Source of the DNA: a virus
Strand: one strand, 5' to 3'
Length of the DNA stretch: 34,522 nucleotides
Virus record (IMG/VR): IMGVR_UViG_3300025164_001513
Coordinates: 1-34,522 of that record
Below are positions 1 to 34,522 of the stretch, piece after piece. The translations under genes and the position numbers were made by a program. The notes under the pieces were generated by a model. It did no database searches. It saw nothing but the letters and a program-made list of their open reading frames with translations, and was not told where the DNA came from. The number at the start of each line of letters is the position of its first letter. The stretch's first letter is position 1.

Positions 1-1
1 A

Positions 2-106
2 GTGAGAGCAAGATTTATCATGGGAGAAAGAATTGGAAATGAACCATCGAGAACTGGATTTTTTATTAATTATACTACCGGAGTGGCACATAGAATACAT
101 TCTTAA
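2..106 (+). CDS. C-terminal fragment of an unidentified protein (cut by window edge)
   Basis: An open frame enters from the left edge and runs 34 codons to TAA. The visible tail includes GERIGNEPSRTGFF and ends in GVAHRIHS. I do not recognise the family. It lies 39 bases upstream of the deaminase gene on the same strand, so it may belong to the same nucleotide-metabolism cluster, but nothing in the fragment proves that. Confidence 0.55.
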   Translation: MRARFIMGERIGNEPSRTGFFINYTTGVAHRIHS

Positions 107-118
107 TTATTTTTTGTT

Positions 119-126
119 TATCTTTG
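119..126 (+). promoter_or_regulatory. Possible Bacteroidota -7 promoter box
   Basis: TATCTTTG fits the Bacteroidota -7 consensus TAnnTTTG and ends 19 bases before the deaminase ATG. No TTTG -33 element sits at the usual 19-base spacing, so the call rests on one box in AT-rich DNA. Confidence 0.35.
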
Positions 127-145
127 TTTTTTAATAACAATAAAG

Positions 146-880
146 ATGAAAAACAAATCAGAAGCAAGACTTCGTCAATTTGATGTAGCATACATGGATA
201 TTGCAAAAAGGTGGGCTCTATTGTCTTATGCTGTAAAAAAACAAGTAGGAGCTATCATAGTTAAAGACCGGATGATAATCTCTGATGGCTTAAATGGAAC
301 GCCCAAAAATTTTGACAATAAGGCAGAAGATATGGACGGTAAGACGCACTGGTACACATTGCATGCGGAATCTAACGCCATCCTCAAATTATCAACTTCA
401 ACCCAAAGCTCAATAGGAGCTACTTTATATGTTACTTGTTGTCCATGCAGGAATTGTGCAAAATTAATTTTGCAATCCAAAATAGCAAGGGTCGTGTACG
501 ACGAAGATTATAAAACAACTGATGGCGTTGATTTCTTAAAAAAAGCCGGCATACAAGTTCAAAAAATGAGTGAGATTAAAAATAACTATACTAATATTAT
601 AGATGCCTTTGAACTGGATATGAAAGATAATAAATGCACTCATACACATAGTGCTATTTGGAAATCTCTTACAGAAAAAGATTTAGAGTCTGTTGATAGT
701 GCTGCTAATTTCATATTAGAAAACCACACAGAGAATCTTTCTTTGATCAGAGCATACTTAATGGAAACGAATGCATATAAGATAAATCTAAAGAATCGAA
801 ACAAAGTATATGTTAAAGCAATTCAAATTTGTGATAATTCTGGTTTAAATACTGCAGATTTCTTGTCAAATCTTAAATAA
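146..880 (+). CDS. dCMP/cytidine deaminase-family protein with C-terminal extension
   Basis: This is a zinc-dependent deaminase of the ComE/dCMP deaminase type. In phages such enzymes usually convert dCMP to dUMP to feed thymidylate synthesis. The catalytic signature is visible: H73-A-E75 supplies one zinc ligand and the proton-shuttle Glu, and PCRNC (C101, C104) supplies the other two ligands. TDGVDFLKKAGI near 125-136 matches the end of the deaminase fold. About 100 further residues follow with no recognised domain, which makes the 244-residue protein longer than simple dCMP deaminases. It starts 39 bases after the preceding partial gene and its stop is one base before the next ATG. The dUTPase-bearing gene downstream supports a role in dUMP supply. 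Exact substrate (dCMP, cytidine or other) is not decided by sequence alone. Confidence 0.85.
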   Translation: MKNKSEARLRQFDVAYMDIAKRWALLSYAVKKQVGAIIVKDRMIISDGLNGTPKNFDNKAEDMDGKTHWYTLHAESNAILKLSTSTQSSIGATLYVTCCPCRNCAKLILQSKIARVVYDEDYKTTDGVDFLKKAGIQVQKMSEIKNNYTNIIDAFELDMKDNKCTHTHSAIWKSLTEKDLESVDSAANFILENHTENLSLIRAYLMETNAYKINLKNRNKVYVKAIQICDNSGLNTADFLSNLK

Positions 881-881
881 T

Positions 882-1217
882 ATGGAATGTATTCCAGAAA
901 ATAAAATCATAGAGTATCCTATTAAAAAATTTGATAATCTTAATAGGGTAATTTATATAGATTGGAATGGAGTTGAGCGTTGCATTAATGTTTTTTGGGG
1001 TGACACAAATAAAATTAAAATAAAATATAGACTTTGGCATAGCGAAACAGAAGTTGAAGCTTATGACGAAAAAGGAAACGTTATTTTTCAAAGCTCTGCC
1101 GGAGTTATAGTTATAAAATTTCCAAGATTAAAAATTAAAGATGGAAAATTACTTTATACTGTTGAAAGAAAAAAAATAAAAGAATGGTTGAAAAAACTTG
1201 ATTGTAATAAAAATTAA
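882..1217 (+). CDS. Hypothetical protein, 111 aa
   Basis: No family recognised. The protein looks like a small mostly beta-strand domain (alternating hydrophobics such as RVIYIDWNGVERCINVFWG) followed by a basic helical tail (ERKKIKEWLKKL). It starts one base after the deaminase stop, so the two are probably translationally coupled. Confidence 0.7.
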   Translation: MECIPENKIIEYPIKKFDNLNRVIYIDWNGVERCINVFWGDTNKIKIKYRLWHSETEVEAYDEKGNVIFQSSAGVIVIKFPRLKIKDGKLLYTVERKKIKEWLKKLDCNKN

Positions 1218-1302
1218 TAATAAATTTGTAGAATAATTAAATTCATACGGAACTATAGATTTTATAATTTTTCATACTATTTATCTTCAAAAGATAAAAA
1301 TT

Positions 1303-2661
1303 ATGAAAAAAAGCAAAAAAACAGAAGTCTGTTGTGCAGTGTGTAAAAAAGTAGAATTTGTATACTTAAGTAGGGCAAAAAAATATAACACTTGTTCTGT
1401 TGAATGTATGGGTGAATATAATAAATCACCTAATAATGTAAAATGTTTTTCTTGTGGAAAAGAATTTCACTTACAACCAAAAAGAACAAAAAGACTTACT
1501 GATGAAAAACATATAACTTGCTCAATGAAATGTGCTGGTGAATTAAAAAAAATTATTTACCTCGGTAGGAATAATCCAAATACAAAATATATGATTGATG
1601 ATAATTTTTTTAAAAAAGTAGATACGGAACAAAAAGCGTATTTGCTTGGATGGATAGCTAGTGATGGAAATTTAGCTCCAAATGGTACAATAAATATTTC
1701 TATTCATAAAAAAGACAGGAAGTGCTTAGAGGAATTAAGAGATATAATTTGTAAAGATATTCCAATTTCTAATGGAAAAAAAAGTATGATAACGCTTAGA
1801 ATTTGTTCAACTACAATGAATAATGATATTTGCTCACTTTTAAAAATAAAACCTGAAAAAAAATCAGACATAGTTGATTTTCCAAATTTAGAAAATGACG
1901 ATTTAAAATGGGCATTTATAAGAGGTTTTTTTGACGGAGATGGGTGTGTATCTTTATTTACTGAAACACACGCTGCTCCTAGTTGTAATATAGCTACTAA
2001 TTCAAAATTAATGCGTAAAGGAATTATTGAATTTGTTAATATACCAAATTGGACTAACGATGTAGACAAAATAGAATGGTATGGAAATAATGCTCTTGAT
2101 TTTTTATCTAAAATATATGACAATAGCTCTATTAAATTACAAAGAAAGTATGAAAGATATTTAGACATTTCTGCTTGGGTTCCATCTATATCTTATAGCA
2201 GACATTTTAAAACTGAACATTTTAAATTCTCAAAATCTATAAAAGAAGCTGTATCACCATCTAAAACAAGAGCTTCAGATTCTGGATATGATTTGGTTAT
2301 ACTTAAAAAGATTAAAACCATTGGAGAAGTTGAATTTTATGACACCGGAATAAAAGTTAAACCTACATTTGGATATTATTTTAATTTAGTACCAAGAAGT
2401 TCAATAACAAAGACTGGATATATGTTAGCAAATTCAATTGGCGTTATTGATAGAACATATCACGGTAGTATAATAGTCCCTTTAATAAAAATTGATAAAA
2501 ATGCACCTGACATTCAATTGCCAGCAAAAATAGTTCAAATCATACCAACTTCCATAATTCATGTAGAGTTTAAGGAAGTTGAAGAACTTGAAGAAACACA
2601 GCGTGCAGAAGGGGGATTTGGAAGTACAGATTTGAAAAAAAATAAAAATAGTTCAATATAA
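1303..2661 (+). CDS. LAGLIDADG homing endonuclease fused to dUTPase
   Basis: One 452-residue frame joins two unrelated enzymes. Residues 10-78 hold two Cys knuckles (CCAVC...CSVEC and CFSC...CSMKC). Residues 110-290 form a LAGLIDADG endonuclease with both helices visible, LLGWIASDG (114-122) and FIRGFFDGDG (205-214). Residues 307-443 are a trimeric-type dUTPase, which hydrolyses dUTP to dUMP and pyrophosphate. All five of its motifs are present: ASDSGYDL (324-331), PRSS (364-367), GVIDRTYHG (380-388, with catalytic-region Asp and Tyr), IVQIIP (410-415) and RAEGGFGSTD (434-443). No ATG, GTG or TTG codon lies in frame just before the dUTPase part, so it seems to be made only as a fusion, unless processed. 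No intein splice junction is evident at the join. Confidence 0.88.
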   Translation: MKKSKKTEVCCAVCKKVEFVYLSRAKKYNTCSVECMGEYNKSPNNVKCFSCGKEFHLQPKRTKRLTDEKHITCSMKCAGELKKIIYLGRNNPNTKYMIDDNFFKKVDTEQKAYLLGWIASDGNLAPNGTINISIHKKDRKCLEELRDIICKDIPISNGKKSMITLRICSTTMNNDICSLLKIKPEKKSDIVDFPNLENDDLKWAFIRGFFDGDGCVSLFTETHAAPSCNIATNSKLMRKGIIEFVNIPNWTNDVDKIEWYGNNALDFLSKIYDNSSIKLQRKYERYLDISAWVPSISYSRHFKTEHFKFSKSIKEAVSPSKTRASDSGYDLVILKKIKTIGEVEFYDTGIKVKPTFGYYFNLVPRSSITKTGYMLANSIGVIDRTYHGSIIVPLIKIDKNAPDIQLPAKIVQIIPTSIIHVEFKEVEELEETQRAEGGFGSTDLKKNKNSSI

Positions 2662-2768
2662 CTTTGAAAATAGTTTTGAAATTATTATTTCTGAATAAAA
2701 ACAAAATATCCGCAACAATTACACAACAAATACGTTTATAATAAAAAATAACATTTAAATTTTATAAT

Positions 2769-4799
2769 ATGCAAGACGAATTAAATAATGATGAAAATCA
2801 AGGTCCGGTAAATCCGAATGAAACATCAACTCGAAAAAAAGACAAGTCAAAAACTCCTATGTTGGATAATTTTGGCAAGGATTTGACCAAAATGGCATTA
2901 GAAGGAAAACTTGAGCCTGTAATCGGAAGAGAAAAAGAAATCGACCGGGTGATTCAGATTTTGAGTAGGAAAAAGAAGAATAACCCCGTCCTTATTGGGT
3001 TTCCCGGTGTTGGAAAAACTTGTATTGCTGAAGGTTTGGCAATGAAAATAGCTCACAAAAATGTTAGTAGGATTTTGCATGGAAAGAGAATTATTTCTCT
3101 TGATCTTTCTTTGATTGTTGCAGGTACTAAATATCGCGGACAATTTGAAGAAAGAATGAAAACTCTCATTGAAGAAATTGAACAAAATGAAGATGTAATT
3201 GTCTTTATGGATGAATTACATACAATCATTGGAGCGGGTAATGCTGCCGGAAGTTTAGATGCTTCTAATATGATTAAGCCAGCTCTTGCTAGAGGACAAA
3301 TGCAACTCATAGGTGCCACAACAATAGACGAGTATAAAAAATCTATAGAAAAAGATGGTGCTATGGAACGTCGTTTTCAAAAAGTTATGGTTGATGAACC
3401 ATCAGTAGACCAAACAAAAGAAATTATCAATCAATCTAAAGGGATGTATGAAGAATTCCATGGAGTTGTATTTGAAAATGCTGCTATTAATGCGGTTGTT
3501 GATTTGGCTGATAGATATATTACTGGACGATATTTTCCAGATAAGGCATTTGATGTGCTGGATGAAGCTGGTTCAAGAATACATATTGACAATTTAAATA
3601 CTCCTCCAGAAATTATTCAAATTGAACTTGAAATCGAGGAAACAAAAACACAAAAAGATATTTTTGTTAAAACTCAACAATACGAACAAGCTGCAAAAAT
3701 TAGAGATAAAGAAAAAGAATTAAGCAGAAATCTTGAGTTAAGGAAAGCGGAATGGGAAAAAACTGAAAAAAACAATCGTATTCCAGTTACAGAAGCTGAT
3801 GTAGCTAAAGTTATTTCAAAAATGATTGGAGTACCAGTAACAAAATTAACTGAAGATGAAGGAGTAAAGCTTATTAATATGCCGGAAGAACTTAAAAAAC
3901 GTGTTGTTGGTCAAGATAATGCGGTTGTTAAAGTAGCAGAGGCTATTCAGCGAAACAGAGCTGGACTTAATAATCCAAATAAACCAATTGCATCATTTAT
4001 ATTTTTAGGCTCCACCGGTGTAGGTAAAACGGAATTAGCAAAAGCTTTAGCTCAATATCTTTTTAATGATGAAGATGCTATGATTAAAATTGATATGAGT
4101 GAATATACAGAGCCTCATAATATAAGTAGATTGACTGGAAGTCCTCCAGGATATGTGGATAGCTCCGAAGGTGGTCAGCTCACAGAGAAGGTTCGCAACA
4201 AACCATATTCAGTTATTTTGTTTGATGAAATCGAAAAAGCTCATCCACTTGTACATAATATTTTCCTTCAAATACTTGATGAGGGTAAACTTACAAGTGG
4301 ACTCGGAATAACTGTGAACTTTAAAAATACTATAATTATTATGACTTCCAATGTTGGAACTAAAGAAATGTCTGAATATAAATCTGTTGGATTTGGTCTT
4401 GGAGAACGTAAGAGTGTTGATATTGAAGAAATTGTTAAAAAAGCTCTTAAGGGAAAATTTAAACCAGAATTTTTAAATCGCCTCGATGAGCAAGTTATTT
4501 TTAATCTTTTAACAAAAGAAAACATAAATGAAATAACCGGTATTCATATTAATAATTTTTCAAAATTAGTAGAGAAACAAGGTTATAAACTTGAAGTTAG
4601 TAAATCTATGAGAGAAATCATTGCAAAAGACGGTTTTAGTGAAGAATTTGGCGCAAGGCCAATTTTGAGGATGATAACAAAATATATACAGACACCGATT
4701 TCTAAGGATTTACTTTTAAAAAAATTCACAGCAGGCGACACAATATATGTTGACTGGGACAAAAAAAAAGAAGAAGTAAAAGTTACTTCTAAAAAGTAA
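2769..4799 (+). CDS. Clp-family AAA+ unfoldase (ClpC/ClpA-like), no N-domain
   Basis: This is a class I Clp ATPase with two AAA+ modules, 676 residues. It would unfold proteins and thread them into a ClpP chamber. Module 1 has Walker A GFPGVGKT (77-84), Walker B VIVFMDE (143-149) and an arginine finger region RRF (201-203). A short coiled/UVR-like insert with KTQQYEQAAKIRDKEKEL (301-318) resembles ClpC rather than ClpB, and the long ClpB middle domain is absent. Module 2 has GSTGVGKT (414-421), VILFDE (482-487) and sensor-2 GAR (628-630). VGF at 540-542 lies where ClpA/ClpC carry the IGF/LGF loop that docks on ClpP. The N-terminal Clp repeat domain that normally binds substrates and adaptors is missing; only about 40 low-complexity charged residues precede module 1. 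ClpP follows about 1.1 kb downstream. A strong terminator lies just after the stop. Confidence 0.93.
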   Translation: MQDELNNDENQGPVNPNETSTRKKDKSKTPMLDNFGKDLTKMALEGKLEPVIGREKEIDRVIQILSRKKKNNPVLIGFPGVGKTCIAEGLAMKIAHKNVSRILHGKRIISLDLSLIVAGTKYRGQFEERMKTLIEEIEQNEDVIVFMDELHTIIGAGNAAGSLDASNMIKPALARGQMQLIGATTIDEYKKSIEKDGAMERRFQKVMVDEPSVDQTKEIINQSKGMYEEFHGVVFENAAINAVVDLADRYITGRYFPDKAFDVLDEAGSRIHIDNLNTPPEIIQIELEIEETKTQKDIFVKTQQYEQAAKIRDKEKELSRNLELRKAEWEKTEKNNRIPVTEADVAKVISKMIGVPVTKLTEDEGVKLINMPEELKKRVVGQDNAVVKVAEAIQRNRAGLNNPNKPIASFIFLGSTGVGKTELAKALAQYLFNDEDAMIKIDMSEYTEPHNISRLTGSPPGYVDSSEGGQLTEKVRNKPYSVILFDEIEKAHPLVHNIFLQILDEGKLTSGLGITVNFKNTIIIMTSNVGTKEMSEYKSVGFGLGERKSVDIEEIVKKALKGKFKPEFLNRLDEQVIFNLLTKENINEITGIHINNFSKLVEKQGYKLEVSKSMREIIAKDGFSEEFGARPILRMITKYIQTPISKDLLLKKFTAGDTIYVDWDKKKEEVKVTSKK

Positions 4800-4804
4800 A
4801 AAAG

Positions 4805-4831
4805 AAAGCCTGAAATTATTCAGGCTTTTTT
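4805..4831. terminator. Intrinsic terminator, probably bidirectional
   Basis: AGCCTGAA (4807-4814) and TTCAGGCT (4819-4826) form a perfect 8-bp stem with a 4-base loop, followed by a T run on the plus strand. The upstream A-rich run gives a T run on the minus strand too. It can therefore end both the Clp ATPase transcript and the antisense GIY-YIG gene whose stop lies at 4830-4832. Confidence 0.85.
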
Positions 4832-5771
4832 ATGCAAAAAAACTTTTACTTCCATTCCAATATTCTGAATAAGTTCTTTCTATGTGATATGGTAAAAAAT
4901 TTGGTAAATTATTTTTTTCCTTTTCTTCTATATATTTAGAACGATTAGATATGTCTGGCCTATTGTCTTTTAACCATTTTTTTGCTTCATAAAAATTTAA
5001 AAATTCTTTTTTTGAATATTTGTTATTATAATTATAAAGAAAATCTTCAATACTTATCCATGTATTTTTTGTTTTATATGTTCTTTCAGGATTGTATGGT
5101 AAAAAATATATTTTTTCACTTTGAATATATAATCTATAGTCTTGTAGTGTTTCTAAATTAGGATTATTATTCTTAAGAAAAATTTTTGCATCATTATAAT
5201 TTAACATTGTTTTCTTGACAGAGTTAGAGTTATAGCCTTTTGATAATTTATTTAAAAAATCTTCCCACCCAATCCATCCTTTATTTTTAAAAACATCTTT
5301 TGGGCATTTCGGTATATGAGTTGGTAATTTATATTTTATTTTTTTGAAATCACTTTCAAATATTAAATCTGGATATTTTTCGTTAATCCATTTTTTACAT
5401 TCTTCATAAGTTATGAAATATTTAATTTTACCTCCGCCACGAGGTCCAAATTGTCCACCAATTTGTAGATTGGTTAGTTTGCAACCTTTTTCTTTGTAAA
5501 AATTTATCCAAAATCTTTCTCTTTCTTCCCAGTTATGTTCGTTAACTATTTCAATTATTTTAATATCTATTTTTCCGCCTTTAACTATTATAGACTGCAT
5601 CCACTTATCTTTATAGGTTTTTTTAAACTTTGAAATATATTTATGTTCACTTAATCGTCCTTTTATTGTTCTTTCTGTTTTTCCTATATATTTTATTTCC
5701 TCTGGTGTATTAGCTTCGAATAATCCATATATTATAATTTTTTTCATTTTACTGATTTTAGCCTCGTTCAT
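4830..5771 (-). CDS. GIY-YIG homing endonuclease with three C-terminal repeats
   Basis: The N-terminal GIY-YIG nuclease fold is clear: IIIYGLFEAN near 12-21, then KYIGKTERTIKGRLSEH (27-43) with the conserved Arg, and further the Glu-rich segment EERERFWINFY (82-92) and NLQIGGQFGPRGGG (101-114). Three copies of a roughly 55-residue unit follow (about 121-173, 191-245 and 261-312). Each begins E/DA-K-W/F-L and ends with a P..PE/ER..Y...W..I/..FL pattern; these are presumably DNA-binding. The gene is antisense between the Clp ATPase and clpP, as expected for a mobile endonuclease that invaded a conserved gene pair. Met at residue 9 (5747) is an alternative start directly ahead of the nuclease fold. 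Confidence 0.85.
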   Translation of the reverse strand: MNEAKISKMKKIIIYGLFEANTPEEIKYIGKTERTIKGRLSEHKYISKFKKTYKDKWMQSIIVKGGKIDIKIIEIVNEHNWEERERFWINFYKEKGCKLTNLQIGGQFGPRGGGKIKYFITYEECKKWINEKYPDLIFESDFKKIKYKLPTHIPKCPKDVFKNKGWIGWEDFLNKLSKGYNSNSVKKTMLNYNDAKIFLKNNNPNLETLQDYRLYIQSEKIYFLPYNPERTYKTKNTWISIEDFLYNYNNKYSKKEFLNFYEAKKWLKDNRPDISNRSKYIEEKEKNNLPNFLPYHIERTYSEYWNGSKSFFA

Positions 5772-5868
5772 ACTTTTGAGGTAATATTATGTAAATATGA
5801 TAATTATTTAAGAAAATGAAATAGTTATTATTTTATTAAGATTTATTTTATTTTACAATAAAAAATAT

Positions 5869-5876
5869 TACATTTG
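5869..5876 (+). promoter_or_regulatory. Bacteroidota-type -7 box upstream of clpP
   Basis: TACATTTG matches TAnnTTTG and ends 30 bases before the clpP ATG at 5907. At 19 bases upstream is TTTT instead of TTTG. It overlaps the longest possible reading-frame start (TTG at 5874), which favours the ATG at 5907 as the true start. Confidence 0.5.
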
Positions 5877-5906
5877 TCAACACATAAACAAACTAAAAAA
5901 TATAAT

Positions 5907-6596
5907 ATGCAAAACATTATTGAAAAATTTGAAATAGCAGGAAAAAGCGCCAACATAAATAAAAAGCTAATCTCCAGTTCGACCAACAAATTAATTGACC
6001 ATTCTATTAAAAATCTATCTCCAAGTGTAATAGAAGAATCAAGTTCTGGACAATTAATATCATATGATGTGTATTCTCGTCTTTTAAAAGATAGAATAAT
6101 CTATTTTTGCCATCCGGTAACTACTGAAACTTCTAATATTGCAATAGCACAAATATTGTTTTTAGAAATGACTGAAGGTAAAAAAGATATTACATTTTAT
6201 ATCATGAGTCCGGGCGGGGAAATTGACTCAGGAAGCGCAATTTTAGACACATTCGAGCTTGTTTCGTGTGATATTAAAACGGTTGGAATGGGAGTTGTTG
6301 CAAGTATGGGTACAATGCTTTTATCAAGTGGGACGAAAGGTAAAAGATATGCATTACCAAGTTCAAGAATAATGATGCACGAATTAGCATCTGGATTTGA
6401 AGGAAAAATGAAAGATTTAAAAGTAAGTTATGAACAATGTCAAATAATGGAAAAAAGATTGTATGAAAAACTTTCTAAAAATACAGGACAGGATTATGAA
6501 ACAATATTCAATAAATGTCAAAAAGATTATTGGGTTTCAGCAGAGCAAGCAGTTGGAGAAGGATTAATTGACGAAGTTCTAATAAAAAGAAAATAA
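5907..6596 (+). CDS. clpP: ClpP-type serine peptidase
   Basis: This is the proteolytic chamber subunit of an ATP-dependent Clp protease, 229 residues. The catalytic triad is intact: Ser123 in GVVASMGTMLL, His148 in RIMMHEL and Asp207 in QKDYWVSAEQA. The substrate-cleft stretch YIMSPGGEIDSG (98-109) is also canonical. About 60 N-terminal residues precede the family core, longer than the processed N-terminus of bacterial ClpP, and could be a propeptide. I chose ATG 5907 rather than the upstream TTG because a promoter -7 box overlaps the TTG. With the phage Clp ATPase upstream carrying a ClpP-docking VGF loop, a complete phage-encoded Clp protease is likely. A hairpin terminator follows the gene. 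Confidence 0.93.
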   Translation: MQNIIEKFEIAGKSANINKKLISSSTNKLIDHSIKNLSPSVIEESSSGQLISYDVYSRLLKDRIIYFCHPVTTETSNIAIAQILFLEMTEGKKDITFYIMSPGGEIDSGSAILDTFELVSCDIKTVGMGVVASMGTMLLSSGTKGKRYALPSSRIMMHELASGFEGKMKDLKVSYEQCQIMEKRLYEKLSKNTGQDYETIFNKCQKDYWVSAEQAVGEGLIDEVLIKRK

Positions 6597-6632
6597 GAGG
6601 TAGGGAGCAAAAATAACCAAATCTCAAGTAAG

Positions 6633-6663
6633 CGGAGTGTTGTATAATACAACATTCCGTTTT
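6633..6663 (+). terminator. Intrinsic terminator after clpP
   Basis: A 12-bp stem (6633-6644 with 6648-6659, one G-T pair) with a 3-base loop is followed by TTTT. It separates clpP from the downstream endonuclease gene. Confidence 0.75.
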
Positions 6664-6762
6664 ACCTTTTTAAAAAATTAATATTTTTAAGTACAAATTT
6701 AAATAATTAGATAAAGCGTAATAGATTTATTTTTTTTTCATATTTATTATTAAATATAAAAA

Positions 6763-7689
6763 ATGAGAAAGAAATGGACAGAAAAAGAAATTGATTTTTT
6801 AATAGAAAATGTAAAAAAAATCACATTAAATGAAATAGCAGAAAAATTAGAAAAAAAAATAAGTGTAGTTAAATCTAAATTATATAAATTAGGTATATGC
6901 ACTATTAAATGGTCAAAAGATGAGGATGATTTATTACGTGAAAATTTTCCACTTAAACCAACAAGATTATTAATTGAATTATTTAAAAACAGAACTAGGA
7001 GTTCTCTTCTAAATAGAGCAACATTTTTAGGATTGAAGAGAAATAATGAAGCTAGATTTGTTTATAAAAAATATAAATACAATGTTAATCATAATTTTTT
7101 TGATGATTTTTCACTTGAAAATTGTTATTGGGCTGGTTTTATATCAGCTGATGGATGTGTAAAACCTATTAATTCTTTATTAAGTATAAAATTAAGTAGT
7201 AAAGATGTTGAGCATTTAGAAGTTTTTAAAAAAACAATAAATTCTAATGCTCCAATATTCATTAGAGATAACAACTCTTTTGGTACTGAACATAAATCAG
7301 CAACTATAGACATATATTCAAAAAATATAATAAATAAATTAAAAATAAATTTTTTAATTACTAATAAAAAAACATTTACAGCAGTGCCTCCAACAATAAA
7401 AAATTCAAATCAAAAAATAGCATTTATAATTGGGTTATTAGATGGGGATGGTTCAATATATAAAATTAATAATAATTTAAGAATAACATTTTTAGGCACA
7501 TTAAAAATGCTTGAATGGATTAAAGAAACATTAAAAACAACATTATTTGTTGATGTGAATCAAAAAATACATCAAAAAGGTAAAATATATTCTTTTGCTA
7601 TATCTAACAAACCAGTATTAAGTTTAATAGAGTGGGTTAAAAAAAATGAAATATATTATTTAAATAGAAAAATTGGAAAATATGTCTGA
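6763..7689 (+). CDS. LAGLIDADG homing endonuclease with N-terminal HTH-like region
   Basis: Both LAGLIDADG helices are visible, WAGFISADG (123-131) and FIIGLLDGDG (221-230), so this should be a monomeric, pseudo-symmetric endonuclease. The first 95 residues contain two SANT/Myb-like or HTH-like units (KKWTEKEIDFLIENV and IKWSKDEDDLLREN starts), probably for extra DNA contact. Base use is even more A-rich than in neighbouring genes. The stop TGA lies inside the first codons of dnaJ (8-base overlap), so the element sits directly against the dnaJ start and could drive its translation by coupling. Confidence 0.88.
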   Translation: MRKKWTEKEIDFLIENVKKITLNEIAEKLEKKISVVKSKLYKLGICTIKWSKDEDDLLRENFPLKPTRLLIELFKNRTRSSLLNRATFLGLKRNNEARFVYKKYKYNVNHNFFDDFSLENCYWAGFISADGCVKPINSLLSIKLSSKDVEHLEVFKKTINSNAPIFIRDNNSFGTEHKSATIDIYSKNIINKLKINFLITNKKTFTAVPPTIKNSNQKIAFIIGLLDGDGSIYKINNNLRITFLGTLKMLEWIKETLKTTLFVDVNQKIHQKGKIYSFAISNKPVLSLIEWVKKNEIYYLNRKIGKYV

Positions 7690-8815
7690 AAAAGAAAGTC
7701 TCTATAATATTCTTGAAGTAGACAAAACAGCATCTCAAGAAGAAATAAAACAATCTTATAGAAAATTAGTAAAAAAACATCACCCAGATAAGGGTGGGGA
7801 TGAAAATACTTTTAAAAAAATTTCTAACGCATATGATATTTTATCCAACCCAGAAAAGAAAGCTAAATATGAAAACGATGGCATGTTTAATGATGGTGGT
7901 TTTGGATTTAATCCTCACAGTATGGCGGATGAATTATTTAGAAGGCATGCTGAATCATTTGGGTTTAGAGGTGGTAGTAGTAGACATGCTCAACAAACAA
8001 AAACTAGAAGAGGTGGAGATTTAAAAATAAGAATTTCATTAACTATTCATGAATTAATTACAGGTGCACATAAAAAAGTAAAATTACAAAGAGAAATAAA
8101 TTGTCCAGACTGTTCTGGAACTGGTGCTAAAAATAAAGAATCGATAGTAAAATGCAGTGTATGTGATGGTACTGGTATTGTTACAATAAGACAGAATACG
8201 CAAATGGGAATGATGATTCAACAATACACTTGTCAGCATTGTGGTGGAGAAGGAAAAGAAATTAAAGAAAAATGCAATTCCTGTAAAGGACAAGGGATGA
8301 TTTCGAATAGTGATGAAGTAGAATTTGATATTCCAGCCGGTGCAGTAGAAGGAATAAATTTAAACATTAATAACGTTGGAAACGAAGCAAGAGGCGGAGG
8401 GAATAACGGAAGTCTTATTATTGAAATAACAGAGATTGAACATCCTATTTTTAAAAGAGAAGGCAATAATATTTTAACTGATGTTTTTATTAGTTATTAT
8501 GATGCTGTGATTGGGAATGATTCTTTAGAAATAAATACTGTTGATGGAAACGTTAAAGTCAAAATAGAGCCAGGAACAGAGTCTGGCAAAATCCTACGTT
8601 TAAAAGGTAAAGGAATTCCTAATATAAATAATCCTTCTCAAAGAGGCGATCAAATGGTTTATGTAAATATTTTTGTTCCAAAGACATTAACAGAAGAAGA
8701 AAGGAAATCTATTACAGAACTTAAGAATGTTAAATCAGCTGAGCCGGATAGTGAAAAAACACAACATTTAAAAGGTGTTTATTCTCGCATTAGAGAATAT
8801 GATGAATTGCATTAA
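7682..8815 (+). CDS. dnaJ: DnaJ (Hsp40) co-chaperone, full type A architecture
   Basis: The 377-residue protein has all the parts of a bacterial DnaJ. These are a J domain with HPD at 34-36, a short Gly/Phe-rich linker (near 67-100), a zinc domain with four CxxCxGxG-type repeats (C141/C144, C158/C161, C184/C187, C198/C201) and a C-terminal substrate-binding region. DnaJ delivers clients to DnaK and stimulates its ATPase; no DnaK is in the window, so it would act with host DnaK or one encoded elsewhere. I chose ATG at 7682 over the TTG at 7673 because the J domain starts at once from there. Phages usually encode at most J-domain fragments, so a complete DnaJ next to clpP and a Clp ATPase is notable. 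Confidence 0.95.
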   Translation: MSEKESLYNILEVDKTASQEEIKQSYRKLVKKHHPDKGGDENTFKKISNAYDILSNPEKKAKYENDGMFNDGGFGFNPHSMADELFRRHAESFGFRGGSSRHAQQTKTRRGGDLKIRISLTIHELITGAHKKVKLQREINCPDCSGTGAKNKESIVKCSVCDGTGIVTIRQNTQMGMMIQQYTCQHCGGEGKEIKEKCNSCKGQGMISNSDEVEFDIPAGAVEGINLNINNVGNEARGGGNNGSLIIEITEIEHPIFKREGNNILTDVFISYYDAVIGNDSLEINTVDGNVKVKIEPGTESGKILRLKGKGIPNINNPSQRGDQMVYVNIFVPKTLTEEERKSITELKNVKSAEPDSEKTQHLKGVYSRIREYDELH

Positions 8816-8818
8816 AAA

Positions 8819-9493
8819 ATGAAAATCTTAACAGAAATACAGGAAAAATTATTATTAGAACAAGCCTTAATAAAAGAAGCTTTGGACAGATTTAGAGATC
8901 TAAAAATTCCTATTGAGCGCTCTGTCATTGTAGAAAAGTGGCGAAAGCCAAATGTATCTGTCCCAGAAGGTACATTATATTATACTATTAATTACATCGA
9001 AATGTGTTGGTATAATTCAAACGGAAACCTTCATAGTTTTAATGATATGCCATCTAAAATTTCTTTTAATTCAAGCGTTTGGATAAATGTGGAATGGCAT
9101 AATAATGGAGAGCCATATCGTAAAAATTTTAAGTTTAATAAAGTTATAGTTCAATCTCATTTTTTAACTAATATTATGGGAATAGAATTTCATTGGTTAA
9201 ACAAAAGAGGAGAATTACACAGTTTTAATGATATGCCGGGTCTTATTAGTTCAGATGGTATTGTTTGGTATAATAAAGGACGAGCATATAGAAGAACTTA
9301 TTGTTTAAATACAGAATTACCATGTAGTATAAGTAAAAATGGAGATATGGTTTTTCAAAAAAACAAAGATGATTCACCTGAATACATAAAATACCCATTT
9401 TCAAAGAAAAATTATGCCCACGCTATATTAATTGGATTAAGAAATTATGAGAAATATGTTGACTGGCCAATTAGGGCAATGTTGACATTATAA
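8819..9493 (+). CDS. Repeat protein with two LHSFNDMP units
   Basis: Two copies of a unit with pattern W-(x)n-G-x-LHSFNDMP-x-x-I-(x)n-W are visible, with LHSFNDMP once in each half of the protein, each followed by a Trp-rich strand and G-x-x-YR. This recalls the MORN-like 'W-x-NGk-HR-x-DGPA' beta-hairpin repeats common in phages, whose role is unclear. The N-terminal 60 residues are helical. It starts three bases after dnaJ and is likely in the same transcript. Function unknown. Confidence 0.7.
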   Translation: MKILTEIQEKLLLEQALIKEALDRFRDLKIPIERSVIVEKWRKPNVSVPEGTLYYTINYIEMCWYNSNGNLHSFNDMPSKISFNSSVWINVEWHNNGEPYRKNFKFNKVIVQSHFLTNIMGIEFHWLNKRGELHSFNDMPGLISSDGIVWYNKGRAYRRTYCLNTELPCSISKNGDMVFQKNKDDSPEYIKYPFSKKNYAHAILIGLRNYEKYVDWPIRAMLTL

Positions 9494-9517
9494 ACTTTTA
9501 TTGATATATTTACAATT

Positions 9518-9865
9518 ATGAAAAAACTATTAGATTTTTTAAACAAATATGGTATTTTAATGCTTCTATCCTTTGGATTTATGACATTCTTAAATACTTG
9601 CGGGACGAAATCAGTCAACGAAAGAAATGGACGAAGAATTGATAAACTGGAGAAAGCAATAATAATGACTGATTCAATTCTGTCATTAAAAATTTCTTCT
9701 GAGAAGATGGATATTCTTTTAAAGATTAATGCAATAGAAATAGCCAGAGAGGTAGTTTACACTAATAACGCCATAGTTAGGACATCTGAACGTCCGGATG
9801 ATGTGATAAACAAATACAACATTCAAATAAAAGAACTTCAAGAAAAACTAAAAAATGTCAGATAA
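9518..9865 (+). CDS. Small membrane-anchored coiled-coil protein
   Basis: A hydrophobic segment at about 12-28 is followed by a Lys/Glu-rich helical region (NGRRIDKLEKAIIMTDS; IKELQEKLKNV). The topology suggests a single N-terminal membrane anchor with a coiled coil. A Cys after the hydrophobic stretch (FLNTCG) does not match a good lipobox. Its end overlaps the next membrane protein gene by 11 bases, so the two are probably made together. Family not recognised. Confidence 0.65.
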   Translation: MKKLLDFLNKYGILMLLSFGFMTFLNTCGTKSVNERNGRRIDKLEKAIIMTDSILSLKISSEKMDILLKINAIEIAREVVYTNNAIVRTSERPDDVINKYNIQIKELQEKLKNVR

Positions 9866-10811
9866 TAAACAAAAAGCTTCATGGTGGATAGTAATCGCTT
9901 TCATGATTGTACCATTTAGTGTTAGTTTGGTAAGTGCACTCCATGTTGTTAGTTTTTTTGAGCTTAGTAATTACAAAGCAATTTCCATAGTTCTTGCTGT
10001 TGTTTTTGAGCTTGGGGCACTTTCCTCATTGGCTGGGATAGTTGCCATGGATAAAATAAATAAAGGTACAGTTTGGGCTATTTTTATCCTTTTAACAACG
10101 TTTCAAATGATGGGGAATACTTATTATTCCTACGATACCACTACAACAAAAATGATTACTGATTCTAATTTAATTAAGAATTTTACTGAATTGTTTGGGT
10201 TTAGCGTATATGATGCAAGTGATATAATATTTGTGAAAAGGATAATTGCAATATTGTCCGGAGCTATATTGCCGATTATATCTTTGTGTTTTCTTGATTT
10301 GCTTATGAAATATATTACAAGTTCAAATAAGGAAGAAAAATTAGAAAACAAAATCGAAGAACCAGCAAAATCTATTAAAACAGAAGAGGAACCTGTAAAA
10401 CCAATCGAAGAACCGGTAAAATTCATTAAAACAGAAGAGATACCTGTAAAATCAATAAAAGAGCCTTCAGAACCAATAAAACCAATAGAAAACACACAAG
10501 AAGATGGTTTTAATGAATATGTTAAAACCAAAAAAGAAAAACTTGAAAAAGATTGGATAAATTACTCTGAATTATTAAAAGTTCTCTATAAGGAAGGAAC
10601 GGCTCAAAATGGTGAAGAACTTCCTTCTTATAAGGATTTTGTTACTATGGTTGATGAAAAAAGATTTGATGATAGTGTTGTGAAAATATTTTTGACGATT
10701 TGTAATTACTTATCAATTACCAAAGTAAGCGGTGAACAAAAAATAGCATTAATGTCTTATGAAGATGCCAAAACTAAGTTGGAAGGTTATTTGGCGTTTG
10801 GAAATATTTAA
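9855..10811 (+). CDS. Four-helix membrane protein with Glu/Lys/Pro repeat linker
   Basis: Four hydrophobic segments lie near 10-30, 41-62, 71-91 and 128-150. They are followed by an imperfect repeat of EEPVK/SIKTEE-type units (about 167-212) and a C-terminal soluble domain (about 217-318). The charged Pro-rich linker would act as a flexible spacer between a membrane-bound part and a cytoplasmic domain. No family recognised. The neighbouring small membrane protein may be a partner. Confidence 0.7.
   Translation: MSDNKQKASWWIVIAFMIVPFSVSLVSALHVVSFFELSNYKAISIVLAVVFELGALSSLAGIVAMDKINKGTVWAIFILLTTFQMMGNTYYSYDTTTTKMITDSNLIKNFTELFGFSVYDASDIIFVKRIIAILSGAILPIISLCFLDLLMKYITSSNKEEKLENKIEEPAKSIKTEEEPVKPIEEPVKFIKTEEIPVKSIKEPSEPIKPIENTQEDGFNEYVKTKKEKLEKDWINYSELLKVLYKEGTAQNGEELPSYKDFVTMVDEKRFDDSVVKIFLTICNYLSITKVSGEQKIALMSYEDAKTKLEGYLAFGNI
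10353..10490 (+). repeat. Imperfect in-frame tandem repeat coding Glu/Lys/Pro linker
   Basis: Units such as AAAACAGAAGAG followed by ACCTGTAAAA recur in frame within the membrane protein gene and encode alternating IKTEE and PVK/PIK blocks. It is a coding repeat, not a CRISPR. Confidence 0.6.
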
Positions 10812-10815
10812 TCAT

Positions 10816-11097
10816 ATGAAAGATTACAAAGGATTAAGGTTAGAAGATTATATTGAAATTACTGGAGATTCTATTATCAATACAATCAATTCCTTTAATC
10901 TTGATTTTGACATAAATTCTTTGCAAATAAAAGAATTAATAAAAGAAAAAGCAGAAGAAGTTTTTAGAGAAAAAAAATTAATATCTGATTTATACGATTC
11001 TATTAAAAAAAGACCAGCCTTTAAAGAAGATATTATTGATTTTTTGTATAGAGATGCAGTTAGAAAAGTTTTGGTAGAAAAATATAATCATGGATAG
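10816..11097 (+). CDS. Hypothetical protein, 93 aa, helical
   Basis: Charged, mostly helical protein with no recognised domain. I chose ATG 10816, four bases after the previous stop, rather than an upstream in-frame ATG at 10765 that lies deep inside the preceding gene. Its end overlaps the next gene by eight bases. Confidence 0.65.
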   Translation: MKDYKGLRLEDYIEITGDSIINTINSFNLDFDINSLQIKELIKEKAEEVFREKKLISDLYDSIKKRPAFKEDIIDFLYRDAVRKVLVEKYNHG

Positions 11098-11497
11098 TTT
11101 ACATATTTATCTCGATGATTTCCGGCATCCATATGACGCTTTTAATATTTTAAAAGATACTGACTATCTTAAATTGAAATGGGTTGTAGTTCGCTCTCAT
11201 GATGAATTTGTTAAAACTATAACAAATTTTTTTTCAGAAGGAAAATGGCCAGCAATTATATCTTTTGATCATGATCTCGATGATGAACACTATACTATCG
11301 GAGAAAAGACTGGGTATAAAGAATTTGACTACTCCTTAACAACTATTCCTACAGGATTTCATTCAGCTCAGTGGATAATAGAATTTTGTAAAACAAACAA
11401 TCTTAATCTCCCGGCATTTAAAGTGCATTCTCAAAGTACTGCAGGAAGAAAAAATATCACTGCTATTTTAGAAGAATTTTCCAATTCTAAAAAATAA
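11090..11497 (+). CDS. Cyclic-phosphate-processing-type receiver domain protein
   Basis: The 135-residue protein shows the pattern LDDFRHP (7-13), VVVRS (33-37), IISFDHDLDDE (near 56-66), TGFHSAQWIIEFC and VHSQSTAGRKNI near the C-terminus. This matches my memory of the receiver-like family proposed to process cyclic phosphate ends in RNA repair or conflict systems, found in many phages and bacteria. The family assignment is from motif recall. The RNA end-processing role is a published inference for the family and is not shown by this sequence. No RNA ligase is visible in the window. Confidence 0.6.
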   Translation: MDSLHIYLDDFRHPYDAFNILKDTDYLKLKWVVVRSHDEFVKTITNFFSEGKWPAIISFDHDLDDEHYTIGEKTGYKEFDYSLTTIPTGFHSAQWIIEFCKTNNLNLPAFKVHSQSTAGRKNITAILEEFSNSKK

Positions 11498-11541
11498 TCT
11501 TAATTGTTAATAAATATATTTTTTAATATTGAAAAATTTAT

Positions 11542-11549
11542 TATTTTTG
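11542..11549 (+). promoter_or_regulatory. Bacteroidota-type -7 box
   Basis: TATTTTTG matches TAnnTTTG and lies 36 bases before the ATG at 11586. The -33 position at 19-base spacing reads TTTT. It is the only gene-free gap (88 bases) in this part of the cluster, which supports a transcription start here. Confidence 0.45.
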
Positions 11550-11585
11550 TCGGGAATTAATTTATTAACCTAAAACCTAAAAAAT

Positions 11586-12635
11586 ATGTCACACTACACC
11601 GTATTAGTCTTGAATGATAACCCAGAAGAGCAATTAAAACCATTCGATGAAAGTTTAAAAATAGATTTTCAAGATTGTACCGAAGAAGTAAATAAAAGCT
11701 GGGAAAAAGATACTATTAGTGAATGGTATGCCGATGTAGATGCAACAATTACAAAAGAAGATTTTGAAATTCTTGAAAAAGAAGGAAAGTTAGAATTGAA
11801 GGATTTTCCTCCTGACCCATGTCATAGTTACAAATTTATAACCGGAAATAGAGTAAGAGTGAATTATGAATTTCCAGAAGAAATCTGGAGAAATACAGAA
11901 CATGCAAGATTTTCAGAAGATATATATGTGAAATTAATCAATGTAATAAAAGATGAAGAATCCAGACCTATTAAAATAATTTTTGCTTCACTTGAAAAAA
12001 TTGATTCTCCTAAACAAATTTCTATGAAAGAAAAATATGGTTCATTTGAAAAATTTTTGGATGAATATCATGGATACAAAAAAGAAGAAGATGGACGTAT
12101 GGGTTATTGGAATAATGAAAAAGCAACTTGGGATTGGTATACACTTGGTGGACGTTGGACCGGAATGTTAAAATTAAAAGAAGGAGCTACCGGTAAAACT
12201 GGTAAACCAGGATTGCAAACAGAAAAAGCTGATGCTGGATGTGTAGATTCTGCAAGAAAGTGTGATATTGATTTTGTAGAAATGTCAAAGAAAGGCTTAG
12301 AAGAAAGTGCTATAACTTATGATAAATTTCTTGAGAAATATGAAAACGATAAGGAATGTAAATCATATCATCCATATTTTGAATATGGAGTAAAAGGAGA
12401 AATGGAAGATAAAGTTTTTATTCCGGAAACAAAAGAATCTTATATAAAAAGACATGCAAGTTTTGTGACATTTGCTGTTTTAAAAAATGGAGAATGGTTT
12501 GAACGTGGAAGAATGGGCTGGTGGGGAATCGCATCTGATGAAAAATCTAATGAAGTTTGGGATAATGAATTCAACAAATTAATCAGTGAGTTACCGGAAG
12601 AAACTTTATTATCAGTGTATGATTGCCATATCTAA
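11586..12635 (+). CDS. Widespread phage protein of unknown function (MSHYTVLV family)
   Basis: The start MSHYTVLVLNDNPEEQLKPF and the central WDWYTLGGRWTG are hallmarks of a family seen in many tailed phages and some bacterial genomes, annotated only as hypothetical. Other conserved-looking parts are MGYWNNEKATWDW, KADAGCVDSARKCDIDF and a Trp/Gly-rich end (GRMGWWGIASDEKSNEVWD). 349 residues, no transmembrane segment or known catalytic motif. It follows its own promoter-like element, suggesting independent expression. Confidence 0.8.
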   Translation: MSHYTVLVLNDNPEEQLKPFDESLKIDFQDCTEEVNKSWEKDTISEWYADVDATITKEDFEILEKEGKLELKDFPPDPCHSYKFITGNRVRVNYEFPEEIWRNTEHARFSEDIYVKLINVIKDEESRPIKIIFASLEKIDSPKQISMKEKYGSFEKFLDEYHGYKKEEDGRMGYWNNEKATWDWYTLGGRWTGMLKLKEGATGKTGKPGLQTEKADAGCVDSARKCDIDFVEMSKKGLEESAITYDKFLEKYENDKECKSYHPYFEYGVKGEMEDKVFIPETKESYIKRHASFVTFAVLKNGEWFERGRMGWWGIASDEKSNEVWDNEFNKLISELPEETLLSVYDCHI

Positions 12636-12638
12636 ACA

Positions 12639-13208
12639 ATGATAACTCTACATTTTCCATATAAACTTGAGAGAAAAGTACTGTTTGAAAAAACAGGAAT
12701 TAATACTGAAGATGATATTAAACATAATTTCGAAAAAATGAACTCAAAAAATAAAATTGCTATTTTTATATCTTCTATTATAAGTATGTTTTTTGCATAC
12801 ATAACTACAGCATTTTTTGCTTTAAATTATAATTTAATATTTTGGAGCACGCCTTCCAGATTTATGTTTCTTATAATTTCTCTTATAGGAACCGCTCTTA
12901 CTTATTTTTACTGCAGTTATCAAGTTTCTATGCGGTATGATACTGAAAATAAACGTTATAATGAAATTGAAATAAAATCTTTAACTATAAACTGGTTTAA
13001 AAAGTTATTATCCATTTTTGTATTTTATTTTTTTACAGTATTCGGTTTTAGTTTAATTATTATATTTTGTACAATGAGTATAGATATAACAAAGATGAGT
13101 GATGGAGAAAGAGCAATAATGGGATTGTTTTTTTATATAGGAACAATAATATTTTGTTTGTTAGCTTATAATAATAATTTGAAATTCATTTTAAAAATAG
13201 AACAATGA
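12639..13208 (+). CDS. Hypothetical membrane protein, four hydrophobic segments
   Basis: Four hydrophobic stretches are visible near 40-64, 70-92, 122-143 and 162-180 of 189 residues, separated by short charged loops. No family recognised. It starts three bases after the preceding gene and overlaps the next by four bases (ATGA type). Confidence 0.65.
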   Translation: MITLHFPYKLERKVLFEKTGINTEDDIKHNFEKMNSKNKIAIFISSIISMFFAYITTAFFALNYNLIFWSTPSRFMFLIISLIGTALTYFYCSYQVSMRYDTENKRYNEIEIKSLTINWFKKLLSIFVFYFFTVFGFSLIIIFCTMSIDITKMSDGERAIMGLFFYIGTIIFCLLAYNNNLKFILKIEQ

Positions 13209-13423
13209 AAAAAGGTAAATCCTATCTATTCGAAGTTCCAGATGGTAAAAAGCTGGTAGCTCAGTTTGTTAAAACTGAAAATGGTTGTCATGTTTTAAAA
13301 TTTAGTAAGTGCGATTGGAAGTTTTATTCCAACCGAACAAAGAAAATATCCACATCAAGATTTGAATCTGGTGTTGCTTGTTTTGAAGGGACTGACCATT
13401 TGATATTGAAAGAAATAAAATGA
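13205..13423 (+). CDS. Hypothetical protein, 72 aa
   Basis: Small basic protein with predicted beta strands (SYLFEVPDGKKLVAQFV). No family recognised. Its TGA stop overlaps the ATG of the following methyltransferase-like gene (ATGA). Confidence 0.6.
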   Translation: MKKGKSYLFEVPDGKKLVAQFVKTENGCHVLKFSKCDWKFYSNRTKKISTSRFESGVACFEGTDHLILKEIK

Positions 13424-14202
13424 TAGAAGATGTAAAATATAATTCCGAAGGGAAGTTATCTGTTAATCAAACTCTATTTGGAGACTGCCTTGAGGTTATG
13501 AAATTAATTCAGGACAAATCCATAGATTTTATTTTTGCAGACCTTCCCTTCGGTTGAGAAACTACTCAATGTCCATGGGATTCCATAATTGACATTCCTA
13601 AATTATGGGAACAATATGAACGTATTATTAAAGATAATGGTTGTATTGCTTTATTTGCTCAGACACCATTTGATAAAGTTCTTGGTGCCAGCAACCTGCC
13701 TTTATTGAGATATGAATGGATTTGGGAAAAAACACATGCAACTGGGCATTATAATGCAAAGAAGATGTGTATGAAATCGCATGAAAACATTTTGATATAC
13801 TATAAGAATCTTCCTACATATAATCCACAAAAAACAACCGGGCATAAACCTGTAAATTCATTTACCAAGAAAATTGATATTGGAAACAAGACAAGAGTTT
13901 ATGGTAAAGGAAATAAAGAAATTGTTGGTGGAGGAAACACCGACAGATATCCAAGAAGTGTATTGAAATTTTCTTCTGATAAACAAAAAAATAAAAACAC
14001 AGAATTTATTCATGATACCCAAAAACCATTGGAGTTGTGTAAGTATTTCATTAAGACATATACCAATGAAGGTGATTTAGTTTTGGACAATTGTTCCGGC
14101 AGTGGCACAACCGGTTTAGCAAGCAAAGAGCTAAAAAGGAATTGGATAATGATTGAAAATGATGAGAAATTTTATGAAATGAGCAAAAGGAGGACTATCT
14201 AA
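13420..14202 (+). pseudogene. Adenine/cytosine-N DNA methyltransferase interrupted by in-frame TGA
   Basis: Frame 13420-14202 would encode about 260 residues of a beta-class N6/N4 DNA methyltransferase. The catalytic motif IV (ADLPFG, a DPPY variant) comes first and the SAM-binding motif (LVLDNCSGSGTT) near the end. A TGA at 13555-13557 (codon 46) falls directly after DLPFG, and the frame resumes with ETTQCPWD. Family members usually read DLPYGTTxCxWD, so the TGA plus the following Glu codon looks like a two-codon insertion inside the active site. Alternatively it is a Trp codon turned to stop. No ATG occurs soon after the stop; the downstream part could only start at a TTG (13705), lacking the catalytic motif. 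Hence it is probably inactive unless read through. Confidence 0.75.
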
Positions 14203-14429
14203 TGTCTGAATTATTAGAACAATTAAAAAAGGAACATAATTCAATGTTTGCATCGTTTTTTAAAGAATTTCATTCCGAGCCTTATTGTAGGAAACATCCA
14301 AATGTTTTAAAAGTTTCCACAATTGAAAGTGTTGATTATGGTGTTTCTGGAAATGTAACATTTTGTAAACGATGTCCTATTTGTTTAAACACATTTGAAA
14401 GAGTAGTTTTAATTGAGAAATATAAGTAA
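14202..14429 (+). CDS. Hypothetical Cys-rich protein, 75 aa
   Basis: The gene overlaps the methyltransferase stop by one base (TAATG). Cys and His residues (YCRKHP and FCKRCPIC) suggest a small zinc-binding fold. No family recognised. Confidence 0.6.
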   Translation: MSELLEQLKKEHNSMFASFFKEFHSEPYCRKHPNVLKVSTIESVDYGVSGNVTFCKRCPICLNTFERVVLIEKYK

Positions 14430-14443
14430 AATTATTGAAAATG

Positions 14444-14806
14444 TCATTCTGATGCTTTACGTTTTTTTAAGCACTCGTTTATCTTATCAAATTTTGAATT
14501 TATTAAATTCATTGTATCTGTAAGTTTGTTCATTTTTAATGTTCTAATTTTATTTTTTGAAGCACGTTTGTAATTTTCTTTAAGCTTCGAATAATCTGTA
14601 GTATCTGAAAAGCTAATTTTAAATATTTTAACAGAATCTATTTTTATTGAATCTAAAATTGATAACAAAGCTGAGTCTACCATTTCAAAAGAATGAATTG
14701 AGTCTGATTGAAATTTTTGACCACATTTTCTATCGCTTTGTTGAGCGCATGAAAAAATAATAAATAAAATAGATAAGTAAAAAAGGTATTTAATTTTATG
14801 CAACAT
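14444..14806 (-). CDS. Small lipoprotein (possible outer-membrane spanin)
   Basis: The N-terminus is a clear lipoprotein signal: MLHKIKYLFYLSILFIIFSC with Cys20 at the end of a lipobox-like FSC, followed by AQQSD. The mature part is about 100 residues, charged and helical. Its ATG overlaps the stop of the upstream membrane/coiled-coil gene by one base (TAATG). That arrangement of a short inner-membrane coiled-coil protein and a lipoprotein is what two-component phage spanins look like, but no sequence family match is claimed. Confidence 0.65.
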   Translation of the reverse strand: MLHKIKYLFYLSILFIIFSCAQQSDRKCGQKFQSDSIHSFEMVDSALLSILDSIKIDSVKIFKISFSDTTDYSKLKENYKRASKNKIRTLKMNKLTDTMNLINSKFDKINECLKKRKASE

Positions 14807-15066
14807 TATTTAGCAGTTATTATGTCGTATATTTTATCGGCTTTTTCATTTAACTTAGAAACCTCCTTCGTTAATTCATTTAAACGATAATCCATAACTT
14901 CCGGATTGTATTTACTTAACTTATTTTCAAGTTCTATAACCTTAGCTTGATTATCATCTACTTTGAATTTCATTGTATAGTATATTCCCACCAATGAAGA
15001 TATATAAATAACTACCATAACAACTGTTTTTAAAGGTACGTTAAGTTTTTCTAAATCGATTGCCAT
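14806..15066 (-). CDS. Membrane-anchored coiled-coil protein (possible inner-membrane spanin)
   Basis: 86 residues: a short N-terminal segment, one transmembrane helix (about 13-32, TVVMVVIYISSLVGIYYTM) and a heptad-like coiled coil (about 40-84, with VIELENKLSKY and LTKEVSKLNEKADKI). I chose the ATG at 15066; a longer frame extends to 15159 but would overlap the region upstream of the divergent RHH gene. Translationally coupled to the lipoprotein gene. A holin or other small membrane protein is the alternative. Confidence 0.6.
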   Translation of the reverse strand: MAIDLEKLNVPLKTVVMVVIYISSLVGIYYTMKFKVDDNQAKVIELENKLSKYNPEVMDYRLNELTKEVSKLNEKADKIYDIITAK

Positions 15067-15135
15067 GGTGGTTAATTTATAATAAATATTGCGTTTTTTA
15101 TTTTTTCTTATATATTTACTTAAAAACTTACAGAT

Positions 15136-15294
15136 ATGAAAGAGAAAAAAGAAGAACAAAATGAAGTAAGATTAAACTTCATGGTTTCAAAAGAATTAAG
15201 AAAAAACTATAAAAAACATTGTATTAATAATGACATTGACATGTCAAAGAGAATACGAGAGCTTATGGAAATGGATTTAGAAGGGAAGATTTAA
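15136..15294 (+). CDS. Ribbon-helix-helix DNA-binding protein, 52 aa
   Basis: Translated directly from the sequence: starts MKEKKEEQNEVRLNFMVSKE and ends in a helix with SKRIRELMEMDL. The beta strand (VRLNFMVS) followed by two helices is the Arc/MetJ/CopG ribbon-helix-helix pattern. It ends one base before the ATG of the nuclease gene, so the pair is coupled. It may repress the nuclease or guide it to DNA. Confidence 0.7.
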   Translation: MKEKKEEQNEVRLNFMVSKELRKNYKKHCINNDIDMSKRIRELMEMDLEGKI

Positions 15295-15295
15295 G

Positions 15296-16450
15296 ATGTC
15301 AAAAAAATTAACAACAGAAGAGTTTATTGAAAGAGCTAAAATTATACATGTAAACAGAATAACTAATGAATCAAAATATGATTACAGTTTAGTTGAATAT
15401 AAAAATAGCAAAACTAAGATTAAAATAATTTGTAAAGAACATGGTGTTTTTGAGCAAACGCCAAATGATCATTTATCTGGTTGTGGATGTGTTGAATGTT
15501 CTGGACTCAAAAAATTAACAACCGAAGAATTTATTGAAAAGTCTAACAAAGTTCATAGTAATATATATGATTATTCATTAGTAGAATATTTTAACAATAA
15601 TACAAAAGTTAAAATAATATGTAATAATCATGGAGTTTTTGAACAAATTCCAGCAAGTCATTTGGGTGGGCATGGATGTGGTAAGTGTGGCGGAACCGCA
15701 TTAAGAAACACGATAGAGTTTATTGAAAAATCTATAATTATTTATGGATATACATATAATTATGAGTTAGTTGAATATGTTAATTCTATAATTAAAGTTA
15801 AGATAATTTGTAAGAAACATGGTGTTTTTGAGCAATCACCAGATAAACATTTAGCTGGACACCAATGTCCTTTTTGCGGATTTGAAGAAAGTTCCTTAAA
15901 AAGAGCTAATACTTCTGAATATTTTATTGAAAAATCGAAAATTATACACATAAATGAAAAAACATGTGAACCAAAATACGATTATTCAAAAGTTAACTAC
16001 GTTCAAAACAAAACTAAGGTAATAGTAATTTGTCCATTACATGGAGATTTTCAAATAACTCCAAGCTCACATTTGAATGGATATGGATGTAAAAAATGTA
16101 ATTTTTCAAAAATATCAAAGGGAGAAAAAGGTATAATTGAATTTTTAAAAAAGAATAACATCGAATTTATACATCAACATAAATTTAATGATTGCATAGG
16201 AATATCAAATAAATTACCATTTGATTTTTATTTACCAAAATACAATACTTGTATAGAATTTGATGGGAGACAGCATTTTGAATCAGTCAAAAAATTTGGA
16301 GGAGAAAAAAATTTTTTGGATATACAAAGAACTGATAACATAAAAAATAAATATTGTTTAAATAACAATATAAAACTTATTAGAATTTCATATTTAAATT
16401 TGAAAAATATAAATGAAATTTTAGAGAAAGAATTCAACTGTATTGAGTAA
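15296..16450 (+). CDS. DUF723-repeat endonuclease (Vsr/EDxHD-like), copy A
   Basis: Four zinc-binding repeats of about 60 residues (about 10-70, 79-132, 141-195, 210-269). They follow the pattern F-I-E/x-K-S-x-x-H..YDYS-x-V-x-Y...K-V-x-I-I-C-x-x-HG-x-F-x-Q-x-P-x-x-HL-x-G-x-x-C-x-x-C. A C-terminal nuclease-like domain (about 275-384) carries PFDFYLPKYNT (308-318), IEFDGRQHF (320-328) and a later RTDNIKNKYC. The D310/E321/QH327 set fits the very-short-patch-repair-like (EDxHD) nuclease fold used by some phage homing endonucleases. 384 residues, immediately after an RHH gene, and inserted between two minus-strand operons. Confidence 0.82.
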   Translation: MSKKLTTEEFIERAKIIHVNRITNESKYDYSLVEYKNSKTKIKIICKEHGVFEQTPNDHLSGCGCVECSGLKKLTTEEFIEKSNKVHSNIYDYSLVEYFNNNTKVKIICNNHGVFEQIPASHLGGHGCGKCGGTALRNTIEFIEKSIIIYGYTYNYELVEYVNSIIKVKIICKKHGVFEQSPDKHLAGHQCPFCGFEESSLKRANTSEYFIEKSKIIHINEKTCEPKYDYSKVNYVQNKTKVIVICPLHGDFQITPSSHLNGYGCKKCNFSKISKGEKGIIEFLKKNNIEFIHQHKFNDCIGISNKLPFDFYLPKYNTCIEFDGRQHFESVKKFGGEKNFLDIQRTDNIKNKYCLNNNIKLIRISYLNLKNINEILEKEFNCIE

Positions 16451-16453
16451 TGT

Positions 16454-16897
16454 TTAGTTTTTAGTTCCTGGTTCTACGCTTAAATGCGAAAGAGTTATTA
16501 TATTATTTCTCTTTTTAATAAATTCTAATTTATTTAACATCCATTCTAAGGATTTTAAATGAGTGTTTTCTGTTGGTTTTAATAATGCTCTGTGTTGTTC
16601 TGTTGATTCCATAATTTCGCCGTCAAAGGTATATTCCTCATTATTTTCATACCAAATTTTTTCTTTTGAGTCATATAAAAATAAAGGGAACTGTTGGCCA
16701 TAACTTACTGTGATGTAGCTTTTGTCTGGAAAAGATTCACCCCAGCAATGGCTACCTATAAAATTCTCTTTATTGCGAACTTTTTCTAACCCATCCTCAT
16801 TAGTAAGTCTTTCTTCGTCAATCATCATTTCATCCATTATACCACATTCAAACAAATGTTTTCTTATGGCCTTTCTTATTTTATTTTCGTTAATCAT
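16454..16897 (-). CDS. Hypothetical protein with N-terminal IRKAIRKHL motif
   Basis: 147 residues. It opens MINENKIRKAIRKHLFE, an amphipathic segment like the C-terminal ends of the two long proteins encoded just upstream. The rest (WGESFPDKSYITVSYGQQFP; Trp/Tyr-rich) looks beta-rich and unknown. Its ATG overlaps the TGA of the preceding gene (ATGA), placing it in the same minus-strand operon. Confidence 0.7.
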   Translation of the reverse strand: MINENKIRKAIRKHLFECGIMDEMMIDEERLTNEDGLEKVRNKENFIGSHCWGESFPDKSYITVSYGQQFPLFLYDSKEKIWYENNEEYTFDGEIMESTEQHRALLKPTENTHLKSLEWMLNKLEFIKKRNNIITLSHLSVEPGTKN

Positions 16898-18591
16898 TTT
16901 TTTAATTCTTTTAATATTCGTATGTTAACACGTTTCATTATTTCATTTACAATAAAAGATTCAGTAAGTGATTGGTCATCCGGACCTAAATCTTCTATAT
17001 TTTCAGGTTCTTCTTCTTTTTCTTCTGGTTCTACTTTGAAAAGATATTTATCAGAAGGTATTGATACTTCTTTGCCGGCATTATCAATTATAATAAAATT
17101 ATCTAATCCTTGAGGTTCAAAAAATTCTTTCGGCTCTATTCTTTGTATTGTATATTCTTTTTTGCTTGAAAGATTTTTATATTCTTCTGGATTTATTTTC
17201 ATGAGTACAGGAAGATTGGATATTTTAACTTTTTCTCCAACTTGTATTCTTTTTGGAAATGCAATATCTCCTAATGTATCCGAATCAACTCCTTCTTCTT
17301 TCTCTGTTTCTAATGGAACCCATTCCCCTTTTGGATCTCCTGTTGCTATGTCAATTCCTGTTTGCTTAAAATATTCTAAAGGATTTTCTTTTTCTCCTTC
17401 TTCTCCAACTCCTTGTACTGAAAAAGCGTATTTATTATTGGTGAAATTTACTTTTATTCCTGTTTTGTCTTTAATGTATTTTTGAAAAGAGCCATTTTGA
17501 ACGTAAAATGTTATAACTTCTTCCATTCTTTTTTTTATTTGTCTCACTGTTCCGGCTGGTTTTCCTAAAATATCAGATATTTCAGATAAAATATGTCCTT
17601 GAAATAATAATTTTGCTACTTCTAAAAATGAAGGATTTATACCACCGTGTTTTATATTTGATTGTAAACGACTTATAATAAAATTTTGCATTACATCTGA
17701 TAATTCTTTTGCAGCTTCTTTTTGAGAAGTGCTTTTTTGTCCTTCTTCTCCAGTGATTCTATCACTTTTTGTTTGGTCAACATCTTCATCTGAATCTCCA
17801 AGTGGCTCATCTAATGAGCTTCCTTTTAATCCTCCACTTGATTGACCTAATGCTGTTTTTGCATACTTAGATTGAACTTGTGATTTCGCTCTTGAAGTAG
17901 CATTAAATATTATATTAGAAGGAAGTTGTCCTCCTCTACTTGGATTAAAGTTTTCTAAAGAATAATCAAAAGCATCTTCAATAGCACTTGAAACTATTGC
18001 TCGTAAATTCTCACCATCAATTGTCTTTCTGCCGGTTTTTTCAACAAAATTATAAATACCAGCATTTTTAGCAACAATTCTTGAAATTAATGAAGGTCTA
18101 TTTCCTCCACTACCTTTTTCAAAAGAAGTAAATTCATCTGGTTGAACCATTGCTATAAATAATACATCTCTAATATTTTTCTTTTCATTTTCAAGAGTGC
18201 TATCATCTTTATATAATGAAGCTAATACTGTTGTAATGAAATTAAACTGTTTAATCTTATGTCCTTCAGACATTTTGTTATAATTGAAATTATTTCCAAG
18301 TCTTCCAGTTGTTTTTGCTTTTTCTATTAATTCATATAAATCAACTAATTCATCTTCACTAAAATTTTTTGATAATTCATTAATTTTTGCACTTATATTA
18401 GAGAAATCCAAATCCAAATTAGACTCTTCTGGGTTCATCGTATCTACTTGGCCAACGTCTTCTTTGCTGTCTAATTCAGAACTGTCATCAAATTCTTCAT
18501 CATTAGCAATTTCTTCTTCTTTCAAGATTTTAAAAGTTCTACTTATGATGAACTTTTTTAAACTTTCAAATGTTAATTTTTTGTTTTCCAT
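16894..18591 (-). CDS. Sigma-70-like protein with regions 2 and 4 and C-terminal module
   Basis: 565 residues. A segment at about 195-245 (IEDAFDYSLENFNPSRGGQ... ATSRAKSQVQSKYAK) resembles sigma-70 region 2, including the 'F-D/N-P-x-R-G' step. A segment at about 300-360 (LSDVMQNFIISRLQ... LFQGHILSEISDILGKPAGTVRQIKKR) resembles the region 4 helix-turn-helix. Between them is a low-complexity Asp/Ser/Gly linker (SSLDEPLGDSDED). The C-terminal part at about 450-519 (VGEKVKIS... LSSKKEYTIQ... NAGKEVSIP) is shared with the neighbouring 802-residue protein. The tail has SFIVNEIMKRVNIRIL. A phage-specific sigma factor for host RNA polymerase is the likely role; a virion protein carrying a similar fold is the alternative. 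It starts one base after the 802-residue gene. Confidence 0.6.
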   Translation of the reverse strand: MENKKLTFESLKKFIISRTFKILKEEEIANDEEFDDSSELDSKEDVGQVDTMNPEESNLDLDFSNISAKINELSKNFSEDELVDLYELIEKAKTTGRLGNNFNYNKMSEGHKIKQFNFITTVLASLYKDDSTLENEKKNIRDVLFIAMVQPDEFTSFEKGSGGNRPSLISRIVAKNAGIYNFVEKTGRKTIDGENLRAIVSSAIEDAFDYSLENFNPSRGGQLPSNIIFNATSRAKSQVQSKYAKTALGQSSGGLKGSSLDEPLGDSDEDVDQTKSDRITGEEGQKSTSQKEAAKELSDVMQNFIISRLQSNIKHGGINPSFLEVAKLLFQGHILSEISDILGKPAGTVRQIKKRMEEVITFYVQNGSFQKYIKDKTGIKVNFTNNKYAFSVQGVGEEGEKENPLEYFKQTGIDIATGDPKGEWVPLETEKEEGVDSDTLGDIAFPKRIQVGEKVKISNLPVLMKINPEEYKNLSSKKEYTIQRIEPKEFFEPQGLDNFIIIDNAGKEVSIPSDKYLFKVEPEEKEEEPENIEDLGPDDQSLTESFIVNEIMKRVNIRILKELKK

Positions 18592-18592
18592 T

Positions 18593-21001
18593 TTATTTAT
18601 TTGTTTTTTTAAATCTTTCTACCATAAGCTCTCTTACAACTTTTCTTATATGATTTTCTGATAATTGTGATGACATTTCATAATTTTTAAGTAAATCATT
18701 TAATAAATCTCTATCTTTCTTTATTGCTGGATTCTCTAACCCTTCAAATCCGAAAAACTTTCTTAATCCCAATCTTAAAGAATTTATAAATTCTAATGTT
18801 TTGTCTGTTAATGATTTTTTTTCTTCTGCAGACTCTGCTGTTTTATATAGAGCTTGTTTTGTTTCTGGATTAAATAAATTTTGAGGCAATTCTATATTTT
18901 TTGCAAAAGCAACTTTAGAAAGTTGATCAATAATTTTTTCTGTATTTCCAACTAATTTCCCACCTGTATCCCATACATAACTAAACGGTACCTCTCTTAT
19001 TTTTTGATACTTATTTATAAGTCCACTATCCTTGTATGGGAGAGCAATTTTCCCATTTTCTTTTTCTACTTTTCCACCTTTGTGAGTATAAGGATTATAA
19101 GCGTTTACTATTTTTGGTGTACCATCTACATTTCTAAAATAAACTGTTCTTGTGTATTTTGGAACCATTCTACCATATTGCAACATAAGTCTTAGTGCTT
19201 CGATTAAAGCATCTTTGTATTTCGTACCTAATTCTTGTGGTAGTGCCGATGTTTTTGAAGTTGATTTAACATATCTATTAGAAAGATTTATTTCTTTTCC
19301 AGCATCATCAAGTATAGTGTATATATAAACCGTATTCCCGTTTTTATCGTTTTTGCCTGTTGCTTCTTTTTTTGTTACTGTGTATTCTTTTTTCGAATTA
19401 AGATTTTGAAATATTTCTGGACTTTTTGTTTTCTCCGGGTCTAATAATTCATTAACCCTTTCTAATCTAACTTTCTCTCCAATTTTTAAATCAGTACTTA
19501 ACATTTCAATAGAAATTTCATCAAGAATGTTATCAATTTCAGTTTTTGCTAAACGCATTGCTTCGCTAACAGGAACTCCTTCATACATGGCTTTTTCAGC
19601 TATGGAGCCTTCTCCTGGTTCGTATATTGCTTTAGTTAAATCCTCCGGCTTGTCCTTTGAAACGCTTTTATAAAATTCATTTGGATTTTTCAGAAATCTA
19701 GCACTTAGAGGAGAAATTTTTCCATCTTCTTCTTTTGCTCCAAAAAGCCCTATAGCATCCATTGCATCCTTAAATGTATATCTGAAAAAGGGTTTTTTTA
19801 CTATTTCACCATCTTTAGTTTTAACTTTAAATGTGAATGGACTAATTGTAACTTCATAATTTCCTTCAATAGCTTTTTCAGGATTTAATTTAGAATCAAC
19901 AACAAGAGGAGCAGTTTCTGCAACAAGTCTTCGTTCAACCTCTGTTCTATCCAATACGTAGTCACTTATGCTTCTTAATTGGTCAATTACTTTATGTTTA
20001 ACAACTTGAATAAACCAAGCTCCATAATTATTATATTTTTCCTGAGAATATTGTTTTTCTTTTGTTTGGTCTATAGCATGGTTTATACCATTTTCTGCAA
20101 ATACAATGAATTGACTATCCTTTGGATTTTTTTTCCTTTTAAGTGTTTGTGCAAGTATTGGTATTACAGCTTTTCCATAAAAATCTCTAATAATATGTTC
20201 AGCATTAGCTATTACTAAATTTTTATATGGCCAGTTACCTAATAAAATCTCTTCTATATCAATATTTTCATCACCATTTGCTGGTAATGGCCTACCTGAT
20301 AACATTCTTTGTAAAAATTCAAGTTGTTGTTTTCCTAAATCTGAAATCCCAACTAATTTTTTGCCATTTTCTTCAAATGTATGATAGCTAATTATGTTTT
20401 TATCTTTTATTTTTGGTTGCCATTTTGCTGATTGTACATTACCACCTTCTTGTCCAAATGTAACGGCGCTTCTTTTTGTTTTTTTATCTTTTTCTATAAT
20501 TGCATCAATTTCTTCTTGGCTCATTCCAGCTTTTTTAAGACGACTAATTTCAGCTGGACTAATAATTGGAGTTACTAATCTTCCATATTCTCTTGAAGCT
20601 CCTGGTAGTTTTTGTATAGGCTTCTTTTCGATAACAGTTCCTTCTACACCACCTTCTTCTTCTGGCCTTGCACCAAGTGTTTTTGGTTTGTATTCTCCTG
20701 AAAGTTTTAAATTCGCAGCTTCATATTGATTTATATTATTCAATACCATGGATGCTTTCATGTCTTTCGTCAGTACTCCTTCGGATTTCCCTTTTATTTC
20801 TAAAGCTCTTCCTTCATCACCCATTAAATCTCCAATATCTCCAAAAATATCATCATCATCTTCTTTTAAAAGTTTTTTTGGCTCTGTTTTTTTTGAGTTT
20901 ATAATGGTAGAATCGCTTTCATTAATGGTGTTTTGTGAAACTCCAGCTAATTTTGACATTCTTTGCAACTCATGAAGAAGATTTTCGTTTAATAAGGTCA
21001 T
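18593..21001 (-). CDS. Large sigma-region-2-like protein with shared C-terminal module
   Basis: 802 residues. The centre (about 265-345) has AEHIIRDFYGKAVIPIL, ENGINHAIDQ and NYGAWFIQVVKHKVIDQL, closely spaced like sigma-70 regions 2.1-2.3 ('G-x-x-x-A...Y-x-x-W-x-x-x-x-I'). No clear region 4 helix-turn-helix follows. The module at about 506-580 (IGEKVRLERV... LNSKKEYTVTKK... DDAGKEINLSNRYV) is the same as that at 450-519 of the 565-residue protein. The N-terminus (NENLLHELQRMSKLAGV) and the C-terminus (SENHIRKVVRELMVERF) hold amphipathic motifs. First gene of the minus operon, divergent from the PcfJ-like gene. A sigma-related regulator is suggested, but the length and extra domains leave other roles open. 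Confidence 0.55.
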   Translation of the reverse strand: MTLLNENLLHELQRMSKLAGVSQNTINESDSTIINSKKTEPKKLLKEDDDDIFGDIGDLMGDEGRALEIKGKSEGVLTKDMKASMVLNNINQYEAANLKLSGEYKPKTLGARPEEEGGVEGTVIEKKPIQKLPGASREYGRLVTPIISPAEISRLKKAGMSQEEIDAIIEKDKKTKRSAVTFGQEGGNVQSAKWQPKIKDKNIISYHTFEENGKKLVGISDLGKQQLEFLQRMLSGRPLPANGDENIDIEEILLGNWPYKNLVIANAEHIIRDFYGKAVIPILAQTLKRKKNPKDSQFIVFAENGINHAIDQTKEKQYSQEKYNNYGAWFIQVVKHKVIDQLRSISDYVLDRTEVERRLVAETAPLVVDSKLNPEKAIEGNYEVTISPFTFKVKTKDGEIVKKPFFRYTFKDAMDAIGLFGAKEEDGKISPLSARFLKNPNEFYKSVSKDKPEDLTKAIYEPGEGSIAEKAMYEGVPVSEAMRLAKTEIDNILDEISIEMLSTDLKIGEKVRLERVNELLDPEKTKSPEIFQNLNSKKEYTVTKKEATGKNDKNGNTVYIYTILDDAGKEINLSNRYVKSTSKTSALPQELGTKYKDALIEALRLMLQYGRMVPKYTRTVYFRNVDGTPKIVNAYNPYTHKGGKVEKENGKIALPYKDSGLINKYQKIREVPFSYVWDTGGKLVGNTEKIIDQLSKVAFAKNIELPQNLFNPETKQALYKTAESAEEKKSLTDKTLEFINSLRLGLRKFFGFEGLENPAIKKDRDLLNDLLKNYEMSSQLSENHIRKVVRELMVERFKKTNK

Positions 21002-21056
21002 AGCATTAGTTTTACAACTAAATAGATAGAAAAAGATAAAAAACTTGATAAAATTT

Positions 21057-21087
21057 TTTGGAATTAATAAAAAAATTTATAGATTTG
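21057..21087 (+). promoter_or_regulatory. Bacteroidota promoter, full -33/-7 match
   Basis: TTTG at 21057-21060, exactly 19 bases, then TAGATTTG at 21080-21087. This matches both boxes of the Bacteroidota housekeeping promoter. It lies 38 bases before the PcfJ-like ATG at 21125 in the divergent gap. Confidence 0.75.
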
Positions 21088-21124
21088 CAGTGATTAAAAA
21101 CAAACAAAAAAATAAAATTAAAAC

Positions 21125-23182
21125 ATGGTAATGAAACAACATTCATTTTTGGTAGATATCGGCAAAACTATGGTCGATACAAATAAAATAAGCTCAGAAG
21201 GAAAAGACAGTCAAAGAATGTACTGCCATTGCGGTAATAAAAAAGAGCTAAAAAGTAAAGCGAGAAGATTGCTTGTAAAAAAACACGACACTACTGTTGA
21301 AGACAAGCATAGTATTGAAACAATTAAATGTGATAAGTGCGGAAGCGTTTATGACAGTAAAAATCGTTTATTTCTTATTATTCCAGATGAAGATGAAATT
21401 TATAAAGTTTCATTTTTAGTAGAAGAAAAAGGAAAAACAATAACTCTTTTAAGACAAAAAACATTTGTTAGATACGATTCTTCTACTGATAAATTAAATG
21501 ATAATATTGTCAGAACCGATTCAATTAAATTTGATAGAAGCAAAAACAAAACTGAAATTTTCTTAGAAAAGCCATTACTTGATAAAATATCAGTAAATAA
21601 TAAGCAGAATGATGTGAATAACATTACGGAAGAAGTAGGTCTTTCAAAAATAGGAAGATTAGAACATTTTTTCCAATTTTATGATTTTGCTTCTTATGGT
21701 GGTCTTATAAATATATTCAATTTTTTTAACAAAATTGATGTTGTAGTAACTGACCTTGACGATATTAAGAAATTGATTCCTCAAATAAGTTATGCTTATA
21801 ATAATCATGATGTTTTTGAAAAAACAGATGAAATAACCGGAGAGTCAATAACTTATAATAAAGTTGATAGCGGTTTTGGAGACGGAAAAAAAGAAGAGAA
21901 AAAATTAAATATAGGTGGGTATTTATCCAGATATGTTGAATTGTCTAAAATTTTTCTTTGTGTATCTGACTTCCAGAGTATTTCAACAATATTACTTACT
22001 AAAGGACAAGTGTTTTTTAAAGAATTTATCCACAGTAAAAACATTTTATCTTCTCAAGTTTATGAATTGTTTGAAGCAACATCTCCTACTAAAATATTGG
22101 AAATTTCTATGAATTGCGATATTAACGGTATGTTAAAAGGAAGTGGAGATAATGATACTAAGGAAGTTGCTAAAAAAGTCGTTAAAATATCAAAAACCAT
22201 AGAAGATAGTCCTAACTATTTAAAGGTTAGTCCTTTGATTTATAAACACATAAGCACTCCACAGGATATGGAAATTTTGCTTAGTATATATCGTAAAAAA
22301 TATATTTCCAAAACTGATATTGAAACTTTGTTTCAAAGTTATGATACTGAGCGTATTTATAAATTCTACAGAAATTTAGAAAAACAAAGAATTCAAGATA
22401 ATGCCAGTTTTACAATCAAAAACATTAAACACATCTTAGATAGAAATATAGATGATGTTGTAAAAGGTGGCAATTCTGATTATTTGCATTTGTATACAGA
22501 TACTATTAACTCAATGAGGCTGTTGGAGCTTTCTGATAATTATATTTATCGTATTAAAAGTAATGTCGAGTTAAAAACTATACATGATGACCTTGCAGCG
22601 AGATATGGAGCTATTAAAGATGCTAAAAAAGCAGAATTTTATAAAAAAGCAGCTAAGGAATTGTCAAACATAAATACAATTGTTGGCGATGTTGAATTGA
22701 CAGTTATTCCAACTCTTGAGGACTTAAATAAAGAAGGTATGCTTATGAATCATTGTATTTATACATACCTTGATCGAATTGTTAATAGAGATTATATGGC
22801 TGTCCATGTACAACATATAATTTCAAATGAAAGAGCAACTTTGGGTTTATATCGTAAAAATGGAGGCCTTGAATTTGATCAGTTAAAAGGTTATCGTAAC
22901 TCAAGAGCCTCAAGAGAGTTAATTGAAGGAGTACTGGAGTTTATACAAATTAACAAAATACAATCTTCTTCCAGAAACAGTGATTTAACACCTTCTGCCG
23001 GAAGCATAACCAGAATGCATGATTATTTAAGTGACGAAGAAGTCATGAAAATAAGAAAAGAAAGAGAAAAAAAGGAAAATATTGAGATGGAAAAAGCAAA
23101 ATCAGAAGGAAAAGAGTATGTTCCTAAGTATTCAAAGTCACATCAAAAAAATAAAAAAGGATTTTTTGGATTATTTGCTTAA
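21125..23182 (+). CDS. PcfJ-like protein with N-terminal zinc ribbon
   Basis: 685 residues. The N-terminus has a zinc-ribbon pattern (C34-H-C36 and C69-DK-C72). The C-terminal part carries the PcfJ-family core: LEDLNKEGMLMNHC (531-544), RATLGLYR (570-577) and QLKGYRNSRAS (586-596). PcfJ-like proteins were named from conjugative plasmids and are common in phages and plasmids; their biochemical role is not established. A long middle region (about 150-520) is helical and unassigned, and the tail is highly basic/charged (MEKAKSEGKEYVPKYSKSH). It has the best promoter in the window, and so is probably well expressed. ATG at 21131 is an alternative start. Confidence 0.78.
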   Translation: MVMKQHSFLVDIGKTMVDTNKISSEGKDSQRMYCHCGNKKELKSKARRLLVKKHDTTVEDKHSIETIKCDKCGSVYDSKNRLFLIIPDEDEIYKVSFLVEEKGKTITLLRQKTFVRYDSSTDKLNDNIVRTDSIKFDRSKNKTEIFLEKPLLDKISVNNKQNDVNNITEEVGLSKIGRLEHFFQFYDFASYGGLINIFNFFNKIDVVVTDLDDIKKLIPQISYAYNNHDVFEKTDEITGESITYNKVDSGFGDGKKEEKKLNIGGYLSRYVELSKIFLCVSDFQSISTILLTKGQVFFKEFIHSKNILSSQVYELFEATSPTKILEISMNCDINGMLKGSGDNDTKEVAKKVVKISKTIEDSPNYLKVSPLIYKHISTPQDMEILLSIYRKKYISKTDIETLFQSYDTERIYKFYRNLEKQRIQDNASFTIKNIKHILDRNIDDVVKGGNSDYLHLYTDTINSMRLLELSDNYIYRIKSNVELKTIHDDLAARYGAIKDAKKAEFYKKAAKELSNINTIVGDVELTVIPTLEDLNKEGMLMNHCIYTYLDRIVNRDYMAVHVQHIISNERATLGLYRKNGGLEFDQLKGYRNSRASRELIEGVLEFIQINKIQSSSRNSDLTPSAGSITRMHDYLSDEEVMKIRKEREKKENIEMEKAKSEGKEYVPKYSKSHQKNKKGFFGLFA

Positions 23183-23194
23183 AATTATATAAAA

Positions 23195-23398
23195 ATGGAA
23201 AAACAAGAAGTAATAGAGTTGATGAAATCAAGTAAAAATTCCAAAGAATGGAATGAAAACTGCGATAAAGTTAAAAAAGATAATAATAATGATTATCCAT
23301 CTTGGTGGTATTTTGAAATTATCTTATCTGGATTATGTGATAACACATTGGGATCGGGCTCGTCTAAAATGAAAATATCATCTATAGGCGAATCTTAA
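23195..23398 (+). CDS. Hypothetical protein, 67 aa
   Basis: Small hydrophilic protein with PSWWYFEIILSG in the middle. No family recognised. It starts 12 bases after the PcfJ-like gene and ends before the ssb promoter. Confidence 0.55.
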   Translation: MEKQEVIELMKSSKNSKEWNENCDKVKKDNNNDYPSWWYFEIILSGLCDNTLGSGSSKMKISSIGES

Positions 23399-23418
23399 AA
23401 AGAATTTTGAAAAATAAT

Positions 23419-23448
23419 TTTGGAAGTTAATTTTATTTATTATATTTG
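23419..23448 (+). promoter_or_regulatory. Bacteroidota promoter for ssb
   Basis: TTTG at 23419-23422, 18 bases, then TATATTTG at 23441-23448, 35 bases before the ssb ATG. Both boxes match the Bacteroidota consensus. Confidence 0.75.
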
Positions 23449-23483
23449 TACAACTATTCATAAACAATTTAAAAACCAAAAAA

Positions 23484-23960
23484 ATGGCATCAGTAAACAA
23501 AGTAATTTTAGTAGGAAGAGTTGGAGCTAATCCGGAACTCAAAAACTTCGAAGGAGGAAGTAAAGTGGTAAATTTTGCTATAGCAACGTCTGAAAATTTC
23601 AAAGACAAAGCTGGAGTAAAACAACAAAAAACAGAATGGCACAATATTGTTGCCTGGGCTGAAAAAGCTGAATTAATTTCTAAATATGTATCAAAAGGAA
23701 GTTTGGTTTATATTGAAGGAAAACTGCAGACCCGTAGTTGGGATGATAAAGATGGTGTTAAAAGATATACCACAGAAGTTAATGCATTCACTATTGAATT
23801 TCTTGACTCTAAAAAATCTGAAGATGGAGAAACTTCTACAAAAACAGAGGCTCCGACAAAAACAGTAACACCTGTAAATGTAAAAACAGCTGGAAAAACA
23901 ACAGCAACAGCAGCCACCGTAACAACTGGAAGTGATTCAGACGACGATCTTCCTTTCTAA
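23484..23960 (+). CDS. ssb: Single-stranded DNA-binding protein
   Basis: 158 residues with the bacterial SSB plan. An OB-fold spans about 1-110 (opening ASVNKVILVGRVGANPEL, with VNFAIATSE, KTEWHNIVAWAEKAE, YIEGKLQTRSWDDKDG). A Thr/Lys/Ala-rich linker follows, and the acidic tip DSDDDLPF is the docking tail for replication and repair partners. It would coat single strands during phage replication. It has its own promoter and terminator, so it is a single-gene transcription unit. The bacterial-like form with a canonical tail may let it bind host SSB partners. Confidence 0.96.
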   Translation: MASVNKVILVGRVGANPELKNFEGGSKVVNFAIATSENFKDKAGVKQQKTEWHNIVAWAEKAELISKYVSKGSLVYIEGKLQTRSWDDKDGVKRYTTEVNAFTIEFLDSKKSEDGETSTKTEAPTKTVTPVNVKTAGKTTATAATVTTGSDSDDDLPF

Positions 23961-23981
23961 CTTTTTGATTTTCAATTAATT

Positions 23982-24012
23982 AAGAGGGAGCAATTATTTA
24001 GCTCCCTTTTTT
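23982..24012 (+). terminator. Intrinsic terminator after ssb
   Basis: GGGAGC (23986-23991) pairs with GCTCCC (24001-24006), extended by A-T pairs, with a 9-base loop and a run of six T on the 3' side. Confidence 0.88.
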
Positions 24013-24032
24013 AATTTTACATAATTATTGAT

Positions 24033-24791
24033 ATGAACAAAGAACATTTTCAAATACTTTTGGAAGATTTATATGAAAAATATAATCACACCAAAAAATC
24101 AGATGTACCAAATTTGGTCGAAAAATATAACGGTCAAGAATTTGATGCTATAAAAACATTTTATTTTAAGTATAACTTTAAGTCGAACGCTAACTATGAT
24201 CAAAAGGCCGGAACTGACGAATATATAAAAAATTTAATAGTAAATTATTCAAATGGTAAAAGACCAATAAAAGATAATTTAAATCCTCCAAATCCAGAAG
24301 AAGAAAGTTTATCTGCTATTAAAAAAGGAACAGAACAAGCCAATGTTGAAATAAATAATGTTTCTGAAACAAAAAAAGAGGAACTATTAAAGCTGGCCGA
24401 CGAAAAGATAAAATCATTAGTAATCATAATTCAAGACAAGGAAAAGAAATTGGAAGACATGATTCAACGAATGGATGCTATGATTCAGGAAAAGGCACAA
24501 AAGATAGAAGATAAGATAAAAAGAATAAGTGAAGAGTCTTTAGAATTGTTGACTTTAAATAAAAATTCAAAAGTTGAAGATGAAGAGCATGTTGAAATAA
24601 GAATAAACTTAGATTACGCCGAAACAGATATTGAACTACCGAAAGAAGTTAGAACAATGGCTACCGGAACCAGGTTTCTAATGCTTGACCAAAATAAAAA
24701 AATGCTGGCTTTTGAAATAAAAGATATTTTTTGCGACTATGTTTCAATTACTGGTAAATTCATAAAAGAAATAAACATTCAAAGAATCTAA
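24033..24791 (+). CDS. Hypothetical coiled-coil protein, 252 aa
   Basis: The N-terminal 80 residues (LLEDLYEKYNHTKKSDVPNL... KTFYFKYNFKSN) form a small helical domain. A long coiled coil (about 105-180, DKEKKLEDMIQRMDAMIQ) follows, then a C-terminal beta-like part (VEIRINLDYAETDIELPKE). No family recognised. It lies after the ssb terminator and is coupled to the next gene with one base between. Confidence 0.7.
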   Translation: MNKEHFQILLEDLYEKYNHTKKSDVPNLVEKYNGQEFDAIKTFYFKYNFKSNANYDQKAGTDEYIKNLIVNYSNGKRPIKDNLNPPNPEEESLSAIKKGTEQANVEINNVSETKKEELLKLADEKIKSLVIIIQDKEKKLEDMIQRMDAMIQEKAQKIEDKIKRISEESLELLTLNKNSKVEDEEHVEIRINLDYAETDIELPKEVRTMATGTRFLMLDQNKKMLAFEIKDIFCDYVSITGKFIKEINIQRI

Positions 24792-24792
24792 A

Positions 24793-25191
24793 ATGAAACC
24801 CTATAAGTCGATTTCAAAATGTGATAGATATGAGGGAGCGTCATCAGAATTCAATAATATTCATATAAATGAAGAATCTATTTTTGGAATTGTTAAAATC
24901 AATGAAAGCTTTATTTCAACAATTATACAAGATAATGACTGTAATGTAATTGTTTCCGAAACACAAATTGATAGTTTTCTATGTGTTTTTTTTAAAAATA
25001 GGATTGTTTTAACTGAAAAGATAAGAAGTAATAATAGATTTGTCACATTAATTGAGAAAAAGTATTGGGTAAGAACAGAGCTTGATGAAATGGAAGGAAT
25101 TTATTTTTTTATTTTTCGACATGTTGAATTTGACTTCGTGACAATGAGCAACTCAACAGAAATATTAATTCCATTTTTTGAAAGGGGTTAA
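24793..25191 (+). CDS. Hypothetical protein, 132 aa
   Basis: Beta-rich protein without recognised motifs. Starts one base after the coiled-coil gene. Its stop TAA overlaps the stop of the convergent small gene through a shared TTAA. Confidence 0.65.
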   Translation: MKPYKSISKCDRYEGASSEFNNIHINEESIFGIVKINESFISTIIQDNDCNVIVSETQIDSFLCVFFKNRIVLTEKIRSNNRFVTLIEKKYWVRTELDEMEGIYFFIFRHVEFDFVTMSNSTEILIPFFERG

Positions 25192-25376
25192 TACTTTTTC
25201 AATTTTAGTTTAAATAGTATTGTCTTCTCAGAAACATCAACTTTATCTACTTCATAAAGGTTTTCTGTAAACTCTTTCCTTATATCATCCCAAATAGCAT
25301 CAAATCCTCTTTGTTTAAGCTCTATGTTAGTAATTTCAACAATTGCTGCTTTATTACTTCTATCAATAATCTTCAT
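25188..25376 (-). CDS. Hypothetical protein, 62 aa
   Basis: Small alpha/beta protein (MKIIDRSNKAAIVEITNIEL). Not recognised. Convergent with the plus-strand gene, four-base overlap of stop codons. Confidence 0.55.
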   Translation of the reverse strand: MKIIDRSNKAAIVEITNIELKQRGFDAIWDDIRKEFTENLYEVDKVDVSEKTILFKLKLKKY

Positions 25377-25457
25377 AACATTAATTTATTATAAATAGCT
25401 ACAAACATATTGAAATGAAATATTTTAATTGCATAATTCACACATTGCAACATTTAA

Positions 25458-25487
25458 GCTCTTAATCCGTTTAATATTAAAAAGAGC
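25458..25487 (+). other. Hairpin in leader of RadA-like gene
   Basis: GCTCTT (25458-25463) and AAGAGC (25482-25487) form a 6-bp inverted repeat ending ten bases before the ATG at 25496. It could be an operator or a leader hairpin; the 18-base gap makes it weak. Confidence 0.25.
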
Positions 25488-25495
25488 AAACAAAT

Positions 25496-26407
25496 ATGGA
25501 AACTGTAATTAAAAGTCAAAAAGTTAAAGAGGTAAAATTGAGTAATGAACCTACTTTAAAAACTGGTAATGAAAAATTTGATAACTGGTTATCAAATAAA
25601 GGTGGATTAGTAAAAGGTAGTTCTATTCTTTTGAGTGGAACATCAGGAGCTGGCAAGACTAGTTTAATGCTCAACCTAATGAGTGTAATGTCAAATACTG
25701 TTATTTCTATGTATGAAAGGGAGGTGAGCTTAAATTCAGTTTGTGAGCAAACATCAAATGTGAAACCGAAACATAGTAATGCTTATATTGCTGACAAAAA
25801 AACTCATCCTCATTTTAATGATTATATCAAAGAATTAAATACTTTAAAACCAGAAATAGTTATTCTTGATTCAATTCAGGCAGTAGCTATGGAGGATTTT
25901 ACTGAATTATCTGAAGAAGATGCGTTAAATCATATTAGTAAAATTTTAAGAACATGGGCAGAGGAAAATAATGCTGTTGTTTTTATTATTTCGCATAATA
26001 CTAAAGCTGGTGACTACAAAGGAGCGGCTTGTCTTAAACAGCTTATTGATATTCATATGATTATGAATTTTGATAAAAAAACAAATGAAAGAACAATTAC
26101 CTTCTCAAAAAACAGAAAAGGAGCCGTTGACTCTATGTTTTATATTTTCACAAATTCTGGTATAGAATTCTTTACCACAGAAGAATGGGAATTAAGAACA
26201 GAAAAAAGAGATTTTAGAGAAAGTTTTATTAACTTTGCTAATAAATATGTTTCTAACATTAATTCTAATACTAAAGCCGGAGATAAATTCTTAGAAGAAT
26301 ATAATAAAGAAGTTAAGAAAATTAACAAATCCAATGACGGTAATGAAATCTGTCTTAATTTATTGAATTTATTAATGGAGCTTTCGGATAAACATGAGAA
26401 TATTTAA
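25496..26407 (+). CDS. RadA/Sms-like RecA-fold ATPase, minimal form
   Basis: 303 residues with a RecA-type ATPase core. It opens TGNEKFDNWL, then GGLVKGSSILLSG, Walker A SGTSGAGKTS (47-56), Walker B EIVILDSIQA (120-129), a sensor-like SHNTKAG and the KNRKG motif (195-199), which is typical of RadA/Sms (KNRFG). RadA helps process recombination intermediates. The zinc finger before the core and the Lon-like domain after it are absent, which resembles the short phage Sak4/RadA-type single-strand annealing or helper ATPases. Likely acts with SSB in phage recombination or replication. Confidence 0.78.
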   Translation: METVIKSQKVKEVKLSNEPTLKTGNEKFDNWLSNKGGLVKGSSILLSGTSGAGKTSLMLNLMSVMSNTVISMYEREVSLNSVCEQTSNVKPKHSNAYIADKKTHPHFNDYIKELNTLKPEIVILDSIQAVAMEDFTELSEEDALNHISKILRTWAEENNAVVFIISHNTKAGDYKGAACLKQLIDIHMIMNFDKKTNERTITFSKNRKGAVDSMFYIFTNSGIEFFTTEEWELRTEKRDFRESFINFANKYVSNINSNTKAGDKFLEEYNKEVKKINKSNDGNEICLNLLNLLMELSDKHENI

Positions 26408-26432
26408 GGGTGTAGTTTTTAATTTTAATAAC

Positions 26433-26440
26433 TATATTTG
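26433..26440 (+). promoter_or_regulatory. Bacteroidota-type -7 box upstream of MazG-like gene
   Basis: TATATTTG matches TAnnTTTG, 18 bases before the ATG at 26459, but there is no TTTG at the -33 position. Its presence favours ATG 26459 over a TTG start at 26438 within the box. Confidence 0.4.
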
Positions 26441-26458
26441 CTACAATATAACAAAATT

Positions 26459-27067
26459 ATGAACATTCACGCACTAATTGAAACTTCACACATTCTTGGT
26501 CGAGACCACGGGTTCTGGGAAAAAGAAAAAGACTTAAGAGAAGAAATGTTATACATATTTTCTAATTTAGGAGATATTGCTAAAGCATTTAAAAAAGGAC
26601 GAAGAGCTGATTGGAATTCTTATGAAAAGGATTTACTTAGTTTAGAAAGTTATCCAGACGTTCAAAATATAAATCTTGAAAAAAGAGCAATATATAAAGA
26701 ATGTATTAAAGATACTTTTGAAGACGAAATAGCTAATGTCATCCTTAGAATAACCGATTTGATTGGTGGCAAAAAAATTGATATAATTTCTGCACATCCT
26801 TGGATTGAGCCATTTGAAAACTCTGAATTAAATCATTTTTTTGTTAATGTAAGACCCAGAGAGGAATTCAATAAAAATGTTGCTCACTGGTTAAATGAAG
26901 CTTTGTCGATGTGTTTATTTTCTTCTGACAAAGATGAAGATTATGGGCTTTCTCATATTTTATTTCATTTAGGCTCACTTATTGAGTTTTACAATATTGA
27001 CATAGAAAGACATTTAGCTAAAAAAATAGAATACAACCGGTTGAGACCCTCCCTTTATAAATCTTAA
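26459..27067 (+). CDS. MazG-like nucleotide pyrophosphohydrolase
   Basis: 202 residues. Features consistent with the all-alpha NTP pyrophosphatase family are DLREEMLYIFSNLGDIAKAF (25-44, the EExxx...helix), FEDEIANVILRITDLIGG (87-104, Asp/Glu-rich metal-binding helix) and the C-terminal KIEYNRLRPSLYK, which resembles the KMxYNxxRPxKH end of phage MazG-like proteins. Such enzymes hydrolyse (d)NTPs or ppGpp-like alarmones to monophosphates. A conserved Asp is replaced by Asn (IANVIL), so activity is not assured. ATG at 26459 chosen because a promoter box overlaps the longer start. Confidence 0.65.
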   Translation: MNIHALIETSHILGRDHGFWEKEKDLREEMLYIFSNLGDIAKAFKKGRRADWNSYEKDLLSLESYPDVQNINLEKRAIYKECIKDTFEDEIANVILRITDLIGGKKIDIISAHPWIEPFENSELNHFFVNVRPREEFNKNVAHWLNEALSMCLFSSDKDEDYGLSHILFHLGSLIEFYNIDIERHLAKKIEYNRLRPSLYKS

Positions 27068-27069
27068 AT

Positions 27070-27516
27070 ATGTCAAATGCTATTTTGAAAGAAAAGCAAG
27101 AAAAAGTTAAGGATACACCATGGACAAACCTTGGGATAAAGGTGGACTTGTGTTCATTTTTGACGAGAAAAGTGTTGTTTGAGAAATACATTTCTCAAAA
27201 AGCCAAGGAAACAGAAATGAAAGAATTTTTTATTTCGAAAATTGATGGGTGTGAATTATATACAAACTCAGAGTACAAAGATTACATATTTTACATTAAA
27301 AATATCAATGGAAATAATGAGATTTTAATGGAAAAATATGAAAAAAACAAGACGTTTTATATAAAATATACCAACTTTTGGTCAGTTTTTGAGAGCTTGT
27401 ACCTACTTGAATACTCTGAGATTCAATCATTTACACAGATTACCCTTGAAGATGGTCTAAAATCTAACGGTTATAAAACTTCCATTGTTGCCGAAGAGTT
27501 TGGTTACCAGCCTTGA
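27070..27516 (+). CDS. Hypothetical protein whose 3' end runs into the CRISPR-like array
   Basis: 148 residues, no family recognised. The body (residues 1-125) looks like a normal small alpha/beta protein. The last 23 residues are encoded by the first array repeat (LEDGLKSNGYK), spacer 1 and the first bases of repeat 2, whose CCTTGA supplies the TGA stop. The gene follows the MazG-like gene by two bases. It may be a gene truncated by array formation, or a native gene whose tail provided the first repeat. Confidence 0.6.
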   Translation: MSNAILKEKQEKVKDTPWTNLGIKVDLCSFLTRKVLFEKYISQKAKETEMKEFFISKIDGCELYTNSEYKDYIFYIKNINGNNEILMEKYEKNKTFYIKYTNFWSVFESLYLLEYSEIQSFTQITLEDGLKSNGYKTSIVAEEFGYQP

Positions 27517-27679
27517 AGATGGTCTAAAATCTAACGGTTATAAAACAATACCAGGGAAATATACCACTGCCAACTTCCTTGAAGATGGTCTAAAATCTAA
27601 CGGTTATAAAACATGGAGCAATGGCGAAACAAACCAAATTATACCTTGAAGATGGTCTAAAATCTAACGGTTATAAAAC
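27444..27679. CRISPR. Four-repeat CRISPR-like mini-array
   Basis: Four identical 36-base repeats, CCTTGAAGATGG...GGTTATAAAAC, lie at 27444-27479, 27511-27546, 27577-27612 and 27644-27679. They are separated by three unrelated spacers of 31, 30 and 31 bases (27480-27510, 27547-27576, 27613-27643). Unit lengths of 66-67 bases are not multiples of three, so this is not a protein-coding tandem repeat. Repeat perfection, constant 36-base length and unique 30-31-base spacers fit a CRISPR. Spacer GC (14/31, 12/30, 11/31) is above the surrounding AT-rich DNA. On the minus strand the repeat would read GTTTTATAACCG...CATCTTCAAGG. Orientation, type and leader are not determined; AT-rich DNA follows on the right side. 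No cas gene is in the window. Confidence 0.88.
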
Positions 27680-27713
27680 TATTATAACATTTCCTGTAAA
27701 AGACGTTTGTATG

Positions 27714-27866
27714 TTATTTTTTGTTAAAAAATATTGCAATTAATATTATAACAGGAATCCATTTCCAAAAAATATATGATTCTGTTTTAATTTCTATTAT
27801 TCTGCAACAAAAAACACTTCCTAAATAAGAAGCAATAAGATAAGTTAAAATAATATTCTCATTCAT
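27714..27866 (-). CDS. Small membrane protein, 50 aa
   Basis: Two hydrophobic helices (MNENIILTYLIASYLGSVFC and WKWIPVIILIAIFF) with a short charged loop. I chose the ATG at 27866; a longer frame would overlap the next gene. Not recognised. Confidence 0.5.
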   Translation of the reverse strand: MNENIILTYLIASYLGSVFCCRIIEIKTESYIFWKWIPVIILIAIFFNKK

Positions 27867-27876
27867 CGTTTTAGAT

Positions 27877-28338
27877 TTAGAAATTGAATTCCACCGGTAC
27901 ACCTGGAAATTTGCTTAATTGTAAAAGAAGCGTTGCAGCTTTGTTTCTTAATCCTAAATCGGTTTTACGACATTCTATTTTGACACACCACTCTGTTAGT
28001 GTTACTGAAATTTCTCCACCACCATATATTTCAGTATAACCTTTTTCTGTTTTAGATTTTCTTTTTTTCAGTTTATCTAAATAGAAAAAAGCTTCTTTTA
28101 GTTGAATTTTTTGGTCTTTATATTTTTGACTTCCATCATCAATTATTTGTAAAAGTTTTTTATTAGTAGGATTTTCCATTCTTCCAGATTTATCATATGT
28201 ACTATAGTCGATACCGGCTATTTTTGTTTTAGTATCTTCGTGTTTAAAAATACTAATATCAACAGAATGTGGCTCCGGAAGAAGTTTTAATATCTTCTCA
28301 ATAATTTCTTTTCTGATTTTTGGGACAGTTTTCACCAT
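27877..28338 (-). CDS. Hypothetical protein, 153 aa
   Basis: Starts MVKTVPKIRKEIIEKILKLL. Contains AGIDYSTYDKSGRMENPTNKK and a C-terminal beta-rich half (GEISVTLTEWCVKIECRKTD). Not recognised. The ATG at 28338 avoids overlap with topA and is 19 bases after the topA stop; same minus-strand unit. Confidence 0.65.
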   Translation of the reverse strand: MVKTVPKIRKEIIEKILKLLPEPHSVDISIFKHEDTKTKIAGIDYSTYDKSGRMENPTNKKLLQIIDDGSQKYKDQKIQLKEAFFYLDKLKKRKSKTEKGYTEIYGGGEISVTLTEWCVKIECRKTDLGLRNKAATLLLQLSKFPGVPVEFNF

Positions 28339-28357
28339 AATGTTATAATTTAAATAT

Positions 28358-30745
28358 TTATTCTTTCTTTTTGAATTTAGTGAATTTTTTCTTCTTCGGT
28401 GAATTTTTAGATTCTTTAATAATTTCTTCACAATCTTTTAAAGTTAAAGTATCAGCTTCTTTTCCTAGAGGAATTTTATGGTTGCCTGTCTTAGATTTTA
28501 TGTACGCTCCGAATTTACCATTAAGTACGCTTATGCCTTCTTTTTTAAATTCTTTAATGGTATTACTACTCTTTGCTGCACTTTTCTCTTCAAAGATTTC
28601 TATTGCACGTTTTAAAGATATTGTGGAAGGGTCTTCTTCTTTAGAAATTGAACTGTAGATTTGACCGACTTTGACGTATGGGCCGAAGCGTCCTATTGCA
28701 ATTGAAACGTCTTCACCTTTATGTTTACCCATATTTCTTGGCCATATAAGAAGTTCTAATGCCTCTTCTATAGTGATGTTTTCTATTGTTTGTCCTTCTT
28801 TTAATTTGGCGAATTTTGGCTTTTCTTCATCACTTTTTTTGTCAACACTCTCTCCCATTTGTATCATTGGTCCGAATTTACCTAAACGAGCGTAGATTAT
28901 TTTGCCTGTTTTTGGGTCTTTGCCAATTTCTCTTATTCCGGCTTTTCCTTCTTCGCCTGCAGCTTCTTTTAATGTCTTGCTGAATGGTTCATAAAACTCT
29001 CCAATCATCTGTTGCCACTCTTTATTTCCTTCTGCTATCTCATCAAGTTTTTCTTCAGTCTCTGCAGTAAATTTATAATCCATGATGTCCGGGAAATGTT
29101 TTTTTAGATAGTCAACTACCACTCCGGCAACTTCTGTTGGAACTAATTTTCCTTTTTCTCCTCCAAATTTATCTATTACTTCACTTTCTTCTATTTTATT
29201 GTTTGTTGATGATAGAGTTAATGTTTGGATTTTACGTTCCTTTGGTTCAATATCTTTTTTTTCAACGTATCCACGGTCTTGGATTGTTTGGATTATCGTA
29301 GCGTAGGTTGATGGCCTGCCAATTTGAAGCTCCTCCATGGATTTAACAAGTCCAGGTTCATTAAATCTTGGTACTGGTTTTGAAAATGATTGTGATGAAA
29401 CTAATTCTTTATAATAAAGTTTATCACCTTTTTCTAAAGGTGGAAGGATTTTAGAATCACTATCTTCATTTTCATTATCTTCTTTATTATCATCTGTGTC
29501 GTTGTATACTTTTAAAAACCCATCAAATTTTATAATTGTCCCTTTAGTTACAAATTGTTCTTTTATGTTTTGTGTGCCAATAGTAATTTTTGTAAGTTCT
29601 GTAACTGCATCACTCATTTGTGAAGCCAAAGCTCTTTTATATATTAAATCATAAAGTCTAACTTCATCAGAAGAGCCAGATATTGTTTCTTGTTCGAAAT
29701 GAGAACAACGGATTCCTTCATGAGCTTCCTGACTTCCTTTGTTTTTGTTCTTATATTGCTTGTTGCATAAATATTTATCTCCGTATTTTGATTTTATTTG
29801 TGTGGAAATCTCTTTAATAGAATCTTCTGAAAGCATTACAGAATCAGTTCTGTGATAAGAAATAAACCCCTTGGAAAAAAGCGATTGAGCAGTATCCATA
29901 CATCTTTTAACGCTAAATCCTAATTTATTTCCAGCAGTTTGTTGTAATGTACTTGTTGTAAATGGTGCTGAAGCTGTACGTTTTCCAATTTTTGTTTCTT
30001 TATTGTTAACTATAAATTCTTTTCCAATACATTCATTTAAAAATTTATGTGCAGTTTGCTTATCTTTAAATCTTTTATCTAAAATAGATTTTATTGAAAC
30101 TCTTTTTTTTGTTTCAAAAGCTCCAGTAGTTTTAAAATCTACATCCGATTCAAAAGATTTTATTTCCCTTTCTTTTTCAACTATCAGTCTAACGGAGCTA
30201 CTTTGCACCCTTCCAGCACTTAAATTAGGGGCTACTTTTTTCCAGAGCAACCCACTTAAATCAAACCCTACAATTCTATCCAAAACACGTCTTGCTTGTT
30301 GAGAATTAGTTAAATTTTTATCAATTATTCCAGGATTATCTATTGCGTTTTTTACTGCTGTTTTTGTTATCTCATTAAATACAGCACGTTTAGTTGTTTC
30401 TAATGGAAGGTCTAAAGTTATAGCCACTGAATGAGCTATAAATGAGCCTTCTCGGTCTAAGTCAGAAGCAAGAATAAATTCGTATCCATTTTTCTTAAAT
30501 TCTTTTAATGTTTTAACAACATCTTTCTTGCTTTCAGATACAATGTAATGTGGTTCAAAATTATTTTTTTTATCCACTCCTTTTGCACCTTTATCTAATT
30601 CCAAGATATGTCCCACCGAAGCTATACAATCATAATTATGATATCCTATTTCTTTTAATATCTCTTTTATCTTTTTTATTTTTGATGGAGACTCTACCAC
30701 CATAACGTATTTCTGATTATCGGAACCTATTTTTTTCTTTGCCAT
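28358..30745 (-). CDS. topA: DNA topoisomerase I (type IA)
   Basis: 795 residues of a bacterial-type IA topoisomerase, which relaxes negative supercoils by a transient 5'-phosphotyrosine. The Toprim domain opens with MVVESPSKIKK and has the acidic triad SDLDREGS (DxDxE retained). GFISYHRTDS supplies the catalytic Tyr; LSAGRVQSSSVRLI and GRPSTYATIIQTIQDRGYV are conserved signatures. The C-terminus has three repeats of the TopA-C type (GKFGPMIQMG, GRFGPYVKVG, GKFGAYIKSK), like Bacteroidota host enzymes rather than zinc fingers. The true start is probably ATG 30745 (MAKKKIG), since a promoter -7 box overlaps the upstream ATG. The phage enzyme could manage replication supercoiling independently of the host. 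Confidence 0.95.
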   Translation of the reverse strand: MAKKKIGSDNQKYVMVVESPSKIKKIKEILKEIGYHNYDCIASVGHILELDKGAKGVDKKNNFEPHYIVSESKKDVVKTLKEFKKNGYEFILASDLDREGSFIAHSVAITLDLPLETTKRAVFNEITKTAVKNAIDNPGIIDKNLTNSQQARRVLDRIVGFDLSGLLWKKVAPNLSAGRVQSSSVRLIVEKEREIKSFESDVDFKTTGAFETKKRVSIKSILDKRFKDKQTAHKFLNECIGKEFIVNNKETKIGKRTASAPFTTSTLQQTAGNKLGFSVKRCMDTAQSLFSKGFISYHRTDSVMLSEDSIKEISTQIKSKYGDKYLCNKQYKNKNKGSQEAHEGIRCSHFEQETISGSSDEVRLYDLIYKRALASQMSDAVTELTKITIGTQNIKEQFVTKGTIIKFDGFLKVYNDTDDNKEDNENEDSDSKILPPLEKGDKLYYKELVSSQSFSKPVPRFNEPGLVKSMEELQIGRPSTYATIIQTIQDRGYVEKKDIEPKERKIQTLTLSSTNNKIEESEVIDKFGGEKGKLVPTEVAGVVVDYLKKHFPDIMDYKFTAETEEKLDEIAEGNKEWQQMIGEFYEPFSKTLKEAAGEEGKAGIREIGKDPKTGKIIYARLGKFGPMIQMGESVDKKSDEEKPKFAKLKEGQTIENITIEEALELLIWPRNMGKHKGEDVSIAIGRFGPYVKVGQIYSSISKEEDPSTISLKRAIEIFEEKSAAKSSNTIKEFKKEGISVLNGKFGAYIKSKTGNHKIPLGKEADTLTLKDCEEIIKESKNSPKKKKFTKFKKKE

Positions 30746-30749
30746 TTTA

Positions 30750-30757
30750 CAAATGTA
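30750..30757 (-). promoter_or_regulatory. Possible -7 box directly at the topA start
   Basis: On the minus strand TACATTTG ends five bases before the ATG at 30745. If used, the topA mRNA would have almost no leader. TTTT, not TTTG, is at the -33 position. Confidence 0.35.
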
Positions 30758-30857
30758 ATACATTTTATTAGAATGTAAAATTTTTTATACTATTTATAAT
30801 TATAAGTAATACTTTACAATATAATAATAATGTTTTATAATTACCAAAACACTAAAA

Positions 30858-31001
30858 ATGGCTACGAAAACTAAAACATTCACATTACCAGAAGAAATTT
30901 TGGAAAAACTTGCTTCATATAGCGAGGAAAGCTTAATTCCTCAATCGGCATTAATTGCAAAGTTATTAAAAGAATTTTTTGAAAAAGAAAATAAAAAATG
31001 A
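30858..31001 (+). CDS. Ribbon-helix-helix protein, 47 aa
   Basis: Translated directly: starts MATKTKTFTLPEEILEKLAS, then a second helix with QSALIAKLLKEFFEK. The strand (KTFTLP) followed by two helices is CopG-like. Its TGA overlaps the ATG of the nuclease gene (ATGA), so they are coupled. Only fold and placement match the RHH gene at 15136, not detailed sequence. Confidence 0.75.
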   Translation: MATKTKTFTLPEEILEKLASYSEESLIPQSALIAKLLKEFFEKENKK

Positions 31002-32125
31002 GTGGGAAAGCTATAAGTATTGAAAAATTTATTTTTAATGCAAAACAAATTCATGGAGAAAGGTACGATTATTCAAAATTTGAATATGTTAATTCCTCAG
31101 TAAAATCCACAATTATATGTGAGAAACATGGCGAATTTTTACAATCTCCAAGAAATCACATGAAAGGATATAATTGTAAGAAATGTATGTACGAAGGAGA
31201 AAGAACATTACCAAGTAAACATACTTTAGAATCATTTATTATTAAATCAAATGAAGTTCATGATAATAAATACGATTATTCAAAAGTGGTATATAAAAAT
31301 AATAAACAACCAATTATTATAATTTGTCCAGAGCATGGAGAATTTAATCAAAGACCTGATAGTCATTTAAGTGGAAGGGGTTGTATTTATTGTTCAGGAA
31401 CGTATCAATATGCAAAAGAAGATTTTATAAAAAAATCTAATGAAAAACATAATAATAAATACGATTATTCTGAAGTTTTATACACAAAAAATGATAATAA
31501 AGTAACAATAATTTGTAATAAACATGGAAAGTTCAGTCAATTAGCCAAAGACCATTTAAGAGGACGCGGATGTGACATATGTAGTGGTGGATATGTTGGA
31601 ACTAAAGAAATATTTTTGGCAAAATCTTTTGAAGTTCATGGAAATACTTATAATTATGATAATGTAAAATATGTAAATAACCAAACAAAAGTAGATATAA
31701 TTTGTAATAAACATGGTATTTTCAAACAAAGGCCAGCAATGCATTTATTTGGAAATGGTTGTCCAAAGTGTTCAAATTTTTCAAAAGGAGAAATTAAAAT
31801 TACTAAAATTTTAGAAGAAAAAAATATAATATTTACATATCAAAAAACTTTTGATGATTGTAAAAATGTTTTTAAATTACCTTTCGATTTTTATTTACCA
31901 GATTATAATACTTGTGTAGAATTTGATGGAGCTCAACATTTTAAAGCTTTTAAATACTTTGGTGGTGAAAAAACATTTAAAGCAAGGCAACTAAACGACC
32001 AAATAAAAAACGAATACTGCAAAAACAATAACATTCCATTATTAAGAATTCCTTACTGGGACTTTAAGAACATTGAGACTATATTGACTGATTATTTAAA
32101 GTCAATCCTTATCAACTCTAATTAA
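30998..32125 (+). CDS. DUF723-repeat endonuclease (Vsr/EDxHD-like), copy B
   Basis: 375 residues, same architecture as the nuclease gene at 15296. Four zinc-binding repeats (about 10-64, 77-133, 142-196, 205-259) with KYDYS, IICxKHGxF and GxGCxxCSG, then a nuclease domain with PFDFYLPDYNT (295-305) and VEFDGAQHF (307-315). Preceded by an overlapping RHH gene. Its 3' end overlaps a convergent unknown gene by 24 bases. Probable mobile homing endonuclease of the same family as copy A, with considerable divergence outside motifs. Confidence 0.82.
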   Translation: MSGKAISIEKFIFNAKQIHGERYDYSKFEYVNSSVKSTIICEKHGEFLQSPRNHMKGYNCKKCMYEGERTLPSKHTLESFIIKSNEVHDNKYDYSKVVYKNNKQPIIIICPEHGEFNQRPDSHLSGRGCIYCSGTYQYAKEDFIKKSNEKHNNKYDYSEVLYTKNDNKVTIICNKHGKFSQLAKDHLRGRGCDICSGGYVGTKEIFLAKSFEVHGNTYNYDNVKYVNNQTKVDIICNKHGIFKQRPAMHLFGNGCPKCSNFSKGEIKITKILEEKNIIFTYQKTFDDCKNVFKLPFDFYLPDYNTCVEFDGAQHFKAFKYFGGEKTFKARQLNDQIKNEYCKNNNIPLLRIPYWDFKNIETILTDYLKSILINSN

Positions 32126-32377
32126 ATTAAAAGAATCCCATAATGACGGTAATCCTACTCTATCATTTGTAGTAAACCATAATATTGTTACTTCGTTCCA
32201 TTCTTTATCACAGGAAAATACAGTCCCTAAACTTTCTTTAAATTCACGCCAATAATAATAAGGCTCTATAATTTTAGTATTTATTCTAACGGTATCACCT
32301 TTTTTAAAATAATAACTTTTTTCTATAAGTACTATACGTTTTAGTACTGAAATTTCATCGTGATTAATTTTTTTCAT
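32102..32377 (-). CDS. Hypothetical protein, 91 aa
   Basis: A beta-rich protein (KGDTVRINTKIIEPYYYW; VTILWFTTNDRVGLPSLW) that may be an SH3-like or KOW-like barrel. Not recognised. Its last 24 bases overlap the nuclease copy B in the opposite sense. Confidence 0.6.
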   Translation of the reverse strand: MKKINHDEISVLKRIVLIEKSYYFKKGDTVRINTKIIEPYYYWREFKESLGTVFSCDKEWNEVTILWFTTNDRVGLPSLWDSFNLIRVDKD

Positions 32378-33045
32378 TATTTTTTAACAACCGAATCACC
32401 AACAACCGGTTTTGAATATATTTCATAACTATTCCCGGTTAGCCCTTTTATTTTTTTAAAATATTCTTTTTCAATGCTTTTAACTCTATCTGAATATCCT
32501 ACTGTTTCTGAATAATTTTTTTCGATATAATCATAATATTGTTCTTTTGTTTTTAAATCTCTCAGGTAACAACAAGAAAATAAAACATAATCAACAACAG
32601 ATTGTCTCCAGGAATTATAAACACCGTAACCGTTTTGCGTTTTTATCTGTAGTGTAGCTCGTGAACTTACTGTCCTCATTCCAAAAATGTTGTTATTTTC
32701 AAAAAACAATTTACTGCTGAAGTTTCCACTTTCTAATCTTGCTTGAGAATAAATTATCTCTGGAAATGGCACATTAAGCTCATTAAGAAAAAGTATTAAT
32801 TTTTCTTCACTAAATTTATCTCCATTTTTTATTATCAACATTTTTTCTTTATCACTATATTTATTCATCATTTCAAGCTCCGTTTCTTTTGTAATAATAC
32901 CCCCAGATACGAATGCTATAATTAAGCAAAATAAAACAATCATAGTAAAAAATCCATGTGTTCTTTTAAATTGAAGTTCATTTTCATCAAAATAAAATAG
33001 TTTTGATTTGCTAATAAATGATAATAAAAAGTTCTTGTTTTTCAT
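32377..33045 (-). CDS. Membrane-anchored glucosaminidase-like lysin
   Basis: 222 residues. A signal-anchor helix lies at about 31-51 (GFFTMIVLFCLIIAFVSGG). It is followed by a glucosaminidase/FlgJ-type muramidase fold with SQARLESGNFSS (E105 as predicted catalytic acid), NNIFGMR (118-124) and YGVYNSWRQSVVDYV, YIEKNYSETVGYSDRV. Family members cleave N-acetylglucosaminyl or muramyl linkages in peptidoglycan. The N-terminal anchor suggests it reaches the periplasm via Sec like a signal-anchor-release endolysin; a virion-associated role is the alternative. Small membrane protein genes lie just upstream. Confidence 0.78.
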   Translation of the reverse strand: MKNKNFLLSFISKSKLFYFDENELQFKRTHGFFTMIVLFCLIIAFVSGGIITKETELEMMNKYSDKEKMLIIKNGDKFSEEKLILFLNELNVPFPEIIYSQARLESGNFSSKLFFENNNIFGMRTVSSRATLQIKTQNGYGVYNSWRQSVVDYVLFSCCYLRDLKTKEQYYDYIEKNYSETVGYSDRVKSIEKEYFKKIKGLTGNSYEIYSKPVVGDSVVKK

Positions 33046-33048
33046 ATG

Positions 33049-33231
33049 TTATTTTTTAAAAAAAGTTAAAATACTAATTGTTATAACTATTAACGCTATT
33101 ATCACATTAAACAATCGTTGTTTTCTAAAGGTTTTATAACCTTGCGGACCACCACCTATTATTATCGTTCTTGGATAATGCCACTCGTACCAGAAATCGT
33201 TCCAAATGCGTTTAAAACGAGAATTTTTCAT
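33049..33231 (-). CDS. Small C-terminal membrane-anchored protein, 60 aa
   Basis: A hydrophilic Trp-rich N-terminal part (KRIWNDFWYEWHYPRTIIIGG) followed by one hydrophobic helix (about 41-57). Three bases upstream of the lysin gene. A holin-like or accessory lysis role is possible only by position. ATG at 33231 chosen; longer frames overlap the preceding gene. Confidence 0.5.
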   Translation of the reverse strand: MKNSRFKRIWNDFWYEWHYPRTIIIGGGPQGYKTFRKQRLFNVIIALIVITISILTFFKK

Positions 33232-33245
33232 ATTTTTTGGTTTAA

Positions 33246-33449
33246 TTAATAATCGCCTATCCATCCACAACAAGAGCAAGATTCAACGATAAAACTCATT
33301 TTTACATTACATTGGCCTCTACACTCTTCTGGATGTTCACCGTTTTTCCAAGTATTTTTTACTTCTTCTAATTTTGAATAATGAAAAGGATTATCACGCT
33401 TTTCAATTAACACCACTCTTGTTCTAATATCAAAACCACCGTCTTCCAT
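33246..33449 (-). CDS. Hypothetical Cys-rich protein, 67 aa
   Basis: C-terminal half has C43, C47 and a CSCCGW cluster near the end, suggestive of a zinc site. Not recognised. Confidence 0.55.
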   Translation of the reverse strand: MEDGGFDIRTRVVLIEKRDNPFHYSKLEEVKNTWKNGEHPEECRGQCNVKMSFIVESCSCCGWIGDY

Positions 33450-33456
33450 ATTTAAT

Positions 33457-33702
33457 CTAAATGTCTAACATCTTTTTATCTCTAATTATCTTATTCCTAA
33501 TAGAATTTATTCTTTCTTTAACTTCAATTACTTTCTCCATCATAACAGTTCTTGTATTTTCAGCCATATAAGCACATTTATAACAAGCATCTTTGGTTTC
33601 TATCGGTGTTCTGAAAATAAAAACACTACGATTATTTAATGTTTCAGAAAACCACATAACACTTTTCTCACAATAAACACATTTAAAATTTGCTATTCCC
33701 AT
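33457..33702 (-). CDS. Hypothetical zinc-binding-like protein, 81 aa
   Basis: Two Cys pairs (CVYC and CYKC) about 30 residues apart suggest a small zinc ribbon, followed by a basic helix (VIEVKERINSIRNKIIRDKK). Not recognised. Confidence 0.6.
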   Translation of the reverse strand: MGIANFKCVYCEKSVMWFSETLNNRSVFIFRTPIETKDACYKCAYMAENTRTVMMEKVIEVKERINSIRNKIIRDKKMLDI

Positions 33703-33704
33703 TT

Positions 33705-34145
33705 TTAATCTAAATGTCTTTTGTCTTTATGCGAAGCTTTTTTATGATTATTATGAGTCCATAGTCGCGCAAAAGGGCTTGAAAAGTAGTTATTATATCT
33801 CATTGTGTCATCAATACATAAATCTATTTTATGCTCAGCACAATAATCACCTTTAGTTCTATCCCATAGAATTTCATCTTGTTGCTTATCGCCAGTATCA
33901 ATCCATGGGTCATCAGGTGTGCTATAACGCATTGGAGTACCAATAGAAAGATGATAATCAGTAATACTAAAATGATGAGTATATTTTATACCATATTTTT
34001 CAAGCTGGTCTTCTACTTTTTTGCTCCATTTTGATCCGGTAAGAATGTGAATTTCATGTTTGTTTTCTACTAACAATTTAGAAATAACAGAAAATAATTC
34101 CGGTAAACTATCAACCACGCCATGTATATCAAAAGCTAATTTCAT
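33705..34145 (-). CDS. HAD-superfamily hydrolase-like protein
   Basis: 146 residues with FDIHGVVD at 5-12 as motif I (D6, His in place of the usual second Asp at position 8), HILTGS near 33-38 as motif II and IDLCIDDTMRY near 107-117 as motif IV. This is the HAD phosphatase pattern, close to phage 5'-nucleotidase-like proteins. The Asp-to-His change removes the usual general acid, so catalysis as a standard phosphatase is uncertain. Two bases separate it from the next gene. Confidence 0.7.
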   Translation of the reverse strand: MKLAFDIHGVVDSLPELFSVISKLLVENKHEIHILTGSKWSKKVEDQLEKYGIKYTHHFSITDYHLSIGTPMRYSTPDDPWIDTGDKQQDEILWDRTKGDYCAEHKIDLCIDDTMRYNNYFSSPFARLWTHNNHKKASHKDKRHLD

Positions 34146-34157
34146 GTTTTTGCTATT

Positions 34158-34385
34158 TTAAAATTTTCTTCTCCATTTATCAATTGATTCTCCAACATAA
34201 CTTCCATTACCTGTTTTTTCTCCATCTTCGTCATGATAAATATTACCTCCACCAAACGTATAATGATTACCGCTATCTTTAAATTTTTTTGTTTTAGTTT
34301 TTATTCCAAAAAACTTTTCTAAGAAATTTGGCTCAAAAGTTACTAAGTATACCCATTTTTCTCTCTCGATTTTTGTTATTTTCAT
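34158..34385 (-). CDS. Hypothetical protein, 75 aa
   Basis: Beta-rich N-terminal half (KWVYLVTFEPNFLEKFFG), then a Gly-rich stretch (FGGGNIYHDEDGEKTGNGSY). Not recognised. Confidence 0.6.
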   Translation of the reverse strand: MKITKIEREKWVYLVTFEPNFLEKFFGIKTKTKKFKDSGNHYTFGGGNIYHDEDGEKTGNGSYVGESIDKWRRKF

Positions 34386-34390
34386 TGTGT

Positions 34391-34522
34391 TTAAATTTTT
34401 GGTAACAGTTTAAAAATTGTTTCACCTTTGTATTCGCGTTTCATTTCTAAGATACAGGTTTGAACTCTACTTCCTTTGAATGTACTTCTTGGCAAGTGAG
34501 TAATTGATTTCAATCCAAAATT
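34391..34522 (-). CDS. C-terminal fragment of an unidentified protein (cut by window edge)
   Basis: 43 codons read leftwards to TAA; includes LPRSTFKGSRVQTCILEMKR. The P-x-x-TF-x-G-x-x-V-x-T-x-I pattern weakly recalls the end of N6-adenine DNA methylases, but the fragment is too short for a firm call. Confidence 0.45.
   Translation of the reverse strand, partial: NFGLKSITHLPRSTFKGSRVQTCILEMKREYKGETIFKLLPKI

Follow-up and report, generated by a model that had tools for sequence, protein, structure and literature searches.

Candidate capsid-packaged, sigma-like proteins encoded by a compact operon of a large uncultured phage

Introduction

Complete RNA polymerases are injected by N4 and phiKZ, and T4 injects Alt, an enzyme that modifies the polymerase of its host; sigma factors encoded by phages are likewise known. 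In the open-access papers searched we found no account of a sigma factor packaged in virions, reports elsewhere being possible, and passages on the virions of jumbo phages likewise mention none.

In phage T4 the head protease gp21 cleaves at the motif L/I-x-E, the internal proteins are targeted by propeptides of 10-19 residues, and both termini of Alt undergo processing (PMC9026906). Here we describe an operon within a 34,522-nucleotide stretch of viral DNA (IMG/VR record IMGVR_UViG_3300025164_001513; the window in what follows) whose products resemble the T4 internal proteins IPI-IPIII and Alt: the short tags at their termini are bounded by L/I-x-E and, as in Alt, occur at both ends. The tagged companions of these products include an ADP-ribosyltransferase (ART-PolyVal), comparable to the Alt that T4 packages, and a second phage with the same kind of tag, G031, has a T4-type protease and capsid gene. 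Unlike in T4, the tag sequence is different, the cargo is sigma-like and packaging is predicted from sequence.

Other known systems offer partial parallels. As in phage sigma factors (the ECF type, for example that of phiEco32, RpoD-like proteins and T4 gp55), a putative region 2 is followed by region 4 in the 565-aa product, and binding to the host core enzyme would be expected, whereas proteins of 565 and 802 aa are far larger, carry an extra shared module and terminal tags, and give distant profile matches only. The system would resemble the virion RNA polymerases of N4 and phiKZ-like phages in acting on transcription from the particle, straight after entry; those polymerases are whole enzymes, whereas the window system would use that of the host. 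Polyvalent proteins (Iyer et al. 2017, PMC5512222) are also injected multidomain cargo, and a tagged ART-PolyVal protein is present in the window's virus; the paper nowhere uses the word 'sigma'.

The operon and its source

The window, a piece of a large uncultured phage, corresponds to positions 45629-80150 of a 106-kb IMG/VR contig (G001) at 99.997% identity, and a second contig of 74 kb from the same virus adds about 14 kb. Family-library scans that covered part of these contigs, which hold an incomplete genome, recognised no head or tail genes. The operon lies on the minus strand and comprises three genes:

18593..21001, minus strand: 802-aa protein gene, first in the operon (ORF)
16894..18591, minus strand: 565-aa sigma-like protein gene, second in the operon (ORF; TIGR02937 E 1e-4 in the contig search)
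16454..16897, minus strand: 147-aa protein gene, third in the operon (start overlapping the 565-aa stop)

A single base separates the 802-aa gene from the 565-aa gene. The original prediction had described the adjacent 565- and 802-residue ORFs, which were recovered at the same coordinates; the third gene and the terminal tags were absent from its list. Family-library scans assigned the 147-aa protein to no known family. TATAAAT, considered as a T4-like late promoter, precedes the 802-aa gene and one more of the tagged genes; because it also lies upstream of ten other genes, we make no such claim.

Other features of the window include a gene for a PcfJ-like protein (21125-23182, Pfam E 1e-11), transcribed divergently from the operon, and a dUTPase (1303-2661) that carries a LAGLIDADG endonuclease segment at its N-terminus or as an insertion, probably an intein or a related element. 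Self-match revealed tandemly repeated units of about 67 bases at 27444-27679.

Terminal tags in the window's virus

All three operon proteins have short amphipathic helices at their termini, with L/I-x-E at or near the helix ends. The tags are as follows, slashes marking their boundaries:

20918..20992, minus strand: 802-aa N-terminal tag, LLNE / NLLHELQRMSKLAGVSQNTINE / S (type present in two other proteins)
18617..18664, minus strand: 802-aa C-terminal tag, QLSE / NHIRKVVRELMVE (PSSM trained on another phage, p 0.008)
18517..18579, minus strand: 565-aa N-terminal tag, KLTFESLKKFIISRTFKILKE / E (PSSM 9.7, p 0.0007)
16906..16968, minus strand: 565-aa C-terminal tag, SLTE / SFIVNEIMKRVNIRILKE (PSSM 10.3, p 0.0006)
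16847..16894, minus strand: 147-aa N-terminal tag, MINE / NKIRKAIRKHLFE / C (PSSM 11.5, p 0.0002)

L/I-x-E sites occur at the 802-aa N-terminus, at both ends of the 565-aa protein, at the 147-aa N-terminus and at the start of the 802-aa C-terminal tag, which itself ends in M-V-E rather than L/I-x-E. Two other proteins of this virus (G001), one of 990 aa and one a tRNA-nucleotidyltransferase fusion, begin with the N-terminal tag type of the 802-aa protein; the type recurred nowhere else, and in none of 200 shuffles. Tags of the targeting type recur among unrelated proteins of this virus, including two putative ADP-ribosyltransferases, one of them matching ART-PolyVal at E 5e-18. Since both large operon proteins bear terminal tags, both are predicted to be packaged in the head.

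The nucleotidyltransferase fusion (L011 3252-5012; G001 41252-43012) also has an internal tag, SITEARKVVRNILLE, between its two domains, and a cut there by a head protease would separate them. The tagged 990-aa protein (L011 12-2984) contains a segment that, judged by eye, resembles the PcfJ-like protein. Some 33 of the 138 ORFs of this virus, mostly small ones, have close to one terminus a short motif resembling TREVLIEK or ERKVLFEK, which is distinct from the capsid-type tags and might serve as a further targeting signal; in the window it occurs at 8819-9493, 10759-11097, 12639-13208, 27070-27516 and 32102-32377, with many more instances in G001 (L009-L014).

An independent test of the tags in a second phage

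The tag patterns for the window's virus were written after its sequences had been seen; a PSSM trained on G031, with the window's virus left out of the training, is independent of them. G031 is a second huge phage contig (210 kb; L147-L157), reached through a ClpB-like gene, with a head module of T4 type that contains a portal, a head maturation protease and a gp23-like capsid protein. Of its 225 N-termini, 17 fit a strict core regular expression, which matched no internal block out of 1244; the PSSM refined on these N-termini matched 40 N-termini against three internal blocks. The T4 gp21 cleavage motif L/I-x-E ends 36 of these 40 tags, and five of the eight genes between the head protease and the scaffold/capsid genes are tagged (p 0.005). 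The roughly 40 N-terminally tagged proteins of G031 form a large candidate set of injected proteins; no Pfam family was found in the ten that were scanned.

When the 276 termini of the window's virus were scored with the G031 PSSM, ranks 4-6 went to the N-terminus of the 147-aa protein and the two ends of the 565-aa protein; above them stood the two proteins resembling ADP-ribosyltransferases and a short ORF of doubtful status. Fisher combination over four operon termini (147-aa N, 565-aa N, 565-aa C and 802-aa C) gave 3e-9. By analogy with G031, a gp21-like protease is assumed in the window's virus.

Sigma factor character of the 565-aa protein

Two segments of the 565-aa protein bear on its relation to sigma factors:

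17524..17637, minus strand: sigma region-4 HTH, residues 319-356 (Pfam Sigma70_r4 and region-4 profile)
17863..18093, minus strand: sigma region-2-like fold, residues 167-243 (AlphaFold2 and structural alignment)

Sigma70_r4 matches residues 331-355 at E 0.0011, which is under the Pfam gathering score, and a home-made region-4 profile ranks the protein second among the 138 ORFs. TIGR02937, an NCBIfam model extending from region 2 through region 4, matches residues 194-356 at E 0.024, and in the search of contig G001 the 565-aa gene was the only place that it matched. With Sigma70_r4 giving no match in the 802-aa protein (Pfam), the region-4 HTH is confined to the shorter protein, as originally predicted.

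For region 2, the Pfam family (PF04542) gave no match in the 565-aa protein, and a whole-sigma profile placed neither it nor the 802-aa protein among the top hmmsearch hits. A single-sequence AlphaFold2 model of the 565-aa protein was mostly poor, residues 167-243 reaching a pLDDT of about 70, which is low-confidence. This low-confidence part aligned with region 2 of Escherichia coli sigma70 over 64 residues at 2.2 A with a Z of 6.2, a value under the 8 below which the alignment tool warns that a match can reflect a common structural arrangement. Nearly all of the top 40 matches listed for this segment were sigma factors, and many Foldseek matches to the model were also sigma factors, yet with non-significant E-values. 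Our support for region 2 comes from the uniform list of sigma factors, the order of region 2 then region 4 and the independent profiles, and not from the Z value by itself. The 565-aa protein is thus credibly sigma-like, its region 2 being a model-based assignment.

The 802-aa protein and the shared module

In the 802-aa protein one segment recalls sigma region 2, and each of the two proteins contains one copy of a common module:

19967..20101, minus strand: weak sigma region-2-like segment of the 802-aa protein, residues 301-345 (NCBIfam E 0.15; profile ranks)
19268..19489, minus strand: shared module of the 802-aa protein, residues 505-578 (35% identical to the 565-aa copy, E 5e-7)
17041..17247, minus strand: shared module of the 565-aa protein, residues 449-517 (same alignment)

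The only NCBIfam match of the 802-aa protein is to a sigma factor, over residues 301-345 at E 0.15. A region-2 profile ranked it first of the 138 ORFs with hhalign (residues 326-345, E 0.014) and second with hmmsearch (iE 1.1), a weak match whose register is nevertheless correct (WFIQVVKHKVIDQLR). Against the region-4 profile it gave only a weak 14-column match at residues 158-171, N-terminal to the region-2 segment. The AlphaFold2 model was unusable and Foldseek returned only noise on it. The 802-aa protein is possibly a sigma factor. Region 2 had originally been predicted in both proteins: the claim survives for the 565-aa protein as a low-confidence fold model with no Pfam match, and is reduced to a weak match in the 802-aa protein. 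Redirection of the host RNA polymerase, part of the same prediction, is supported for the 565-aa protein through its sigma-like character, as judged from sequence and model, and is only possible for its neighbour.

The module aligns over 75 aa, with tblastn giving E 3.8e-7, and its sequence suggests a small SH3-like barrel. The C-terminal module that the original prediction had noticed is therefore real, since the two copies align at 35% identity and E 5e-7; its further proposal of a duplicated or split sigma factor does not follow from it, the shared part being this module of about 75 aa and not a sigma core.

Tagged ECF sigma factors in other phages

The combination of a tag with an undisputed sigma factor does occur in other phages. 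G031 encodes a full-strength ECF sigma factor (TIGR02937 E 6e-26) that begins with MEKLIKKILKEELLKEN, and a relative in another contig, 55% identical, begins with MEKSIKKILKEYTIKKVIKEE at a TTG start codon. A third tagged ECF sigma factor, L182, begins with MRNIIKKILREE; it was found with an ECF region 2 pattern that mostly matched a different protein family of about 650 aa. On the N-terminus PSSM the phage ECF sigma factors score 24 to 28, against -1.8 to -16.6 for 13 cellular relatives, all with ordinary, untagged starts; these 13 include five from Bacteroidota, among which are the best matches. The simplest history would be that phages acquired an ECF sigma factor and then added the tag as a new N-terminus. 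These proteins are not close homologues of the window proteins.

Searches for relatives of the operon proteins

Relatives of the 565- and 802-aa proteins were found neither by tblastn against 50,697 phage records nor in 50 records picked through the ClpB-like or another shared gene, and several sets of patterns run against IMG/VR returned the same virus only. Widening the pattern scan with the 565-aa core and randomly substituted copies of it, used for the choice of patterns only, yielded nothing new. One weak match among the 50 records fell within a ClpP gene and was put down to chance; weak tblastn matches (E 2-9) of the 802-aa core to a crAss-like phage and others were also rejected. For locating close relatives, the ClpB-like gene was of little use.

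A packaging and injection model, and its alternatives

We give about an even chance to the reading that the operon encodes capsid cargo, namely the 565-aa sigma factor and a co-packaged 802-aa protein, injected to redirect the host polymerase. In the pathway that we infer, the operon would be expressed late in infection, the 565-aa protein would be a divergent sigma factor of two domains (sigma2-sigma4), and the 802-aa protein would be its co-packaged partner, possibly with a second, degenerate region 2. The terminal amphipathic helices would recruit the proteins into the prohead core, as capsid-targeting sequences do in T4, and the prohead protease would cleave at L/I-x-E and so free the cargo. 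At infection the cargo proteins would pass into the cell with the DNA, where the injected sigma factor would bind the core of the host RNA polymerase and direct it to the early promoters of the phage, ahead of any phage gene expression. Because packaging in the head and injection are possible, a virion protein and a sigma factor are not mutually exclusive descriptions of the same product.

It is unlikely, while still a serious competitor, that the proteins are capsid cargo and not functional sigma factors, their HTH and helices serving DNA binding or condensation, counter-defence or the structure of the prohead core. The tags are strong and the evidence for sigma function is weaker, with a Pfam match under the gathering score, non-significant Foldseek values and a weak match in the 802-aa protein; against this, independent sequence profiles and the structural alignment both indicate a sigma factor with its regions in the right order, and true sigma factors bear the same tags in other phages. 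We consider it distinctly improbable that the products are sigma factors of the middle or late phase, with unusual extra domains, which are made during infection, act inside the cell and are never packaged, their terminal helices binding something else, such as a partner protein, a compartment of the phage or the polymerase. Many large phages do encode unpackaged sigma factors, and the tags are sequence predictions here, but they are common to unrelated proteins, end in the motif of a head protease and in G031 are concentrated in the head module.

The least probable of these alternatives, which we rate as very unlikely, is a split sigma factor in which the 802-aa protein would contribute region 2 and the 565-aa protein region 4, paired through the shared module. 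The adjacency of the genes, the module common to both, the presence of region 4 in the shorter protein only and the rank of the 802-aa protein as the best hhalign region-2 match among 138 ORFs all fit such an arrangement, but the 565-aa protein apparently has a region 2 of its own in the structural model, and the match in the 802-aa protein is weak (E 0.014 to 1.1).

Implications

Extending the packaging and injection model beyond this operon, we tentatively propose, at slightly under an even chance, that huge phages, whose hosts are probably Bacteroidota, use cleavable T4-like targeting tags to load sigma factors into the capsid and then inject them, so that the host RNA polymerase would be reprogrammed from the outset, with at least two unrelated types having been recruited; the types would be the tagged ECF sigma factors of three contigs and the giant, double-tagged pair of the window. 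If this is true, phages would have, besides injected polymerases and polymerase-modifying enzymes, a third and much cheaper solution, an injected factor that chooses promoters before the phage's own genes are read. The tags would also provide a sequence rule by which the candidate injected cargo of huge uncultured phages, most of it without annotation, can be listed.

Follow-up and report, generated by a model that had tools for sequence, protein, structure and literature searches.

Phage CRISPR-like arrays whose repeat is the 3' end of a phage gene

The viruses SPV1 and SPV2 of Sulfolobales carry mini-CRISPR arrays, which lie between genes, have repeats and leaders copied from those of the host and contain spacers matching related viruses (PMC6858448). 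According to the excerpted text of PMC7162821, the compact CRISPR arrays of huge phages are recognised either by host-like repeats or by an effector encoded nearby. Flavobacterium type VI-B arrays gain spacers in trans via the Cas1 of another system (PMC8092290), and two Flavobacterium repeats of 36 nt are documented (PMC5395568), which from their form we take to be type VI-B. Furthermore, there are solitary phage repeat units without cas genes, the RNA anti-CRISPRs, which mimic host repeats and are known to soak up host Cas proteins (PMC10651486).

The locus described here lies in a stretch of phage DNA of 34,522 nucleotides (IMG/VR: IMGVR_UViG_3300025164_001513), hereafter called the window. 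It holds a 36-nt repeat, CCTTGAAGATGGTCTAAAATCTAACGGTTATAAAAC, in four perfect copies on the + strand, starting at 27444, 27511, 27577 and 27644 and separated by three unique spacers of 31, 30 and 31 nt, just as a first-pass annotation of the window had described. Identical direct repeats with evenly sized unique spacers are thus present as in a CRISPR array, and shuffled windows gave 0 matches to the repeat with three or fewer mismatches. The features of the locus are the following.

27070..27516, + strand: array-bearing gene P0001, an ORF of 148 amino acids with homologs in the contigs G3, G4, G6 and G8-G12
27310..27443, + strand: candidate leader, formed by the 3' part of the gene, where synonymous differences are fewer
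27444..27479, + strand: repeat 1, the 3' coding end of the gene, with in-frame homology to the C-termini of array-bearing and array-less family members
27480..27510, + strand: spacer 1, 31 nt, gene-proximal
27511..27546, + strand: repeat 2
27547..27576, + strand: spacer 2, 30 nt
27577..27612, + strand: repeat 3
27613..27643, + strand: spacer 3, 31 nt
27644..27679, + strand: repeat 4, distal end

Two further contigs, 3300025319_000008 and 3300025289_000028, carry the same array with the same spacers and, at 100% identity across the window, belong to the same phage; the two longer contigs of this phage with the array have 106 and 74 kb. No promoter or terminator signal above chance was detected at the array of the window, and an exact-sequence search of the literature did not find its repeat. 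A phrase search for arrays at gene ends found nothing in the literature either.

Like the arrays of SPV1 and SPV2, the arrays studied here are short, viral and without cas genes, and related viruses differ in their spacers at the same place. Unlike them, the repeat is the end of a viral gene and varies from gene to gene, and a spacer target was not found. With the compact arrays of huge phages they share the large phages, the few repeats each, the absence of spacer-acquisition genes and, for some, of interference genes; a repeat drawn from a phage gene is not described in the excerpted text of that report (PMC7162821). RNA anti-CRISPRs are likewise phage repeats without cas genes, but here there are multi-copy arrays with unique, changing spacers. 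By their gene origin and their many repeat sequences the arrays stand apart from viral mini-arrays and RNA anti-CRISPRs.

Repeat 1 lies inside the ORF and is read in frame as LEDGLKSNGYK(T). The conserved domain of P0001 stops at residue 137, within this repeat, and spacer 1 together with the first bases of repeat 2 codes for the remaining tail of 11 amino acids. Judged from frame and homology, the repeat of the window is the 3' end of the upstream phage gene 27070-27516 and belongs to that gene. The first-pass annotation, whose reading as a genuine cas-less phage CRISPR-like array stands, had missed this link with a phage gene family. Comparison of P0001 with its copy in G3 gave a dN of 0.157 and a dS of 0.489, and by its substitutions the protein is under purifying selection. 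In the same comparison, synonymous differences are found in 3 of 57 codons of the 3' part, repeat 1 included, and in 17 of 80 codons upstream (Fisher p 0.013), and in a second comparison they likewise thin out toward the array (p 0.023); both p-values are optimistic, as the cut at codon 80 was picked after viewing the profile. A lower synonymous change near the repeat in the wider family was not used, since the search pattern had fixed those bases.

Differences between nearest-neighbour first repeats from the family fall at third codon positions in 33 of 59 cases (p 3e-4), and 22 of 48 codon changes are synonymous against 23% expected (p 4e-4), the pairs being not fully independent. By this pattern, the first repeats evolve under codon constraint. 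Several distal copies have a stop codon where the coding repeat reads on (VEETLK*, VEQHLR*, LEDGLKSND*), and we read these copies as an older gene end.

The first-pass annotation had supposed that the repeat might be that of a host CRISPR type, in which case the locus would be a host-derived viral mini-array with a copied repeat and an incidental overlap with the gene. The anatomy of the array and the absence of cas genes fit this explanation, and some repeats of relatives do resemble the 36-nt repeats of Flavobacterium: the G10 repeat agrees with a documented one at 21 of 35 positions (0 of 20,000 shuffles as good) and the G3C repeat at 19 of 35 (p 8e-4). Nevertheless we consider it unlikely, because one and the same gene family shows the overlap again and again, in one frame, with divergent repeats and with codon-type evolution. 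Moreover, the window repeat is only weakly similar to the Flavobacterium repeat (15 of 35, p 0.047, with the reverse complement scoring higher), and its 27-base core has no exact match in 84,980 species genomes, which leaves a copied host repeat unsupported as far as tested. The two Flavobacterium repeats form hairpins of -10.9 and -12.2 kcal/mol, whereas most phage repeats, including that of the window, fold indistinguishably from shuffles, the exceptions being G4a (-7.9) and G8b (-5.9).

The hairpin also bears on the resemblance to Flavobacterium type VI-B (Cas13b) arrays (PMC8092290, PMC5395568). The layout of a 36-nt repeat with 30-nt spacers is the same, some relatives have partly similar repeats, and acquisition by the Cas1 of another system is what we propose for the phage arrays as well. 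On the other hand, the stable hairpin of type VI-B is missing from most tested phage repeats, Cas13b was not found and the window repeat is not clearly similar. Because of the weak similarity of the window repeat and the missing hairpins the arrays were not filed as type VI-B, and the partial resemblance stays.

Relatives of the locus were collected through the protein and through the repeat. A protein search with P0001 led to G3, a contig of 212 kb from the same sample as the 106-kb contig, whose protein is 80% identical to P0001 and is followed by an array with a different repeat and other spacers. By megablast the window phage and G3 share only about 400 bp of DNA, located at the array-bearing gene. 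All of the contigs listed above for homologs of P0001 carry arrays of their own behind the gene; G4 has two such genes with arrays, and G3 has a cluster of several paralogs, some followed by an array built from their final 36 nt, others eroded. Searching with a profile of the C-terminal domain (..IWSVFE..F.LNY.EIQ..I...LE...KL.G.TP) brought up contigs of unrelated phages in which gene and array are arranged alike, and the domain is present in 33 IMG/VR contigs besides the window. A scan with a single repeat pattern matched 25 contigs, one of them of 296 kb, and the gene stands in frame at every one of the 26 loci listed; through the pattern the last residues of the gene are given in advance, the upstream domain is not.

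Together, the group of the window and the scan gave 41 different spacer-containing arrays, whose first repeats have 26 different sequences. Each of the 41 arrays consists of the last 36 nt of its own gene and unique spacers of 27-33 nt, and there are also array-less or eroded family members. In cultured phage records we found no homologs of the protein, the repeats or the spacers; a weak match to phage ZCEC5 was judged to be chance. Bacterial genomes yielded no relatives by peptide pattern, a search whose reach is limited to sequences fitting the chosen motifs. The alignments A4 and A5, which held artificial consensus rows, were used only for picking search motifs. All sequences are metagenomic and most contigs may be incomplete. 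One locus stands out by a fusion: in L128, the gene that ends at 11250 (reverse complement) joins the array-bearing domain to an ORF of 495 amino acids, the middle of which resembles superoxide dismutase by eye.

In the first set of 53 spacers, 35 are 30 nt long, and the enlarged set contains 91 distinct spacers of 27-33 nt, mostly 30 nt. The window spacers 1, 2 and 3 have a GC content of 45, 40 and 35% compared with 28.6% for the whole window, which bears out the earlier description of GC-rich, foreign-looking spacers; in the first set (n=53) it is 39.1%, where pieces drawn at random from their contigs have 30.4% and 0 of 2000 draws were as high. The earlier proposal to look for spacer targets yielded none: neither in the cultured-phage collection (most of the 53 first-set spacers), nor in 1.5 Mb of collected contig DNA, overlapping loci counted, beyond homologous arrays, nor in an exact IMG/VR scan with one spacer. 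With no target found, the spacers may or may not be directed at other phages.

Could the spacers instead encode alternative C-terminal tails of the protein, with the repeats as recombination sites of a diversity cassette? Repeat 1 is coding, and in several G3 arrays a period of 66 nt holds one frame open across several repeats. Such a cassette is very unlikely, however, as spacer lengths of 29, 31 and 32 nt shift the reading frame and turnover at the gene end over fixed distal spacers is unlike cassette shuffling. Frame-keeping spacers were also rejected on counts of stop codons: the gene frame of spacer 1 contains them as often as the following frame (14, 14 and 18 of 41 by frame, against 20.7 in shuffles).

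The turnover is best seen in pairs of relatives. L113 and L115 are identical over 600 of 600 bp both upstream and downstream and have identical spacers 2-5, but spacer 1 is different; L135 carries the spacer 1 of L113. In the pairs L114/L133 and L117/L119 the distal spacer alone is in common. In G3 only the distal repeat is of the window's type, in degenerate form; the other three, nearer the gene, follow the gene of G3 itself. Among arrays with at least three copies, 13 of 17 have their single most divergent repeat in last place (6.75 expected, p 0.002). In the relatives, then, spacers are gained at one end, that of the leader in CRISPR arrays, and the opposite repeat is degenerate; as the four repeats of the window array are identical, this pattern is known from the relatives and not from this array. 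As judged by these comparisons the arrays grow at the gene end, as in gene-end acquisition. Unchanged spacers across related phages, which had been named as a sign of some other repeat element, were not seen: the spacers of three phage lineages are all different, with turnover at one end. For L113 and L071 (1510), the upstream 600 bp are identical and the array and downstream DNA quite different, so recombination at the end of the gene also exchanges arrays.

In agreement with the first-pass annotation, no cas genes were recognised among the scanned proteins of the window, and the longer contigs of its phage lack Cas1. Cas1 is also absent from 21 contigs, most of which may be incomplete, in a search that was positive in 9 of 14 control genomes. 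No Cas family was recognised in ten large proteins from G3 and G12. We found no effector family shared among the array-bearing contigs, most of which may be incomplete; PADLOC scans covered all larger ORFs with the best 25 families listed, so a weak effector could be hidden. HNH_4 was seen only in G9. TnpB-like proteins are clear in two contigs only, and the TnpB in G001 was rejected as effector since it is not common to the array-bearing contigs; it lies at 190-2551 beside an ISL3 transposase at the contig end. The combination of cas1 and an effector gene, as in phage-encoded CRISPR-Cas, was thus not seen in these possibly incomplete contigs.

These searches also concern a self-contained system without Cas proteins, in which the array-bearing protein, or some other protein of the phage, would act as integrase or effector. 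In blastp from G3 against four other large array-bearing contigs, the array-bearing family was the only one matching all four, and the structure model of P0001 (pLDDT 76, moderate) has no known fold or counterpart. Yet the protein has only about 105-137 amino acids and no nuclease family was recognised in it, and we regard such a system as highly improbable, bearing in mind that contigs may be incomplete and that the model is moderate.

Gene-end repeats, uniform spacers, growth at the gene end and recurrence in many unrelated phages are seen when the sequences are compared, and they are probably explained by a CRISPR-like array borne by a gene: leader and repeat would be phage coding sequence, and an integrase of Cas1-Cas2 type would extend the array. 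New spacers would go in at the final ~36 bases of a small phage gene, which double as the repeat, with the 3' part of the gene as leader. The integrase would put ~30-bp fragments of other DNA just 3' of the gene, and each insertion would copy the end of the gene as a new repeat. We infer the use of Cas1-Cas2 from anatomy and turnover; the integrase is most likely that of the host, because none was found in the phages. The array would be transcribed with the mRNA of the gene, and the repeat-spacer units may serve as guides, probably via host Cas proteins, against competing elements or host transcripts. A single host CRISPR type would hardly be expected to recognise so many different repeats, several of them in one phage, which counts against this reading. 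So does the failure to find spacer targets, Cas1 or a shared effector, in contigs most of which may be incomplete.

If the repeats themselves were the active part, the arrays would be decoys that soak up host Cas proteins in the manner of RNA anti-CRISPRs, with the spacers as filler, and the partial similarity of some repeats to those of Flavobacterium would suit this. A decoy has no need of unique, GC-rich spacers of uniform length with turnover at one end, and arrays reach 5-6 copies; we therefore find it quite unlikely.

Beyond the gene-borne array, a wider proposal seems to us quite possible, without our leaning towards it: the coding 3' end of the gene family may have become both leader and repeat of an array that is adaptive and heritable. 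Each gene with its array would then be a small memory element, independent of a particular CRISPR type, which moves among unrelated phages and gains spacers via the host's or another integrase. If this is true, CRISPR-like repeats arose anew from protein-coding sequence and CRISPR-type arrays can be born from an ordinary gene, which bears on the origin of repeats and leaders, and many phages, some very large, own an updatable sequence memory without cas genes. The array-bearing gene family is a simple search handle for such loci, and the near-identical pair L113/L115 makes spacer gain testable in natural phage populations.

Besides the arrays, some other genes of these phages were noted. Dozens of small proteins of two phages, otherwise unlike one another, share the motif R[K/T/V..]V[L/I][V/I/F/T]EK, with 7 ORFs in the window (e.g. 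27070-27516, 32102-32377 and 33246-33449), 21 in G001 and 40 in G003; its reversed form has 0 hits, and the motif itself 0 in G6, G8 and G12. It looks like a shared signal. The window also encodes two related proteins with repeated DUF4379 treble-clef domains (15296-16450 and 30998-32125), a PcfJ-like protein (21125-23182) and an ORF at 1303-2661 with an endonuclease-like N-terminal and a dUTPase-like C-terminal part by eye, possibly an intein or fusion. For the Clp ATPase at 2769-4799, the top-ranked match in the phage collection is an unannotated record of 642 kb, with one of 635 kb close behind, so the window may belong to a very large phage. Finally, a protein of the phage contig G003 matches Thiol_cytolysin (Pfam: PF01289, E 3e-35).
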